Assembly (NCBI RefSeq): GCF_009601685.2
Contig: NZ_CP045701.2
Coordinates: 124,001-188,000 of the forward strand
DNA length: 64,000 nucleotides
Source: Pseudomonas brassicacearum
Lineage (GTDB): Bacteria; Pseudomonadota; Gammaproteobacteria; Pseudomonadales; Pseudomonadaceae
Direction: 5' to 3'
Position numbers and translations under genes: made by a program. Of this stretch, positions 1-64,000 are shown one piece after another. Numbering within the stretch: position 1 is the first letter of the stretch; each line of letters starts with the position of its first letter. A model generated the notes under the pieces. It was not told where the DNA came from and searched no databases. It worked only from the letters and a program-made list of their open reading frames with translations.

Positions 1-58
1 CAGCCTGCTTCTGGCCGACAGCTGACTATCGGAGCGTGTTGTTATCGATCCAAAGCAT

Positions 59-499
59 TCACACTCCACGTCTGCGCAGGTGCCCCCTTCCGGTTTTTCT
101 CTTGATATTCCCCTTCCCGACAGCGTTCAACAATTTCTGGAACGTTGAGCATTCAATGTGACGAGCAGCAGGGCAGCACGCTACTCGACGAAGCTCGTCG
201 CGTATGACGCTGAGTCGCTCGATAGTGCGGTCCAGTTCGTCTGCCTTTTCGTTAAGCCGCTGACGATCAATGTCAGGCTGCCCCTCTGCGTCCAGCATGG
301 CGAGGAGATCGTCTAGTGAAAGCTCTGCCGATTGCCCGAGCGCGATCAAGGACAAACGCTGGAGTACATCGGCACGAAACACGCGAATCAGGCCACGACG
401 ACCGATTGAACTGATAAGACCTTTCTCTTCGTAGTAGCGCAGCGTTGAAGCCGGTAGACCGGAACGTCGTGCCACCTCACCAATATCCAGCTCTTTCAT
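59..499 (-). CDS. MerR-family transcriptional regulator
   Basis: A 146-residue cytoplasmic DNA-binding regulator. The N-terminus carries the MerR winged helix-turn-helix with the hallmark RYYEEKGLI at residues 21-29, followed by a dimerisation helix around residues 80-105. The C-terminal effector region has C108, C109, H114 and C117; this is not the CxxCxC cluster of SoxR, so an iron-sulfur sensor is not supported, though thiol or metal sensing is possible. The frame stays open upstream, but the ATG at 499 is chosen because the HTH begins there. It is divergent from the DUF2938 gene, with a MerR-type promoter between them that it probably controls. The effector is unknown. Confidence 0.85.
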   Translation of the reverse strand: MKELDIGEVARRSGLPASTLRYYEEKGLISSIGRRGLIRVFRADVLQRLSLIALGQSAELSLDDLLAMLDAEGQPDIDRQRLNEKADELDRTIERLSVIRDELRRVACCPAARHIECSTFQKLLNAVGKGNIKRKTGRGHLRRRGV

Positions 500-501
500 G
501 C

Positions 502-532
502 TTGACCTCAAGTCGACTTGAACTTGCAGACT
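502..532 (+). promoter_or_regulatory. MerR-type promoter/operator with SoxR-box-like dyad
   Basis: A -35 element TTGACC (502-507) and a -10-like CAGACT (527-532) are separated by a 19-bp spacer, the over-long spacing typical of MerR-activated promoters. A perfect 14-bp palindrome (TCAAGTCGACTTGA, 508-521) sits in the spacer. It resembles the core of the SoxR box. It would drive the DUF2938 gene and could autoregulate the merR-like gene. Confidence 0.7.
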
Positions 533-578
533 GCTCGGATCAAACCGCCAAAACAGGCTCAAGGCAAGGAGCAATACC

Positions 579-1094
579 ATGGGAATAGCCGAGACCGCAC
601 TGCGCATTCTGTTTGTTGGAATGGGGGCCACGCTGATTATGGACGTGTCGGGTTTTGTTCAAGCACGAGTGTTTGGTCTAGCGTCGTTTGACTATGGCTT
701 GGTTGGTCGCTGGCTGGGTCACATGTTGCAAGGACGGTTTCGTCATGCCTCGATCATGGCGGCGCCTCCTATCAGGAATGAACGTCTGATGGGGTGGGTA
801 TTCCATTACATCACGGGTATCGTCTTCGCGATGGTGCTGATCGGTGCGAAAGGGCCTGCGTGGATCTGCAACCCCACGCTAGTACCTGCGCTGGTGATGG
901 GGTTGTTCAGTGTGATTGCGCCTTTTTTCATCATGCAGCCCGCGCTCGGCTTCGGCGTTGCCGGTTCGAAGACAGGGGCACCTAGCGTGGCAAGGCGCAG
1001 GAGCGTCACTGCGCATCTGACGTTTGGACTGGGACTTTTTGTGGCGGCATCGCTGTTGATGATGCTCTTTCCAACATCGTTCTGCCTAAGTTGA
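579..1094 (+). CDS. DUF2938 family membrane protein
   Basis: A 171-residue inner-membrane protein of the DUF2938 family, function unknown. Hydrophobic segments lie near residues 5-22, 72-90, 98-128 and 145-165, consistent with about four membrane helices. Good translation signals: an AAGGA-type site at 566-570, nine bases before the ATG. It is divergent from the MerR-type regulator and preceded by a promoter with a 19-bp spacer, so it is probably the regulated target. The gene ends before a strong terminator at about 1159. Family assignment is by recognition of the overall sequence; no catalytic motif is visible. Confidence 0.75.
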   Translation: MGIAETALRILFVGMGATLIMDVSGFVQARVFGLASFDYGLVGRWLGHMLQGRFRHASIMAAPPIRNERLMGWVFHYITGIVFAMVLIGAKGPAWICNPTLVPALVMGLFSVIAPFFIMQPALGFGVAGSKTGAPSVARRRSVTAHLTFGLGLFVAASLLMMLFPTSFCLS

Positions 1095-1158
1095 GTGCTT
1101 TTGGTACAGCGCTAGTGCCTGCCTTTGGCCGTTTTCGGTCATTCTCGGAGGCGGAGGT

Positions 1159-1190
1159 AAAAAACCCGGCATAGAGCGCCGGGTTTTTTC
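1159..1190. terminator. Bidirectional intrinsic terminator
   Basis: An A-run followed by AAACCCGGC, loop ATAGAGC, GCCGGGTTTTTT. It can terminate the DUF2938 gene on the plus strand and the DUF6124 gene on the minus strand. Confidence 0.85.
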
Positions 1191-1206
1191 ATTGGCAAAC
1201 GGTTAC

Positions 1207-1569
1207 CTACTGCCGCGGCTCCACGTTATCCAACACCCGATTCGCCAATAACGAACTCAGTTCAATCAACTGCTGAATCCCCTGCGCCACATGACGTCTC
1301 GATCCTTCCAGATCAAACGCCAGGTCACTCACCATCGCATCAGCCGAAGCCAGCGTCTCGCTGAGGTTGGCAAGCAAACATTCGTTATCGAGGCCTTTCA
1401 CGACGGCGTACAGCTGCCCTGGTTTGGGGGCGTCTTTGGATTTATCCGGTTTCGGTAGCAAGTAGTGATCGAGCACCCGTTTGGTGGTTTCGTCTTGCTG
1501 CTTGGCTTTGGATTTTGCCGATGTAGGGGTGGAACCTGCCTCTGGCGGATTCGGAGTTATTTTGAACAT
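1207..1569 (-). CDS. DUF6124 family small protein
   Basis: A 120-residue protein beginning MFKITPNPPE, the characteristic start of the Pseudomonas DUF6124 family. It is hydrophilic, with a Lys-rich stretch at about residues 19-50 and a C-terminal amphipathic helical half. No signal peptide or membrane helix is seen. The frame extends far upstream, but the ATG at 1569 has an AGGATC ribosome binding site about nine bases before it and matches family starts. The gene follows a long structured leader (1571-1786) with segments complementary to the binding site, suggesting RNA-level control. Function is unknown. Confidence 0.8.
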   Translation of the reverse strand: MFKITPNPPEAGSTPTSAKSKAKQQDETTKRVLDHYLLPKPDKSKDAPKPGQLYAVVKGLDNECLLANLSETLASADAMVSDLAFDLEGSRRHVAQGIQQLIELSSLLANRVLDNVEPRQ

Positions 1570-1570
1570 T

Positions 1571-1786
1571 GGTGTGATCCTCATAATGGGCCGCACCATC
1601 TCGCTACTAAACGAAAGGGTGGCGGCTGTGCGCAAGTTAGTAGACCGGTGAATCACACCAAAACCGGCGCGCCCGAAGGCGCCATGCGCACAGCCACCAT
1701 CAAGAACAGGCAAGTGCCTGACTGATGAGACTTGTACAACCGAGGTGTGAACCGGGCTACTAAACCCGACCACTGATGGGCAGTGG
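1571..1786 (-). promoter_or_regulatory. Structured 5' leader of the DUF6124 gene (putative cis-regulatory RNA)
   Basis: Read on the minus strand, this gene-free stretch contains several hairpins. There is an 11-bp stem (1624-1634 with 1685-1695). It encloses a GCGCC-UUCG-GGCGC hairpin (1669-1682) and a CCGGU/ACCGG hairpin (1645-1667) whose loop carries GGUGUGAU. That loop is complementary to AUCACACC beside the ribosome binding site (1571-1580). CUACUAA (1637-1643) can pair with UUAGUAG at 1604-1610 or with the copy at 1758-1764. Further upstream are a hairpin presenting UUUAGUAG (1753-1768) and a CCACTG/CAGTGG hairpin (1770-1786). The pattern implies alternative pairings. No named RNA family was recognised with certainty. 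Confidence 0.6.
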
Positions 1787-2137
1787 CAGGAAGACAATAG
1801 AACCCAGGAACAAGGCGCACAAGCGGGCGGATTCTGGCGTAGTTGTAGGCAAAGGCGCAAGGATGCGTAGCTTGATAGAGGGGTGTAGGTGGGAGCTGTA
1901 GGAGGGAGTCTTTTTGGCGCTGCGGGCGGCTTGTTCCGCTCCGGAGCCGGGGCTAGATCGCGATAGCGGTCCAACTCCCAACCGGTCAATCACCGACCCA
2001 CTTCCTGAACGCCTCGACGCCCAACCGGCCCACGAATGCCTGCCTGATGGCGCGAACCAGCTTCTATGCTTGTATACAGCGCCAACCCCCGCTGGGGTTT
2101 TCCCATGTTTCGTTAGCGAGCCTCCAAGCCCTTGTGT
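1787..2137. other. Gene-free stretch upstream of the DUF6124 leader and the DUF2459 gene
   Basis: No coding region is supported here. It must contain the promoter for the minus-strand DUF6124 transcript and that for the plus-strand DUF2459 gene. A short hairpin AACCCC-CGCT-GGGGTT lies at about 2085-2100. Long antisense frames cross it but lack start signals and family similarity. Confidence 0.5.
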
Positions 2138-2788
2138 ATGCGCATTGTAGTGCTGGCCCTGGTCCTCACGCTGTTCGGCTGCGCTACCGCGTCGGACCCG
2201 CCGAGGGGCGAGGGTGGCGATAGGCGGTCCTTCTATGTGGTGGATCATGGCCTGCATACCGGGTTGGTAATTGCGCGCCCCGATCTGCTTCAGGTGCTTC
2301 CCGCACTGGCTGAAGAATTCAGCGACGGCGACTTCGTTGAGTTCGGCTGGGGTGACGAGGATTTCTACCGAGCCCCACAGGCCACCTTGAGCCTGGCCCT
2401 GCGAGCCTTGTTCGGGTCGACGGCAACCGTGCTGCATGCGGTCAAGATTGACGGGGACCCCAGGCGGCGCTTCGCCGCAAGCGAGGTCATCGAGGTGCGG
2501 GTGACGGAGGACGGCTACCGACGACTGCTCGCGTTCGTGGCCGGGACCTTCACCCATTCGGCGACGGGCACCTTGGTGGTGCTCGGGCCTGGCCTGTATG
2601 GAGAGAGCCGGTTCTACCAGGCCGAGGGTCGCTATTCGCTGTTTTATACCTGCAATACCTGGGTCGCAGAGGCGCTGGCCGCGAGCAACTGTCCAATGTC
2701 GCCTGCCGCGGTGATTACAGCGGGGAACGTCATGTCGCAGTTGCGCCGGGCGACAGCGGTCGGTGCATCCTGCCTGGCTACCCGCTAA
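2138..2788 (+). CDS. DUF2459 family lipoprotein
   Basis: A 216-residue protein that begins with a lipoprotein signal peptide ending LTLFGC, placing the lipidated Cys at residue 15; it is expected to be anchored in the cell envelope. The mature part fits the DUF2459 family, with conserved-looking VVDHGLHTGL and FGWGDEDFY segments. The His, Asp and late Cys (YTCNTW) resemble residues kept in papain-like folds, but a catalytic role is inference. The ATG at 2138 is preferred over an in-frame TTG two codons earlier; the ribosome binding site is weak either way. Function is unknown. Confidence 0.7.
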   Translation: MRIVVLALVLTLFGCATASDPPRGEGGDRRSFYVVDHGLHTGLVIARPDLLQVLPALAEEFSDGDFVEFGWGDEDFYRAPQATLSLALRALFGSTATVLHAVKIDGDPRRRFAASEVIEVRVTEDGYRRLLAFVAGTFTHSATGTLVVLGPGLYGESRFYQAEGRYSLFYTCNTWVAEALAASNCPMSPAAVITAGNVMSQLRRATAVGASCLATR

Positions 2789-2979
2789 CCCGTGCCTGAC
2801 GGCGGTGTATTCCAGTGATGCTGACATCCAGTTTCAGTGAGTGTGACCCACCCAAAATCACGCGAAAAGTCTGCTAGCCTCATTGTGATATTGGATCCCC
2901 GGAATGGATCGCTCAGCTTCAGCCAGAGTCATCGCGTCGAGTGTTGGCTATAGCACCACGGCAGATAGAAGAGGTTCAA

Positions 2980-3972
2980 ATGTCCAACGAATACTCGGTC
3001 TATCGCCGAAACGGGACCTACTACGTTCGCGACTTGAAAGGTAACCGCTGGACCGTGCAGCAAAGGTACGGAACCAGAGACCTTAGCGATGGCTCGCCCA
3101 TCGATCCGTACGAAGAAATCTTGCTGGAGAATGATCGGTCGATCGTGCGTGTCATTCCCAAGACGGGCCGTGCCCCGACCTACGGACGCTTTTCCAACTA
3201 CAAGAATGCCTCACCGGGAAAAATTACCAAACGCAGGTTTCGAGCCGTCAATCACGGGCTGATGAACTTCGTGCTGCTGCAAGGTTCATGGGCTTGGTTT
3301 GTGCCCTACGAGGGCAAGAAACAACCGCCGGTGCACGATCTGATGCATGGCTTCGTCGGTAAACGCATACACACTAAAAAAATGAAAGCTGCGACATTGG
3401 CAGAAGTGGGCGAGGAACTGTCTGCAACGCAGTACGCTCGCAAGGGGGGCACGCTCACCTTCAACAAGGGGCATTCGGCAATTCGGTACGACTGGTGCCA
3501 TTTGGTCGGTCATGGGCTGCTGGGTAAAGACATTGCGGACAACATCGTAGCGGCAACCACTTTCCAAAATTCTGAACAGCTGATTCTCGAGACCGTCCTG
3601 CATGACTACCGGATGGAGGGAATGATGTTGAAAGTCGAAGCGAAACTAGCCTACGGCTGGAAACACCTGGCGGAGTCCATCTGGTTCAGGGTCATGCTGA
3701 ATGGCGACACCATCTACTCACGAACCATGGATGCAAGACGGGCCACCAAGCCAGACTTCAACGAGTACACCGAAGTCTCGACGGATATGCGGCGTCAACT
3801 GAACCGTGGGCTCAAAAAGCATTACTCGGGCGACGACATGACCATGGACACCTTCGAGGCCATCGGCAATAAGTTGGGGATCGTTGACCCTTCACAATCC
3901 ACCGGTCTCTGGAAGTCTCTTATGGAGACACTTCGCGGAGAGGACGAACTGGCTGCGGACTTGATGGACTGA
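2980..3972 (+). CDS. Hypothetical protein with a putative nuclease-like His motif
   Basis: A 330-residue protein without signal peptide or membrane helices. Its centre holds YDWCHLVGHG (residues 170-179; H174) followed by N188, N197 and Q200. This spacing resembles the His/Asn metal-binding core of beta-beta-alpha-metal DNA/RNA non-specific endonucleases such as the NucA/EndA group. The N-terminal ~100 residues and the C-terminal ~120 are not recognised. The start is set by AGAAGAGG at 2966-2973, seven bases before the ATG; the earlier in-frame start lacks this. It is followed by a terminator and has no evident partner or immunity gene. The enzymatic role is a hypothesis. Confidence 0.45.
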   Translation: MSNEYSVYRRNGTYYVRDLKGNRWTVQQRYGTRDLSDGSPIDPYEEILLENDRSIVRVIPKTGRAPTYGRFSNYKNASPGKITKRRFRAVNHGLMNFVLLQGSWAWFVPYEGKKQPPVHDLMHGFVGKRIHTKKMKAATLAEVGEELSATQYARKGGTLTFNKGHSAIRYDWCHLVGHGLLGKDIADNIVAATTFQNSEQLILETVLHDYRMEGMMLKVEAKLAYGWKHLAESIWFRVMLNGDTIYSRTMDARRATKPDFNEYTEVSTDMRRQLNRGLKKHYSGDDMTMDTFEAIGNKLGIVDPSQSTGLWKSLMETLRGEDELAADLMD

Positions 3973-4036
3973 ACGTTCGAGGGGTGTGCAACTGGAAAAG
4001 TGAGCTTATTCGTCCGCATCTACGGATAGAAGAACC

Positions 4037-4066
4037 AAAACCCGACGCAAAACGTCGGGTTTTTTC
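4037..4066. terminator. Intrinsic terminator
   Basis: AAAACCCGACG, loop CAAAA, CGTCGGGTTTTTT: a GC stem flanked by A and T runs, downstream of the putative nuclease gene. Confidence 0.85.
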
Positions 4067-4121
4067 GTTGGGAAAAAATACTGTTGTAGGCACATTCAGC
4101 ACTGATGCAAGCTGACCCGCC

Positions 4122-4149
4122 GCTATCGCGAGCAAGCTCGCTCCCACAG
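4122..4149. repeat. Single REP element
   Basis: CGCTATCGCGAGCAAGCTCG followed by CTCCCACA is a solitary Pseudomonas REP palindrome, the same half-site as in the REPINs elsewhere in the window. Confidence 0.8.
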
Positions 4150-4190
4150 TGGGTGTCTGGGCTGACGGTGTTCCTGAAACAACTGGATCG

Positions 4191-4352
4191 GTAGGAGCGG
4201 GTAGGAGCTGGTAGGAGCTGTCGAGTGAAACGAGGCTGCGATCTTGTCCCAGACAATTGAGTCATGAGTGAAAGATCAAAATCAAAAGATCGCAGCCTCG
4301 TTTCACTCGACAGCTCCTACACAGCTCCTACCAGCTTCCACACCGCTCCTAC
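4191..4352. repeat. Large imperfect palindrome, GTAGGAGC/CTGCGATCTT family, with tripled ends
   Basis: The left arm begins with three GTAGGAGC units about ten bases apart, then TCGAGTGAAACGAGGCTGCG. The right arm is the inverse, with CAGCTCCTAC repeated three times in diverged form. The arms are about 60 bp around a short centre. Two related copies lie at 55513 and 63881. It separates the accessory block from the cytochrome oxidase locus. Confidence 0.8.
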
Positions 4353-4387
4353 AGGTGGGGCGAGTCCCCGCTACAAAGGTTGCGCCG

Positions 4388-5023
4388 TTATTTACGCTTG
4401 AGCATCTCCGGCAACTGCGCCACCAACTTCTGGTTATTCAGCGGCGCACGAATAAACCCGCGCTGGGTGCCGTCCGGGCCGATGACGGCGAGGTTGCCGC
4501 TGTGATCGACCGTGTAGTTGGGTTTGCTGGTGTCCGCCGGGATGAACGGAATGCTCACCGCATTGGCGAGTGTTTGCAGGTCTTCCACCGAGGCGGCGGT
4601 CAGGCCGATGAACTGCGGGTCGAAGTAGCCCAGGTACTGCTTGAGTTGCTTGGGCGTGTCGCGGTTCGGGTCGACGCTGACCAGTACGATCTGCAACTTA
4701 TCCACAGCCTCGGGCGGCAGTTCGCTCTTGATCTGGCGCAGTTGGGCGAGGGTGGTCGGGCAGATGTCCGGGCAGAAGGTGTAGCCGAAGAACAGCAGGC
4801 TCCATTTGCCTTTCAACTCGTCCATCGCCACGGGCTGGCCGTCCTGGTCGGTCATCTTCACGTCCGGCAGGTTGCGGCTTTGGGGCAGCAGGATGATGCC
4901 GGCATCGATCAGCGCCGTCGGGTCGCCCTGGCCTTTGCCGGACAGCACCTTGTTGATGGTCAGGCCGAGGATCAGCGCGATCACGGCCACGAGGATGAAG
5001 ACGGTTTTCTGGGTTCGAGTCAT
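4388..5023 (-). CDS. SCO1/SenC/PrrC copper chaperone
   Basis: A 211-residue membrane-anchored thioredoxin-fold protein that delivers copper to the CuA site of cytochrome c oxidase. The N-terminal anchor is at residues 8-26. The copper ligands are visible as C84-PDI-C88 within [11 protein letters not shown] and H174 in TVDHSG. The ATG at 5023 overlaps the cyoE stop (ATGA), showing translational coupling; upstream extension of the frame lies inside cyoE. It is the last gene of the minus-strand cox assembly group. Family identity is firm. Confidence 0.93.
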
Positions 5024-5919
5024 AGGCTCAACAGTAAGTAGTGATCTACAAGCAGGGCGATGAACAGCAGGAACAAGTACCAGATAGAGTACTTGAAGGT
5101 GTTGATCGCCGCGTGCGGCCGACTGCCACGGTACAACACCACGGCCCATTGCAGAAACCTGGCGCCCAATACGAGCGCGCAGACAAGATAGAGCATGCCG
5201 CTCATATGGATCACGAACGGCATCAGGCTCACCGCCAGCAGCACCAGGGTGTACAGCAGGATGTGGATCTTGGTGTAGTGCTCGCCGTGGGTCACCGGCA
5301 GCATCGGAATGTCAGCCTTGGCGTATTCCTCCTTGCGGTGAATCGCCAGGGCCCAGAAGTGTGGCGGGGTCCAGGCGAAGATGATCAGCACCAGCAAGAG
5401 CGGTTCGGCGCTGACATGACCGGTGGCCGCGACCCAGCCCAGCAACGGTGGTGCCGCGCCGGCGAGGCCGCCGATGACGATGTTCTGCGGCGTCGCCCGT
5501 TTCAGGAAACCGGTGTAGATCACCGCGTAGCCCAGCAGCGAGGCCAAAGTCAGCCAGGCCGTCAGCGGGTTGGTGAACGCCAGCAGTAACGCTTGGCCGG
5601 CCACCGCCAGCGCGAGGGCGAAGGTCAGGGCGGCGGCGGGTGAGATTCGCCCTTCGGCCAATGGCCGTTTGTGGGTGCGGGCCATCACCGCGTCGATGCG
5701 TCGGTCCACCACATGGTTGACCGCCGCCGCGCCGCCGGCACACAGGGCGATGCCCAGGTTGCCGAACACCAAAACTGTCCACGGCACCCCGGCGCGGGTG
5801 GCGAGGAACATGCCGACCAGCGAGGTGATCAGCATCAGCACCACCACTTTGGGCTTGGTCAGCTCCAGGTAATCGCGCCAGATCGCTTGGCTGTGGCGTT
5901 CACCGGTCAAGGTTGCCAT
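5020..5919 (-). CDS. cyoE: Protoheme IX farnesyltransferase (heme O synthase)
   Basis: A 299-residue polytopic UbiA-superfamily enzyme that converts heme B to heme O, the precursor of heme A. The first aspartate-rich motif is N68-x3-D72-x3-D76, preceded by the conserved TKPKV at 21-25; about nine hydrophobic helices follow. It overlaps ctaA upstream by 13 bp and sco1 downstream by 4 bp, so the three are probably translated from one mRNA. Sitting in an aa3 oxidase locus, it would supply CtaA. Also named ctaB. Confidence 0.95.
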
Positions 5920-6986
5920 GGCATCTCTCCTTTTATTGTTATGGGGCTGACGCCGTGTTTAGGCGGGTTGAACCGCCAGCGCAGCGGGACTTGATGCTTG
6001 ACCCGCACCAGGCTGGTACGGGCGTGATAGTTGACCAGCACCAGGGTCAGCAACAGTGCGGCGCCCCCGGCGTTGTGGGCGACGGCCACCGGCAGTGGCA
6101 GATGGAACAGCACGTTGCTGATGCCCAGGGTGATCTGCGCCGCGAGTGCGGCCAGCACCAGCCCGGCCAGCCGGGTCATGCCGACGGTTTTCAACTGCCA
6201 GGCCAGCCCCAGCAACACCACGGTCACCAGCAAGGCGCCGATGCGGTGGGTCAGGTGGATGGCGGTGCGGGCGTCGCTGTCCAGTTGCCCGCCCAGGTAG
6301 TTGGGGCCGATGTGCTGGGTCAGGTGGAAGCCGTTGGCAAAATCGGCCGGCGGTAGCCACTGGCCGTGGCAGGTGGGGAAGTCGATGCAGGCCACGGCGG
6401 CGTAGTTGGAGCTGACCCAACCGCCCAGGGCGATCTGGCCGATCACCAGCAGCAGCCCGGCCGTGGCCCAATGTTGCAGGCGCTTGGGCACGGTCAGCGC
6501 CGGCAGCACGCCGGACAAGCGCAAGGTGAGCAGAAACAGCAGGCTCAACGTCGCGAAGCCGCCGAGCAAATGCCCGGTGACCACTTGTGGCCAGAGCTTG
6601 AGGGTTACGGTCCACATGCCGAACGCCGCTTGCGCGAAGACCACGGCCAGTAGGAACAGCGGCAACTTCACAGGTTGGCCGGGGCGGCGACGGTTCATCC
6701 AGGCCCGGGCGGCCAGCACGGTAATCAACAGCCCCAGGGTCCCGGCAAAGTAGCGATGGACCATCTCATTCCAGCCTTTGTGGGCCTCCACCGGGGCGTC
6801 GGGAAAGTGCAGTTCGGCATGGGCCAGTTGGGCTTCGCTCTTGGGCACGCTGATAAAACCGTAGCAGCCGGGCCAGTCCGGGCAGCCGAGGCCGGCGTGG
6901 GTGAGCCGGGTGTAGGCGCCCAGCAGGACGACGATCAGTGCCAGCAGCGTGGCAAACAGCGCGAGGCGAAATCCAGGTTTGGCCAT
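5907..6986 (-). CDS. ctaA: Heme A synthase, COX15/CtaA family
   Basis: A 359-residue membrane enzyme oxidising heme O to heme A. The N-terminus shows the family pattern [21 protein letters not shown] (residues about 24-44) and conserved histidines in later helices ([15 protein letters not shown]) that would bind heme. About eight membrane segments are expected. It lies 10 bp downstream of the CxxxC membrane protein gene and overlaps cyoE. Product and role follow from family and context. Confidence 0.93.
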
Positions 6987-6996
6987 GTCGATGCCC

Positions 6997-7590
6997 TCAT
7001 CCGATGTTCGACAGTTTCAGCAAGTGGCGCAGGTCGTTGAGCAGGTCCTTGCCCTTGACCCGGGCGTCGTAGCGCAGCACCAGGTTGCTGTGGGGATCGA
7101 TGATCCACAGCTGGGCGCCGCCGGAGCCTTGGGCGCCTTTCTGATAGGCCGGCAGGTCCAGTGGGTAGCGTTGCAATTGCGGGTATTCGCGCTGCAGCTG
7201 GGCGTCGTACTCAGCGTCCAGCGGTTGAGCCACGGCCAGGGCATGGCTGGCGCGGGAGGCTTCGCGGCCCAGGCCGATCTGCACCTGCCGGGCCAGGTAC
7301 ACCAGTTGCCGGCAATCCACCGAACATTCCTGCGGTGCGGTGACCAGGATCTGCCAGCGCTGCTCGTCGGCCTGCACGCCAATCTCGGCGCGGGTCTGGC
7401 CGGTGCCGATCAGTTCGCCGTGGTAGCTGCGGCTGTCGGGCACCCAGAACTGGAATTTGTACATGCCGGTGGCCAGGATCATCGGGCCGACCACTCCGAG
7501 CACGATCAGCAGCAATTGCAGGCGTCCCTTGCGACGGTTGGGTGCCATAGGCGCCTCAGACGTGTTGGTTGGATTCATGGTGTTTCCCAT
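6997..7590 (-). CDS. Cytochrome-oxidase-associated membrane protein with CxxxC motif
   Basis: A 197-residue protein with one N-terminal membrane helix (about 24-44) and a periplasmic domain containing C89-SVD-C93. The CxxxC, its distance after a strand (ILVTAP), and the C-terminal DP...LVLRYD segment recall a thioredoxin/SCO fold, although overall similarity to SCO proteins is low. It is the PA0111-type gene kept between surf1 and ctaA in Pseudomonas. The ATG at 7590 is chosen for its AGGGAGA site six bases upstream; it lies inside the end of surf1. A role in CuA or CuB assembly or disulfide handling is inference. Confidence 0.75.
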   Translation of the reverse strand: MGNTMNPTNTSEAPMAPNRRKGRLQLLLIVLGVVGPMILATGMYKFQFWVPDSRSYHGELIGTGQTRAEIGVQADEQRWQILVTAPQECSVDCRQLVYLARQVQIGLGREASRASHALAVAQPLDAEYDAQLQREYPQLQRYPLDLPAYQKGAQGSGGAQLWIIDPHSNLVLRYDARVKGKDLLNDLRHLLKLSNIG

Positions 7591-8293
7591 GGTGTCTCCC
7601 TGCGTTGTGCCATCCGAGATAAAGGAACAGGCCGAACAGTGCCGCCGCCATGGCGAACCACTGCACGGCATAGCCGAGGTGTTTTTCCGGGCCCATGGCG
7701 ACCACCGGCCAATCGGTCCGGTAGGCGCCGGGGCCGCTTTGTTGGCGCAGTTCATAGGCGAAGCCGTTGCGGCCCAGTTCGGCCCAGAGCTTGTCCGGTT
7801 CGATGGTGGTGACCAGTCGTGGCCACGGCGCGCCCGCCGGGTCGGCGTGAAGCTGGAAGGTGGCGCCCGGGGCGACGTAGACCCAGGCCTGGAGGTTCAC
7901 CGGTTGTTGCGGTGTGTTGAAGACCGGCGGGGTGCGCCGGTCGGGCCAGGGCAGCCAGCCGCGATTGACCAGCAGCCACAGCCCGGTGCGGTGGTCGAGA
8001 AAAGGTTGCAGCAACTCGACGCCGACCTTGCCGTCGTGTTGGCGGTTGTCCAGCAGGATGCTGTGCTCGACGTCGAACTGGCCTTGCAGCGTGACCGGTC
8101 GAAAGGCCGGATCGCTGGTGTGCACAAGCTCGGTGCTGTCCATCGGCGGTGCCACGCGGCGCTCGGCGTAATTGTCCATGAGCACACGCTTGTGTTCGCC
8201 CCGGCTCAATTGCCAGAACCCCAGGCACACCATCACGGGCACCAGCACGGCCACCACCAGTGACGGCACGATGCCTGGCCGGAAGTGTTTCAT
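7556..8293 (-). CDS. SURF1-family oxidase assembly protein
   Basis: A 245-residue protein with terminal membrane helices at about residues 9-28 and 210-230 and a periplasmic domain between them, the standard SURF1 architecture. Recognisable segments are GFWQLSRGEHK near the N-terminus and VNRGWLPW mid-protein. SURF1 proteins aid heme A insertion into subunit I. The frame stays open upstream, but the ATG at 8293 starts the first membrane helix. The 3' end overlaps the next gene by 35 bp. It is divergent from a small membrane protein gene. Confidence 0.9.
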   Translation of the reverse strand: MKHFRPGIVPSLVVAVLVPVMVCLGFWQLSRGEHKRVLMDNYAERRVAPPMDSTELVHTSDPAFRPVTLQGQFDVEHSILLDNRQHDGKVGVELLQPFLDHRTGLWLLVNRGWLPWPDRRTPPVFNTPQQPVNLQAWVYVAPGATFQLHADPAGAPWPRLVTTIEPDKLWAELGRNGFAYELRQQSGPGAYRTDWPVVAMGPEKHLGYAVQWFAMAAALFGLFLYLGWHNAGRHHGKHHESNQHV

Positions 8294-8363
8294 GGCGCCG
8301 TCCGAAAGCCGTCGAACGGGATAGCTATACTCACGTGCATCGCGTCCCCCCGGAGTGTCCCTA

Positions 8364-8567
8364 ATGCTAAAAGCAGCCATCGTCCTGATGCTGATTGCCA
8401 CGGTTGTCAGCCTCTTCAGCGGCCTGTTTTTTCTGGTCAAGGACGACAGCAGTTCCAATCGCCTGGTCATCGCCCTGGCGATCCGGGTCAGCCTGGCCGC
8501 CGTCACCGTCGGCTTGATCGCCTGGGGTTTCTTCAGCGGCCAGTTGGTGTCCCACGCGCCTTGGTAG
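8364..8567 (+). CDS. Twin transmembrane protein (DUF2909-like)
   Basis: A 67-residue protein consisting of two hydrophobic helices (about 3-25 and 36-58) joined by a short charged turn (KDDSSSNR). The ATG at 8364 follows CGGAG at 8351-8355. It lies on the plus strand within the otherwise minus-strand cox locus, between surf1 and coxC, where Pseudomonas species keep such a gene (PA0109-like). A link to cytochrome oxidase is suggested by position only. Confidence 0.75.
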   Translation: MLKAAIVLMLIATVVSLFSGLFFLVKDDSSSNRLVIALAIRVSLAAVTVGLIAWGFFSGQLVSHAPW

Positions 8568-8574
8568 TCGTGCC

Positions 8575-9462
8575 TCAGAGCACGTAGACGAAGACGAACA
8601 AGCCGATCCACACCACATCGACGAAGTGCCAGTACCAGCTCGCCGCCTCGAAGCCGAACTGGTGCTCGTTGTCGAAGTGCCCGCGCATGATGCGCATCAG
8701 CATGACGAACAGGATGATCGTGCCGATGGTGACGTGGGCGCCGTGGAAACCGGTGAGCATGAAGAAGGTCGCGCCGTAGACGCCGGAGCCCAGGGTCAGG
8801 CCCAGTTCCTTGTAGGCGTGGATGTATTCCTCGGCCTGGAAGCCCAGGAAGGCGCAACCCAGCAGCACGGTGATCGCCAGCCAGATCTTCAGCGCACCGC
8901 GATGGCCCTTTTTCAGGGCGTGGTGGGCGATGGTGACGGTGACGCTGGAGCTGACCAGCAGGATGGTGTTGAGCAGCGGCAAGCCCCAGGGGCTGATCAC
9001 ATCCTTGGGTGCCGGGAAGAGTTTCGGGTCGGGGTTGTTCAGCAACGGCCAGGCGAACTCGAAACTCGGCCAGAGCATGTGTGACAGGCCCTTGGTGCCT
9101 TCACCCGCCAGGCCTGGTACCGAGATGTTGCGCACATAGAACAGCGCACCGAAGAACGCGATGAAGAACATCACTTCGGAAAAGATGAACCAGCTCATGC
9201 CCCAGCGGAACGAGCGATCGAGCTGTGCGCTGTACAGCCCGGCGCGGCTTTCCTTGACCACCGCGCCGAACCAGCCGAACAGCATGTAGGCCAGCAGAAG
9301 ACCGCCGACAAAAAAGATCAGCGGCCCGTGGGAATCCGGGCGCGCCGCCTTAAGGTCGTTGAACCAGGTTGCCAGGCCATACACCGTGACGAACATCCCG
9401 ACCGTAGCGATGATCGGCCATTTGCTCTGGGCCGGAACGTAATAGTGTTCGTGAGTTGCCAT
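8575..9462 (-). CDS. coxC: Cytochrome c oxidase subunit III
   Basis: A 295-residue, seven-helix subunit of the aa3-type heme-copper oxidase. The family is clear from HEHYYVPAQSKWP at the N-terminus and from FHGAHVTIGT and ASWYWHFVDVVWI near the C-terminus. The ATG is preceded by AAGGAG. It follows ctaG by 24 bp, implying cotranscription with coxB-coxA-ctaG. Subunit III stabilises the core oxidase and contacts the proton-entry side. Also called ctaE. Confidence 0.95.
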   Translation of the reverse strand: MATHEHYYVPAQSKWPIIATVGMFVTVYGLATWFNDLKAARPDSHGPLIFFVGGLLLAYMLFGWFGAVVKESRAGLYSAQLDRSFRWGMSWFIFSEVMFFIAFFGALFYVRNISVPGLAGEGTKGLSHMLWPSFEFAWPLLNNPDPKLFPAPKDVISPWGLPLLNTILLVSSSVTVTIAHHALKKGHRGALKIWLAITVLLGCAFLGFQAEEYIHAYKELGLTLGSGVYGATFFMLTGFHGAHVTIGTIILFVMLMRIMRGHFDNEHQFGFEAASWYWHFVDVVWIGLFVFVYVL

Positions 9463-9486
9463 TTATTGTTCTCCTTATCGGGCACG

Positions 9487-10038
9487 CTATCGGTCAGTGT
9501 TTAGAGCCACCGGTGGATGACGAGCGGTGATATCGAACAGCGTGTAGGACAGCGTCAGGTGCTTCACTTCCTTGGGCATGTCCCGGTCGACGATGAAGCG
9601 CATGGGCATTTCGATGCGTTCGCCGGGTTGCAGCACTTGCTGGGTAAAACAAAAACATTCGGTCTTGTGGAAATACGCTGCCGCGTTGCTTGGCGAGATA
9701 CTCGGCACCGCTTGGGCGCTCATCGGCCGGTTGGTGGGGTTGTGGGCGACGAACACCATCTCGTTCACCGCTCCTGGCTTGACCACCAGCTCATCGCCTT
9801 TGGGGTAGAAGTCCCAGACCATGTCCACCGAATTGGTCGACAGGAACTGCACCCGCACCTGGCGTGACTCATCGACGGTCTGCTCGCCTTCGTACTGCCC
9901 GCCGGTCTTGCCGTTGATGCCGAACGCCTTGCACATCACGTCATAGATCGGCACCAGGGCAAAGCCGAAGATGAACATGGCCATCACCACCAGCAACAGG
10001 CGGGTGACCAGTTTTTTCATCGAGATCGAATCAGCCAT
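9487..10038 (-). CDS. ctaG: Cytochrome c oxidase assembly protein CtaG/Cox11
   Basis: A 183-residue copper chaperone for the CuB site of subunit I. One membrane anchor spans about residues 11-31, followed by a periplasmic immunoglobulin-like domain with the copper-binding C128-F-C130 in KTECFCFTQQ and the upstream C36 typical of Cox11. It lies between coxA and coxC (33-bp and 24-bp gaps), a standard operon order. Identity is firm. Confidence 0.94.
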   Translation of the reverse strand: MADSISMKKLVTRLLLVVMAMFIFGFALVPIYDVMCKAFGINGKTGGQYEGEQTVDESRQVRVQFLSTNSVDMVWDFYPKGDELVVKPGAVNEMVFVAHNPTNRPMSAQAVPSISPSNAAAYFHKTECFCFTQQVLQPGERIEMPMRFIVDRDMPKEVKHLTLSYTLFDITARHPPVALNTDR

Positions 10039-10071
10039 GATTTCCAGCCCCTACCCAGAACCCTGTGTCAT

Positions 10072-11664
10072 CTATTTCACTTCCGGCGGCGTAGTGAAGG
10101 TGTGATACGGCGCCGGCGACGGCACGCTCCACTCCAGCCCTTCTGCCCCGTCCCACGGCTTGGCCGGTGCAGGCGGGCCGCCACGGATGGTCTTGATCAC
10201 GATGAACAGGAAGAAGATCTGCGTAGTGCCGAACATGAAGGCGCCGATGGACGAGACCATGTTGAAGTCGGCGAATTGCAGGTTGTAGTCGGGAATCCGC
10301 CGGGGCATGCCCGCCAGGCCGACGAAGTGCATCGGGAAGAACGCCATGTTCATCCCCACGAACGACAGCCAGAAGTGCAGCTTGCCGAGGGTTTCGTCAT
10401 ACATGTGGCCGGTCCATTTCGGCAGCCAGTAGTAGGCCGAGGCGAAGATCCCGAAGATCGCGCCGGGCACCAGCACGTAGTGGAAGTGCGCGACCACGAA
10501 GTAAGTGTCCTGGTACTGGAAGTCCGCCGGGGCGATGGCCAGCATCAGCCCGGAGAAACCACCGATGGAGAACAGGATCACGAACGCCACGGCAAACAGC
10601 ATCGGCGTTTCGAAAGTCAGCGAGCCTTGCCACATGGTGCTGGCCCAGTTGAACACCTTCACCCCGGTGGGCACGGCAATCAGCAGGGTGGCGTACATGA
10701 AGAACAGCTCGCCCACCAGCGGAATGCCGACCACGAACATGTGGTGCGCCCAGACGATGAACGACAGGAACGCGATGGCGGCCGTGGCATAGACCATCGA
10801 GGTGTAGCCGAACAACGGCTTGCGCGAGAACGCCGGGATGATCGAGCTGACGGCACCGAAGGCCGGCAGGATCATGATGTACACCTCGGGGTGGCCGAAG
10901 AACCAGAACACGTGCTGGAATAGCACCGGGTCACCGCCGCCGGCGGCACTGAAGAAGCTGGTGCCGAAGTGGATGTCCATCAGCATCATCGTCACGCAGC
11001 CGGCCAGCACCGGCATCACTGCGATCAGCAGGAACGCGGTGATCAGCCAGGTCCAGACGAACAGCGGCATTTTCATCAGGGTCATGCCAGGGGCACGCAG
11101 GTTGAGGATGGTGGCGATCACGTTGATCGCGCCCATGATCGAGCTGATGCCCATCAGGTGGATGGCAAAGATAAAGAATGTCACGCTTTCCGGCGCATAC
11201 GTGGTGGACAGCGGCGCATAGAAGGTCCAACCGAAGTTAGGCCCGCCCCCCGCTGTGAACAGCGTTGACACCAACATCAGGAACGCCGCCGGCAACAGCC
11301 AGAAGCTGAAGTTGTTCATGCGCGGCAGGGCCATGTCCGGCGCGCCGATCATCAGCGGGATCATCCAGTTGGCTAGGCCGACGAACGCCGGCATGACTGC
11401 GCCAAAGACCATCACCAGGCCATGCATGGTGGTCATCTGGTTGAAGAATTCCGGCTGCACGATCTGCAGGCCGGGCTGGAACAGCTCGGCGCGGATCACC
11501 ATGGCGAACGAGCCGCCCAACAGGAACATCGAGAACGCGAACCACAGGTACAGCGTGCCGATATCCTTGTGGTTGGTGGTCAGTACCCAGCGCATCAGGC
11601 CCTTGGCGGGGCCGTGGGCGTGGTCGGCGCCGGCATGACCGTGGTCATCGATCACAGCACTCAT
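10072..11664 (-). CDS. coxA: Cytochrome c oxidase subunit I
   Basis: The 530-residue catalytic subunit of the aa3-type oxidase, holding heme a and the heme a3-CuB centre. About twelve membrane helices are present. Diagnostic motifs include WFFGHPEVYIMILP (CuB His and cross-linked Tyr), the HH pair in IVWAHHMF, and FVVAHFHYVLVPG (heme ligands). The length is normal for the family. It follows coxB by 82 bp and has a strong GGAGACAGGAC site before the ATG. Also called ctaD. Confidence 0.97.
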   Translation of the reverse strand: MSAVIDDHGHAGADHAHGPAKGLMRWVLTTNHKDIGTLYLWFAFSMFLLGGSFAMVIRAELFQPGLQIVQPEFFNQMTTMHGLVMVFGAVMPAFVGLANWMIPLMIGAPDMALPRMNNFSFWLLPAAFLMLVSTLFTAGGGPNFGWTFYAPLSTTYAPESVTFFIFAIHLMGISSIMGAINVIATILNLRAPGMTLMKMPLFVWTWLITAFLLIAVMPVLAGCVTMMLMDIHFGTSFFSAAGGGDPVLFQHVFWFFGHPEVYIMILPAFGAVSSIIPAFSRKPLFGYTSMVYATAAIAFLSFIVWAHHMFVVGIPLVGELFFMYATLLIAVPTGVKVFNWASTMWQGSLTFETPMLFAVAFVILFSIGGFSGLMLAIAPADFQYQDTYFVVAHFHYVLVPGAIFGIFASAYYWLPKWTGHMYDETLGKLHFWLSFVGMNMAFFPMHFVGLAGMPRRIPDYNLQFADFNMVSSIGAFMFGTTQIFFLFIVIKTIRGGPPAPAKPWDGAEGLEWSVPSPAPYHTFTTPPEVK

Positions 11665-11746
11665 GTCCTGTCTCCTTCGAACGAGTGGGCTGGACGGCGC
11701 GGGGCGGTGAGCCCCGACCGGTTGCGGGAACGAACGTCAGGCCGGC

Positions 11747-12874
11747 TCATTGGCTTTCTGCCTGTTTGAGTTCCAGCACTTCTTTAGGCGTCACCATGTC
11801 GCCCTTGTTGTTGCCCCAGGCGTTGCGTTCATAGGTCACGACCGCGGCGATATCGACTTCCGACAACTGTTTGCCGAACGCGGCCATGGCGGTGCCGGGC
11901 TTGCCGTGGAAGACAATGCTCAGGTGATCCTTGATCGGCCCGGTGGCGATTTTCGAGCCCTTGAGGGCCGGGAACATCGGCGGCAGGCCCTGGCCTTCGG
12001 CCTGGTGACAGGCCACGCAGGTGGTGTGGTAGACCTTGTCGCCACGCTCGATGAGTTCTTCGCGCGTCCATTCCTTGCTGGTCAGCTCTTTAAGCTGCGC
12101 AGCTTCGGCCTTGCGTTCGCCCAGCCACTTCTCATAGTCGGGCTTGCTCTTGACCTCCACCACGATCGGCATGAAGCCGTGGTCCTTGCCGCACAGCTCG
12201 GCGCACTGGCCGCGATAAATGCCGGGCTTGTCGACACGGGTCCAGGCTTCGTTGACGAAGCCTGGGATCGCATCGCGCTTGACCGCGAAGGCCGGCACCC
12301 ACCAGGAGTGGATCACGTCGGCGGAGGTCACCAGAAAGCGCACCTTGGCATCGACCGGCAGCACCAGCGGCTTGTCGACCTCCAGCAGGTAGTGCTCGCC
12401 CTTGGCGCTCTGGTTATGGATTTGTTCGGCGGGGGTGGCCAGGTTGCTGAAGAACTCGACGTCCTGGCCCAGGTACTTGTAGTGCCACTTCCATTGATAG
12501 CCGGTGATCTGGATATCGATGTCCGACTCGCTGGAGTCGTACATCTTGATCAGGGTGGCGGTGGCAGGGATCGCCATCAGCACCAGGATCAGGAAGGGCA
12601 CGATGGTCCAGAGGATTTCGACGCGGGTGTTTTCGTGGAAATGCGCGGCGTTCTGGCCGGTTGAGCGGCGGTGCATCATCATCGACCAGAACATGGCGCC
12701 GAAGACGATGATGCCGATGACCACACAAATCCAGAAGATGGTCATGTGCAGGTCGAACACTGCGTTGCTGATCTGTGTCGCTCCAGGCGCCATATTCACA
12801 GTCCAGGCCGCTTGCGCCTGGCTGAAAATCGACCACAACAGGAGGCCCATCCATACGTGTGGATGTCGCGTCAT
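11747..12874 (-). CDS. coxB: Cytochrome c oxidase subunit II with fused cytochrome c domain
   Basis: A 375-residue protein: signal peptide (1-23), two membrane helices (about 41-63 and 86-108), then the periplasmic cupredoxin domain with the CuA ligands H189, C224, C228, H232 and M235. It continues into a C-terminal cytochrome c domain with CxxCH (C286, C289, H290) and a later Met ligand candidate. The fusion is common in Pseudomonas aa3 oxidases and lets electrons pass through an attached heme c. It is the first gene of the operon, with AAGGGG before the ATG. Also called ctaC. Confidence 0.95.
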   Translation of the reverse strand: MTRHPHVWMGLLLWSIFSQAQAAWTVNMAPGATQISNAVFDLHMTIFWICVVIGIIVFGAMFWSMMMHRRSTGQNAAHFHENTRVEILWTIVPFLILVLMAIPATATLIKMYDSSESDIDIQITGYQWKWHYKYLGQDVEFFSNLATPAEQIHNQSAKGEHYLLEVDKPLVLPVDAKVRFLVTSADVIHSWWVPAFAVKRDAIPGFVNEAWTRVDKPGIYRGQCAELCGKDHGFMPIVVEVKSKPDYEKWLGERKAEAAQLKELTSKEWTREELIERGDKVYHTTCVACHQAEGQGLPPMFPALKGSKIATGPIKDHLSIVFHGKPGTAMAAFGKQLSEVDIAAVVTYERNAWGNNKGDMVTPKEVLELKQAESQ

Positions 12875-13248
12875 TGCGGGTTCCCCTTATCGTTCTTGTT
12901 ATCCCGTAGGCGTAAAGCCTGCGGCAAGGGATCGGCTATTCAGACTGCTTAATTGACTCGCCGCGCCTTGCTGCACATGCAATCGGGTGTCATCAGCTAA
13001 CTCCATTCCAAACCGAGTATAGACAGCGCCTGCAACCTCGCAACGCGATGGCGTAAATCGTTTGAAACAGCCGGGGCTTGCGCTAGAGCCCACGAATGGA
13101 GAAGGATGCGAACCTGAGTGATGGCAAACCGATATAACTGTGGTGCTGCAAGGAAAGGGACGGTTATGAAAAATAGGTCTTAGGAGTGTTTTTGTGCCAG
13201 CTAAGTTATGTCTTCCCTATTTCATTGCCTTTGTTTCCTGGAGTTGTC
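12875..13248. other. Intergenic region between coxB and the divergent conserved gene
   Basis: About 370 bp without a supported gene. It must hold the coxB promoter (minus strand) and the promoter of the gene at 13249. A GGAG ribosome binding site for the latter lies at 13240-13243. No convincing operator or RNA gene was seen. Confidence 0.5.
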
Positions 13249-13899
13249 ATGAACACCGCCGCATTGCGCGAGCAGATCCAAAAAGCCCAACAACACGAAG
13301 CCGAGACCGGCCAATTGACCCGCCAGCTGGAGGCCCAGCTACCGCATCTGCACGCCGCGATCCAATTGCCGGACATTGACGCCAAGGGCGTCATGACCCG
13401 TTTTGTCACCGCTTACATCGAGCAAGTGCCGGACCTGCTGGACGCCGCCAACGAGGTGGCCCGCGAAGCCGGTATCGAATCGCAGATCAAGCCGGTACTG
13501 ACAATCGCCGAACAGTTTTTTCTCCAGCCACCCAAGGTGATGGAAGGCCACGTTGGCCTGGACAGTTTGCTGGACGAAGCCTACCTGGCCCACCGGCTGG
13601 TGGAGGAGGTCAATGACCTGTATATCAAGCATTTCAGCCAGCCGCTGATCCCGCTGGACATGACGGTCGCCAACCTGATCGCTCACCATTTGATCGGTGA
13701 ACCGTTCGCCAACCAGTTGGATGAAGCCGTGCATCACGCCGTGGACGAAATGCTCGACGAAGACAGCTTTGCGCTGGAATCGGTGGAGTCTTACCGGGAG
13801 AAACTCGGCAGCCCGGACACGGGCGCTGCCTGGAAGCGCTGGCCTTGCCTGTCGCGCCAGCTGGGCGTTGGGCTGGAACTGGATCAGCCAGCGGCCTGA
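13249..13899 (+). CDS. Conserved hypothetical protein (PA0104-like)
   Basis: A 216-residue soluble protein, mostly helical by composition, rich in Ala, Glu and Leu, with an N-terminal coiled-coil-like stretch (residues 3-40). No signal peptide, membrane helix, cofactor site or catalytic motif is visible. The ATG at 13249 is preceded by GGAG six bases upstream; the upstream part of the frame has no such site. By position it matches the conserved gene found between the cox operon and the SulP/carbonic anhydrase pair in P. aeruginosa. Function is unknown. Confidence 0.75.
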   Translation: MNTAALREQIQKAQQHEAETGQLTRQLEAQLPHLHAAIQLPDIDAKGVMTRFVTAYIEQVPDLLDAANEVAREAGIESQIKPVLTIAEQFFLQPPKVMEGHVGLDSLLDEAYLAHRLVEEVNDLYIKHFSQPLIPLDMTVANLIAHHLIGEPFANQLDEAVHHAVDEMLDEDSFALESVESYREKLGSPDTGAAWKRWPCLSRQLGVGLELDQPAA

Positions 13900-13923
13900 T
13901 CCAGCAGCAAAACATGAGCCCCC

Positions 13924-14012
13924 TGTGGGAGCGGGCTTGCTCGCGAAGACGGAGTGTCAGGCGGCCTATCAGCCAACTGACCCACCGCTTTCGCGAGCAA
14001 GCTCGCTCCCAC
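13924..14012. repeat. REPIN (inverted pair of REP elements)
   Basis: TGTGGGAGCGGGCTTGCTCG at the left is mirrored by CGCGAGCAAGCTCGCTCCCA at the right, with about 40 bp between. It lies between the convergent ends of the PA0104-like gene and the SulP gene. Confidence 0.85.
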
Positions 14013-14028
14013 ATTGGGACTTGGGGTG

Positions 14029-15558
14029 TCAGGCAGAGGCTGCGCCAACCCCTACGGTGGTACGCAACCGCCCTTCCAATCGACGCTTGAGCCCGCGGGA
14101 TTCGATCAGCAGCTTCGAACCCTTGCTGGCATTCGCTCGGCCCCATTCTTCCAGCAACTCCAGGCACGAGTGATCGATGTAGCTCAGGTTATTGAGCGGC
14201 ACATGCACGGTCGCACCCGTCGGTATGGTACCCAGCACCTGGGTCAGCGCCGGGACCTTGAGGAAGGTGGCCGCGCCTATCAGCCGCAGCTCCATCTCGC
14301 CTTCCTGGGGCAGGTCGATCAAGCTGATTTTCAGCCGCGAGGCTTTCCATGCGAGTTTCGCCAGGGTCAGGCCGAAGCCGATCAGCACACCGGTCAGCAG
14401 GTCGGTGAAGATGATCGCCAGCGCCGTTGCGGCGTAGGTGAACATCGGCATCCGGCCATAGCGACCCAGGCTGCGAAACGCCTTGAGGTCCACCAGTTTG
14501 AAACCGGTATACACCAACACCCCCGCCAAGCTCGCCACCGGAATGCTTTGCAGCACGCTGGACAGCAACAGCACGAAGAGCAACAACCACAGGCCGTGGA
14601 AAATCGTCGACATCCGCGTGGTGGCCCCGGCCTGGACGTTGGCCGAGCTGCGCACGATCACCCCGGTCATCGGCAGGGCGCCGAGCAAGCCGCAGAGCAT
14701 GTTGCCGATACCTTGCGCCGACAGTTCGCGGTCGAAGTCCGCACGATCACCGCTGTGCATGCGATCCACCGCAGCCGCCGACAGCAGGGTTTCAGCGCTG
14801 GCGATGAAGGCGACAGCGAAGGCTGCGATCAGCAGCGTCGGGTCGGCCAGGTTCAGCAGGTCCGCCGGGCGCAGCCAATCAATGGCTTCGGCGAGGTTCT
14901 CCGGCACTTCCACGCGTTTGACCTGCAAGGCCAGCAGCAGGCTGGCGATGGTCGCCAGGCCTACGCCAAGCAAGGCGCCGGGAATGAAGCGCAGGCTGTG
15001 GGGGCGAAATTTTTCCCACAGCCACATCACCGCAATCGTCGACAAACCGAGCAGGCCGGCCTGCCAGCCCAGGGACGGCAAGGCCTGGGCCACCGCCGCC
15101 GGGAACGCCGCCAGGTTATCCAGCCCTGACGGCTTGGGTGCCGCGTCGAGCATCACATGGACCTGGGACAACACGATCAGCACGCCGATACCCGCGAGCA
15201 TCCCGTACACCACCGCAGGCGCGGTGACCCGGAACCAGCAGCCCAGGCGAAAGCGCCCGGCCAACAATTGCAACAGACCGGCCAGCAGCAGGATCGGCCC
15301 GAGCATGGCCACGCCATGCTGGCGCACCAATTCGAAGACCAACACCGCCAGCCCGGCGGCCGGGCCACTGACTTGCAGCTTGGAACCTGCCAGGAAACCC
15401 ACCACCAGGCCACCGATGATGCCGGTGATCAGGCCTTTGGCCGGCGGTAGGCCGGACGCGATGGCAATGCCCATGCACAAGGGCAGCGCCACCAGGAACA
15501 CAACCACCGAAGCCAACAGCTCCCGTGGCACAACAGCTTTTAATTGAGCAGCACGCAT
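14029..15558 (-). CDS. SulP-family inorganic anion transporter
   Basis: A 509-residue membrane transporter with about 10-12 hydrophobic helices (residues 8-400) and a C-terminal STAS domain (about 400-500; PLNNLSYIDHSCLELLEEW). SulP members carry sulfate, bicarbonate or other anions with H+ or Na+. Immediately downstream of the next gene upstream, a beta-carbonic anhydrase, on the same strand, it more likely moves bicarbonate than sulfate; this is inference from context. The ATG at 15558 is preferred for its GGGAGAG site; an in-frame ATG lies ten codons upstream at 15588. Confidence 0.88.
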   Translation of the reverse strand: MRAAQLKAVVPRELLASVVVFLVALPLCMGIAIASGLPPAKGLITGIIGGLVVGFLAGSKLQVSGPAAGLAVLVFELVRQHGVAMLGPILLLAGLLQLLAGRFRLGCWFRVTAPAVVYGMLAGIGVLIVLSQVHVMLDAAPKPSGLDNLAAFPAAVAQALPSLGWQAGLLGLSTIAVMWLWEKFRPHSLRFIPGALLGVGLATIASLLLALQVKRVEVPENLAEAIDWLRPADLLNLADPTLLIAAFAVAFIASAETLLSAAAVDRMHSGDRADFDRELSAQGIGNMLCGLLGALPMTGVIVRSSANVQAGATTRMSTIFHGLWLLLFVLLLSSVLQSIPVASLAGVLVYTGFKLVDLKAFRSLGRYGRMPMFTYAATALAIIFTDLLTGVLIGFGLTLAKLAWKASRLKISLIDLPQEGEMELRLIGAATFLKVPALTQVLGTIPTGATVHVPLNNLSYIDHSCLELLEEWGRANASKGSKLLIESRGLKRRLEGRLRTTVGVGAASA

Positions 15559-15650
15559 GGCGACTCTCCCGAAGTTTTCTTCAGGCATGGCGAGGCCCTA
15601 CCGCGCAAAATAGCGGTAAGGCTGAACCACACAAGGATGTTTAGGAGTGG

Positions 15651-16382
15651 TTAGAAGCGCGCTTTGGGCGTCGCCACCGGTATCGGATGGCTGCCATCGA
15701 GCGGCAGGAAACGTCCCTGGTCCGCGTCGTAGGCTTTGATCTCGCTGGTCTCGATGTTGTACACCCAGCCATGGATGAACAATTGACCATTGGCCATGCG
15801 CGATGCGACCGAGGGATGCGTTCGCAAATGCTGCAACTGCGCGATCACGTTCTCTTCGGTGAGGATCGACATGGTCTGTTTTTCGTCGCCGCACGGACAG
15901 TTGTCGTGGACCATGGTCTTGGCCACTTCGGCGTGGCGCAGCCAGGCCTTTACCGTGGGCATCTTTTCCAGGGTGTCGGGGTTGAGCACGGCACGCATGG
16001 CGCCGCAATCGGAATGGCCGCAGACAATGATGTGCTGCACGCCGAGGGCCAGCACGGCGTATTCGATGGCGGTGGAGACGCCGCCGTTCATCTGGCCGTA
16101 AGGCGGCACGACGTTGCCGACGTTACGGGTCACGAACAGGTCACCGGGGGAGCTATGGGTGATCAACTCGGGCACGATGCGCGAATCGGCGCAGGTGATG
16201 AACATCGCCCGGGGCGCCTGGGCGGTGGCGAGTTTCTTGAAGAGCTCTTCCTGTTGCGGAAAGATCTCGTGATGGAAATGCAAAAAGCCGTCAACAATGT
16301 GCTGCAGCGCTGCATCGGCGGTTTCCGCCTCGGGTTGGGCTGAAGCCGACGCAGCCAACGGCTGTTTATCCTTGTCACTCAT
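15651..16382 (-). CDS. Beta-class carbonic anhydrase
   Basis: A 243-residue enzyme interconverting CO2 and bicarbonate. The zinc ligands are visible as C64 in ITCADSR, H123 and C126 in GHSDCGAM, with the D66/R68 dyad that controls the fourth coordination site. The N-terminal ~25 residues are Ala/Gln-rich and longer than in minimal enzymes; they do not look like a classical signal peptide, so it is likely cytoplasmic. An AGAGGATG site precedes the ATG. It is transcribed with the SulP gene 92 bp downstream. Confidence 0.93.
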   Translation of the reverse strand: MSDKDKQPLAASASAQPEAETADAALQHIVDGFLHFHHEIFPQQEELFKKLATAQAPRAMFITCADSRIVPELITHSSPGDLFVTRNVGNVVPPYGQMNGGVSTAIEYAVLALGVQHIIVCGHSDCGAMRAVLNPDTLEKMPTVKAWLRHAEVAKTMVHDNCPCGDEKQTMSILTEENVIAQLQHLRTHPSVASRMANGQLFIHGWVYNIETSEIKAYDADQGRFLPLDGSHPIPVATPKARF

Positions 16383-16584
16383 GATTCATCCTCTTTGACG
16401 TTGACGCCAGTGGCTGGTTAAAAAACGTCCAGGTCGAGGTGTTCGACCCGTCAGTCACTCGAAGAACAAGGTAGCGGCCGAAACTTAACTCAAACTGAAA
16501 TCGAAGGCTCTAGGACAACGATTTCAGGGGTGGCGAAACACTGGCGCAGCTCATGTCCAGTGGCCTTTCCAAGGTCAACTTTAA

Positions 16585-17643
16585 TCAAATCAACGACATC
16601 TGTCGGCCCGGCGGACAGAAGGCATCGCAATCGAGATTGTATCCGTCGCGGCGCTCAAGCCCCAAGCGCCTGAGGGCCTTGGCGAAACGCTGGGCCAGCA
16701 GGTCGGCGAACGGGCCTTCGCCGCGCATCCGCGCACCGAAGCGGCTGTCATACAGTTCGCCGCCGCGGCTCTGGCGGACCAGGCTCAGCACATGGGCGGC
16801 GCGCTGCGGGTAGTGCGCCTGCAACCACTGCTCGAACAGCGGCGCGACTTCCAGCGGCAGGCGCAGCATGACGTAGGCGGCATTCTGCGCGCCGGCGGCG
16901 TGGGCTTCGGCCAGCAGGCTCTCGATCTCGCTGTCGTTGATCATCGGGATCATCGGCGCACACAGCACCCCCACGGCAATGCCCGCCTCGCGCATGACCT
17001 TGATCGCCCGCAACCGCGCCTTGGGCGCCGCCGCGCGGGGTTCGAGAATGCGCTTGAGCTCATCGTCCAGGGTGGTGAGGCTGATCATCACGTGCACCAG
17101 GCGTTGTTGCGCCAGTTCGGTCAGCAGGTCCAGGTCGCGCAGGATCAGCGAACCCTTGGTGACGATGGTCACCGGATGCCGATAGCGCAGCAGCACCTCG
17201 AGAATCCGGCGGGTGATCCGTTGTTCGCGTTCGATAGGCTGGTAGGGATCGGTGTTGGACCCCAGCGCGATTGGCGCGCATTGATAGCCACGCCGGGACA
17301 ATTGCTCTTCCAGCACATCGGCGGCATTGGTCTTGGCGATCAGCTTCGTTTCGAAATCCAGCCCCGGCGACAGGTCCCAATAGGCATGGCTGGGCCGCGC
17401 ATAGCAGTAGATGCAGCCGTGTTCGCAGCCTCGGTACGGGTTGATCGAGCGGTCGAAGGGGATATCGGACGAGGTGTTGCGGGTAATAATGGTCTTCGCC
17501 ATTTCGATGCGCACTTCGGTGCCCTGGGTCGGCGGGACTTCCTGGTACCAGCCGTCATCCTCGGCCACCGAGCGACTCGGGGCGAAGCGGTTGTGCGGGT
17601 TGGTCGCGGTGCCGCGGCCGCGAGGCGCAAGAGACGCTGGCAT
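16585..17643 (-). CDS. PA0069-family radical SAM protein
   Basis: A 352-residue SplB-related radical SAM protein. The [4Fe-4S] cysteines are C73, C77 and C80 in RGCEHGCIYCYARP (CxxxCxxC). GSNTDPYQPIE and TKGSLILRDLDLL follow, as in spore photoproduct lyase-like enzymes. Its reaction is not known; DNA repair or nucleic-acid modification is plausible. A LexA-type box (17660-17675) lies just upstream, so damage induction is likely. The GTG-free ATG at 17643 has CGGAG upstream. It is divergent from a periplasmic phosphatase gene. Confidence 0.9.
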   Translation of the reverse strand: MPASLAPRGRGTATNPHNRFAPSRSVAEDDGWYQEVPPTQGTEVRIEMAKTIITRNTSSDIPFDRSINPYRGCEHGCIYCYARPSHAYWDLSPGLDFETKLIAKTNAADVLEEQLSRRGYQCAPIALGSNTDPYQPIEREQRITRRILEVLLRYRHPVTIVTKGSLILRDLDLLTELAQQRLVHVMISLTTLDDELKRILEPRAAAPKARLRAIKVMREAGIAVGVLCAPMIPMINDSEIESLLAEAHAAGAQNAAYVMLRLPLEVAPLFEQWLQAHYPQRAAHVLSLVRQSRGGELYDSRFGARMRGEGPFADLLAQRFAKALRRLGLERRDGYNLDCDAFCPPGRQMSLI

Positions 17644-17659
17644 GGGAATACTCCGAAAG

Positions 17660-17675
17660 CTGTATGTGCATACAG
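17660..17675. promoter_or_regulatory. LexA/SOS box
   Basis: CTGTATGTGCATACAG fits CTG-N10-CAG with the AT-flanked core of the Pseudomonas LexA site. It is 17 bp upstream of the radical SAM start codon on the minus strand. The PAO1 homologue PA0069 is, as I recall, a LexA-regulon member. Confidence 0.8.
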
Positions 17676-17825
17676 TATTCGTTGCATTCGATTAAGGCCA
17701 GTGCCATTCAGCAGCCCGAGTCCCCGATCATCGTTCACAACGCTTTGACGTTCTCCTCACAGGCTTTTAACCGCAGCGAGCCGAAACTGTTGATCTCGCA
17801 TTCCTTCGTTTTCGGTCGTCCGTGC

Positions 17826-18506
17826 ATGCTCAAGCTCTGTTCCCGTTCACTGCTCTGCCTGGCCCTGCTCATCGGGTTCGCCGAGATCCCCGCCCAAGCG
17901 GCCGATACCCCTGACGCGAGGCCCGCTGAATGGGCGCAGCCGGTGGAAAAGGACTACAACCTCTACCAGATGTCTGCGACGCTCTACCGCAGCTCCCTGC
18001 CGGACGGCGCAGCGCTGCCCTTGCTGACCAAACTCAAGATCGGCACGGTGATCAACTTCCTGCCGGAGTCGGACAAGCGCTGGTTGTCCACCCCCGGCAT
18101 CGAGCAAGTGCAACTGCCCTATCGCACCAATCATGTCGATGACAGCGACATCCTCAAGGCTTTGCGCGCCATCCAGGCGGCCGAAGCCAAGGGGCCGGTG
18201 CTGATGCATTGCAAGCACGGCTCGGACCGCACCGGGCTGGTCGCCGCCATGTACCGGGTGGTGGTGCAGGGCTGGAGCAAGGAGGATGCCTTGAACGAAA
18301 TGACCGAAGGCGGCTTCGGTGACAGCCATCACTTCAAGGATGGGGTGCGCTACATGATGCAGGCCGATGTCGACAAACTCCGCGTGGCGCTGGCGAATGG
18401 CGATTGCAGCACCAGCGTCTTTGCCCTTTGCTCCCTGGAAAGCTGGGTCAACTCAACCACGACGGCGATTCACGTTGACCCTCAGGTTGTACTTCCCGAA
18501 CGATGA
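17826..18506 (+). CDS. Periplasmic dual-specificity/tyrosine phosphatase-like protein
   Basis: A 226-residue protein with an N-terminal signal peptide (1-26, cleavage near AQA-AD). The phosphatase loop is HC129-KHGSD-R135-TG, the Cx5R signature of cysteine-based phosphatases of the DSP/PTP group. An upstream Asp in HVDDSD could be the general acid. The substrate is unknown; export suggests phosphorylated envelope components. The ATG at 17826 begins the signal peptide; the longer frame upstream overlaps the promoter region of the divergent SOS gene. It converges on the M3 peptidase gene. Confidence 0.85.
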   Translation: MLKLCSRSLLCLALLIGFAEIPAQAADTPDARPAEWAQPVEKDYNLYQMSATLYRSSLPDGAALPLLTKLKIGTVINFLPESDKRWLSTPGIEQVQLPYRTNHVDDSDILKALRAIQAAEAKGPVLMHCKHGSDRTGLVAAMYRVVVQGWSKEDALNEMTEGGFGDSHHFKDGVRYMMQADVDKLRVALANGDCSTSVFALCSLESWVNSTTTAIHVDPQVVLPER

Positions 18507-18509
18507 TCG

Positions 18510-20498
18510 CTACGTGCCCAGAAACGCCGCGATCGACTCGGACAGCGGTCGCGAATCGCCCGGCCCGAAAATCGTCTCGCGCAACGCCCGCCCGGTTTCC
18601 CGGTTGAACAGCCCATCGCGCTGGAATCTCTGGAACACGGTTTTCGCCAATTCCCTCGACCAGGCATAGGCATAGAGCCTGGCCCCATAGCCGGTCACCA
18701 TGTAGTCCAGGCCATTGGGCCAGCGTTCGGTTGCAGACACCGGCAGATGCCCGACCTGTGCGCTGACTTGATCGAATACTTGTTGGGCGGTGCGTCCGTC
18801 ACCGTGGCTGCGGTGCAATTGCATGTCGAACAGCGCATCGCGCAAGAACAGTGCGGTGTCCCAACTGGTCTGGGTATGGAGGTAGACCAGCAATTGATCG
18901 GCGATGGTGTCAGGCAAGGGCGCCCCGGTCTGGTGATGTTTCGATACCCGGATCAGGCAGGGCTTGGTGAAGCACCACTGCTCGAACAACATCCCGGCGA
19001 ATTCGGCCGTATCCCGGGACAGCTCCGAGATGCCCGAAACGTCGCGGTATTCAGCCCGGGTCAAGACGTGATGCAAGCAATGGCCGAGTTCATGAAAGAG
19101 GATGCGCAGTTGCCGATGATCGAGCAACACCGGGCTTGCACCTGAGGCCCGTGGCAGCCAGCTATGCAAGACAGCGATGGGGTGTCGGGGCCGGCCTTCG
19201 GCGGTGATGCGCCGGTTGCGCAGGATGGTGGTACTGGGGAAACCGTCCTGGTTCGCCTCTGCAAACGGGTCGAAATAGAAGTAGCCCACGGTTTCTTCCC
19301 GCTCGCGGACTTCAAGAAGACGCACGTCCCGGTGCCAGGTCGGCACATCCCGGCGTTCAACGATGTCCACGCCGAACAGGTCCCTGGCGATCAGCAACAG
19401 TTGTGCAAAAGTCGACTCCAGTTCAAACCAGGCACTGGCGTCTTGCTCCGAAACCCCAGCCGTTTGCCGCCGAAGCTTTTCGACCAGGTATTGATAATCC
19501 CAAGGCTGGAGGCCGCTGAAGCCTTGTGTTGCGGCAAATTTTTCCAGTTGCTCGGTGTCCCGGGCAAATACGCCGCGCCGCTGGGCGAGCTGTTCTTGCA
19601 AGAACGACAGGACCTGTTCAGGTGACTCGGCCTGTTCCGGTTCGAGCGTCATTTGCGCGTAATTCGAATAACCCAGTAACGTCGCCTGCTGATGGCGATC
19701 CCTGAGCAACTGCGCGAGGACTTCGCCGTTGTCGAACAGGCCGGCATGGGGCCCCTGATCCGATGCGCGCGTGCTGAAGGCGACGTACATTTGCTTGCGC
19801 AAACCCTGATCGTCAGCGTAACGGGTGACGATACGAAACGACTCCTCGTTGAGCGTCAGCAACCAGCCCTTGCGTCCAGCCTCACGCGCCTGGTGGGCCA
19901 TGCGTTGTTTGAAGGACGACGGCAGGCCGCTCAACTGTGCCTCGTCGTCAAACGCTTGGCTCCAGGCTTTATTGGCTTCTTGCAGGTGCTCCAGAAACAA
20001 GCTCCGGGCGCCTTGGATGCGCAGTTGCAGGTCTTTCAAGTCTGCCTGTGCGGTGTGCGTCACTGCGTTCTGGTGAAACCGCCGGAGGATTTTTTCCAGC
20101 GTTCGTTTTCTCGCGGGGGTGAAATGCCTGGCGATCTGGCTGTTGGCCAAGCGCTGGTAGAGTTGAAACAGTTCGGGGTTTCGCCGCAATGACCGTTGGT
20201 AATCGTGCAACCGTTCGCTGCAATCGAGCGAAGCCTGCGTCCAGGCGTCACCGGTCCTGGTCGAGGTCAGTCGTTCCAGCACATAGGCGAAGCTCTTTAA
20301 GCGGGCGTGGATCTCGTCCATTGCCAACACGAGGTCGTCCCAGGTGGGGAATGGTGCCTGTGTCCGGATAATGTCGGCCACTTGGGCGCGACTCTCGGCA
20401 AGAATCCGGTCGAGGGCCGGCGAGAAGTGCCTGGCCTGGATCTGGGAAAAAGGCGGCAGGTCATGGACCTGCAATAGCGGATTGTTTTCGGTGGGCAT
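18510..20498 (-). CDS. M3-family oligopeptidase (PrlC paralogue)
   Basis: A 662-residue cytoplasmic thimet-type zinc metallopeptidase. The zinc site is H469-ELG-H473 within LFHELGHCLHH, with E499 as the probable third ligand. The N-terminus (NNPLLQVHDLPPFSQI) is nearly the same as that of the prlC product encoded 2 kb upstream, and alignment runs end to end, so the two are tandem paralogues separated by the yheV-like gene. This copy is clearly diverged and slightly shorter. It would cleave short peptides; whether its specificity differs from PrlC is unknown. It is convergent with the phosphatase gene. Confidence 0.88.
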   Translation of the reverse strand: MPTENNPLLQVHDLPPFSQIQARHFSPALDRILAESRAQVADIIRTQAPFPTWDDLVLAMDEIHARLKSFAYVLERLTSTRTGDAWTQASLDCSERLHDYQRSLRRNPELFQLYQRLANSQIARHFTPARKRTLEKILRRFHQNAVTHTAQADLKDLQLRIQGARSLFLEHLQEANKAWSQAFDDEAQLSGLPSSFKQRMAHQAREAGRKGWLLTLNEESFRIVTRYADDQGLRKQMYVAFSTRASDQGPHAGLFDNGEVLAQLLRDRHQQATLLGYSNYAQMTLEPEQAESPEQVLSFLQEQLAQRRGVFARDTEQLEKFAATQGFSGLQPWDYQYLVEKLRRQTAGVSEQDASAWFELESTFAQLLLIARDLFGVDIVERRDVPTWHRDVRLLEVREREETVGYFYFDPFAEANQDGFPSTTILRNRRITAEGRPRHPIAVLHSWLPRASGASPVLLDHRQLRILFHELGHCLHHVLTRAEYRDVSGISELSRDTAEFAGMLFEQWCFTKPCLIRVSKHHQTGAPLPDTIADQLLVYLHTQTSWDTALFLRDALFDMQLHRSHGDGRTAQQVFDQVSAQVGHLPVSATERWPNGLDYMVTGYGARLYAYAWSRELAKTVFQRFQRDGLFNRETGRALRETIFGPGDSRPLSESIAAFLGT

Positions 20499-20568
20499 CG
20501 GAAGCCTTCCATGGACTGAACGGAATGGACAGTCTGGGCAGGCCGCTGTGGGAAATGGCGATATATAT

Positions 20569-20605
20569 GTATCGCTTCCGGGCCACAGGGCCCGGAAGGT
20601 GATAC
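20569..20605. other. Strong hairpin between the M3 paralogue and the YheV-like gene
   Basis: GTATC-gc-TTCCGGGCC, loop ACAG, GGCCCGGAA-ggt-GATAC: a long near-perfect stem without a T-run on the minus strand. It could be a terminator with a poor tail, an mRNA-stabilising structure or a diverged repeat. Confidence 0.55.
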
Positions 20606-20609
20606 CGGA

Positions 20610-20891
20610 TCATTCCGTCGGTTTTTTCTTCAGCTTGGGGTTGGGGAAAAACTGCACTGCCTGGACCTTGGCGTCCGGCACCTTGAGCGCCGAGGTATTG
20701 ACCCGGGTACCCAATTCCTTGGGCACTGACAGGCCTTGCTCGTTGAGTGTGTCGCAATAACCGCAGGCCACACATTCACGGTGCGGCACGCCGTCTTCGT
20801 TCCACATCATCAACTTGTCCGGCTCGCTGCAGGCCGGGCAGACCGCCCCGGCGATAAAGCGTCGCTTGGTAATCACTGGTCCCTCGCTCAT
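20610..20891 (-). CDS. yheV: YheV-family zinc-ribbon protein
   Basis: A 93-residue protein with two CxxC pairs (VCPACS and ECVACGYC), a zinc-ribbon fold, and a basic C-terminal tail. YheV-like proteins sit next to prlC in many gammaproteobacteria; their function is not established. The start overlaps the prlC stop by ATGA, so the two are translationally coupled. It is downstream of prlC on the same transcript. Confidence 0.88.
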   Translation of the reverse strand: MSEGPVITKRRFIAGAVCPACSEPDKLMMWNEDGVPHRECVACGYCDTLNEQGLSVPKELGTRVNTSALKVPDAKVQAVQFFPNPKLKKKPTE

Positions 20892-22939
20892 GCTGCCGCG
20901 TCCTCGGTCAGGCCGCTGTGGCGCAAGAGTGCGTCAATCGACGGCTCACGGCCACGGAAGTCGACGAACAGCACCATCGGCTCCTGGGAGCCACCGCGCG
21001 CCAGGATCGCCTCACGGAAGGCACGCCCGGTGTCAGCGTTGAGCACGCCGTCCTCTTCGAACCTGGAGAACGCATCGGCCGACAACACTTCCGCCCATTT
21101 GTAGCTGTAGTAGCCCGCCGCGTACCCGCCGGCGAAGATGTGGGCGAAGCTGTTGGGGAAGCGGTTGTAGGCCGGTGGACGCATGACCGACACTTCGTCG
21201 CGCACGCCCTCGAGCACTTGCAGCACGCTACGGCCGTCGCCGTGGGTGGCGTGCAGCTCGAAGTCGAACAGCGAGAACTCCAGTTGGCGGACCATCATCA
21301 GGCCGGACTGGAAGTTTTTCGCCGCGAGCATTTTCTCCAGCAGGTCCTGGGGCAGTGGCTCGCCGGTTTCGTAGTGGCCGGAGATCAGCGCCAGGCCTTC
21401 AGGCTCCCAGCACCAGTTTTCCATGAACTGGCTCGGCAGCTCCACGGCGTCCCAGGCCACGCCGTTGATGCCGGACACACCGGCGTGTTCGACGCGGGTC
21501 AGCAGGTGGTGCAGGCCATGGCCGAACTCGTGGAACAGGGTGGTGACTTCATCGTGGGTCAGCAGGGCCGGTTTGCCACTGTCAGCCGGGGTGAAGTTGC
21601 ACACCAGGTTGGCGACCGGGCTCTGCAGGACGCCGTCGATGGTGCGACGACGGTCGCGGGCGCCGTCCATCCAGGCACCGCCGCGCTTGTTGGCGCGGGC
21701 GTAGAGGTCGAAGAAGAAACGACCGACGTGCTGGCCGTTCTCCTTGATTTCGAACAGGCGCACGTCCGGGTGCCAGGTGTCGAAGCCTTTCAGTTCGGCG
21801 ATCTCGATGCCGTAGAGGCGCTGCACGATGGCGAACAGGCCGCCCAGTACCTTGTCGATCGGGAAGTACGCACGCAGGGCTTCCTGGGCGACGCTGTAAC
21901 GCTGTTGGCGCAGTTTTTCACCGTAGAAACCGCTGTCCCAGCTTTGCAGGTCGGGGCAGCCCTGCTCGGCGGCGAAGGCCTTGAGCTGTTCCAGGTCCAG
22001 GGCGGCGAACGGCTTGCTGCGCTTGGCCAGGTCCCGCAGGAAACTGAGGACCTGATCGCTGGATTCAGCCATTTTGGTCGCCAGGCTCAGTTCTGCGAAG
22101 TTGGCGAAGCCGAGCAATTGGGCCAGTTCCTGGCGCAGGTCAAGGATCTGCTCCATCACCGGGCCGTTGTCGTTCTGGCCGGCATTCGGGCCCTGGTCCG
22201 ACGCCCGGGTGCAGTAGGCGGCGTAGACTTCTTCACGCAGGGCGCGGTCTTCGGCGTAGGTCATCACCGCGTAATAGCTGGGGAATTCCAGGTTGATCAG
22301 CCAGCCGTCCAGTTCCTTGGCCTGGGCGGTCGCGGCCATTTGTGCCTTGGCCGAGTCGGTCAGGCCGGCGAGGGCGGCCTCGTCGGTGACGTGCTTGGTC
22401 CAGGCCTGGGTCGCGTCCAGCAGTTGATTGGAGAAGCGGCTGCCCAGTTCGGACAGTTTGCTCTGTACTTCGGCGTAGCGCTTCTGCTGCTCCGGCGGCA
22501 GGTCGATACCCGACAGGCGGAAGTCACGCAGGGAATGTTCCAGGATGGTTTTCTGCGCGACGTCGAAACCGGCGGCTTCAGGGCTGCTCGCCAGGGCTTC
22601 GAAGGCCTGGAACAATTCGCGGTTCTGGCCCAGCTCGGTGGAGTAGGCACTCAGCGCCGGCAGGCAGGCCTCGTAGGCTTCGCGCAGTTCTGGGCTGTTG
22701 CGCACGGCGTTCAAATGGCTGACCGGGCTCCAGGCAGCGCCCAGTCGATCATTGAGCTCGTCCATCGCCAATACCAGGCCGGCCCAGGTAGGCTGCTGGA
22801 CTTGGGTCTTGAGGAGCTCGGCGATGGCGGCGCGGTTGTCAGCCAGGATCTGCTCGATGGCCGGTTGCACGTGTTCGGCACGGATCGCCGAGAATGGCGG
22901 CAGGTCATAGGGCTGTAAAAGAGGGTTGTTCACGCTCAC
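20888..22939 (-). CDS. prlC: Oligopeptidase A
   Basis: A 683-residue M3 zinc metallopeptidase that degrades short peptides, including signal-peptide fragments, in the cytoplasm. The zinc motif HEFGH is in TLFHEFGHGLHH near residue 470. A GTG at 22939 (MSVNNPLLQP) is chosen: it matches family starts and has AAGG upstream, whereas the ATG at 22966 has no ribosome binding site. Length agrees with the ~680 residues of the E. coli enzyme. It is coupled to yheV and divergent from the gamma-carbonic anhydrase gene. Confidence 0.93.
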   Translation of the reverse strand: MSVNNPLLQPYDLPPFSAIRAEHVQPAIEQILADNRAAIAELLKTQVQQPTWAGLVLAMDELNDRLGAAWSPVSHLNAVRNSPELREAYEACLPALSAYSTELGQNRELFQAFEALASSPEAAGFDVAQKTILEHSLRDFRLSGIDLPPEQQKRYAEVQSKLSELGSRFSNQLLDATQAWTKHVTDEAALAGLTDSAKAQMAATAQAKELDGWLINLEFPSYYAVMTYAEDRALREEVYAAYCTRASDQGPNAGQNDNGPVMEQILDLRQELAQLLGFANFAELSLATKMAESSDQVLSFLRDLAKRSKPFAALDLEQLKAFAAEQGCPDLQSWDSGFYGEKLRQQRYSVAQEALRAYFPIDKVLGGLFAIVQRLYGIEIAELKGFDTWHPDVRLFEIKENGQHVGRFFFDLYARANKRGGAWMDGARDRRRTIDGVLQSPVANLVCNFTPADSGKPALLTHDEVTTLFHEFGHGLHHLLTRVEHAGVSGINGVAWDAVELPSQFMENWCWEPEGLALISGHYETGEPLPQDLLEKMLAAKNFQSGLMMVRQLEFSLFDFELHATHGDGRSVLQVLEGVRDEVSVMRPPAYNRFPNSFAHIFAGGYAAGYYSYKWAEVLSADAFSRFEEDGVLNADTGRAFREAILARGGSQEPMVLFVDFRGREPSIDALLRHSGLTEDAAA

Positions 22940-23038
22940 GGTCGACACCTTGGCTGGAAGAAACATGGGCCCATCTTAATTACAATCGACGTTCACCGCA
23001 GCTAGCAGCGCCTATCACCGGATAAGAGAGAGCCTATC

Positions 23039-23584
23039 GTGACCCTTCGCACGTACCAGAACCACCGCCCGCGGCTAGCCCGTGGCGCTTTTGTCGACAG
23101 CACCGCGGTGGTGATCGGCGACGTTGAAATCGGCGAAGACAGCTCCGTCTGGCCGCTGACGGTCATTCGCGGCGACATGCACCGCATCCGTATCGGTGCG
23201 CGTACCAGCGTCCAGGACGGTTGCGTGCTGCACATCACCCACGCTGGGCCGTTCAATCCCGAGGGCTTCCCGTTGCTGATCGGCGACGACGTGACCATCG
23301 CCCACAAGGTCATGCTCCATGGCTGCTCCGTGGGCAGCCGGGTCCTGATCGGCATGGGCAGCATCGTCATGGACGGCGCGGTGGTCGAAGATGATGTGAT
23401 CATCGGTGCCGGCAGCCTGGTACCGCCGGGCAAGCGCCTGGAAAGCGGCTTTTTATATGTGGGCAGCCCGGTGAAGCAGGCCCGGCCGCTGACGGACAAG
23501 GAGCGCGCCTTCTTCACTTACAGCGCGGCGAACTACGTGAAGCTCAAGGACCTGCATCTGGCCGAAGGCTACGACCAGGTCTGA
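23039..23584 (+). CDS. Gamma-carbonic anhydrase family protein
   Basis: A 181-residue left-handed beta-helix protein built from hexapeptide repeats (IGDVEIGEDSSVWP, VIIGAGSLVPPG). Metal-binding histidines are visible in HITHAGPF and in HKVMLHGCSVG, as in YrdA/PaaY-type proteins. Carbonic anhydrase activity in this subgroup is variable, so the activity is provisional. The GTG at 23039 is preceded by AGAGAG. Divergent from prlC and 100 bp upstream of a HAD hydrolase gene, as in P. aeruginosa. Confidence 0.9.
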   Translation: MTLRTYQNHRPRLARGAFVDSTAVVIGDVEIGEDSSVWPLTVIRGDMHRIRIGARTSVQDGCVLHITHAGPFNPEGFPLLIGDDVTIAHKVMLHGCSVGSRVLIGMGSIVMDGAVVEDDVIIGAGSLVPPGKRLESGFLYVGSPVKQARPLTDKERAFFTYSAANYVKLKDLHLAEGYDQV

Positions 23585-23611
23585 CGGGGTCGCCTGCCAC
23601 CTCTATTCATC

Positions 23612-23636
23612 GTGGCGAGGGAGCTTGCTCCCGCTG
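23612..23636. repeat. Single REP element, GTGGCGAGGG type
   Basis: GTGGCGAGGGAGCTTGCTCC with a small internal palindrome; the same subtype forms the pair at 51846-51943. Confidence 0.75.
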
Positions 23637-23687
23637 GGCCGGTCCGACGCTTCGGGCGCAGCAGCCCCATTACTCCCAGGAACTGCA

Positions 23688-24338
23688 ATGCATTACCAGA
23701 CTGTACTCTTCGACCTCGACGGCACCCTCACCGACCCCCGCGAGGGCATCACCCGTTCGATCCAGTTCGCCTTGAGCAAACTGGGTATCGACGAACCCGA
23801 CCTGACCCGCCTCGAGCATTTCATCGGTCCGCCGCTGTTGCAGGCCTTCATGCAGTTTTACGACTTCGACGAAGCGAAGGCCTGGGAGGCGGTGAATTTC
23901 TATCGCGAACGGTTCAAGGTCACCGGTCTTTATGAGAACCGTGTCTTTGACGGCGTGATGCCGTTGCTGGAAACCTTGGGCGGCCAAGGGCGCCAGTTGT
24001 ACATCGCCACTTCCAAACCCTGGGTCTTCGCCCGGGAAATCGCCCGCCACTTCGACTTCGCCCGGCACTTCAAAGTGATCTACGGCAGCGAACTGGACGG
24101 TACCCGCACCAATAAAGTCGAGCTGATCGCCCACCTGCTGGCCGAAGAAGGCCTCGACCCGACCGGCACCCTGATGATCGGCGACCGCAAACACGACCTG
24201 ATCGGCGCCCGCAGCAATGGCCTGGATGCCGCGGCGGTGGGGTATGGCTTTGGCAGCCATGAAGAACTCAGCGCCGAGGGCCCGGCGTATCACTTCGAGA
24301 CGGTGGATGCGTTGCATCAGGCGTTTTTGCGGGGTTAG
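23688..24338 (+). CDS. HAD-superfamily hydrolase, phosphoglycolate-phosphatase-like
   Basis: A 216-residue cytoplasmic HAD phosphatase. Motif I is FDLDGTLTD (nucleophile D9, acid D11), motif II is the TSK near residue 107, and motif IV is GDRKHD. A helical cap domain lies between, as in the Gph/YjjG group. The substrate cannot be deduced; phosphoglycolate or a nucleotide monophosphate are the usual candidates. The ATG at 23688 begins the catalytic core and has CCAGGAA upstream; the longer upstream frame includes a REP. Confidence 0.88.
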   Translation: MHYQTVLFDLDGTLTDPREGITRSIQFALSKLGIDEPDLTRLEHFIGPPLLQAFMQFYDFDEAKAWEAVNFYRERFKVTGLYENRVFDGVMPLLETLGGQGRQLYIATSKPWVFAREIARHFDFARHFKVIYGSELDGTRTNKVELIAHLLAEEGLDPTGTLMIGDRKHDLIGARSNGLDAAAVGYGFGSHEELSAEGPAYHFETVDALHQAFLRG

Positions 24339-24347
24339 TCATATTGC

Positions 24348-24375
24348 CATCGCGGGCAAGCCTTGCTCCCACAGG
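24348..24375. repeat. Single REP element
   Basis: CATCGCGGGCAAGCCTTGCT followed by CCCACAGG, immediately after the HAD gene; the first element of the repeat-rich region leading to the RAYT gene. Confidence 0.8.
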
Positions 24376-24422
24376 ACCGCGGCTTGAATGCTATTGGGGG
24401 CAAGGCTTGCTTCCCCCTCAAA

Positions 24423-24690
24423 AGCAGCATTTGTAATGCCTGTGGAAGCAGACTTGTTCCTCCAAGTAGCAGCATTTGGAGTGCCTATGGAAGCAGACTC
24501 GCCCCCCCTTCAAAGCAGCATTTGGAATGCCTGTAGAAGCAGACTTGTTCCTCCAAGTAGCAGCATTTGGAGTGCCTATGGAAGCAGGCTCGCCCCCCTT
24601 CAAAAGCAGCATTTGGAATGCCTATGGAATCAGGCTTGCTCCCCCCAAAAAACAGAATTGGAATACCTGTGGGAGCAAGGCTTGCCCGCG
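24423..24690. repeat. Tandem array of ~45/46-bp degenerate REP-derived units (91-bp dimer period)
   Basis: The unit AGCAGCATTTGGAATGCCTR plus TGGAAGCAGRCTYG recurs at 24423, 24468, 24514, 24559, 24605 and, degraded, about 24650. Odd copies end in TTGTTCCTCCAAGT and even ones in CTCGCCCCCCTTCAA, so the true period is a 91-bp dimer (24423-24513 and 24514-24604, only a few differences). The GGAAGCAG..TTGTTCC part is recognisably a decayed REP. A full REP (TGTGGGAGCAAGGCTTGCCC) closes the array at about 24668. It directly precedes the RAYT gene 3' end. Confidence 0.85.
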
Positions 24691-24722
24691 ATGAGGCCGT
24701 CGTCGACGCCGCTCAAATCGAA

Positions 24723-25181
24723 TCAGACCCATATCGCGTCCCACAATGGATAGTCCCCTATTTTTGTAACTAAACCGGCTCGCAGCGGGTTTGCCACGAC
24801 ATATCGAGCGACTGTTTGCAGATCCTCCTCCTTGCGAATGGCTCGGTCATGAAATCCTTCCTGCCAAAGCGATCCTTCCCGCTGCGTCAATCGATTGAAG
24901 ACAACCGTGGTCCGAGACTTCGTTCGCGCAATCAGTTTGGAAAGGTCTATCCCCTGCAATTCGATCAGCCAGTGAAAATGGTCTGGCATCACCACCCAGG
25001 CCAACGAGTGGGCAAATTGCTCTTCCTGAGCCTTTCGGAAGGCATCAACGACTAAGCGTCCTGTCTCGAAGCGGCTAAAAAGCGGCTCGCGATCGCGCGT
25101 ATTCACGGTCAGTAAATAGATTTGTCCAGGCTGCGAATATCGTCCGGAACGCAACCCTTGGGAATGAGGCCGTGTTGTCAC
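24723..25181 (-). CDS. REP-associated tyrosine transposase (RAYT)
   Basis: A 152-residue Y1 transposase-like protein of the RAYT family, thought to move or maintain REP/REPIN sequences. The HxH metal-binding pair is H68 and H70 in VMPDHFHWL. The catalytic tyrosine is probably Y127 in ARYVVANPLRAGLV. Length is typical, so the gene appears intact. A GTG start at 25181 is used, with AGGA about ten bases upstream. REPs flank it on both sides (24668-24700 and 25278), and a tandem REP-derived array lies at its 3' side. Confidence 0.9.
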   Translation of the reverse strand: MTTRPHSQGLRSGRYSQPGQIYLLTVNTRDREPLFSRFETGRLVVDAFRKAQEEQFAHSLAWVVMPDHFHWLIELQGIDLSKLIARTKSRTTVVFNRLTQREGSLWQEGFHDRAIRKEEDLQTVARYVVANPLRAGLVTKIGDYPLWDAIWV

Positions 25182-25277
25182 AAATGATCGTCCTTAATCT
25201 GTCCTTTATTTCAAGGCTAGGACAGCAGAAGCGGATCCGACTTGGAATGTTGGAGCAGGATGTGTCTGGGTTGACGC

Positions 25278-25304
25278 CATCGCGGGCAAGCCTTGCTCCC
25301 ACAG
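25278..25304. repeat. Single REP element
   Basis: CATCGCGGGCAAGCCTTGCT plus CCCACAGG, upstream of the RAYT gene and identical in type to the copy at 24348. Confidence 0.8.
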
Positions 25305-25346
25305 GGGTAAGGTGTCGTACATGAAGGAGGTGATTCCCTGGGAAGG

Positions 25347-26339
25347 TCAGGCCCTGAACTGGCTGGGCGCCACCCCGCTCCAGCGCACGAAGGCATGGCG
25401 GAAGCTGGCGGTTTCGCTGAAACCCAGTCGTTCGGCGATTCGATAGATCGGCAATTGGTCCTCGCAAAGCATCTGCTTGGCCCGTTCGAAGCGCAATTCG
25501 TCCAGCAGCTCCTGGTAGCTGCAGCCCAGGTCCTTGAGGTGGCGCCGCAAGGTACGCGCCGAGCAGTTCATCTGTTCGGCCAGGCCTTCCAGCCCGGGGG
25601 CGGCGTTCAGTTGGGCGTCGAGCAACTGACGGATCCGCCCCAACCAGGCCTGGCGTCCGGTGAATTCAGTGTTCTGCCGGCGGCAACGTTCGGCCATGGC
25701 GTGATGGGTGATGGGGTCGGCCAGGGGCAGGGGGTGGTCGAGCCAGTGGCGCTCGAAAGCGAACGCGTTATCGATGCTGTCGAAGCGCACCGGACAATCG
25801 AAGAGCGCTGCGTAGCGCGCCTGGTAATCGGGCGCTGGATGTTCGAAGCGTGCCGCACGCAAGGGCAGTGCATGACCAAGGAGGTCATTGCAGATCACCT
25901 TCAGCGAAACCATGCAGAACTCGGCATTGAACACCGCCAGGGCCGGATTCTCCCGATAATCGCCGGCACTGAACCAGATGTGCTCGCCGTCATCGTCCAG
26001 GTTCAGTTCGAAGAGTGTTCCCAATAGCGCCGGATAGCGCAGCGCCAGGCGCAAGGCGTCACCTAAGGTGGCACTGGTGAGCAGCGCATAGCCGAGCATG
26101 CCGTAGGACGAAACGTGCATGCGCAGGCCCAGCTCCAGGCCGATGTCGCGCTTGAGGGCCACGGCGTTGGCGCAGACCTGCATCTCCTGGTTGGTGGTGA
26201 TACGCGTATCGGCCCGGCTCAGGTCCGCCGCGCTGATGCCGCTGCCGGCCAGCAATGCATCGCTGGGCAACCCTGCGCTTTTAAAGGTACTAAGGACCAG
26301 TGAGACGGCATTGAGGGTGGTGAGGTGGGAATGCAGCAT
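25347..26339 (-). CDS. AraC-family transcriptional regulator
   Basis: A 330-residue regulator with an N-terminal ligand-binding domain of the type found in OruR/ArgR-like Pseudomonas regulators (GLELGLRMHVSSYGMLGYAL) and a C-terminal pair of helix-turn-helix motifs (about residues 235-330; LAEQMNCSARTLRRHL and IAERLGFSETASFRHAF). The effector and targets are unknown. It has no clear metabolic partner gene: the RAYT gene lies downstream and ansA upstream, both on the same strand but separated by repeats. A role in amino-acid catabolism is possible from the neighbourhood, but weakly supported. Confidence 0.88.
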   Translation of the reverse strand: MLHSHLTTLNAVSLVLSTFKSAGLPSDALLAGSGISAADLSRADTRITTNQEMQVCANAVALKRDIGLELGLRMHVSSYGMLGYALLTSATLGDALRLALRYPALLGTLFELNLDDDGEHIWFSAGDYRENPALAVFNAEFCMVSLKVICNDLLGHALPLRAARFEHPAPDYQARYAALFDCPVRFDSIDNAFAFERHWLDHPLPLADPITHHAMAERCRRQNTEFTGRQAWLGRIRQLLDAQLNAAPGLEGLAEQMNCSARTLRRHLKDLGCSYQELLDELRFERAKQMLCEDQLPIYRIAERLGFSETASFRHAFVRWSGVAPSQFRA

Positions 26340-26434
26340 GTCCGTTTCCAGCCTGGGGAAGGCTGGAGATGGAGCAAGTTATATGCCGGATGAAAATCGA
26401 AGGTTCAACACAACCTCTAGTGTGGGAGTAAACC

Positions 26435-26525
26435 TGTGGGAGCAAAGCTTGCTCGCGAAGAACGATGACGCGACCTTACAGTTGACCTGTGTCGCCTGCA
26501 TCGCGAGCAAGCTTTGCTCCCACAA
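26435..26525. repeat. REPIN
   Basis: TGTGGGAGCAAAGCTTGCTC at the left and its inverse CGAGCAAGCTTTGCTCCCAC at the right, 45 bp apart, between the ansA 3' end and the AraC gene. Confidence 0.85.
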
Positions 26526-26554
26526 GTGTCCCCTCCCACAGGTTTTGCAGTGTG

Positions 26555-27559
26555 TCAGCTCAGTTCGCCACACAGGTCCAGCTCTACCAGCCGCCGAACC
26601 TCTTCCACCGGCAACCCCGCGCCAATCAGCGCCTGCAACTTGCCGAACGCCGCCTCGCGGGTCATGCCACCGCCGGACAGCACGCCAACGCCACGCAAGC
26701 GACTGCCAGCCTCGTAAACGTCCAGCTCGACGCCACCTTCATGGCATTGGGTCACCGCCACGACCACCACGCCGCTGTCCCGCGCCCGCTCGAGGCTGGC
26801 GAGGAAGGCCGGGTTGTCGCTCGGCCCGGTGCCGCTGCCGTAGCACTCCAGCACCAGGCCCTGGATGCCGCTGCCCAGCAGGCCATCGAGGACCTGTGCG
26901 CTGATGCCGGGAAACAGCGGTAACACGGCGATGTTCGCCAATTGCTTGGGCTGGTTGTAGTTCAACTGCGCCGGCAGCGAGGAGGCTTTGACGCCGCCGC
27001 CCTGGCGTTCCAGGCGCTTGAACGGGTGGCGACCGAAGCTGCGCACCTTGGCGCAACGGGTCGGCGCCAGCAGCTCACCGTGGAAGTACAGGTGCACGCC
27101 CGGCGCCAGGCCCTGGCCGAGGGCGACCAGCGCGCCGCTGAGGTTTTCCCAGGCGTCGCTGTCGGTCACGCCGGCGGGCAGCATGGAGCCTGTGAAGCAG
27201 ACCCGTGCATGCAGGCCCAGCAACTGGAAGCTCATCGCCGCGGCGCTGTAGGCCAGGGTATCGGTGCCGTGCAGGATCAGTACGCTGTCGCAGCCCTGCC
27301 CATCCACGGCATCGACCACCGCTTCGCGCAGTTGTTGCCAATAGGCCGGGGTCATGTTGGCGCTGTCGATCAGCGGCGACATTTCCCGGAAGCGCCATTG
27401 CGGCACGACGAGTTCGGGTTGGTTGTGCAGGTAGTCACGCATCCGCGCTTCGAAACCGGATGCCGGGGTCAGGCCGTGGGCGCTGGCCTGCATGCCGATG
27501 GTGCCGCCGGTATAGAGCACCATGACGTGCTGGGCGGCAGGGTAGGTCAAGCCATTCAT
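26555..27559 (-). CDS. ansA: Asparaginase, cytoplasmic type
   Basis: A 334-residue enzyme hydrolysing L-asparagine to aspartate and ammonia. The first active-site motif is YTGGTIG (T17/T20 region), the second HGTDTLAYSA (T99, D100), with K171 as candidate third partner. No signal peptide is present, which points to the AnsA-like cytoplasmic group. An AGCS amino-acid symporter and aspartase lie upstream on the same strand, which fits an asparagine/aspartate utilisation block. The preceding Pseudomonas annotation style is type I; substrate preference is not proven. Confidence 0.88.
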   Translation of the reverse strand: MNGLTYPAAQHVMVLYTGGTIGMQASAHGLTPASGFEARMRDYLHNQPELVVPQWRFREMSPLIDSANMTPAYWQQLREAVVDAVDGQGCDSVLILHGTDTLAYSAAAMSFQLLGLHARVCFTGSMLPAGVTDSDAWENLSGALVALGQGLAPGVHLYFHGELLAPTRCAKVRSFGRHPFKRLERQGGGVKASSLPAQLNYNQPKQLANIAVLPLFPGISAQVLDGLLGSGIQGLVLECYGSGTGPSDNPAFLASLERARDSGVVVVAVTQCHEGGVELDVYEAGSRLRGVGVLSGGGMTREAAFGKLQALIGAGLPVEEVRRLVELDLCGELS

Positions 27560-27691
27560 GGGGTTGTTCTCCGAGGACGAAAACGGCAGCTTGGGTCAGC
27601 TGCCACAACATAAGGTCGAGCATGACGCCGACCTTAGGCTGTGTCACGCCGGGCGCAGGGGATGCGCCCGGTTTTTTTCCTTGATTACCGA

Positions 27692-29143
27692 TCAGCGTTG
27701 CGCTGCGGCCACGCCAGCAGTCTTGGCGTCAGGTTTGGTAACCGGCGCCGATGGGTTGGCCGGCCAAGCCTTGCGGTCCAGATCCAGGTCCGGGAACTTG
27801 CTGGAGTCGAAGACAGGGGTCTTGATGCCGGCCGAACGCTGGTCATCGTAGTCACGCAGGATGCGCATGCCGACCTTGAACAGCAGGAACAGCGCGATCA
27901 GGTTCACGAACGCCAGCAGGGTCATGGTGATGTCGGCGAAGGCGAACACGGTGCCGAGGTTTTCGATGGCGCCCCAGAAAATCAGGACCAGAACCAGTGT
28001 GCGGTAGGCGATCAGGGCCTTGCGGTTTTCACCCAGCATGAAGCGCAGGTTGTTCTCGCCCAGGTAGTAGTTGTAGAGGATCGAGGTGAACACGAACAAG
28101 GACAGGGCCACGGAGATGAATATCCGGCCCCAGTCACCCACGACGGCCGCCAGGGAGTTCTGGGTCAGGGCAATGCCGTCGCCTTCGAAGCCCGGGGTGT
28201 AGAAGCCCGACAGCAGGATCAGCAGTGCGGTGCAGGTGCAGATCAGGAACGTGTCGAGGAACACGCTGAACGCCTGAACCACGCCCTGGGCTACCGGGTG
28301 CTCGACCGACGCGACGGCGGCCACGTTTGGCGCACTGCCCAGGCCGGCTTCGTTGGCGAACACGCCACGCTTGACGCCCATGACGATGGCGCTGCCGATC
28401 AGGCCGCCAAAGGCCTGGTCCAGGCCGAAGGCGCTTCTGACGATGGTCGCCAGCATGTCCGGTACGTGTTCGAACTGCAGCACGATGACATAGAGGGTCA
28501 CGCCGATGTACGCCAGGGTCTTGACCGGTACCAGCAGGTCGGCCACCTTGGCGATACGCTTGATCCCACCGATGAACACCAGGCCCAGCAGCACCGCCAG
28601 GCCCAGGCCGGTGTAGGTGGTGTCGAAGCCGAAGGCGTTGTTCAGGGAATGGGTAACTGCGTGGGCTTGCAGGCCGTTGAAGGCGAAGCCGAAGGTGACC
28701 AGCAGCAGGACCGCCATGACCATGCCCAACCAGCGCTTCTGCAGGCCGTGCTGGATGTAGTAGGACGGGCCGCCACGGAACTGGCCTTCGGCGTCGCAGC
28801 GCTTGTAGAGCTGGCCGAGGGAGCACTCGAAGAAGCTGCTGGACATGCCGACCAGCGCGGTCACCCACATCCAGAACACTGCACCAGGACCGCCGAGGGT
28901 CACGGCGATGCCGACACCGGCGATGTTGCCCGCGCCGACACGACCGGCCAGGCTGAGCATCAGCGCCTGAAATGAGCTGAGCTGGTCAGTGCTGCTTTTC
29001 AAACTGTCACGGAACACCGCGAACATGTGAAAGAAATGACGGAACTGGACGAAACGCGAGCGGATCGTGAAGTAGCTCCCGAGCCCGACAATGAGCACGA
29101 TCAGCACTTTCCCTGAGAGGAAGTCGTTGATGACTTCAAGCAT
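27692..29143 (-). CDS. Alanine/glycine:cation symporter (AGCS) family protein
   Basis: A 483-residue secondary transporter with about ten membrane helices, importing small neutral amino acids with Na+ or H+. Family features include GRVGAGNIAGVGIAVTLGGPGA near residue 70 and KRGVFANEAGLGSAPN near residue 275. The ATG at 29143 has GAGGAA upstream; the frame upstream of it has no coding character. It lies between aspA and ansA on the same strand, though a terminator and repeat separate it from aspA. Alanine/glycine versus other substrates cannot be resolved. Confidence 0.9.
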   Translation of the reverse strand: MLEVINDFLSGKVLIVLIVGLGSYFTIRSRFVQFRHFFHMFAVFRDSLKSSTDQLSSFQALMLSLAGRVGAGNIAGVGIAVTLGGPGAVFWMWVTALVGMSSSFFECSLGQLYKRCDAEGQFRGGPSYYIQHGLQKRWLGMVMAVLLLVTFGFAFNGLQAHAVTHSLNNAFGFDTTYTGLGLAVLLGLVFIGGIKRIAKVADLLVPVKTLAYIGVTLYVIVLQFEHVPDMLATIVRSAFGLDQAFGGLIGSAIVMGVKRGVFANEAGLGSAPNVAAVASVEHPVAQGVVQAFSVFLDTFLICTCTALLILLSGFYTPGFEGDGIALTQNSLAAVVGDWGRIFISVALSLFVFTSILYNYYLGENNLRFMLGENRKALIAYRTLVLVLIFWGAIENLGTVFAFADITMTLLAFVNLIALFLLFKVGMRILRDYDDQRSAGIKTPVFDSSKFPDLDLDRKAWPANPSAPVTKPDAKTAGVAAAQR

Positions 29144-29427
29144 GAGTATTCCTCGCTGTTTTTTGTTTAAGCAAATGCTGGCCATTTGGAAACATCGCGT
29201 TACATCGGTCGGCGCGCGGCCCGACAGGTGAGGCGATGTTTCGTCCCGGTCCATTTTCGCGGGTTTGTTATTAGTTCGGTTTTCGCATGTTTAAGGGTCT
29301 CGCTGCAGACGACCGCTCATGCGAAGAGGGGCGGCACTATACCTATCAGTGCGGTGCCCGTCTGCACAGTTGTGGTGCGTCCGACGAAGCGGACCCTTTG
29401 AAACACCTGGCCTTTCGGTCAGGTTAT

Positions 29428-29518
29428 TGTGGGGGCGAGCCTGCTTGCGTTGGCTGGCGACGCGGTTTACAACGGGCAGCGCGTCGTCGTTTATCACGAG
29501 CAGGTTCCTTCCCACAGG
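29428..29518. repeat. Degenerate REPIN
   Basis: TTGTGGGGGCGAGCCTGCTTGC and ATCACGAGCAGGTTCCTTCC form an imperfect inverted pair about 50 bp apart, more diverged than the other copies. Confidence 0.65.
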
Positions 29519-29544
29519 TTCGGTCATCCTTTGCTGCTATCAAT

Positions 29545-29579
29545 TAAAAAAAGGGCTTGGGGAAGATCCCCAAGCCCTC
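29545..29579 (-). terminator. aspA terminator
   Basis: On the minus strand: GGGCTTGGGGA, short loop, TCCCCAAGCCC followed by a run of seven T. A strong intrinsic terminator just after the aspA stop. Confidence 0.9.
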
Positions 29580-29631
29580 AAAAGGTGAGAGGTGTCTAGT
29601 CCCTCGACCTGGTGAGCGGTGGTCGTGTCGA

Positions 29632-31056
<1,425 letters not shown>

Positions 31057-31152
31057 GATGGAAATCATCTCGATAAGGACCCGGTCTGAGCCGGAACGCT
31101 GCGAATCCTAGGCTCTCGAAAAAAAATGGGCCAATGCTGTTAAGCACTGCCC

Positions 31153-31169
31153 TATGCATATTCGGCATA
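31153..31169. promoter_or_regulatory. Candidate LysR-type operator between aspA and the LysR gene
   Basis: TATGC-N7-GCATA is an inverted repeat containing a T-N11-A core (31155/31167), the usual LysR-family half-site layout, placed in the 179-bp divergent interval. Confidence 0.55.
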
Positions 31170-31235
31170 ATGTCGGTGTGACGTCGACAGTGCGACGAAC
31201 GTGTGACCTGTTTTGGTGCGTGTAAGGGAGGCGTG

Positions 31236-32153
31236 ATGAATCTTGAAAGCAAATGGCTTGAGGACTTCAGTGCCCTGGCCGCTACCCGCAGTTTCTCCCA
31301 GGCGGCCGAACGGCGATTCGTGACGCAACCGGCGTTCAGCCGGCGAATCCGCAGCCTTGAGGCGGCGCTGGGGCTGACCCTGGTCAACCGCTCCCGCACG
31401 CCGGTCGAGCTGACGGCAGCGGGGCAACTCTTCTTGGTGACGGCGCGCACGGTGGTCGAGCAACTGGGTGAAGTGTTGCGCCATTTGCATCACCTGGAAG
31501 GCGGACAGGGCGAAGTCATACAGGTGGCCGCCGCCCACTCTCTGGCGCTGGGCTTCTTCCCACGCTGGATCGCGCAATTGCGCAACGAGGGCATGAACAT
31601 CGCCACGCGGCTGGTGGCGACCAACGTCGGCGACGCCGTCCACGCCTTGCGTGAAGGGGGCTGCGACCTGATGCTGGCCTTCTACGATCCGGACTCGGCC
31701 ATGCAGATGGACCCGGAGATCTTCCCGTCGCTGCACCTGGGCCAGACCGAAATGCTCCCGGTGTGCGCCGCCGATGCCAACGGTAATCCGCTGTTCGACC
31801 TTGAGGGCGAGGCCAGCGTGCCGCTGCTGGCCTACAGCGCCGGGGCTTTCCTCGGGCGTTCAGTCAACCAGTTGTTGCGCCAGCGGGCGCTGCGTTTCAC
31901 CACGATCTACGAGACGGCCATGGCCGACAGCCTCAAAAGCATGGCCCTGGAAGGCCTGGGCATCGCCTGGGTGCCGCACCTGAGCGTACGCGCCGAACTG
32001 GCCCGGGGCGAACTGGTGATCTGCGGCGGCCCGCAATGGCACGTGCCGCTGGAGATCCGCCTGTACCGCTGCGCCCTGGTGCGCAAGGCCAATGTGCGGT
32101 TGTTGTGGCGCAAGCTTGAAGGTGGTGCGGCGCAGGGCGCCGCCGGATCTTGA
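31236..32153 (+). CDS. LysR-family regulator, HypT/YjiE-like
   Basis: A 305-residue LysR-type regulator. The N-terminal helix-turn-helix region reads WLEDFSALAATRSFSQAAERR; the effector domain begins with IQVAAAHSLALGFFP. These segments match E. coli HypT (YjiE/QseD), the hypochlorite-responsive regulator, more closely than generic LysR proteins. It is divergent from aspA, which makes aspA a likely target and leaves open whether the signal is oxidant or metabolite. The ATG at 31236 has AAGGGAG upstream. Function beyond the family is inference. Confidence 0.85.
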   Translation: MNLESKWLEDFSALAATRSFSQAAERRFVTQPAFSRRIRSLEAALGLTLVNRSRTPVELTAAGQLFLVTARTVVEQLGEVLRHLHHLEGGQGEVIQVAAAHSLALGFFPRWIAQLRNEGMNIATRLVATNVGDAVHALREGGCDLMLAFYDPDSAMQMDPEIFPSLHLGQTEMLPVCAADANGNPLFDLEGEASVPLLAYSAGAFLGRSVNQLLRQRALRFTTIYETAMADSLKSMALEGLGIAWVPHLSVRAELARGELVICGGPQWHVPLEIRLYRCALVRKANVRLLWRKLEGGAAQGAAGS

Positions 32154-32206
32154 AACCAGCGCAGAACCCCTTGTGGGATGCCACTGATATCGGGGTCATC
32201 ACCGAA

Positions 32207-32303
32207 CCCTTGTGGGAGCGAGCTTGCTCGCGATGACGGACTGGCATTCACGGTTGCATTGACTGACCTATCGCTATCGCGAGCAAGCTCGCTCCCACAA
32301 GGG
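32207..32303. repeat. REPIN with long perfect arms
   Basis: CCCTTGTGGGAGCGAGCTTG at the left is exactly mirrored by CAAGCTCGCTCCCACAAGGG at the right, with about 40 bp between: one of the best-preserved pairs in the window. Confidence 0.9.
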
Positions 32304-32379
32304 ATTTGTGTCGTTGCTCTGCTGACCTGCAAGTCAATAAAACCGCCACTTCACCGCAAATGACAGATGGTCGGCGAAA

Positions 32380-32409
32380 GTGCGTTTAACGCACCATTTT
32401 CGGTATACT
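32380..32409 (+). promoter_or_regulatory. purE promoter region with 15-bp palindrome
   Basis: A -10 element TATACT lies at 32404-32409. A perfect inverted repeat GTGCGTT-T-AACGCAC (32380-32394) covers the expected -35 position (weak match TGCGTT, 17-bp spacing). This is a candidate operator for a purine-responsive or other repressor; it is not the E. coli PurR consensus. Confidence 0.55.
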
Positions 32410-32446
32410 GCCCGGCCTTCGGTCGGTTCGCCCGGCCATAATTCGT

Positions 32447-32488
32447 ACAACAAGCCACGCCGGTCTCCTGCGTGGCTTGTTGTTTTTT
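32447..32488 (+). terminator. Terminator-like hairpin in the purE leader
   Basis: ACAACAAGCCACGC, nine-base loop, GCGTGGCTTGTTGT followed by a T-run: a 14-bp perfect stem. It lies between the apparent promoter and the purE start (38 bp further on), so it may attenuate purE rather than merely end upstream transcripts. Confidence 0.75.
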
Positions 32489-32526
32489 GACGCGCCTGCG
32501 GGCGCCCAGAGAGAAGAGGCACGACG

Positions 32527-33018
32527 ATGAGTGCACTGGTTGGCGTGATCATGGGCTCCAAGTCCGATTGGTCCACCCTTAGCCACACCGCCGATATGCT
32601 GGAAAAGCTCGGCATCCCTTACGAGGTGAAAGTGGTCTCCGCCCACCGTACCCCGGACCTGCTGTTCCAGTACGCCGAAGAGGCCGAGGCGCGTGGCATC
32701 GAGGTGATCATCGCCGGTGCCGGTGGCGCCGCCCATTTGCCAGGCATGTGTGCGGCCAAGACCCACCTGCCGGTGCTGGGCGTGCCGGTTCAGTCTTCGA
32801 TGCTCTCGGGCGTCGATTCGCTGCTGTCGATCGTGCAGATGCCGGCCGGTATCCCGGTCGCGACCCTGGCCATCGGCAAGGCTGGCGCGATCAACGCGGC
32901 CCTGCTCTCGGCGAGCATCCTGGGCGCCAAGCACCCACAATTTCATACCGTGCTGAAAAAATTCCGCGCTGAGCAGACAGACAGCGTCCTGGACAATCCA
33001 GACCCACGCATTGCCTGA
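32527..33018 (+). CDS. purE: 5-(carboxyamino)imidazole ribonucleotide mutase
   Basis: A 163-residue class I PurE converting N5-CAIR to CAIR in purine biosynthesis. Characteristic segments are GSKSDW (residues 11-16), SAHRTPD and [11 protein letters not shown]. Length is normal. AGAAGAGG precedes the ATG. purK starts 12 bp after its stop, forming the standard purEK operon; the leader contains a terminator-like hairpin and a palindrome, suggesting control of both genes. Confidence 0.96.
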
Positions 33019-33030
33019 GGTTGTTGACGA

Positions 33031-34113
33031 ATGAAGATCGGTGTAATCGGTGGCGGCCAGTTGGGTCGCATGTTGGCCCTGGCAGGTACGCCGCTGGGGA
33101 TGAACTTCGCTTTCCTTGACCCGGCGCCGGACGCCTGCGCCGCGGCATTGGGTGAACACCTGCGGGCCGACTATGGCGACCAGGATCACCTGCGCCAATT
33201 GGCCGATGAAGTCGACCTGGTGACCTTCGAGTTCGAAAGCGTCCCGGCCGAGACCGTGGCCTTCCTGTCCCAGTTCGTCCCGGTCTACCCGAGCGCCGAA
33301 GCCTTGCGGATCGCCCGTGATCGCTGGTTCGAAAAGAGCATGTTCAAGGACCTGGGCATCCCCACGCCGGCTTTTGCCGACATTCAGTCCCAGGCCGACC
33401 TCGACGCTGCCGTCGCTACCATCGGCCTGCCCGCCGTGCTCAAGACCCGTACCCTGGGTTACGACGGCAAGGGTCAGAAAGTCCTTCGCAAGCCTGAAGA
33501 CGTGGTCGGTACGTTCGCCGAACTCGGCAGCGTGGCCTGCCTGCTGGAAGGCTTCGTGCCATTCACTGGCGAAGTCTCGTTGATTGCCGTGCGTGCCCGC
33601 GACGGTGAGATCCGTTTCTACCCACTGGTGCACAACACTCACAAGGACGGCATCCTCAAGCTGTCCGTCGCCAGCACCGACCATCCGTTGCAGGCCCTGG
33701 CCGAAGACTATTCCAGCCGGGTGCTCAAGCAGCTCGACTATGTCGGCGTGATGGCATTCGAGTTCTTTGAAGTGGACGGTGGCCTCAAGGCCAACGAAAT
33801 CGCGCCTCGGGTACACAACTCCGGGCACTGGACCACCGAAGGCGCCGAATGCAGCCAGTTCGAAAACCATCTGCGGGCGGTGGCCGGGCTGCCGCTGGGG
33901 TCGACCGCCAAGGTCGGTGAAAGCGCGATGCTCAACTTCATCGGCAAGGTCCCGGACAGCGAGAAAGTCCTGGCGATTGCCGACTGCCATCTGCATCACT
34001 ATGGCAAGGCGTTCAAGGCTGGGCGCAAGGTCGGTCACGCCAACCTGCGTTGCGCTGACCGGGCGACGCTGGCCCAGCAGATCATCAAGGTCGAGACGCT
34101 GATCGCCGAGTAA
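33031..34113 (+). CDS. purK: 5-(carboxyamino)imidazole ribonucleotide synthase
   Basis: A 360-residue ATP-grasp enzyme that carboxylates AIR with bicarbonate and ATP to give N5-CAIR, the substrate of PurE. The N-terminal GVIGGGQLGRML motif and the ATP-grasp elements (LKTRTLGYDGKGQ; FEFFEVDGGLKANEIAPRVHNSG) are clear. It follows purE by 12 bp and is expected to be cotranscribed. Confidence 0.96.
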   Translation: MKIGVIGGGQLGRMLALAGTPLGMNFAFLDPAPDACAAALGEHLRADYGDQDHLRQLADEVDLVTFEFESVPAETVAFLSQFVPVYPSAEALRIARDRWFEKSMFKDLGIPTPAFADIQSQADLDAAVATIGLPAVLKTRTLGYDGKGQKVLRKPEDVVGTFAELGSVACLLEGFVPFTGEVSLIAVRARDGEIRFYPLVHNTHKDGILKLSVASTDHPLQALAEDYSSRVLKQLDYVGVMAFEFFEVDGGLKANEIAPRVHNSGHWTTEGAECSQFENHLRAVAGLPLGSTAKVGESAMLNFIGKVPDSEKVLAIADCHLHHYGKAFKAGRKVGHANLRCADRATLAQQIIKVETLIAE

Positions 34114-34217
34114 TAGTCTGGAGTCGGTGGAACCATTCGTCGGCCAACTTCTCTGATTAGCTAGGCGCCAAATCTGACCGGATTCTGGCTCTAGCTATTC
34201 AACGAGAGGGAAATGCC

Positions 34218-34463
34218 ATGGGAATCATTGGAACCATCTTTATCGGCCTGATCGTCGGCCTGCTGGCACGCTTCCTGAAACCGGGCGATGACAGCATGGG
34301 CTGGATCATGACCATCCTGCTCGGTATCGGCGGTTCGTTGGCAGCCACTTACGGCGGCCAGGCCCTGGGCATCTACCATGCCGGCGAAGGCGCTGGCTTC
34401 ATTGGTGCCCTGGTGGGCGCGGTGGTGTTGCTGGTGATCTACGGCCTGATCAAAAGAAACTGA
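34218..34463 (+). CDS. GlsB/YeaQ/YmgE-family stress-response membrane protein
   Basis: An 81-residue, Gly-rich protein with three short hydrophobic helices (about 3-20, 28-46 and 55-76), the transglycosylase-associated GlsB/YeaQ family. Such proteins are often induced by envelope or osmotic stress; a biochemical activity is not established. The ATG has GAGAGGG upstream. A terminator-like hairpin follows at 34478. Confidence 0.85.
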   Translation: MGIIGTIFIGLIVGLLARFLKPGDDSMGWIMTILLGIGGSLAATYGGQALGIYHAGEGAGFIGALVGAVVLLVIYGLIKRN

Positions 34464-34477
34464 TTCAAATGCGACAA

Positions 34478-34508
34478 AGCCCCCTCTGCGTGGCGCGCAG
34501 AGGGGGCT
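34478..34508. terminator. Hairpin terminator (no long T-run)
   Basis: AGCCCCCTCTGCG, loop TGGCG, CGCAGAGGGGGCT: a 13-bp perfect stem after the GlsB-like gene. Confidence 0.7.
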
Positions 34509-34552
34509 AGAATGCCCGGCGTTGCACTTCCTACTCATTGCCGAGCCCATTC

Positions 34553-35089
34553 ATGCGCCGTCTAGTGTTGACCCTTCTTTTGCTGGGCAGTGGCCTGGCC
34601 CACGCCGCCGAGCTGCCGGAAACCGACTGGCTCGAACTGATGCCCAAGTCGGACCAGAAAGCCCTCGAGGCCATGCCCGAGATCGACCATAATTCCCCCG
34701 AAGCCAACGGTACGTTCACCGAGAAAGGTGGCCTGAAGCAAAGCAAGGGCTTGCCGGCGGTGATGTATTCGACCAAGACCGTGGCGTCGATGAACGACAA
34801 GCACATCCGCATCGGTGGTTACCCGGTGCCCCTGGAAACCGACGCCAAAGGCCGCAGCACGCTGTTTTTCCTGGTGCCTTACCCCGGCGCCTGCATCCAC
34901 GTCCCGCCACCGCCGCCTAATCAACTGGTGCTGGTGCGCTATCCCAAGGGCTTGAAGCTGGACGACATCTATACACCGCTGTGGGTGACCGGCACGCTGA
35001 AGATCGAAAAGGTCGACAATGATCTGGCGAGTGCGGCGTATGCGCTGGATGCGGAGAAGGTGCGGGTGGTGCAGGAGGCGGATTTGTAA
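34553..35089 (+). CDS. DUF3299 domain-containing exported protein
   Basis: A 178-residue protein with a signal peptide (MRRLVLTLLLLGSGLAHA, cleavage after residue 18). The mature domain, with PETDWLELMP at its start and FFLVPYPGACIHVPPPPPNQ in the middle, matches DUF3299; a Cys in that segment is characteristic. Function is unknown; related proteins often sit near ABC transporter or metal-handling genes, not seen here. The ATG at 34553 starts the signal peptide. Confidence 0.82.
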   Translation: MRRLVLTLLLLGSGLAHAAELPETDWLELMPKSDQKALEAMPEIDHNSPEANGTFTEKGGLKQSKGLPAVMYSTKTVASMNDKHIRIGGYPVPLETDAKGRSTLFFLVPYPGACIHVPPPPPNQLVLVRYPKGLKLDDIYTPLWVTGTLKIEKVDNDLASAAYALDAEKVRVVQEADL

Positions 35090-35099
35090 TAGATCCCAA

Positions 35100-35190
35100 T
35101 GTGGGAGCGGGCTTGCTCGCGAAGGCGGTCGGTCAGTTGATACTTATGTTGACTGACACACCGCTTTCGCGAGCAAGCCCGCTCCCACAA
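35100..35190. repeat. REPIN
   Basis: TGTGGGAGCGGGCTTGCTCG and CGAGCAAGCCCGCTCCCACA are inverted around about 50 bp, between the convergent DUF3299 and mutarotase genes. Confidence 0.88.
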
Positions 35191-35207
35191 TGGTTTTGTG
35201 GTGTGGC

Positions 35208-36107
35208 TTAGAGCGGCTTGCTGCAGAGGCTCACACCCAGGGTATGACTGGCCTGCGGCACCAACGTCACCACATCGTCCATCACATTGGCCGTCTCGAT
35301 GCACAGCATGTGTTGCCAGCCGTCGTCGGCCATGTCGCTGAAGGCCTTGGCGCGTTCGGTCCATGGGTTCCAGATCACTGCCGAGCGCGAACCACTGCTG
35401 GTCAGCTCGATCCGTCGTTGCCACTGGGGGTCGACGATGCTCAGCTTCGGCGGGGTATTGAGGTAGATGCGGTCGGTCTCGCCAGCAAAGTGCAAGTCGC
35501 CGGCCTGGGTGACGGTTTTCCAGTCGTCCAGGGTCTCGATGTAGCTCAAGCCATCCACACCTTCGACCTGTACGTTGCGCACGTCGCTCACGGCAAAGTA
35601 GCTGTGCAGCGCCTGGCTGAGGCTGACGGTTTCGCTGCCGCGGTTATGGCTGGTGAGGCGGATGTGCAACTGCTCGTCCATCACGATGGCCAGCGTCAGG
35701 TCTACCTGATGGGGCCAGCCTGAGAGGCCGTTTTCGGGGTAGGGCAGCACGAATTCCACTTTCAGGCTTTCGCCCTGGGCTTCGATGCCCTTGAGCTCCC
35801 AATCCATCGCCCGCACCAGGCCGTGGGCGGTGGCCGGGTCGTTGCTCACGCGCATGGCCTGTACGCTGTCGGGGTTGCGTGTCAGGTTGCCGAACCACGG
35901 CCAGCACACCGGCACGCCCGCGCGGATGCTCTTGCCGGCCTTGAACGTGGCCTGGTCGTTGAGCCAGATCAGCGGCGGCTGGCCGTCCACTTGATAGCTG
36001 AGGATATGCGCGCCTTGTTGGGCCACCAGCAGCTCGGCCTGACCGTGGCGGATGCGCCAGGCGTTAAGTTCATCCAGCTTGACGGCTTCGACGTTGGGCG
36101 TAGGCAT
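35208..36107 (-). CDS. D-hexose-6-phosphate mutarotase (YeaD-like)
   Basis: A 299-residue aldose-1-epimerase-superfamily protein. RAGVPVCWPWFG and TSHNRGSETVSLSQALHSYF hold the conserved active-site histidine segment, and ETDRIYLNTP is typical of YeaD. It would equilibrate alpha and beta anomers of glucose-6-phosphate or related sugars. The ATG at 36107 is selected over an upstream TTG. The next gene upstream, a thioesterase on the same strand, starts 58 bp away. Confidence 0.88.
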   Translation of the reverse strand: MPTPNVEAVKLDELNAWRIRHGQAELLVAQQGAHILSYQVDGQPPLIWLNDQATFKAGKSIRAGVPVCWPWFGNLTRNPDSVQAMRVSNDPATAHGLVRAMDWELKGIEAQGESLKVEFVLPYPENGLSGWPHQVDLTLAIVMDEQLHIRLTSHNRGSETVSLSQALHSYFAVSDVRNVQVEGVDGLSYIETLDDWKTVTQAGDLHFAGETDRIYLNTPPKLSIVDPQWQRRIELTSSGSRSAVIWNPWTERAKAFSDMADDGWQHMLCIETANVMDDVVTLVPQASHTLGVSLCSKPL

Positions 36108-36164
36108 GTTGCAAATCTCGCTCGGGAACAGGGACTGCAATGGACCGCAAAACGGCCGCCGTGT

Positions 36165-36569
36165 TTAACGGGCGCGCGGCGGAACCGAGCGGGTGCGGCC
36201 GCTGCCGTCGATGGCGACGAAGACGAATACCGCTTCGGTCACCTTGCGCCATTCACTGGACAGCGGGTCGTCGCTCCAGACTTCGACCATCATCTGGATC
36301 GAACTGCGGCCGATTTCCAACGCCTGGGTATAGAACGACAACTGCGCGCCCACCGCCACCGGCACCAGGAACGCCATGCGATCGATCGCCACGGTGGCCA
36401 CGCGTCCGCCCGCCACTTTACTGGCCATGGCGGTGCCGGCCAGGTCCATCTGGGACACCAGCCAGCCGCCGAAGATATCGCCGAAACCGTTGGTCTCGCG
36501 AGGGAGCGCGGTGATTTGCAGGGCCAGGTCGCCTTGCGGGATTGGATCTTCTTGTTCGAGCTCTATCAT
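36165..36569 (-). CDS. Acyl-CoA thioesterase, YciA-like hotdog protein
   Basis: A 134-residue hotdog-fold protein. GDIFGGWLVSQMDLAG (residues 30-45) contains the catalytic Asp helix region, and the VATVAIDRMAFLVPV strand follows, as in YciA-type acyl-CoA thioesterases. It would hydrolyse acyl-CoA esters in the cytoplasm; chain-length preference is unknown. It probably shares a transcript with the mutarotase gene. Confidence 0.88.
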   Translation of the reverse strand: MIELEQEDPIPQGDLALQITALPRETNGFGDIFGGWLVSQMDLAGTAMASKVAGGRVATVAIDRMAFLVPVAVGAQLSFYTQALEIGRSSIQMMVEVWSDDPLSSEWRKVTEAVFVFVAIDGSGRTRSVPPRAR

Positions 36570-36947
36570 GCCGGGGGTGCCTCTGACCCGTAACGCTGTC
36601 TTGTACTTCAGGTGAATAGCCGTCTTTGTAAAAAACGATTCAGCCCGAACATACTGCGTTCGTCACGTTTTTCGTAAAGGCGTGCCAAAGGGAAACTCTG
36701 CGAAATCGGCTGGTTCTGGTACTACGCCACCAACGACGTTTTCGCACAGCAACCCCTTACAGAGTACTGCAAGGTTGCGAGTATATCGGGCGATAGGCGT
36801 CGAGACGACCACTCGGTTCCGATTTTGACTATCAAATACGCACCTCTATGTGCTTTTTCGAACAATTTGCTATCGTGCCGGACCTGCCCAGGCCCCCAAC
36901 CCCGTGTTGCCAGGGTTGCAGAACCCACTATAAGAGAAGCCCTTGCC
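36570..36947. other. Intergenic region between the thioesterase and MFS genes
   Basis: About 380 bp without a supported gene, carrying the divergent promoters. TAAGAGAAG at 36930-36938 is the likely MFS ribosome binding region. No further structure was identified. Confidence 0.5.
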
Positions 36948-38246
36948 ATGACCACTGCGCCTTCGAGCACGGCAACGCCCGCACAACCGGCACGTCCATT
37001 GACCCGCAACGATTACAAGACCCTGTCGCTTTCTGCCTTGGGCGGTGCGCTGGAGTTCTACGATTTCATCATTTTCGTGTTCTTTGCCACCGTGGTCGGC
37101 AAATTGTTCTTCCCTGCCGAAATGCCCGAGTGGCTGCGCTTGATGCAGACGTTCGGCATTTTTGCCGCCGGTTACCTGGCCCGCCCCCTGGGCGGGATCG
37201 TCATGGCCCACTTTGGCGATCTGCTGGGGCGCAAGAAGATGTTCACCTTGAGCATTTTCATGATGGCCGTGCCGACCCTGATCATGGGCCTGCTGCCCAC
37301 GTACGCACAGATCGGCATGTGGGCGCCCATTCTGCTGTTGCTGATGCGGGTGATCCAGGGCGCGGCCATTGGCGGGGAAGTGCCAGGTGCCTGGGTATTC
37401 GTTTCCGAACACGTTCCGGCGCGCCACATCGGCTATGCCTGCGGCACGCTGACCTGCGGTCTGACGGCGGGGATTTTGTTGGGTTCGCTGGTCGCCACGG
37501 CGATCAACAGCATTTATACACCGGTGGAAGTGGCCGATTACGCCTGGCGGATCCCGTTCCTGCTGGGTGGCGTGTTCGGGCTGTTTTCGGTGTACCTGCG
37601 TCGCTGGTTGCACGAAACCCCGGTGTTCGCCGAGCTGCAACTGCGCAAAGCCCTGGCCGAGGAAGTGCCGCTGCGGGCCGTGCTGCGTGACCATCGCGGC
37701 GCCATCGCCATTTCCATGCTGTTGACCTGGCTGCTGTCGGCCGGCGTCATTGTGGTCATCCTGATGACACCGACCGTGTTGCAGACGGTGTACCACTTCA
37801 GCCCGACCACCGCGTTGCAGGCCAACAGCCTGGCGATCGTGTTCCTGAGTTTCGGTTGCATCGGTGCCGGTGTGCTGGCCGACCGTTTCGGCGCCGGGCG
37901 GGTGTTTGTCTTCGGCAGCAGTTTGCTGATGATCACTTTCTGGACCTTCTACCACTGCCTGTTCGACCACCCCGAGTGGCTGTTCCCGCTGTATGCCTTG
38001 AGTGGCTTGCTGGTAGGCACCATCGGCGCGGTGCCCTATGTCATGGTCAATGCCTTCCCGGCGGTGGTGCGCTTCAGCGGCCTGTCGTTCTCCTACAACC
38101 TGGCCTATGCAATCTTCGGCGGGTTGACGCCGATGATCGTGACCTTGCTGTTGAAAGAGAGCTCGATGGGGCCCGCGTACTACGTGGTGGTCATCTGTGG
38201 GATCGGGATTGTGGTGGGTGGGTATCTCTGGAAGAAGGGACGCTGA
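36948..38246 (+). CDS. MFS transporter, metabolite:H+ symporter (ProP/MHS) type
   Basis: A 432-residue twelve-helix transporter. ALEFYDFIIFVFFA in helix 1 and the loop LGRKKMF after helix 2 (DLLGRKK) identify the MHS subfamily, which includes ProP, KgtP and CitA. The substrate is probably an organic acid or osmolyte but is not determinable. The ATG at 36948 is chosen because the membrane domain begins about 45 residues later, as usual; the upstream frame extension is non-coding. In P. aeruginosa a similar gene also precedes pstS. Confidence 0.87.
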   Translation: MTTAPSSTATPAQPARPLTRNDYKTLSLSALGGALEFYDFIIFVFFATVVGKLFFPAEMPEWLRLMQTFGIFAAGYLARPLGGIVMAHFGDLLGRKKMFTLSIFMMAVPTLIMGLLPTYAQIGMWAPILLLLMRVIQGAAIGGEVPGAWVFVSEHVPARHIGYACGTLTCGLTAGILLGSLVATAINSIYTPVEVADYAWRIPFLLGGVFGLFSVYLRRWLHETPVFAELQLRKALAEEVPLRAVLRDHRGAIAISMLLTWLLSAGVIVVILMTPTVLQTVYHFSPTTALQANSLAIVFLSFGCIGAGVLADRFGAGRVFVFGSSLLMITFWTFYHCLFDHPEWLFPLYALSGLLVGTIGAVPYVMVNAFPAVVRFSGLSFSYNLAYAIFGGLTPMIVTLLLKESSMGPAYYVVVICGIGIVVGGYLWKKGR

Positions 38247-38264
38247 TCAGCGCTGGACAGGCCT

Positions 38265-38297
38265 CTGTGGTGAGGGGATAAATCCCCTCGCCACAAC
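38265..38297. repeat. REP-like palindrome after the MFS gene
   Basis: TGTGGTGAGGGGAT-AA-ATCCCCTCGCCACA: a compact inverted repeat of the GTGGCGAGGG REP subtype that could also act as a terminator. Confidence 0.7.
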
Positions 38298-38320
38298 ATC
38301 TTGTAAAACTCGATACTGGC

Positions 38321-38349
38321 CTTTCATCCAATTGTCATATTTCAGCCAT
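38321..38349 (+). promoter_or_regulatory. Pho boxes upstream of pstS
   Basis: Three 7-bp repeats at 11-bp spacing: CTTTCAT (38321), TTGTCAT (38332) and CAGCCAT (38343). This fits tandem PhoB half-sites (consensus CTGTCAT with AT-rich spacers) about 65-95 bp before the pstS start. Confidence 0.85.
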
Positions 38350-38414
38350 AGAGTGTTCACACGGCTTACCGATACTTGGCCGACTTAACACACTCTATCT
38401 GCTAGGAGTAAGGC

Positions 38415-39413
38415 ATGAAACTGAAGCGTTTGATGGCGGCAATGACTTTTGTCGCTGCTGGCGTAGCGACTGCCAGCGCGGTTGCCGCTGGTGTTGACCC
38501 GGCAATTCCGGCTTACACCAAGACCACTGGTGTGTCGGGCAACCTCTCCAGCGTCGGCTCCGATACCCTGGCCAACCTGATGACCTTGTGGGCCGAGAAC
38601 TACAAGAAAGAATATCCGAACGTAAACATCCAGATTCAAGCGGCCGGTTCCTCCACCGCGCCACCCGCGCTCACCGAAGGCACCTCCAACCTGGGCCCGA
38701 TGAGCCGCAAGATGAAGGACAACGAGCTGCAGGCTTTCGAACAGAAATACGGCTACAAGCCAACCGCTATCCCGGTTGCCGTGGACGCCCTGGCTGTGTT
38801 CGTACACAAGGACAACCCGATCAAAGGCCTGACCATGGCTCAGGTCGATGCGATTTTCTCCTCGACTCGTCTGTGCGGCGCCAAGGCCGACGTCAAGACC
38901 TGGGGTGACCTGGGCGTGACCGGTGACCTGGCCAACAAGCCAGTGCAACTGTTCGGCCGTAACTCCGTGTCCGGCACCTACGGCTACTTCAAGGAAGAAG
39001 CCCTGTGCAAAGGCGACTACAAGCCAAACGTCAACGAACAGCCGGGTTCGGCTTCGGTTGTGCAGTCGATCAGCAGCTCGCTTAATGGCGTCGGCTACTC
39101 GGGTATCGGCTACAAGACCGCCAGCGTGAAAACCGTTGCCTTGGCCAAGAAAGAAGGCGGCGAGTTCATCGAAGACAGCGAAGAGAACGCCCTGAACGGC
39201 AAGTACCCGCTGTCGCGCTTCCTCTACGTTTACGTCAACAAAGCCCCGAACAAGCCTCTGGCCCCGCTGGAAGCCGAGTTCGTGAAGCTGGTCCTGTCCA
39301 AGCAAGGCCAGGAAGTCGTGGTCAAGGACGGCTACATCCCACTGCCAGCCAAAGTAGCCGCCAAGGCACTGGCTGACCTGGGTCTGTCGGAAGGCAGCGT
39401 CGCCAAGAAGTAA
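38415..39413 (+). CDS. pstS: Phosphate ABC transporter substrate-binding protein
   Basis: A 332-residue periplasmic phosphate-binding protein. The signal peptide covers residues 1-25 (cleavage near SAVAAG). [21 protein letters not shown] and [14 protein letters not shown] segments form the phosphate pocket typical of PstS. AGGAG lies about eight bases before the ATG. The Pho boxes upstream indicate PhoB control. A hairpin (39421-39440) after the stop may allow pstS mRNA to exceed that of the membrane subunits. Confidence 0.95.
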
Positions 39414-39420
39414 TACCTGA

Positions 39421-39440
39421 GTCCGGGCCAACGCCCGGAC
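39421..39440 (+). terminator. Hairpin after pstS
   Basis: GTCCGGGC-CAAC-GCCCGGAC followed by TTCT: a short strong stem, likely partial terminator or 3' stabiliser for pstS mRNA. Confidence 0.65.
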
Positions 39441-39443
39441 TTC

Positions 39444-39469
39444 TGTGGGAGCGAAGGTTGCTCCCACAA
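39444..39469. repeat. Short REP-like palindrome
   Basis: TGTGGGAGCGAAGGTTGCTC plus CCACAA, a solo, slightly shortened REP in the pstS-pstC interval. Confidence 0.65.
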
Positions 39470-39526
39470 CCCAAATTCCTGTCCGCTGCCGCTTCCTGCT
39501 GGCGGCGGATTTGCTGCGTCACTGCA

Positions 39527-39544
39527 TTGTCATCTTTCTGTCAT
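39527..39544 (+). promoter_or_regulatory. Pho box upstream of pstC
   Basis: TTGTCAT-CTTT-CTGTCAT is an almost exact PhoB site 23 bp before the pstC start, indicating a second PhoB input (or promoter) within the pst cluster. Confidence 0.85.
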
Positions 39545-39566
39545 ACAGGATCGCTAGGGTGTGCGC

Positions 39567-41852
39567 ATGAATGATCTGGCCAATTCCACAATGACTACGA
39601 CTTCCCCTCCCAAGCGCATTGACTTCAATACGCCTGAGCTTCAACGCAAGCGCCGCATTCGCGCGCTCAAGGATCGCCTGACCCGCTGGTACGTGCTGAT
39701 CGGCGGCCTCGCCGTCCTCGGTGCGATCACCCTGATTTTCTTCTTCCTGGGCTATGTGGTGCTGCCCCTGTTCCAGGGCGCGGACCTGACCGCCAAGGAC
39801 TCGATCACGCCGGCCTGGATGCAAGACGCCGGCAAACCCTTGATGATCTCCATCGAAGAACAGAACCAAGTCGCCATGCGGGTTTCCGACAAGGGCCAGG
39901 CGCTGTTCTTCGACGTCCGCAGTGGCGCCGAACTGCGTCGTGTCGACCTGCCGATTCCGGCCGGTGCCAGCGTAACGTCCATTGGTGAAGACCAACCCGG
40001 CAGCCCGCTGGTGGCGATCGGCCTGTCCAACGGCCAGGCCCTGGTATTTCGTCACACCTATAAGGTCACCTACCCGGACGGCAAGAAAACCATCTCGCCT
40101 GCCGTCGAATATCCTTACGGCGAGACGCCGATCGTATTGAACGAGCAGGGCGCCGCCCTGGAACATGTCAGCCTCAACGCCTCTGATACGACCTTGCTGT
40201 TGGCCGGTTCCAGCGGTGCTCAATTGCATGTGCTGTCGCTGACCAGCGAAGAAAACATGATGACCGGTGAGGTCACCAGCGAGCAGACCCGCATTGACCT
40301 GCCGCAGATGACCGAGCCGGTGAAGAGCATCTTCGTGGACCCGCGCCAGCAATGGCTGTATGTGGTCAACGGGCGTGCCCAGGCCGATGTGTTCAGCCTG
40401 CGGGACAAGAGCCTCAACGGTCGCTACAAACTGCTCGAGGACGCCGACGCCCAAGTCACCGCCGTCACCCAGCTGGTGGGCGGGATCTCGCTGATCATCG
40501 GCGACTCCAAGGGCGGCCTGGCCCAATGGTTCATGGCTCGCGATCCGGACGGCGAGCTGCGCTTCAAACAGATTCGTACCTTCCAGATGGGCAGCGCGCC
40601 GATCGTTGAGATCAGCGCCGAAGAACGTCGCAAGGGCTTCGTTGCGCTCGACGCCGCCGGCAAGCTTGGCGTATTCCACAGCACCGCCCACCGCACCCTG
40701 CTGGTGGACCAGGTGGTCGATGGCCAGGGCCTGTTCGGCATGTCGCCACGGGCCAACCGCCTGATCGTCGAGCAGGGCGGCAAGCTGCAACCGCTGACAC
40801 TGGACAACCCGCACCCGGAAGTGTCGTGGAGCGCGTTGTGGGGCAAGGTTTGGTACGAGAACTACGACGAGCCTCAGTACGTCTGGCAATCGACCGCCGC
40901 CAACACCGACTTCGAACCCAAGATGAGCCTGTCGCCGTTGACCTTCGGCACCCTGAAAGCAGCGTTCTACGCGATGCTGCTGGCCGCACCGCTGGCGATT
41001 GCCGCCGCGATCTACACCGCCTACTTCATGGCCCCGGGCATGCGTCGCAAGGTCAAGCCGGTGATCGAATTGATGGAAGCGATGCCGACGGTGATCCTCG
41101 GCTTCTTCGCCGGGCTGTTCCTGGCGCCGTACGTCGAAGGGCACTTGCCGGGTATCTTCAGCCTGCTGATGTTGTTGCCGGTGGGCATTCTGGTGGCCGG
41201 TTTCGTCTTCAGTCGCTTGCCTGAGTCCGTGCGTCTGAAGGTACCAGAGGGCTGGGAAAGCGCGATGTTGATCCCGGTGATCCTGTTCGTGGGCTGGCTC
41301 TCGCTGTACATGAGCCCGTACATGGAGGCCTGGTTCTTCGGCGGCGACATGCGCATGTGGATCTCCCATGACCTGGGCATCACCTACGACCAGCGCAACG
41401 CCCTGGTGGTCGGCCTGGCGATGGGCTTCGCGGTGATTCCGAACATTTATTCCATCGCCGAAGACGCCGTGTTCAGCGTGCCCCGCGGCCTGACCCTGGG
41501 CTCTCTGGCCCTCGGCGCCACGCCGTGGCAGACCATGACCCGCGTGGTGATCCTCACCGCCAGCCCTGGCATTTTCTCGGCGCTGATGATCGGCATGGGT
41601 CGTGCGGTCGGCGAAACCATGATCGTGCTGATGGCGACCGGTAACACGCCGGTCATGGAAATGAACCTGTTCGAAGGCCTGCGTACCCTGGCGGCCAACG
41701 TGGCGGTGGAAATGCCGGAGTCGGAAGTTGGCGGCAGCCATTACCGCGTGCTGTTCCTGTCGGCCCTGGTGCTGCTGTTGTTCACCTTCATCATGAACAC
41801 CCTCGCCGAGCTGATCCGTCAGCGTCTGCGCAAGAAATATTCGTCGCTTTAA
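39567..41852 (+). CDS. pstC: Phosphate ABC transporter permease PstC
   Basis: A 761-residue inner-membrane permease. One helix lies near residues 40-65, followed by a large periplasmic insertion (about 65-465) with beta-propeller-like character, then the transport domain with about six helices and the EAA-type loop (LGATPWQTMTRVVI). This extended form is normal for Pseudomonas and much longer than E. coli PstC. The ATG at 39567 is chosen; an in-frame GTG lies two codons earlier. A Pho box lies directly upstream. pstA begins 15 bp after the stop. Confidence 0.93.
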   Translation: MNDLANSTMTTTSPPKRIDFNTPELQRKRRIRALKDRLTRWYVLIGGLAVLGAITLIFFFLGYVVLPLFQGADLTAKDSITPAWMQDAGKPLMISIEEQNQVAMRVSDKGQALFFDVRSGAELRRVDLPIPAGASVTSIGEDQPGSPLVAIGLSNGQALVFRHTYKVTYPDGKKTISPAVEYPYGETPIVLNEQGAALEHVSLNASDTTLLLAGSSGAQLHVLSLTSEENMMTGEVTSEQTRIDLPQMTEPVKSIFVDPRQQWLYVVNGRAQADVFSLRDKSLNGRYKLLEDADAQVTAVTQLVGGISLIIGDSKGGLAQWFMARDPDGELRFKQIRTFQMGSAPIVEISAEERRKGFVALDAAGKLGVFHSTAHRTLLVDQVVDGQGLFGMSPRANRLIVEQGGKLQPLTLDNPHPEVSWSALWGKVWYENYDEPQYVWQSTAANTDFEPKMSLSPLTFGTLKAAFYAMLLAAPLAIAAAIYTAYFMAPGMRRKVKPVIELMEAMPTVILGFFAGLFLAPYVEGHLPGIFSLLMLLPVGILVAGFVFSRLPESVRLKVPEGWESAMLIPVILFVGWLSLYMSPYMEAWFFGGDMRMWISHDLGITYDQRNALVVGLAMGFAVIPNIYSIAEDAVFSVPRGLTLGSLALGATPWQTMTRVVILTASPGIFSALMIGMGRAVGETMIVLMATGNTPVMEMNLFEGLRTLAANVAVEMPESEVGGSHYRVLFLSALVLLLFTFIMNTLAELIRQRLRKKYSSL

Positions 41853-41867
41853 GAAAGGTAGAAGTCT

Positions 41868-43538
41868 GTGAAACAGAACTCCCTGAAAGGATGGTTCAAG
41901 AGCGGCGCCCCCGGCGTCTGGATCAGCGGTGGCGCGGTGTCCATCGCGGTCATCATGACCATTGGCCTGCTGGCGGTGATCGCCGTGCGCGGCCTGGGCC
42001 ACTTCTGGCCGGCGGACCTGGTCCACGCCAGCTACGAGGTGCCGGGCATGCCTGCGCACCTGGTGGTCGGCGAAATCGTGCAGAAAGAAGAAGTGCCTCG
42101 CGAGCGCCTGAAAAGCGCCGGCCTGCCGGTGCCGGACGAAGGCCCGGAGTTCATGACTCGCGAGCTGATCAAGGTGGGTAACCGGGACCTGAACGGCACC
42201 GATTTCACCTGGATCGTCGGTGACTGGCTGACCAACCAGACCACGCCGCCGGAGCTGATGGCCATCGAGCGTCGTGAGTGGGGCAACTTCTACGGCTACC
42301 TGGTCAACGTCAAGCAGGACGGCAAGGTCATTGCCGAAGGCGAGGCGGCCTGGCCGGAGCTGCAAGCCCGCGTTCAGCGGGTCAACCAATTGGCCGCCGA
42401 GCTCAAGACCCTGGAAAAAAGCGACATCGGTGCAATCAACGCCGGCCTGGAGCGCATCCGCCTGCACGGTCGCAAACTGGAGCTCAATGGCAAGCTCGAT
42501 GCCGCCGCTCAAGCGGACCTGGAAAGCGAACGTGCCGAACTCAATGCCCGTTACAAGGACATCGAAGCGCGCCTGTCCGACCTGCATGCACAATTCAACC
42601 GCGACAGCCTGACCGCCCGCGATGCCAACGGCAAGGAAGTGGAGATCGGCATCGGCAAGGTGGTACACGCCTATCAGCCGAACGGCATGGGCACGTTTGC
42701 CAAGCTCGGCTTCTATTTCAGCAAGGTCTGGGAATTCCTCAGCGACGACCCCCGTGAAGCCAACACCGAAGGTGGCATCTTCCCGGCGATTTTCGGCACT
42801 GTGATGATGACCCTGATCATGGCGATGATCGTCACGCCGTTCGGCGTGCTGGCGGCGGTCTATCTGCGTGAATACGCCCGCCAAGGCCCGATGACCCGCC
42901 TGATCCGTATCGCGGTGAACAACCTGGCCGGCGTTCCAGCCATCGTCTACGGTGTGTTCGGCCTGGGCTTCTTCGTCTACGTGCTGGGTGGTTCGGTCGA
43001 CCGGTTGTTCTTCCCCGAAGCCTTGCCGGCGCCGACCTTCGGTACCCCGGGCCTGCTCTGGGCATCCCTGACCCTGGCGCTGCTGGCGGTGCCGGTGGTG
43101 ATCGTAGCGACCGAGGAAGGCCTGGCGCGGATCCCGCGGACCGTGCGCGAAGGCTCCCTGGCCCTCGGCGCGACCAAGGCCGAGACCCTGTGGAAAATCG
43201 TTCTGCCCATGGCGAGCCCGGCGATGATGACCGGGATGATCCTCGCCGTGGCCCGTGCCGCTGGCGAAGTGGCGCCACTGATGCTGGTGGGCGTGGTGAA
43301 ACTGGCCCCGTCGCTGCCGCTGGACGGCAACTACCCCTACCTGCACCTGGACCAGAAGATCATGCACTTGGGCTTTCACATCTATGACGTGGGCTTCCAG
43401 AGCCCGAACGTCGAAGCGGCACGACCGCTGGTGTACGCCACGGCGCTGTTGCTGGTGCTGGTGATCGCCACGCTCAACCTGTCGGCGGTGTGGATCCGTA
43501 ATCACCTGCGCGAGAAGTACAAGGCACTGGATAGCTGA
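41868..43538 (+). CDS. pstA: Phosphate ABC transporter permease PstA
   Basis: A 556-residue permease: helix near residues 18-45, a long periplasmic region (about 50-290) with an internal coiled-coil stretch (about 165-245), then the five- to six-helix transport domain (about 300-545) with the EAA loop (LGATKAETLWKIVLPMA). It is longer than E. coli PstA, as in other Pseudomonas. GTG start at 41868, with AGAAAGG upstream. Follows pstC by 15 bp; a REPIN separates it from pstB. Confidence 0.93.
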   Translation: MKQNSLKGWFKSGAPGVWISGGAVSIAVIMTIGLLAVIAVRGLGHFWPADLVHASYEVPGMPAHLVVGEIVQKEEVPRERLKSAGLPVPDEGPEFMTRELIKVGNRDLNGTDFTWIVGDWLTNQTTPPELMAIERREWGNFYGYLVNVKQDGKVIAEGEAAWPELQARVQRVNQLAAELKTLEKSDIGAINAGLERIRLHGRKLELNGKLDAAAQADLESERAELNARYKDIEARLSDLHAQFNRDSLTARDANGKEVEIGIGKVVHAYQPNGMGTFAKLGFYFSKVWEFLSDDPREANTEGGIFPAIFGTVMMTLIMAMIVTPFGVLAAVYLREYARQGPMTRLIRIAVNNLAGVPAIVYGVFGLGFFVYVLGGSVDRLFFPEALPAPTFGTPGLLWASLTLALLAVPVVIVATEEGLARIPRTVREGSLALGATKAETLWKIVLPMASPAMMTGMILAVARAAGEVAPLMLVGVVKLAPSLPLDGNYPYLHLDQKIMHLGFHIYDVGFQSPNVEAARPLVYATALLLVLVIATLNLSAVWIRNHLREKYKALDS

Positions 43539-43543
43539 TGGTC

Positions 43544-43614
43544 TGTGGGAGCGAGCTTGCTCGCGAAGCTTTGGCTGCCTTGATGGCCCCTTCGCGAGCA
43601 AGCTCGCTCCCACA
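43544..43614. repeat. REPIN within the pst operon
   Basis: TGTGGGAGCGAGCTTGCTCG and CGAGCAAGCTCGCTCCCACA, about 30 bp apart, between pstA and pstB. As mRNA it would form a long hairpin that could alter pstA/pstB ratios. Confidence 0.88.
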
Positions 43615-43693
43615 CTGATCGGCGTTCACCGGAATTTTATGGGGCCGCCACAAAGGCGTTCCGAACCGAATTTGTTAGCACAGGGAGCCTCCC

Positions 43694-44527
43694 ATGCAAC
43701 ACGAAGCACATACACACGGCATCAACATGTCGGCCCTGGGCCGCGACAAGCAGAGCCTGGACCTGGCTCAGGAAACCGTCGCCATCGAAGTGCCCGGCCT
43801 GAGTCTGTTCTACGGCGAGAAGCAGGCGCTGTATGACGTCAGCCTGAACATCCCGAAACAGCGCGTCACCGCGTTTATCGGCCCGTCGGGCTGCGGCAAG
43901 TCGACCTTGCTGCGCACTTTCAACCGCATGAACGACCTGGTGGACGGATGCCGCGTCGAGGGGGAAATCAACCTCTACGGCAACAACATCTACCGCAAGG
44001 GCGAAGACGTGGCCGAGCTGCGTCGTCGCGTGGGCATGGTGTTCCAGAAGCCCAACCCGTTCCCGAAAACCATCTACGAAAACGTGGTCTACGGCTTGCG
44101 CATCCAGGGCATCAACAAGAAGCGCATCCTCGACGAAGCCGTGGAATGGGCCCTCAAGGGCGCGGCGTTGTGGGATGAGGTCAAGGACCGCCTGCATGAA
44201 TCGGCCCTGGGCTTGTCCGGTGGTCAGCAGCAACGTCTGGTGATCGCTCGCACCATTGCCGTGGAACCGGAAGTGCTGCTGCTCGACGAGCCCTGCTCGG
44301 CCCTGGACCCGATCTCGACGCTGAAAGTCGAAGAGCTGATCTACGAGCTCAAGTCCAAGTTCACCATCGTCATCGTGACCCACAACATGCAACAGGCGGC
44401 GCGGGTTTCCGACTACACCGCGTTCATGTACATGGGCAAGCTGGTGGAATTCGGCGACACCGATACCCTGTTCACCAATCCGGCCAAGAAACAGACCGAA
44501 GACTACATCACTGGTCGTTACGGCTAG
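43694..44527 (+). CDS. pstB: Phosphate ABC transporter ATP-binding protein
   Basis: A 277-residue ATPase energising phosphate import. Walker A is GPSGCGKST (residues 63-71), the signature LSGGQQQR, and Walker [12 protein letters not shown]. The N-terminal ~30 residues are longer than in E. coli PstB and His-rich (MQHEAHTHG). CAGGGA precedes the ATG. phoU follows after about 100 bp. Confidence 0.96.
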
Positions 44528-44576
44528 TCGAGGCTGCTGCATAGCCGCACTGCGCTATCAGGATCAACATTTAACT

Positions 44577-44604
44577 GCTTGAAGCTTGCAGCTTGAAGCT
44601 TGCA
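44577..44604. repeat. 14-bp direct repeat in the phoU leader
   Basis: GCTTGAAGCTTGCA occurs twice in tandem (44577-44590, 44591-44604), each holding the AAGCTT palindrome, ending 20 bp before the phoU start. Confidence 0.7.
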
Positions 44605-44624
44605 ACTTTCGCGGAGCGAACAAA

Positions 44625-45386
44625 ATGATTTCGAAGGAAGGCCTTACTCACCACATTTCCGCACAGTTCAACGCTGAGCTTGAGGAAGTGCGCAGTCACT
44701 TGCTGGCCATGGGCGGGCTGGTGGAAAAGCAGGTCAACGACGCGGTGACCGCGCTGATCGAGGCCGACTCCGGCCTGGCCCAGCAGGTGCGCGAAATCGA
44801 TGACCAGATCAACCAGATGGAGCGCAACATCGACGAGGAGTGCCTGCGTATCCTGGCCCGTCGTCAGCCGGCGGCTTCCGACCTGCGGCTGATCATCAGC
44901 ATCTCCAAGTCGGTGATCGATCTTGAGCGTATCGGCGACGAAGCCACCAAGATCGCTCGTCGTGCCATTCAGTTGTGCGAAGAAGGCGAGGCACCGCGCG
45001 GTTACGTCGAGGTTCGCCACATTGGCGACCAGGTGCGCAACATGGTTCGCGATGCGCTGGACGCCTTTGCCCGCTTCGACGCCGACCTGGCGTTGTCGGT
45101 GGCCCAGTACGACAAGATCATCGACCGCGAATACAAGACCGCCCTGCGCGAGCTGGCGACTTACATGATGGAAGACCCGCGCTCCATCTCTCGGGTGTTG
45201 AGCATCATCTGGGTGCTGCGTTCTCTGGAGCGTATCGGCGATCATGCACGCAACATCTCGGAACTTGTCATCTACCTGGTGCGCGGCACGGATGTGCGGC
45301 ATTTGGGGCTCAAGCGGATGAAGCAAGAAGTTGAGGGCACCCCGTCCGAAACTGCTAATGTTCCGGGCGAAACTGACGATAAGTAA
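44625..45386 (+). CDS. phoU: Phosphate signalling protein PhoU
   Basis: A 253-residue all-helical protein of two three-helix bundles that mediates signalling between PstSCAB and PhoR, keeping the regulon off when phosphate is plentiful. E/DxxxD-type metal-binding segments are visible (IDLERIGDEATKIA and LRSLERIGDHARNI). The ATG at 44625 starts MISKEGLTHHIS as in Pseudomonas PhoU. It is the last gene of the pst operon, followed by a strong terminator. Confidence 0.95.
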   Translation: MISKEGLTHHISAQFNAELEEVRSHLLAMGGLVEKQVNDAVTALIEADSGLAQQVREIDDQINQMERNIDEECLRILARRQPAASDLRLIISISKSVIDLERIGDEATKIARRAIQLCEEGEAPRGYVEVRHIGDQVRNMVRDALDAFARFDADLALSVAQYDKIIDREYKTALRELATYMMEDPRSISRVLSIIWVLRSLERIGDHARNISELVIYLVRGTDVRHLGLKRMKQEVEGTPSETANVPGETDDK

Positions 45387-45401
45387 GATTGCCAAGAAAA
45401 G

Positions 45402-45430
45402 CGCCCGGCCTTCTGGTCGGGCTTTTTTTT
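45402..45430 (+). terminator. Terminator after phoU
   Basis: GCCCGGCC-TTCT-GGTCGGGC followed by eight T residues. Confidence 0.9.
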
Positions 45431-45554
45431 GGATTTTTTTTAATCGAAAGCAGCACCCCGCGAACGAAAAGTCCCGGCGTGACTGAAGGTTTTTTGGCAA
45501 TGTGCCATCAGTAAAAGCGGTATGCTTGCCGGGATTTTTTAGAGGTGTATCTGG

Positions 45555-46475
45555 ATGAGTAAGGTCAGTGTGTTGGTCGTGGACGATGCTTCGTTCATTC
45601 GTGACCTGGTGAAGAAGTGCCTGCGCAACTACTTCCCGGGCGTGCGCATCGAAGACGCGGTGAACGGCAAGAAAGCCCAGGCCCTGCTGGCTCGCGAAGC
45701 GTTCGACCTGGTGTTGTGCGATTGGGAAATGCCGGAAATGTCCGGCCTGGAACTGCTGACCTGGTGCCGCCAGCAGGACAACCTCAAGGGCATGCCGTTC
45801 GTGATGGTCACCAGCCGCGGCGACAAGGAAAACGTGGTCCAGGCGATCCAGGCCGGCGTTTCCGGCTATGTCAGCAAGCCGTTCACCAACGAACAGCTAC
45901 TGACCAAGGTCAAACAGGCCCTGCATAAGGTCGGCAAGCTCGATACGCTGATGAACAGTGCCCCGACCAAGATGAACTCGGCGTTCGGCAATGACTCCTT
46001 GAGCGCCCTGACAGGCGGCAAGGCTCCGGTCGCCGCTGTTGCTTCGGCCCCCGCTGCTGCCCCAGCTGCAGCCGCTCCGGCGCGTGGCCTGCTCAACAGC
46101 CCACCGGTCAAGGCGCCGGCCGCCGCCGCTCCGTCGACCAACCGCGGCCAAGGCCAGTTGCGCCTGTCCAGCGGCACCCAGCAATGCGTGATCAAGGCCC
46201 TGAGCCTCAAGGAAGCGCTGCTGGTGGTCAAACGCACCGACACCCTGCCGCAAGTGCTCGAAGGTGCAGTGCTGGACATGGAGCAAGGCGACAACGCCGA
46301 AACCGCTCGTCTGAACGGCTACCTGCACGCCATCGTCGCCCATGAACAGACGCCCGACAGCGAATGGCTGCAACTGACCTTCCGCTTCGTCGACAAAGAC
46401 CCGCAGAAACTCGACTACATCTCCCGCCTGATCGCCCGCGGCACCGCGCAGAAGCACTTCGTACCTGGCGCCTGA
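45555..46475 (+). CDS. Response regulator with C-terminal PilZ-like domain
   Basis: A 306-residue protein: receiver domain at residues 3-125 (D10, D11, phospho-acceptor D56 in CDWEMPEMSG, K108 in SKPF), an Ala/Pro-rich linker (about 155-197), then a C-terminal beta-rich domain of about 105 residues. The latter occupies the place of a PilZ domain in homologues, but the canonical RxxxR and DxSxxG c-di-GMP motifs are not seen, so binding of the nucleotide is doubtful. No partner kinase is nearby. In P. aeruginosa the equivalent gene (PA5364-like) also follows phoU. Confidence 0.82.
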   Translation: MSKVSVLVVDDASFIRDLVKKCLRNYFPGVRIEDAVNGKKAQALLAREAFDLVLCDWEMPEMSGLELLTWCRQQDNLKGMPFVMVTSRGDKENVVQAIQAGVSGYVSKPFTNEQLLTKVKQALHKVGKLDTLMNSAPTKMNSAFGNDSLSALTGGKAPVAAVASAPAAAPAAAAPARGLLNSPPVKAPAAAAPSTNRGQGQLRLSSGTQQCVIKALSLKEALLVVKRTDTLPQVLEGAVLDMEQGDNAETARLNGYLHAIVAHEQTPDSEWLQLTFRFVDKDPQKLDYISRLIARGTAQKHFVPGA

Positions 46476-46497
46476 TTCGGCGGCGCTTTGAATACGC

Positions 46498-46594
46498 CAT
46501 CGCGAGCAAGCTCGCTCCCACAGTGATTTGTTCACTGGCCACAGTTTTTGTGCCCTGCGCAAATCCCCCTGTGGGAGCGAGCTTGCTCGCGATG
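46498..46594. repeat. REPIN (tail-to-tail orientation)
   Basis: ATCGCGAGCAAGCTCGCTCC at the left and GGAGCGAGCTTGCTCGCGAT at the right, about 55 bp apart; the two REPs face in the opposite order from most other pairs. Confidence 0.85.
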
Positions 46595-46713
46595 GGGCCA
46601 TGAGCTTCAACACCGATCACTGATCCAATTTTGAAACATCCGTCGACTACTCTGGTCCATCCCAGCTGCTAGGCTGCTGTGCAGGCCTTCATTTTTCGAC
46701 AGAACCTTTGCCC

Positions 46714-47610
46714 ATGCTCGCACCCCTGCTGTTTGCCTGTGGTCTTGTCCTGGCCTCCACCTCGGCCGTGGCCATGACGATCTACAAATCCACCGATGCC
46801 AATGGCGTGGTGTCCTATAGCGATCGCCCCAGCAAGGGCGCCCAGGTGTTCGTGTTCCGCGATCGCATGGTCGAGCGCCTGGAGCGACAGGTGTTCCTCG
46901 ATATCAAGAAGCACAAAGGCGCGGACGCGGTGTTCGTGCGCAACGATCTGTACGCGCCGGTGGAGATCGAGTTGAGTTTCGCCGGGCTGCGCAACGTCAG
47001 CGGGGCACCGAGCCGACCGATTCGTCGGGTGCTGCCGGCGCGCAGCAACCTGCGCCTGGCGCTGCTCACGGCCACGCGGCCCGGCAGGCCGCTGGTGTAT
47101 ACCCCAAGGTTCGAATACTCCCTGGGCGACCCTGCAGGCGCGGCACAGGCCTATCGGTACCCGTTGCCGTGGCGGGGCGGGCCGTTCCGGCTGAGCCAGG
47201 GTGCCAACGGCCAGTACAGCCATTACGGTCCGAAGAGCCGCTACGCCATGGACATCGCCATGCCCGTGGGCACGCCGATCATCGCGGCGCGGGGCGGCGT
47301 GGTCATCAAGACCGAAAACCAGCAGACCGGCCGTGGGGACGACCCTTCGGGCAACTTCGTGCGGGTGCTGCACGATGACGGGACCATGGGCGTCTATCTG
47401 CACTTGCAGAAAGGTTCGGTGAGCGTACGGGAAGGGCAGCGGATCGGGGTGGGCACGCCGTTGGCGTTGTCGGGCAATACCGGCAACAGCTCAGGCCCGC
47501 ACCTGCATTTTGTGGTGCAGCGCAATACCGGCTTGGGGCTGGTGTCGATTCCCTACCAGTTCAATCAACCGGTGGGCGACTTGCCCAACTTTGCGCTGGG
47601 CAAGCAGTAG
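46714..47610 (+). CDS. M23-family peptidoglycan endopeptidase
   Basis: A 298-residue exported protein. The signal peptide (1-21) is followed by a DUF4124-like segment (IYKSTDANGVVSYSDRPSKG), a linker, then a LytM/M23 domain (about 165-285). The zinc site is indicated by the H and D of HYGPKSRYAMDIA and by the HxH of GPHLHFV; GNTGNSSGPH is typical. It would cleave peptidoglycan cross-links in the periplasm or assist an amidase. The ATG at 46714 is preferred to a TTG two codons upstream. Confidence 0.87.
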   Translation: MLAPLLFACGLVLASTSAVAMTIYKSTDANGVVSYSDRPSKGAQVFVFRDRMVERLERQVFLDIKKHKGADAVFVRNDLYAPVEIELSFAGLRNVSGAPSRPIRRVLPARSNLRLALLTATRPGRPLVYTPRFEYSLGDPAGAAQAYRYPLPWRGGPFRLSQGANGQYSHYGPKSRYAMDIAMPVGTPIIAARGGVVIKTENQQTGRGDDPSGNFVRVLHDDGTMGVYLHLQKGSVSVREGQRIGVGTPLALSGNTGNSSGPHLHFVVQRNTGLGLVSIPYQFNQPVGDLPNFALGKQ

Positions 47611-47654
47611 AACCTAGGCGTGATGAGGATGCTTTCGTGGTGGAGGGATTTATC

Positions 47655-47742
47655 TGTGGGAGCAAGGCATGCCCGCGATGAAAGCGACGCGGTCTTTCAG
47701 AAATCGCGTCGCCTGTATCGCGAGCAAGCTTTGCTCCCACAG
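47655..47742. repeat. REPIN, GCAAGGC subtype
   Basis: TGTGGGAGCAAGGCATGCCC at the left and CGCGAGCAAGCTTTGCTCCC at the right, between the convergent M23 and CorC-type genes. Confidence 0.8.
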
Positions 47743-47775
47743 CTTTGCCACCGGCTCGCCGGAACGGGTTGACAC

Positions 47776-49116
47776 TCAATCGAGCATCAACACCTTCGCC
47801 AGGATGATCTTCGGCCCTTTCATCTTCTTGATGATGATCCGCAGGCCTTCGACTTCCAGCACTTCTTCCTCTTCCGGTACGCGCTTGAGGGTTTCATAGA
47901 CCAACCCGGCCAGGGTTTCGGCTTCGATGTGGTCCAGGTCGATGCCCAGCAAGCGCTCGACCTTGAACAGCGGCGTATCACCCCGTACCAGCAGCTTGCC
48001 CGGCTGGTAGGCCAGGATGCCGCGTTCGGCCTTGCGGTGTTCGTCCTGGATATCGCCCACCAACACTTCCAGCACGTCTTCCATGGTCAGGTAGCCGATG
48101 ATGTTGCCGTCGGCTTCCTCGACCAAGGCGAAGTGCGAACCGCCCTTGCGGAACTGTTCCAGCAATTGCGACAGCGGCATGTGCCGCGACACGCGCTCCA
48201 GCGGCCGAGTCAGTTCGGCCAGGTTGAACGACTCGGGGATGTGATCCAGGGCCGCCAGTTCCAGCAGCAGGTCCTTGATGTGCAGCAGGCCGACGAACTC
48301 CTGGCGCTCGCTGTCATACACCGGATAACGGCTGAACTTGTGGCGACGGAACATCGCCAGGATTTCCTTGAGCGGCGCGTTGAACTCCAGCGTCACCAGG
48401 TCTTCCCGGGAGTTGGCCCAGTCCACCACTTCCAGTTCGCCCATCTCCACGGCCGAGGCCAGCACGCGCATGCCTTGGTCGCTCGGGTCCTGGCCACGGC
48501 TGGAGTGCAGGATCAGCTTCAGTTCTTCGCGGCTGTAGTGGTGCTCGTGATGCGGGCCAGGCTCGCCTTGGCCGGCGATGCGCAAGATGGCGTTGGCACT
48601 GGCGTTGAGCAGGTAGATCGCCGGGTACATGGCCCAGTAGAACAGGTACAGCGGCACGGCGGTCCACAGCGACAGCAGCTCGGGCTTGCGGATCGCCCAG
48701 GATTTGGGCGCCAGTTCACCGACCACGATGTGCAGGTACGAAATGATGAAGAACGCGGTGAAGAACGACACGCCCTTGATCACTTCCGGCGACTGTACGC
48801 CGACCGCGCCCAGCAACGGCTCGAGGATGTGGGCGAACGCCGGCTCACCGACCCAGCCCAGGCCCAGGGAGGCCAGGGTGATACCCAGCTGGCACGCCGA
48901 CAGGTAGGCGTCGAGCTGGCTATGGACGGTGCGCAGGATGTGCCCGCGCCAGCCGTTCTGCTCGGCAATGGCCTCGACCCGGGTCGAGCGCAGCTTGACC
49001 ATGGCGAATTCGGCCGCAACGAAAAAACCGTTGAGCAAAACCAGGATCAGAGCAAAAAGAATCATGCCGAATTCGGCGAAGAGGGTAACGAGGGACAAGC
49101 CAGGGGAAGGGTCCAT
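47776..49116 (-). CDS. HlyC/CorC-family protein (CNNM, CBS pair, CorC domain)
   Basis: A 446-residue membrane protein. An N-terminal CNNM/DUF21 domain with about four helices (residues 10-200) is followed by two CBS domains (about 215-345; EFVGLLHIKDLL and IIGYLTMEDVLEVLVG) and a CorC/HlyC C-terminal domain (about 355-435). Homologues take part in magnesium or cobalt resistance; the historical haemolysin name is misleading. The ATG at 49116 starts just before the first helix. It lies downstream of phoR on the same strand with a 114-bp gap. Confidence 0.88.
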   Translation of the reverse strand: MDPSPGLSLVTLFAEFGMILFALILVLLNGFFVAAEFAMVKLRSTRVEAIAEQNGWRGHILRTVHSQLDAYLSACQLGITLASLGLGWVGEPAFAHILEPLLGAVGVQSPEVIKGVSFFTAFFIISYLHIVVGELAPKSWAIRKPELLSLWTAVPLYLFYWAMYPAIYLLNASANAILRIAGQGEPGPHHEHHYSREELKLILHSSRGQDPSDQGMRVLASAVEMGELEVVDWANSREDLVTLEFNAPLKEILAMFRRHKFSRYPVYDSERQEFVGLLHIKDLLLELAALDHIPESFNLAELTRPLERVSRHMPLSQLLEQFRKGGSHFALVEEADGNIIGYLTMEDVLEVLVGDIQDEHRKAERGILAYQPGKLLVRGDTPLFKVERLLGIDLDHIEAETLAGLVYETLKRVPEEEEVLEVEGLRIIIKKMKGPKIILAKVLMLD

Positions 49117-49230
49117 GATGGAGTTTTGCGGGTTCCGTATAGTCGTAGGAATTAAAAAATGAGCGCCTGAAAAGGCAGGCGCAAGTCAGTCAATGTAGCG
49201 GCTGACTGGGCGATTGCCTAGGGGGCGTGC

Positions 49231-50553
49231 TCAATCAGCGGGATGGGCCAGGCGTGTGCGAGTCACCTGGGCCGGGGCGAAATGGCAGGTAAAGGTGCTG
49301 CCATGGCCGGGTACGCTGCTGATTTCCATGCGGGCGCGATGGCGCAGCAGGACGTGTTTGACGATGGCCAGGCCCAGCCCGGTGCCCCCGGTATTGGAGT
49401 TGCGGCTGGAGTCGACACGGTAGAAACGTTCGGTCAGGCGCGGCAAATGCTTGCTGTCGATGCCGATCCCCGAATCCCGCACGCTCAGGTGCGCGCCTTG
49501 CTCATCGCCCCACCAGCGCACATGGATCCGGCCTTGCTCCGGGGTGTACTTGACCGCGTTGAACACCAGGTTGGAAAAGGCACTGCGCAGTTCCGCCTCG
49601 CTGCCTTTGAGCTGCACGGCAGGGTCGGCCTCCAGGGTGATGGTCTGCTGCTTGGAGCCGGACAGTTCCTGCGCATCTTCGACAATGGTTTGCAGCAGGT
49701 CGTCGATGGGCACTGGCTGGTTGTCCGACGGGTAATCGGTGGCTTCCAGCTTCGCCAGCAGCAACAAGTCGTTGAGTAGGGTCTGCATGCGCCCGCTTTG
49801 CTGGTGCATCTGCTGCAAGGCCCGGCTCCAGCGCGGGTTCACCTCCTCGACGTTGTCGAGCAGGGTTTCCAGGTAACCACAGATCACCGTCAACGGCGTG
49901 CGCAGTTCGTGGGAAACGTTGGCGATGAAGTCCTTGCGCATCTGTTCCAGCTGATGAATACGCGTGACGTCGCGCACCAGCATCAAGTGCTCATTGTTGC
50001 CATAGCGCGTGATGTACAGCTGGATGCGTAGCCGGTCATTGGTGGGCGAAGGGATCTCCAGCGGCTCGGCGTAATTGGCCTGCTCGAAATACTCCTTGAA
50101 GCGCGGATGACGCACCAGGTTGGTCACCGGCTGGCCGCTGTCCTGGGGCGTCTTGAGGCCCAGCAGGGTCTCGGCGGCGCGGTTCCACCACTCCAGGTTG
50201 CCGTCGCTGTCGAGCATGATCACCGCGTCTTTCAGCGCGGCGGTGGACTCCTGGACCCGGTCGATCACCGCCTGCAGGCGTCCGCGAACGCGCTGGTCGC
50301 GCCGTTGCAGGTGGTAGATGCTGTCGAACACCTCACCCCACAGGCCATAGCCGTCGGGCGGCGCTTCGTCGGGTTGGTGCAGGCGCAGCCATTCATGCAG
50401 GCGCAGCAATTGCTTGAGCGTCCAGGCCAGGTAAAGCCCCAGGCCCGCGGCCAGGCTCCAACCGTAGTAACCACTGATCAGGCCGATCAGCAAACAGCCG
50501 GTCACCAGCAACAACATGTGGCGAATCAGGGTGCCATGCCAGTTTTGGTTCAC
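49231..50553 (-). CDS. phoR: Phosphate regulon sensor histidine kinase
   Basis: A 440-residue kinase: two closely spaced membrane helices (about 10-45), a charged linker, PAS domain (about 95-200), HisKA with phospho-acceptor H215 in VSHELRTPLTV, and HATPase (about 320-430; NTGGTGLGLAIVKH). It phosphorylates PhoB under phosphate limitation, sensing Pst status via PhoU. GTG start at 50553, with AAGGA upstream. It follows phoB by 45 bp in the same operon. Confidence 0.95.
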   Translation of the reverse strand: MNQNWHGTLIRHMLLLVTGCLLIGLISGYYGWSLAAGLGLYLAWTLKQLLRLHEWLRLHQPDEAPPDGYGLWGEVFDSIYHLQRRDQRVRGRLQAVIDRVQESTAALKDAVIMLDSDGNLEWWNRAAETLLGLKTPQDSGQPVTNLVRHPRFKEYFEQANYAEPLEIPSPTNDRLRIQLYITRYGNNEHLMLVRDVTRIHQLEQMRKDFIANVSHELRTPLTVICGYLETLLDNVEEVNPRWSRALQQMHQQSGRMQTLLNDLLLLAKLEATDYPSDNQPVPIDDLLQTIVEDAQELSGSKQQTITLEADPAVQLKGSEAELRSAFSNLVFNAVKYTPEQGRIHVRWWGDEQGAHLSVRDSGIGIDSKHLPRLTERFYRVDSSRNSNTGGTGLGLAIVKHVLLRHRARMEISSVPGHGSTFTCHFAPAQVTRTRLAHPAD

Positions 50554-50598
50554 GTGACGCGCGTCCTTGTCAGCTTTGTCGGGCGGTAAGGGCTCGGA

Positions 50599-51288
50599 TC
50601 AGGCCTTGGTCGAAAAACGATAACCGGTGCCGCGCACGGTTTGTACCAGATTTTCATAGGCGTCGCCGAGTGCCTTGCGCAGGCGCCGGATGTGCACGTC
50701 CACGGTGCGCTCTTCGACATAGACGTTGCCGCCCCAGACCTGGTCCAGCAGTTGGCCGCGGGTGTAGGCACGTTCCTGGTGAGTCATGAAAAATTGCAGC
50801 AGGCGGTATTCGGTCGGGCCCATCTCGGCGGGTTTGCCGTCGATGGTCACGCGGTGGCTGATCGGGTCGAGCAGCAGGCCACCGACTTCGATGGGGGCTT
50901 CGCCATCGGTCGGCCCGGCGCGTCGCAGCACGGCCTTCAGGCGCGCTACCAGCTCCCGCGGGGAAAACGGCTTGGTGATGTAGTCGTCGGCACCGACCTC
51001 CAGGCCCTGGATCTTGTTGTCCTCTTCGCCCTTGGCGGTGAGCATGATGATCGGAATATCGCCGGTCAGCTCGTCGCGCTTGAGGCGTCGCGCCAGTTCG
51101 ATGCCAGACGTGCCGGGCAGCATCCAGTCCAGCAGAATCAGGTCGGGCTTGCGGTCGACGATGATGGCGTGGGCCTGTTGAGAGTTTTCTGCTTCCATGC
51201 AGTCATAGCCGGCCATCTCCAACGCAACAGCGATCATCTCGCGGATGGGCGCCTCGTCGTCGACGATCAGAATGCTCCTGCCAACCAT
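50599..51288 (-). CDS. phoB: Phosphate regulon response regulator
   Basis: A 229-residue OmpR-type regulator. Receiver domain 1-120 with acidic D10/D11, phospho-acceptor D54 in LLDWMLPG and K (TKPFSPRE); the C-terminal winged helix (about 130-227; RRLRKALG) binds Pho boxes. It activates pstS and pstC here. GAGGAT precedes the ATG. A Pho-box-like sequence lies 12 bp upstream, on the opposite strand orientation, consistent with autoregulation of phoBR. Confidence 0.96.
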
Positions 51289-51300
51289 GGGGTAATCCTC

Positions 51301-51318
51301 TTGTCATTTAACTGTCTT
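51301..51318 (+). promoter_or_regulatory. Pho-box-like site upstream of phoB, inverted orientation
   Basis: TTGTCAT-TTAA-CTGTCTT matches the PhoB direct repeat (6/7 in each half) but reads on the plus strand, whereas phoB is on the minus strand and starts 13 bp away. Confidence 0.6.
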
Positions 51319-51440
51319 GCGCCGCATTAGATAACGGAATTATTGCAGTCGTGTGACACTTATTTCGGCACCCGGCAGTGTAGAGGATCCTGGACTAAGC
51401 TTTTCAGTCCGATTCCTGACAACTGCAAAAGAAGGTTTCC

Positions 51441-51824
51441 ATGAAACAAATGACTGTTTCTTTCAAAGCCCTGCTGATGGCGGCTGCCCTGACGCTGCCT
51501 GGATTGGCGATGGCAGCCGATCCTGCGATGGAGAAGGACGGCATGTTCACCGACCATAAGGGCATGACGCTGTACACCTTCGCCAAGGACTCGGCCGGCA
51601 AGTCGATGTGCAATGACAAGTGTGCGGCCAATTGGCCACCGCTGATGGCTGAGGCGGGTGATAAATCCATGGGGGACTGGACCGTGATCAAGCGTGATGA
51701 CGGCTCAATGCAGTGGGCCTATCAGGGCATGCCGCTGTACACCTTCGTGATGGACAAGAAGGCCGGAGACATGACTGGCGACGGTAAAATGGATGGCGCC
51801 TGGAAGGTTGCCAAGGCCAAGTAA
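51441..51824 (+). CDS. Secreted repeat protein (COG4315 / Lipoprotein_15 family)
   Basis: A 127-residue periplasmic protein with a signal peptide (1-25, cleavage after AMA). The mature part carries two copies of the G-MTLYTFAKD / G-MPLYTFVMDK repeat (near residues 40 and 92) and a C-x3-C pair (MCNDKCAANWPP). Function is unknown; relatives sit near electron-transfer or cell-envelope genes. A REP pair follows. Confidence 0.82.
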   Translation: MKQMTVSFKALLMAAALTLPGLAMAADPAMEKDGMFTDHKGMTLYTFAKDSAGKSMCNDKCAANWPPLMAEAGDKSMGDWTVIKRDDGSMQWAYQGMPLYTFVMDKKAGDMTGDGKMDGAWKVAKAK

Positions 51825-51845
51825 CGCGTCCCATTAAGACGCTTT

Positions 51846-51943
51846 TTTGTGGCGAGGGAGCTTGCTCCCGCTGGGCTGCGAAGCGGCCCAAAATCTTGCG
51901 GTCGCTGCGCAACCGAGCGGGAGCAAGCTCCCTCGCCACAAAG
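51846..51943. repeat. REP pair, GTGGCGAGGG subtype
   Basis: TTTGTGGCGAGGGAGCTTGC at the left and GCAAGCTCCCTCGCCACAAA at the right, with a partly palindromic centre (CTGCGAAGCGGCC), between the convergent repeat protein gene and ubiA. Confidence 0.88.
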
Positions 51944-51980
51944 GCTTTCATGACCCAAGGTTCAGTGGGGGGCAGCGGAT

Positions 51981-52871
51981 TCAGCGCAACGCGTAATCCA
52001 GCACGATCCCCACGAAAATCGCCAGCCCGGCCCAGTGGTTGTGCAGGAATGCCTGGAAGCAGCGCATCCGGTCCCGGTTACGGGTGTACCAGAACTCCCA
52101 GGCGAAGCATGCGGCAGCGGCCACCAGCCCCAGGTGGAACCAGCCGCCCAGCTGGAATTTCGACCCGGCCAACAGCAGGCAGCCCAAGGCCAGGCCTTGC
52201 AACGTCAGGATGATCACACGGTCGGCATCGCCAAACAGGATCGCCGTGGATTTCACGCCGATGCGCAGGTCATCGTCCCGGTCGGTCATCGCGTAATAGG
52301 TGTCGTAGCCCACCGTCCACAGCAGGTTGGCGATGTACAGCAGCCAGGCGGCGGCCGGCAGATGACCGGTTTCGGCGGTGAACGCCATTGGCATGCCCCA
52401 GGAGAACGCCGCGCCCAGGACCACTTGCGGGTAATAGGTATAGCGCTTCATGAACGGGTAGCTGAGTGCCAGCGCCAAACCCCCGAGGGAGAGCAGGATG
52501 GTCGGTGCGTTGGTGCACAGCACCAGCAGGAAACTCACGCTCATCAGCACGGCGAAGAACACCAGTGCCTCTTTCGAACTGATCTTGCCGCTCACCAGCG
52601 GGCGCTGCTCGGTGCGCTTGACGTGACCGTCGACCTTGCGGTCGGCCCAGTCATTGATCACACAACCGCCGGCGCGGGTCAGCACCACGCCGAGGACGAA
52701 AATCACCACGTTGGCGATGGACGGCGAGCCTTCCCCGGCAATCCACAACGCCCACAACGTCGGCCACAGCAGTAGGTAGATGCCGATGGGCTTGTCCATG
52801 CGGGTCAGTTGCACGAAGTCCCAGGCCCGTGGGTTCAGGCGATTCAAGGATTTGAGCAGTTGCACGTACAT
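51981..52871 (-). CDS. ubiA: 4-hydroxybenzoate octaprenyltransferase
   Basis: A 296-residue polytopic prenyltransferase attaching the polyprenyl chain to 4-hydroxybenzoate in ubiquinone synthesis. The two Asp-rich motifs are ND-x3-D in [12 protein letters not shown] and YD-x3-D in [14 protein letters not shown]. About eight to nine helices follow. The ATG at 52871 begins [12 protein letters not shown] as in Pseudomonas UbiA; it overlaps the ubiC stop, so the pair is coupled. Confidence 0.94.
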
Positions 52872-53434
52872 CAAAAACTCTCCGAATAGGCGCGGGCGAC
52901 GGTCCACAGGCGCGGCAGGAAAATTTCCGCCACCAGCACGCTCAACGCACCGCGATCGAAGCGTGAACGGCGACCCCACAGCCCGCTGGCGCGCACTTCT
53001 TCCGGCAACCCGGCCTCGGGGTAATGGCAAACTTCGATGGCTCGGCGCTGGAACGCCTGGTCGCAAAACAGCAACTCCCCCAGGGAACGGCTGCCCAGTT
53101 CGTCCATCTGCAAGCCGTCACCCTGCAAGGCGCTGCGCGCCGCCACACTGCGGGCGAACACCCACGGCTGGTCATGGCCGCGCAGATACACCTCGCGTAC
53201 CCAGCCCTCGCTGCCCTCGGCCAGGTCCAGGGCGGCGCATTCGTCGGCGCGCAATGGTTGCCAGCCTTCGAACAACGGCGTCACGCTGAAATGGCCGTCC
53301 GACAGGCGCGTGAGGCGCCGGGTCAGGGAGCCTTCGTCGAACAGCCAGTCGAGGACACCCGCATCGGGGCGAGGCGACAGCAGGGGCTGGGGCAGCCATT
53401 GGAGTGTAGGAAATATCGAATTTGTATGCGGCAC
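52871..53434 (-). CDS. ubiC: Chorismate--pyruvate lyase
   Basis: A cytoplasmic enzyme removing pyruvate from chorismate to give 4-hydroxybenzoate, the substrate of Ubi[34 protein letters not shown] and [12 protein letters not shown] are characteristic, the last two holding the active-site Arg residues. The start is uncertain: a GTG at 53434 gives 187 residues, the usual length, while an ATG at 53476 gives 201 with no clear binding site. The stop overlaps the ubiA start. Confidence 0.9.
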
Positions 53435-53610
53435 AGAGGTCTTGAATGGCAGCAAATGAGGGCGCGAGCTTACCATGTCGGTCGGTGATTTTGACTGGCC
53501 TGGCCTGCCGTCCCGCCGATCATGCTTGCATCTGTGGCAACCGATCAGTACAAAACGGCCCTGAGCCGGAAAATACCGGCCAAGGCCTGACATCTTGAGG
53601 AAATATTGGA

Positions 53611-53778
53611 ATGAAGAAGTGGCAATGTATCGTCTGCGGCCTGATCTACAACGAAGCTGACGGCTGGCCTGACGATGGCATCGCGCCCGGCACTCGCTGG
53701 GAGGACGTACCGGCAGACTGGCTGTGCCCGGACTGTGGCGTCGGCAAAATGGATTTCGAAATGATCGAAATCAACTGA
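53611..53778 (+). CDS. rubA: Rubredoxin
   Basis: A 55-residue iron protein transferring single electrons, typically to alkane hydroxylase or related oxygenases. The four iron ligands are C6, C9 (CIVCG) and C39, C42 (CPDCG); [14 protein letters not shown] is the standard connecting segment. TTGAGG lies 11 bp before the ATG. Its reductase gene begins 24 bp after the stop. Only one rubredoxin gene is present here, whereas P. aeruginosa has two in tandem. Confidence 0.95.
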
Positions 53779-53802
53779 TCGTTTCATCAAATGGAGAGCA
53801 AC

Positions 53803-54951
53803 ATGAGCGCACCTGTCGTCATCGTCGGTACGGGCCTGGCCGGTTATAACCTGGCCCGGGAGTTTCGCAAGCTCGACAGCGAAACCCCGTTGCTGCTGAT
53901 CACCGCGGACGACGGGCGCTCGTATTCCAAGCCGATGCTCTCCACAGGCTTTGGAAAAAACAAGGATGCCGACGGCCTGAGCATGGCCGAACCGGGGGCC
54001 ATGGCCGAGCAACTCAAGGCCCAAGTACGCACCCACACCCGCATCAGCGGCATCGATCCGGGCCACAAGCGGCTGTGGATCGGCGAAGAGGCGGTGAGCT
54101 ACCGTGACCTGATCCTGGCCTGGGGCGCCGAAACCGTGCGCGTGCCGGTGCAGGGCGATGCGGCGGAGCTGATTTTTCCGATCAACGACTTGGAAGACTA
54201 CGCACGCTTCAGGGCCGCGGCCGCTGGCAAGCGTCGGGTGTTGTTGCTCGGCGCTGGCCTGATTGGTTGTGAGTTCGCTAACGACCTGAGCCTGGGTGGC
54301 TACGAAGTGCAACTGGTGGCGCCGTGCGAGCAAGTCATGCCGACGCTGCTGCACCCGGCCGCTGCCGCAGCGGTCCAGGCCGGGCTGGAAAGCCTCGGCG
54401 CGCGTTTCCACCTGGGCCCCGTGCTCAACCGTTTGCAGAAGGTCGCCGACGGGCTGGAGGCGCACCTGTCCGACGGCCAGGTGATTGCCTGTGACCTGGT
54501 AGTCTCGGCCATCGGCTTGCGCCCACGCATCGACCTGGCGGCCGCCGCCGGTCTGGTGGTCAACCGTGGCGTTGTGGTCGACCGTCAGTTGAAAACTTCC
54601 CACGCCAACATCTACGCCCTGGGTGACTGCGCCGAGGTCGACGGCTTGAACCTGCTGTATGTCATGCCGCTGATGAGCTGCGCCCGGGCCCTGGCCCAGA
54701 CCCTGGCCGGCAACCCGACGGCCGTCAGCTACGGCGCCATGCCGATTACCGTAAAAACCCCGGTGTGCCCACTGGTGGTGTCGCCACCACCGCGAGGCAG
54801 CGAGGGTGTGTGGAGCGTCGAAGGGCAGGGTGCGGACATCAAGGCGTTATGCCGCGACGCTCAAGGCAACCTGCTGGGCTACGCGCTGACAGGCACGGCG
54901 GTGATGGAGAAACTGGCGCTGAACAAGGAACTTCCACCCTTGCTGGCGTAA
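53803..54951 (+). CDS. Rubredoxin--NAD(+) reductase
   Basis: A 382-residue FAD/NAD(P)-binding oxidoreductase. The FAD fold begins [15 protein letters not shown] (residues 6-20), the NAD fold is [12 protein letters not shown] (about 148), and [14 protein letters not shown] (near 270) is the second FAD contact. It passes electrons from NADH to rubredoxin. The ATG at 53803 has GGAGAG upstream. Cotranscribed with rubA. P. aeruginosa has the same arrangement upstream of hupB. Confidence 0.93.
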
Positions 54952-55081
54952 ATACTGGTCGTTCTGTCGCAAAAACCCTACTTTTGGTCCCACAAAGGTC
55001 GCCCGGACACTGGCGCCGTTTTCGGCACCGTGCCATCCTCACTCCCGTCTGCCGCAGAGTAGAGCCTGCGGCGCCTTAGGG

Positions 55082-55101
55082 GCCGTTCCAAAGAGAACGG
55101 C
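55082..55101 (+). other. Hairpin upstream of hupB
   Basis: GCCGTTC-CAAAGA-GAACGGC, 42 bp before hupB and without a T-run; a leader hairpin or weak terminator of the reductase gene. Confidence 0.5.
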
Positions 55102-55142
55102 ACGGACATAACAACAAAAAAACCGTCAAAGGGGCTTCATTC

Positions 55143-55418
55143 ATGCGTAAACCAGAACTCGCCGCCGCTATCGCGGAAAAAGCAGACCTCACCAAAGAAC
55201 AAGCCAACCGCGTCCTCAACGCCGTCCTCGAAGAAATCACCGGCGCCCTGCACCGCAAGGACAGCGTCACCTTGGTGGGCTTCGGCACTTTCCTGCAACG
55301 CCACCGCGGCGCCCGCACCGGCAAAAACCCACAGACCGGTGAGCCGGTGAAGATCAAGGCCAGCAACACCGTTGCCTTCAAACCAGGCAAGTTCTTGAAA
55401 GACAGCGTCAACCCATAA
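55143..55418 (+). CDS. hupB: HU-family DNA-binding protein
   Basis: A 91-residue histone-like protein that bends DNA as a dimer. It has the standard layout: two N-terminal helices (RKPELAAAIAEKADLTKEQA), the GFGTF motif and the beta-arm RTGKNPQTGEPVKIKASN. AAAGGGG lies upstream of the ATG. In P. aeruginosa the gene beside the rubredoxin reductase is also an HU homologue; the hup paralogue naming is approximate. Confidence 0.93.
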   Translation: MRKPELAAAIAEKADLTKEQANRVLNAVLEEITGALHRKDSVTLVGFGTFLQRHRGARTGKNPQTGEPVKIKASNTVAFKPGKFLKDSVNP

Positions 55419-55460
55419 TTGCTGCGAGTACCTCAACCAGGGGGAAGAAAGCGGCAATCA

Positions 55461-55497
55461 AAAGGGCATACCGATGAATCGGTATGCCCTTTTTTTG
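55461..55497 (+). terminator. hupB terminator
   Basis: AAAGGGCATACCGAT-GA-ATCGGTATGCCCTTTTTTT, a long perfect stem with a T-run. Confidence 0.92.
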
Positions 55498-55512
55498 TGC
55501 TGGGTGTCCCGT

Positions 55513-55618
55513 TGTAGGAGCTGCCGAAGGCTGCGATCTTTTGATCTTTTGATCTTTCGCTTGAGACTCAAGCATCAGGGAAAAGATCGCAGCCTCGCTT
55601 CGCTCGGCAGCTCCTACA
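55513..55618. repeat. Large palindrome, GTAGGAGCTG/CTGCGATCTT family
   Basis: TTGTAGGAGCTGCCGAAGGC and GCTGCGATCTTTTGATC at the left are mirrored by GATCGCAGCCTCGCTTCGCT plus CGGCAGCTCCTACA at the right. It is the same family as at 4191 and 63881. Confidence 0.85.
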
Positions 55619-55633
55619 CGCGATGACGTGCGC

Positions 55634-56725
55634 CTAATCCGCAGAGGTCTTCGGCGCTGCCAACGCCTTCAAGGCCGCCTTTCGCTCGTCGATCGGCAAT
55701 TTGCCGAGCTTTTCCACCGCCGCATAAAACCCAATCCAATCGCCGCCCTTGTGCTTGAACAGCGCCGCAAACGCCGGCACCCACTGGTCATACAGCCCGA
55801 ACGGCAGCAATCGCGCATTGTTCAGAGGGGCATAGACCCAGGCATCGTAGCGTTTGTCGCCTGCCCATTGAGTGTCGCGCAACTGCTCATAGTCGGTGCG
55901 CAGGCGTTCGAATTCCGCAGCTTTGCGTTGGCGCATCTGTTCAGCTGTCAGGGGTTGGGCATAGAGGGTTTCCAGGCGCTGGCGGGTGTCGAGAATCAAT
56001 TGGATGAATTGGTCACGCTGGCGTACCCGTTTACCGTTATCCGGCGCCAGGCCTCGACTGGCGCGCCATTGCCGGCTGCCTTCCTGCTCGACGAAGGTGG
56101 CGAAGGACTCATTGAATTCTGTGTCGTCCTTTACATAAAAGCGCTGGTGCGCCAGTTCATGGAAAATCAGCGTCGCCAGGCGTTCGTCGCCCCAATGCAT
56201 CATCGAACTCAGGATCGGATCGTTGAACCAGCCCAGTGTCGAATAGGCCTCTACACCACCGATCGACACGTCCATGCCCTGCAAACGCCGCAATGCGGCT
56301 TCGCCACGGGCTGCGCCCTGACTGTAGTAACCGCGATAAGCCACGCAACCGGCAATGGGGAAACAATGATTTTGCGGCGCCAGGGAAAACTCTGGCGTGG
56401 TGAAGACATTCCAGACTACGAACGGGCGGCCAATGTCGGCATACAGGCGATAGCTTTTGTTGTCCGGCAAATGCAGGTGATCACTGGCGAACGTCCGTGC
56501 CTCGCGCGCCTGGGTCAGGTGCGCTTTCAGTTGGGCATCGCGAGCAGGGTCGGCGATGACCTGGTCGACAGGCTCTCGGGCCTGCAACAACCGCAGTTGC
56601 CCACCGACGAGCTGGCTGTAATAAGCGGCGCTTGTGCAACCGTTCAGTAACAAAAGCAGGAGACTTGGAAACAAAATCTGGAAAACACGGTCGAGTAACC
56701 GATGGCTTGAACGCGGCCTGATCAA
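55634..56725 (-). CDS. Putative zinc aminopeptidase lipoprotein (PF10023 family)
   Basis: A 363-residue lipoprotein with an N-terminal signal ending LLLLNGC (lipidated Cys about residue 30). The zinc motif HELAHQ (HExxH) lies near residue 190, with further acidic residues in FNESFATFVEQEG as the third ligand candidates. This is the Pseudomonas PA0063-like putative aminopeptidase; substrates are unknown. The start is a TTG at 56725, which gives a normal positively charged signal region; no ATG is available before the lipobox. It is divergent from two small lipoprotein genes. Confidence 0.8.
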   Translation of the reverse strand: MIRPRSSHRLLDRVFQILFPSLLLLLLNGCTSAAYYSQLVGGQLRLLQAREPVDQVIADPARDAQLKAHLTQAREARTFASDHLHLPDNKSYRLYADIGRPFVVWNVFTTPEFSLAPQNHCFPIAGCVAYRGYYSQGAARGEAALRRLQGMDVSIGGVEAYSTLGWFNDPILSSMMHWGDERLATLIFHELAHQRFYVKDDTEFNESFATFVEQEGSRQWRASRGLAPDNGKRVRQRDQFIQLILDTRQRLETLYAQPLTAEQMRQRKAAEFERLRTDYEQLRDTQWAGDKRYDAWVYAPLNNARLLPFGLYDQWVPAFAALFKHKGGDWIGFYAAVEKLGKLPIDERKAALKALAAPKTSAD

Positions 56726-56783
56726 TTGGAATCACCCTGGGAAGTCTGTCCACAAGACTATCTCGCTTGCCTGGAGCTTCGCT

Positions 56784-57197
56784 ATGCGCGTGTTGATGCT
56801 GACGAGCGGCCTGTTGCTGCTGACCGGTTGCGCCGGTTTGCCTGACCCTGATCCATCCCAGGCGTGGATCGACCTGGGAAACCAGCAGGACACCGCGCTG
56901 CAAGCGCTAAAAGTCGATGACAAGACGTCTATCGACCGGCGCTATTTCGAAGTGCAACCCGGCAGCCATGAGCTGACGGTGCGTTATCAGTTTGCCGTCG
57001 AGCCCGGCAACATCGGCCCGGATGCCGAGCCGCTGTGGCGTGATTGCCGGTTGAATGTGAAGTTCAAGGATTTCAACGCGGGCCAACGTTACCAACTGCA
57101 GGCCGGCAGCATCGGTTTCCGGCCATGGGCCAAGCTTTACGATCAACAACGCAAAGTAGTGGGACAAGGTACGCCGGCGGGCTGCCAACACACTTGA
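56784..57197 (+). CDS. PA0061/PA0062-family lipoprotein (first copy)
   Basis: A 137-residue lipoprotein with lipobox LLTGC (Cys at residue 15). The mature part shares with its downstream neighbour the AWIDL, RYFEVQPGSHELTVRY, CRLNVKFKDFNAGQRY and AKLYDQQRKVV segments and one conserved Cys near the C-terminus. The pair arose by duplication. Function is unknown; fold prediction would be useful. TGGAG precedes the ATG at 56784. Confidence 0.8.
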   Translation: MRVLMLTSGLLLLTGCAGLPDPDPSQAWIDLGNQQDTALQALKVDDKTSIDRRYFEVQPGSHELTVRYQFAVEPGNIGPDAEPLWRDCRLNVKFKDFNAGQRYQLQAGSIGFRPWAKLYDQQRKVVGQGTPAGCQHT

Positions 57198-57237
57198 TTG
57201 GCGCTATGCTCAGTGCCTGATTTCCGGGAAATTCACC

Positions 57238-57663
57238 ATGCGCTTACCTCTGCTGTTACTTGCCCTGGTCTCCATGGGCGGTTGTGCAACGAGCCCGCTG
57301 CCCCAGGTCGACCCGAACATGGCGTGGATCGATTTCGCTACCCCCATGCCGGGCGGCAAAATGTTGATGGCTGAAAGCCTCGATGGCCAGCGATTGCGGG
57401 ACGGAAGGTTCTTTCAGGTTTCGCCGGGCAGTCACGAACTGAAAGTGCGCTTCGACTTCGAAGTGTTTAGCGGTGGTGGGTTGGGTATGCAAGCTGAACC
57501 GCGGGAGCGGTTGTGCTACATGCTCGTGCGTTATGACCATTTCGAGGCGGGCCAGCGTTATCGCCTGGAGGCTCGCAACCTGGCGTTCACACCCAGCGCC
57601 CGACTTTATAACGCCAAGCGTGAAATCGTGGCCGAAGAACGGCAGGTCAATTGCGTTCCGTAG
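57238..57663 (+). CDS. PA0061/PA0062-family lipoprotein (second copy)
   Basis: A 141-residue lipoprotein with lipobox MGGC (Cys at residue 16), 40 bp after the first copy. It conserves MAWIDF, RFFQVSPGSHELKVRF, CYMLVRYDHFEAGQRY and ARLYNAKREIV at the same spacing, with roughly one third to one half identity to the first copy by eye. The tandem arrangement is also seen in P. aeruginosa. Function is unknown. Confidence 0.82.
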   Translation: MRLPLLLLALVSMGGCATSPLPQVDPNMAWIDFATPMPGGKMLMAESLDGQRLRDGRFFQVSPGSHELKVRFDFEVFSGGGLGMQAEPRERLCYMLVRYDHFEAGQRYRLEARNLAFTPSARLYNAKREIVAEERQVNCVP

Positions 57664-57669
57664 GACTGC

Positions 57670-57903
57670 TTAGCTGTCGTTCTTCTGGTAGATGATCTTT
57701 TTGGTGCCGTTTTCGCAACTGCCCACGACCATATTTTCGTCGTGCACTTCATCATTGGTCACGATTTCCAATGTGTAGGAAGGCACGTTATTGGCCTGGA
57801 TCTTCGCTTCGATTTCCGCTTTCAGCTCTTCGCAGGGTTTGGGGTCTGCAAGGGCTGATGCAGCGAATGCACAGCCGATGACCACCAGGGCTGATCGTTT
57901 CAT
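57670..57903 (-). CDS. DUF1161 family exported small protein (copy A)
   Basis: A 77-residue protein with a signal peptide (1-19, cleavage after ALA). The mature domain has the DUF1161 pattern KPCEELKAEIEAKIQANNV, YTLEIV and GSCENGTKKIIYQ, with two Cys that could form a disulfide. Function is unknown. The ATG at 57903 starts the signal peptide. A second family member lies at 59778-60002. Confidence 0.85.
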   Translation of the reverse strand: MKRSALVVIGCAFAASALADPKPCEELKAEIEAKIQANNVPSYTLEIVTNDEVHDENMVVGSCENGTKKIIYQKNDS

Positions 57904-58052
57904 GTTCGAATTCCTCATGGCAGCGCGCACTGCCTGTGCGCTGAAACTGCAGGCTTCATTCGATCATAATTGCGCCAGGGTAAACAGCTCGACCGTATTC
58001 AAGAAATCGCAGCCTTCAGCAGCGCCTGCAAAGGCTGCGACCCTTTCATGCG

Positions 58053-58484
58053 TCAGTTCACCAGCGTCGCATCCAGGGTGATCTGGGCGTTCAGCACCTT
58101 GGAAACCGGACACCCTTCCTTGGCCTTCTTGCTCAGTTCGTCGAATTGCGCCTGGCTGGCGCCGGGAATTTTCGCCTTGAGTACCAACTTGACTGCCGTG
58201 ATCGCGAAACCGCCATCGACCTGGTCCAGGGTCACTTCAGCGTTGGTGTCGATGCTGTCGGCCTTGAGCCCGGCATCGCCGAGGATCATCGAAAAGGCCA
58301 TGGAAAAACAGCCGGCATGGGCCGCGCCAATCAGTTCCTCCGGGTTGGTGCCCTTGCCGCCTTCGAAGCGCGCCTTGAAGCCATAGGGCGCTTCGCGCAA
58401 CACACCGGTTTCCGTGGAAATGGAGCCGATACCAGTTTTCAGGTCACCTTCCCAATGAGCCGATGCTTTCTTGATGATAGCCAT
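58053..58484 (-). CDS. osmC: OsmC-family peroxiredoxin
   Basis: A 143-residue thiol peroxidase reducing organic hydroperoxides. The redox cysteines are C59 in GAAHAGCFSMA and C125 in KEGCPVSKVL, and R39 lies in the conserved region. AGGAGGCAGAC precedes the ATG. The gene stands alone between the DUF1161 gene and the divergent LLM oxidoreductase gene. The OsmC subgroup is favoured over Ohr by the N-terminus (MAIIKKASAHWEGDLKTG). Confidence 0.93.
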   Translation of the reverse strand: MAIIKKASAHWEGDLKTGIGSISTETGVLREAPYGFKARFEGGKGTNPEELIGAAHAGCFSMAFSMILGDAGLKADSIDTNAEVTLDQVDGGFAITAVKLVLKAKIPGASQAQFDELSKKAKEGCPVSKVLNAQITLDATLVN

Positions 58485-58722
58485 GTCTGCCTCCTGAAGA
58501 TCCGGCGCGAGAGACGCGCCTGGGTGTTTTTTTAGCTGTCTGGGTTGTGAGGATAGACCGCCCGGAAAAGTTCACCTTGTCGATTAGCCGACGAATTTAG
58601 TAGGAAATTTCTTCGCAGCTATTGAAACTCGGGTATATGCCCACATTGCATGGAGCACACCTTTAGAAACGGCAGGCTTTTGCCCTTGGAAAAGCCCGGA
58701 ACGCCGTTGGAGATCCCGGCCC

Positions 58723-59724
58723 ATGAAACAGCTGTCCGAAGTGAAATTCTCAACCCTCGACCTGGTGCCTGTCCGCGCCGATGGCAATGCCGCCCAGTCC
58801 TTGCGCAACTCGCTGGACCTGGCGCAGCACGTGGAAAAATACGGTTACACCCGCTTCTGGGTGGCCGAGCACCACAACATGGACGGTATCGCCAGCTCCG
58901 CGACGGCGGTGCTGCTGGGGTATCTGGCGGGGGGAACTTCGACCATTCGTGTCGGCTCCGGCGGGGTCATGTTGCCCAATCACGCGCCGTTGATCATCGC
59001 CGAACAGTTCGGCACGCTGGAAAGCCTCTACCCGGGTCGGATCGACCTGGGGTTGGGGCGTGCGCCCGGTTCCGACCAGATGACCGCCCGGGCGCTGCGT
59101 CGTGAGCGCTCCGGCAGCGCGGACGATTTCCCTGAAGACGTGGCCGAACTGATGCGCTATTTGGGCCCGCGCACCCCGGACCAACGCATTATTGCCATGC
59201 CCGGCACCGGCACCAACGTGCCGGTGTGGTTGCTGGGGTCGAGCCTGTTCAGTGCACAACTGGCCGGTGAGCGCGGTTTGCCTTACGCGTTCGCCTCCCA
59301 TTTCGCACCGCGCTACATGCACGAGGCAATTCGTATCTACCGCAACCACTTCAAGCCGTCGGCAGTGCTCGACAAGCCTTATGTGATGCTCGGTGTGCCG
59401 CTGGTGGCGGCAGACACGGATGAACAGGCCGATTACCTGGCGACGTCGGTGTATCAGCGGATCCTGGCGCTGATGCGCGGCCAGAGCCTGGTGCAGCGTC
59501 CACCGGTGGAAACCATGAACGGCCTCTGGTTACCCCACGAGAAAGAAGCGGTGGGTGATTTCCTTGGCCTGGCCATGGTCGGCGGCCCGCAGAAGATTCG
59601 CGCCAAGCTGGAGGTACTGATCGAGCAAACCCAGGCCGATGAGCTGATTTTTACCAGCGACCTGTATGAACACGCTGATCGCCTGCACTCGTATGAGTTG
59701 CTGGCGCAGGTCATGAAGGGCTGA
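58723..59724 (+). CDS. LLM class flavin-dependent oxidoreductase
   Basis: A 333-residue luciferase-like TIM-barrel protein, class including Yhb[18 protein letters not shown] (residues about 45-62), [15 protein letters not shown] and [15 protein letters not shown] are the family hallmarks. It probably uses FMN with NAD(P)H; the substrate is unknown. The ATG at 58723 starts [16 protein letters not shown], as expected. Followed by a bidirectional terminator shared with the convergent DUF1161 gene. Confidence 0.9.
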
Positions 59725-59737
59725 GTTGCGGCAATAA

Positions 59738-59762
59738 AAAGCCGACGCTGTGCGTCGGCTTT
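59738..59762. terminator. Bidirectional terminator
   Basis: AAAGCCGACGC-TGT-GCGTCGGCTTT preceded by an A-run; ends both the LLM gene and the convergent DUF1161 gene. Confidence 0.85.
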
Positions 59763-59777
59763 GAACTGAACGCGCTA

Positions 59778-60002
59778 TCAGCCGCGTTTGTAGACGATTT
59801 CCTTTGTACCGCCCTCACAGGTGCCTACGACTTTTCCGTCAGCCGCTGCGCCTTTATCGACGATTTCCAGCGAATACCCTGACACTCCCTTGGCGTCCAA
59901 CTTCGCTGCGATTTCGCTTTTCAGCTCTTCGCAGGGCTTGCCGGCCGCAAACGCGCCACCGGCAAGGCTTAGCAAACCCAGGGCTACCATCAAATTTTTC
60001 AT
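59778..60002 (-). CDS. DUF1161 family exported small protein (copy B)
   Basis: A 74-residue protein with a signal peptide (1-19, cleavage near AFA) and the same core as copy A: GKPCEELKSEIAAKLDAKGV, YSLEIV, GTCEGGTKEIVYKRG. The ATG at 60002 has AAGGAG eight bases upstream; an in-frame GTG three codons earlier is less likely. Function is unknown. Confidence 0.85.
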   Translation of the reverse strand: MKNLMVALGLLSLAGGAFAAGKPCEELKSEIAAKLDAKGVSGYSLEIVDKGAAADGKVVGTCEGGTKEIVYKRG

Positions 60003-60118
60003 CGCTCGCACTCCTTGGTCGGATCAATAGGGCAGGGATCGAACAGACATGACGCGCTTGCCAGATAGCGCATCGCCATTCCCTATGGCACTCCGCCAGC
60101 GTGCAAGTTCACCGCCCC

Positions 60119-60334
60119 TCAGCTATTGGCAATCCGGAAGCCGACCTTGATGGTCACTTGGAAGTGCGCGGCCCGGCCATTTTCGATGTGACCACGGGTT
60201 TCCGTGACTTCGAACCACTCCAGGAGCTTGAGGCTTTTGCTGGCCTCGGCCAGGGCGTTGTTGATGGCGTCTTCTATGCTGGTGGGAGAGGAGCCGACCA
60301 GCTCGACTTTTTTGTAGGTGTGATGATCAGTCAT
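60119..60334 (-). CDS. Dodecin
   Basis: A 71-residue flavin-binding protein of the dodecin family, forming dodecamers that store flavins. The sequence [34 protein letters not shown] and [11 protein letters not shown] is typical, with W45-like Trp for flavin stacking. A good ribosome binding site precedes the ATG at 60334. Confidence 0.92.
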
Positions 60335-60489
60335 GACGTTCTCCTTGGTTGTCTTTAACAGCCTAGCAGCGATTTTTCGCCTTACGTGTGGCGCCGTTTA
60401 TGCCTTGAAGTTCAGATTTACTGCACTTTCAGAAGCGGTCGCAGTCCCAATTCACACACGCCACTCAACCACTGCAGGAGAGAGCCACC

Positions 60490-60788
60490 ATGGCCAGCAA
60501 TTCGTTACGCAAAGCCTCGTTGCAAAGCATGGAAGCGGAGATCGAGAGTCTGCTCAAGTCGTTGGAAAGCCTGAAGGACGACGCTTCGGACGAGTCGCGT
60601 AAGACCCTCAAGTCGCTCAAGGCCAATGCCGAGAACGCGCTGAAACATTCTCGCCATCTGCTCAGTGACGCGTATGAAGAGGTCAAGGTGAAAACCCGTG
60701 AAACCGGGATCGCCACCCGCGACTACGCGCAGGAACACCCATGGACCACGGCCGGTGTCGCGGTCGGTGCGCTTGGTTTGCTGGCTGC

Positions 60789-60816
<28 letters not shown>
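60490..60816 (+). CDS. DUF883 family membrane-anchored protein (ElaB/YqjD-like)
   Basis: A 108-residue protein with a long amphipathic coiled-coil region (residues 10-75) and a C-terminal membrane helix rich in Gly ([23 protein letters not shown]). ElaB/YqjD-type proteins are stationary-phase, ribosome-associated inner-membrane proteins in E. coli; the role here is inferred. The 3' end overlaps the end of the convergent trpI gene by 28 bp. Confidence 0.85.
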
Positions 60817-63052
<2,236 letters not shown>

Positions 63053-63053
<1 letters not shown>

Positions 63054-63865
63054 TGAGCCGCCTGCAAACCCGTTTTGCCGAACTCAAGGAACAGAACCGC
63101 GCCGCCCTGGTGACTTTTGTCACGGCTGGCGACCCGGACTACGACACCTCCCTGGCAATCCTCAAGGGCCTGCCAGCGGCCGGTGCCGACGTGATCGAGT
63201 TGGGCATGCCGTTCACCGATCCGATGGCCGACGGCCCGGCGATCCAATTGGCGAATATTCGTGCCTTGGGCGCCCAGCAGAACCTGGCGAAAACCCTGCA
63301 GATGGTTCGTGAGTTCCGCAAGGACAACAGCGAGACACCGCTGGTGCTGATGGGGTACTTCAACCCGATCCACCGTTATGGCGTGCAGCGTTTCATCGGC
63401 GAGGCGCTGGAATCTGGTGTCGATGGCCTGATCGTTGTGGACATGCCGCCCGAGCACAACAGCGAACTGTGCGAACCGGCCCAGGCAGCCGGCCTGGATT
63501 TTATCCGCCTGACCACGCCAACCACAGACGACGTGCGTTTGCCGACGGTGCTCAACGGCAGTTCGGGCTTTGTGTACTACGTGTCGGTGGCGGGTGTGAC
63601 CGGTGCCGGTGCCGCGACACTGGAGCACGTGGAAGAAGCCGTGGCACGCCTGCGTCGCCACACCGATTTGCCGATCAGCATTGGTTTCGGTATCCGTACG
63701 CCGGAGCAGGCGGCGGCCATCGCACGATTGGCTGATGGAGTGGTGGTTGGCTCGGCGCTGATCGACCATATCGCCAATGCCGATACATCGGAACAGGCGA
63801 TTGATGGCGTGTTGAGCTTGTGTGCCGCCCTGGCTGATGGTGTGCGAAAGGCGCGTCTGGGCTGA
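63053..63865 (+). CDS. trpA: Tryptophan synthase alpha subunit
   Basis: A 270-residue TIM-barrel enzyme cleaving indole-3-glycerol phosphate to indole, which is channelled to TrpB. Catalytic E49 (IELGMPF) and D60 (DPMADGP) are present. The upstream extension of the frame is antisense/overlap with trpB; the coupled ATG at 63053 is supported by AGGAG upstream. No gene follows before the window end. Confidence 0.97.
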
Positions 63866-63880
63866 TGCCTGGTTCGGCTT

Positions 63881-63977
63881 TGTAGGAGCTGGCTAAGCCT
63901 GCGATTTTTTTATCTTTCGCTCCAGACTCAATTGGCAGTGAAAAGATCGCAGCCTCGCTTCGCTCGTCAGCTCCTAC
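63881..63977. repeat. Large palindrome, GTAGGAGCTG/CTGCGATCTT family
   Basis: TGTAGGAGCTGGCTAAGCCT and GCGATTTTTTTATC mirrored by AAGATCGCAGCCTCGCTTCG and CTCGTCAGCTCCTACG. Third copy of the family, after trpA; a further REP-like GATCAAGCTCCC begins at the window edge. Confidence 0.82.
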
Positions 63978-64000
63978 GGACCCAGCGGGATCAAGCTCCC

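Follow-up and report, generated by a model that had tools for sequence, protein, structure and literature searches.

Results

The leader of the DUF6124 gene contains a C4 antisense RNA

The window analyzed here (the whole stretch of 64,000 nucleotides, positions 124,001 to 188,000 of contig NZ_CP045701.2) belongs to the one-contig, 6.58-Mb genome of Pseudomonas brassicacearum, designated G000. Near one end, its minus strand carries a DUF6124 gene preceded by a leader with the features listed in Table 1; the next long open reading frame on that strand (59-631) reads by eye as a MerR-type regulator. An earlier note, made from the letters alone, had described a central segment of this leader that can pair with its upstream or its downstream flank but not with both, and the complementarity, the two competing pairings and the motifs behind them are all borne out on the minus strand. 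The upstream and downstream copies of TTTAGTAG lie at 1764-1757 and 1611-1604, GGTTCACACC at 1753-1744, the central GGTGTGAT at 1659-1652 and CTACTAA at 1643-1637; ATCACACC (1578-1571) is flanked by GAGGA (1582-1578) and the ATG at 1569.

Table 1. Features of the leader and its gene, in order of transcription (window coordinates)
Feature	Position	Strand	Remarks
25-base element GCCTACAACTRCGCCAGAATCCGCC	1826..1850	-	Common to 18/37 C4 units
Possible promoter, TTGTGC - 17 - TATTGT	1794..1822	-	By eye; similar letters in many other copies
c4-a1b1 (RF03163), hairpin and a1 (1764-1757)	1749..1800	-	cmscan
b1, upstream copy of the b target	1744..1753	-	Paired to b' in the minimum-energy fold
Small hairpin and U-rich tail between b1 and C4	1707..1720	-	Terminator-like, weak (5 pairs)
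C4 antisense RNA (RF01695)	1615..1704	-	cmscan; own model R1
b' address loop TTGGTGTGATTC	1650..1661	-	12-base match to b2, G-U pairs allowed
a' address segment CTACTAA	1637..1643	-	Matches a1 and a2
a2 target TTTAGTAG	1604..1611	-	Match to a'
b2 target GGATCACACCAA	1569..1580	-	Overlaps Shine-Dalgarno GAGGA (1582-1578), extends to the start codon
DUF6124 gene, 120 aa	1207..1569	-	Pfam PF19619, 97 bits, cut-off 27

A search of Rfam 15 with cmscan identified C4 antisense RNA (RF01695; 76.3 bits against a gathering threshold of 45, E = 2.4e-15) and c4-a1b1 (RF03163; 53.0 bits against 46.7, E = 9.6e-13). A match to IsrK (RF01394) spanning the upstream part of the leader fell below its gathering threshold (27.4 against 50 bits), and none of the Rfam riboswitch families matched in the leader. 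These matches assign the central segment to C4, its upstream partner to a1/b1 and its downstream partner to a2/b2. The earlier note had proposed an RNA switch and had been unable to name a matching family. The regulatory RNA that it saw, whose alternative pairings exclude each other and extend to the ribosome-binding site, stands, but it has a family name, C4 antisense RNA with c4-a1b1, and is probably not an unknown riboswitch; similarly, the two very stable hairpins it placed between the pairing segments are present but are parts of C4 itself and not separate elements. As is characteristic of C4, a' and b' can pair with a target further downstream, where b2 lies at the ribosome-binding site. 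Our own model, R1, whose training set includes the window copy, scores the window C4 at 92 bits.

In the minimum-energy fold of 1560-1795, the centre pairs with the upstream copy and the start region is mostly open; when a slightly longer stretch is folded, the centre adopts its own C4 shape instead. Because so small a change in folded length flips the fold, the two states of the leader are near in computed energy. The leader fold has a z-score of -5.0, with 0/200 shuffles equally stable, and this value and the Rfam E-values for C4 and c4-a1b1 indicate that the pairings exceed chance. Compensatory changes among homologous leaders, on which the earlier note had staked its reading, were found across the 37 C4 copies of G000: both partners had changed in 20 of 26 C4 pairs (0/500 shuffles), with 97.4% of cells paired in a structure predicted from the same alignment, and the P1, P2 and P3 stems are all backed by such changes.

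A consensus promoter scan of 1100-2000 found none. Terminator-like sites in the same interval numbered 4 on both strands against 1.3 expected; the scan covered the window copy, and a terminator between a1/b1 and C4 in the other copies was judged by eye only. The GCCTACAACTRCGCCAGAATCCGCC element has 18 matches genome-wide (≤3 mismatches; none for the reversed control), each on the same strand as a C4 and 100-135 bases upstream of it, and is probably a regulator site or the edge of the unit. In another Pseudomonas genome, G009, many of the units L257-L281 have a different upstream element in common; by eye, this element includes TTGTAGGCAA, and the G000 element has the reverse-complementary TTGCCTACAA.

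C4 units are numerous in Pseudomonas

The G000 genome has 37 C4 matches, every one above the cut-off. By position, a DUF6124 gene lies behind 29 of them, with at least three of these genes broken (577748, 3937241 and 6402987), and a DUF3077 gene behind two; of the remaining six, two lie before a 90-residue protein, two before a 94-residue protein or a shortened copy of it, one before a degenerate short frame and one before no small gene. In all, the genome has 34 DUF6124 and 3 DUF3077 matches, one of the latter doubling as a DUF6124 match. The expectation that DUF6124 homologues would have these motifs held at 79 of the 80 named loci (the best 80 of at least 480 confirmed protein relatives) but not at 5 of the 34 DUF6124 genes of G000, which have no C4 within ~2 kb. 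These best 80 of at least 480 relatives are all from Pseudomonas, including P. zanjanensis, P. thivervalensis, P. brassicacearum and P. corrugata; the C4 ends 43-51 bases upstream of the start in 79 of them, and the one named locus without a C4 has only 95 bases upstream before its contig ends.

In a sample of 79 Pseudomonas genomes that includes G000, C4 was detected in 73 at E ≤ 0.001 (72 over the cut-off) and a DUF6124 match in 60. Counts per genome reached at least 47 in the genus search, and a deeper search of G049 gave 55 C4s, three of them below the cut-off; five G049 regions were left out of the analyses. In the sample of the order, C4 was found in 29 of 194 genomes by a search that scored at most 21 matches per genome; outside Pseudomonas there were 1-6 copies per genome, and 14 in one. 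Tandem C4s spaced ~90-110 bases apart, with no intervening gene, occur at L267 (G009 C21:16214-16512) and L278 (G009 C58:321065-321241).

Part of the window's flank is shared by only 3 of the 80 named loci (the best 80 of at least 480). The neighbouring gene was present in only 2 of 24 genomes (G000 itself and one with a 25-base match), and because of this rarity an empty-site comparison at the window locus failed. No plasmid matches were found, and only 1 of 50,697 phage records matched. Among viral-contig loci, C4 precedes DUF6124 in 67 of 78. Twenty-four of the 78 (within L162-L190) have, next to the unit, prtR and holin genes that resemble those of EU982300; by the notes of that record, this cluster is presumably that of a phage-tail-like bacteriocin. 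At L289, the C4-DUF6124 unit is divergent to prtR beside holin genes, as it is in these 24 of 78. In L148, presumably a Mu-like prophage, the unit (5001-5357) has a predicted type IV restriction gene on one side and a head protease gene on the other; a head-protease gene like this one occurs in 2 or 3 of the 78 viral-contig loci.

Proteins encoded behind C4

In G009, one protein matches both DUF6124 and DUF3077 above the cut-off, two more match DUF3077 above it and DUF6124 below it, and ten G009 proteins compared by profile with A3 gave a probability of 94.7%. By these profile matches, DUF6124 and DUF3077 are related families. A P-(N/D)-P-P motif is found near the N-terminus in 29/37 downstream frames of G000, 24/32 of G010 (a third genome) and 24/26 of G009, and is common to otherwise different families of C4-controlled proteins. 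In the AlphaFold2 model of the window DUF6124 protein (mean pLDDT 76), the helix pair (62-86/89-115) is confident and the N-terminal half is weak. A Foldseek search of the PDB with this model gave no match at E ≤ 0.001, and the protein matched no toxin or defence family in Pfam, NCBIfam or PADLOC and nothing in PHROGs. At L021 and L029 (DUF3077 units 411841 and 1567226), a short frame opens at the C4-controlled site and its end, by eye, overlaps a possible DUF3077 start (ATGA), an overlap that suggests translational coupling.

Most C4s are predicted to pair best with the target directly behind them

Specificity was scored by computed pairing of the b' loop with a 31-base start window and of a' with the first 22 bases. 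A first version of the test, which used the P3 letters with the whole leader as target, ranked the own target best for only 5 of 37 C4s and was replaced because GC-rich stems swamped the signal. Before any replicate was run, the test was restricted to the loop and to the window at the ribosome site; in this form it was applied unchanged to G010 and G009. Start codons were set by hand at 7 of the 37 loci in G000 and at 7 loci in G010 and G009. No row was dropped from G000, which includes broken genes and the C4 without a small gene. From 36 matches in G010, one below the cut-off was left out and 3 of the 35 read had no intact downstream reading frame and were dropped, giving 32; from 38 in G009, 12 were dropped (8 with no frame found and 4 with a frame judged unrelated to the unit), giving 26.

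The own target ranked best for 32 of 37 C4s in G000, 31 of 32 in G010 and 26 of 26 in G009 (27 of 30 with the four hand-dropped rows restored). Own-pairing sums exceeded those of every permutation, both in G000 (20,000) and in a three-genome run (10,000 per genome). Four of the five G000 exceptions place their own target second, and the fifth is the C4 without a small gene. When 56 distinct address pairs were compared across species, the own target was best for 36 and among the top five for 55. The distance between the end of the b' match and the start codon is -1 to 10 bases in 36 of the 37 G000 units.

Among the tested rows, no pair of C4s is identical in both a' and b' (0/666 pairs in G000, 0/496 in G010 and 0/325 in G009). 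The one G010 duplicate, 741014 and 741736, involves a dropped row, 741736, without an intact gene, and the 79 named loci (from the best 80 of at least 480) contain one same-genome pair in which both segments are identical. The upstream a1/b1 match is also self-preferring, being best in 25/37 units of G000 and 20/32 of G010; it is weak in G009 (6/26), and therefore that lineage may be able to do without the upstream arm. Folding of the 37 whole leaders gave the C4 form in 21 and the competing form in 15. Orphan C4s were also considered as trans-acting libraries, and this idea was rejected: their best matches fall mostly inside the off-target range of intact C4s.

The b'/b2 address diverges between paralogues with similar coding sequences

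Address divergence was assessed in 24 within-genome pairs with coding sequences at least 85% identical, counting only frames of 60-140 residues. Mean identities were 90% for coding sequence, 86% for C4 stems, 85% for the promoter region and 90% for a', compared with 61% for b' and 64% for the b2 region; the b' background stands at 55% across all pairs in G000 and falls to 50% on shuffling. The reverse case occurs once in the 24 (597272 and 3687819 hold b' at 92% and differ in a').

Orthologues were examined among the 37 G000 units and the 79 named loci (from the best 80 of at least 480), with both flanks required to be syntenic and coding parts to be at least 180 bases; 36 of 41 orthologue pairs fall within the bins shown. 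At coding identities of 75% or more, b' was kept identical in 19/36 syntenic orthologue pairs vs 1/89 paralogue pairs, the pairs not being independent of one another. In the 85-90% coding bin, it was kept in 1/8 orthologue pairs. Syntenic orthologues L129, L130, L134 and L140, compared with L135, have coding sequences 95-98% identical and wholly different b'/b2. Given such swaps at this level of coding identity, the b'/b2 address seems to be replaced as a module.

Discussion

The leader is very likely a self-targeting C4 antisense unit that controls its own DUF6124 gene. By analogy with described systems (PMC5320573, PMC8198154 and PMC4825925, in the passages bearing on these RNAs), its operation can be outlined as follows. 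A single transcript from a promoter near 1800 would carry a1/b1, C4, a2/b2 and the DUF6124 gene. C4 would fold and then be excised by RNase P, with a cut expected before the GG at 1698 from the processing described in the relevant part of PMC5320573. By this precedent, the central RNA would act, once excised, as an antisense RNA and not as a ligand sensor. Released C4 would shut off translation, its b' loop covering the ribosome-binding site within b2 while a' grips a2, and repression would reach the window transcript and sister transcripts in trans. The upstream a1/b1 would compete for the same C4 segments and could therefore hold C4 unfolded, or titrate it, turning the gene on in a manner resembling the action of IsrK in the Salmonella prophage Gifsy-1.

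Because b'/b2 addresses differ across the 37 units, control would be exerted one by one, with little crosstalk. The data suggest that a DUF6124-type family is governed by a large number of RNA controls with separate addresses. Selection may have favored separate addresses, presumably for some benefit of independent control, and module exchange alone could produce the same pattern. More tentatively, the units could be small immunity elements, in which a resident C4 silences an incoming unit with the same address and only units with new addresses establish; this would leave some tens of antisense channels across the genome, with little crosstalk, b'/b2 swapped between units and the gene held constant.

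A type I toxin-antitoxin-like arrangement, with a harmful DUF6124 protein and C4 as its antidote, would suit the large number of small copies that each come with an antisense RNA of their own, and P1 provides a parallel in icd, which lies behind c4 and blocks cell division (PMC8198154, in the passage concerned). We consider it unlikely in view of the lack of any toxin or defence match (Pfam, NCBIfam, PADLOC) or PDB match (Foldseek, E ≤ 0.001) for the window protein, and of the five DUF6124 copies with no C4 nearby. The a' segments provide the best argument for a crosstalking network, in which several C4s act jointly on many targets and not through separate channels: the 37 C4s have 20 distinct a', and a' is shared by 33 pairs. 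The best off-target energy in G009 (24.9 vs a cognate mean of 24.0) and the second rank of the own target in four of the five G000 exceptions point the same way. Such a network is nevertheless improbable given the ranking of own targets in three genomes and the lack of any shared (a',b') pair among tested rows, an objection limited by the duplicate address in G010 (a dropped row) and by the same-genome pair in the 79 named loci (from the best 80 of at least 480). A cis-only attenuator, in which C4 is never released and the leader flips between upstream and downstream pairing, perhaps on a signal, as in the switch of the earlier note, would fit the two leader folds of similar energy, the self-preference of both pairings in G000 and G010 and the weak terminator-like hairpin between b1 and C4, yet is very improbable, since a simple flip needs neither a conserved C4 fold nor terminal G and C columns, both of which are conserved, and processing seems to occur in the C4-like RNAs of Acinetobacter (PMC5320573, in the part describing them).

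The self-targeting C4 unit can be compared with several known systems, and C4 and c4-a1b1 themselves have already been described (PMC2864571, in the section on these RNAs). In the IsrK/orf45-anrP system of Gifsy-1, as in the window, a 5' RNA is complementary to a downstream segment and the transcript has alternative folds; there, a short upstream RNA turns translation on in trans, and STnc1160 is a stable RNA suggested to be processed from the IsrK readthrough transcript (PMC4825925, as far as its account of IsrK goes). The window leader differs in its IsrK score of 27.4 bits (gathering threshold 50), in having only a weak terminator-like hairpin between b1 and C4, and in that no antirepressor gene was found behind its C4. 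The CI RNA of phage P4 (seqA, seqC), as related in part of PMC4825925, is likewise a processed antisense RNA with complementary sites on both sides; it works by transcription termination.

A close relative is the C4 of P1/P7 (immI, RF01695), which is also a three-stem RNA with a'/b' addresses and a target directly downstream at the ribosome-binding site. The P1 operon has the order c4-icd-ant (PMC8198154, in the passage on immI); neither icd nor ant was found behind the window C4, where the P1/P7 immI arrangement is not present. The specificities of P1 and P7 C4 differ by about 4 changed bases (PMC5320573, in its comparison of the two). In contrast to P1/P7, G000 has a chromosomal set of 37 units, most of them before DUF6124/DUF3077-type genes. 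Searches of the open-licence literature found no report of C4 with DUF6124/DUF3077, or with any matched target family, in Pseudomonas, and no description of address divergence or of tens of C4s with matched targets behind them. As an immunity RNA of phages, C4 has been studied in depth; in Pseudomonas, many genomes have it in tens of copies, apparently as a chromosomal control system in which each copy has its own address. Such a natural set of separate antisense regulators should be useful for following the evolution of RNA specificity after duplication, and the units give a handle on the DUF6124/DUF3077 family.

A multi-copy C4 family is already known from Acinetobacter baumannii. What is unusual in G000 is the scale. 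The excerpted text of PMC5320573 lists 21 Group 1 C4-like sRNAs, apparently processed; like those of G000, they are many per bacterial genome and have variable address loops. Their targets were sought among other transcripts and phages, and the same text names no matched gene behind each RNA, unlike G000, where each C4 sits in the leader of its own matched target. The arrangement in G000 suggests that matched targets directly behind the multi-copy C4-like RNAs of Acinetobacter are worth looking for.
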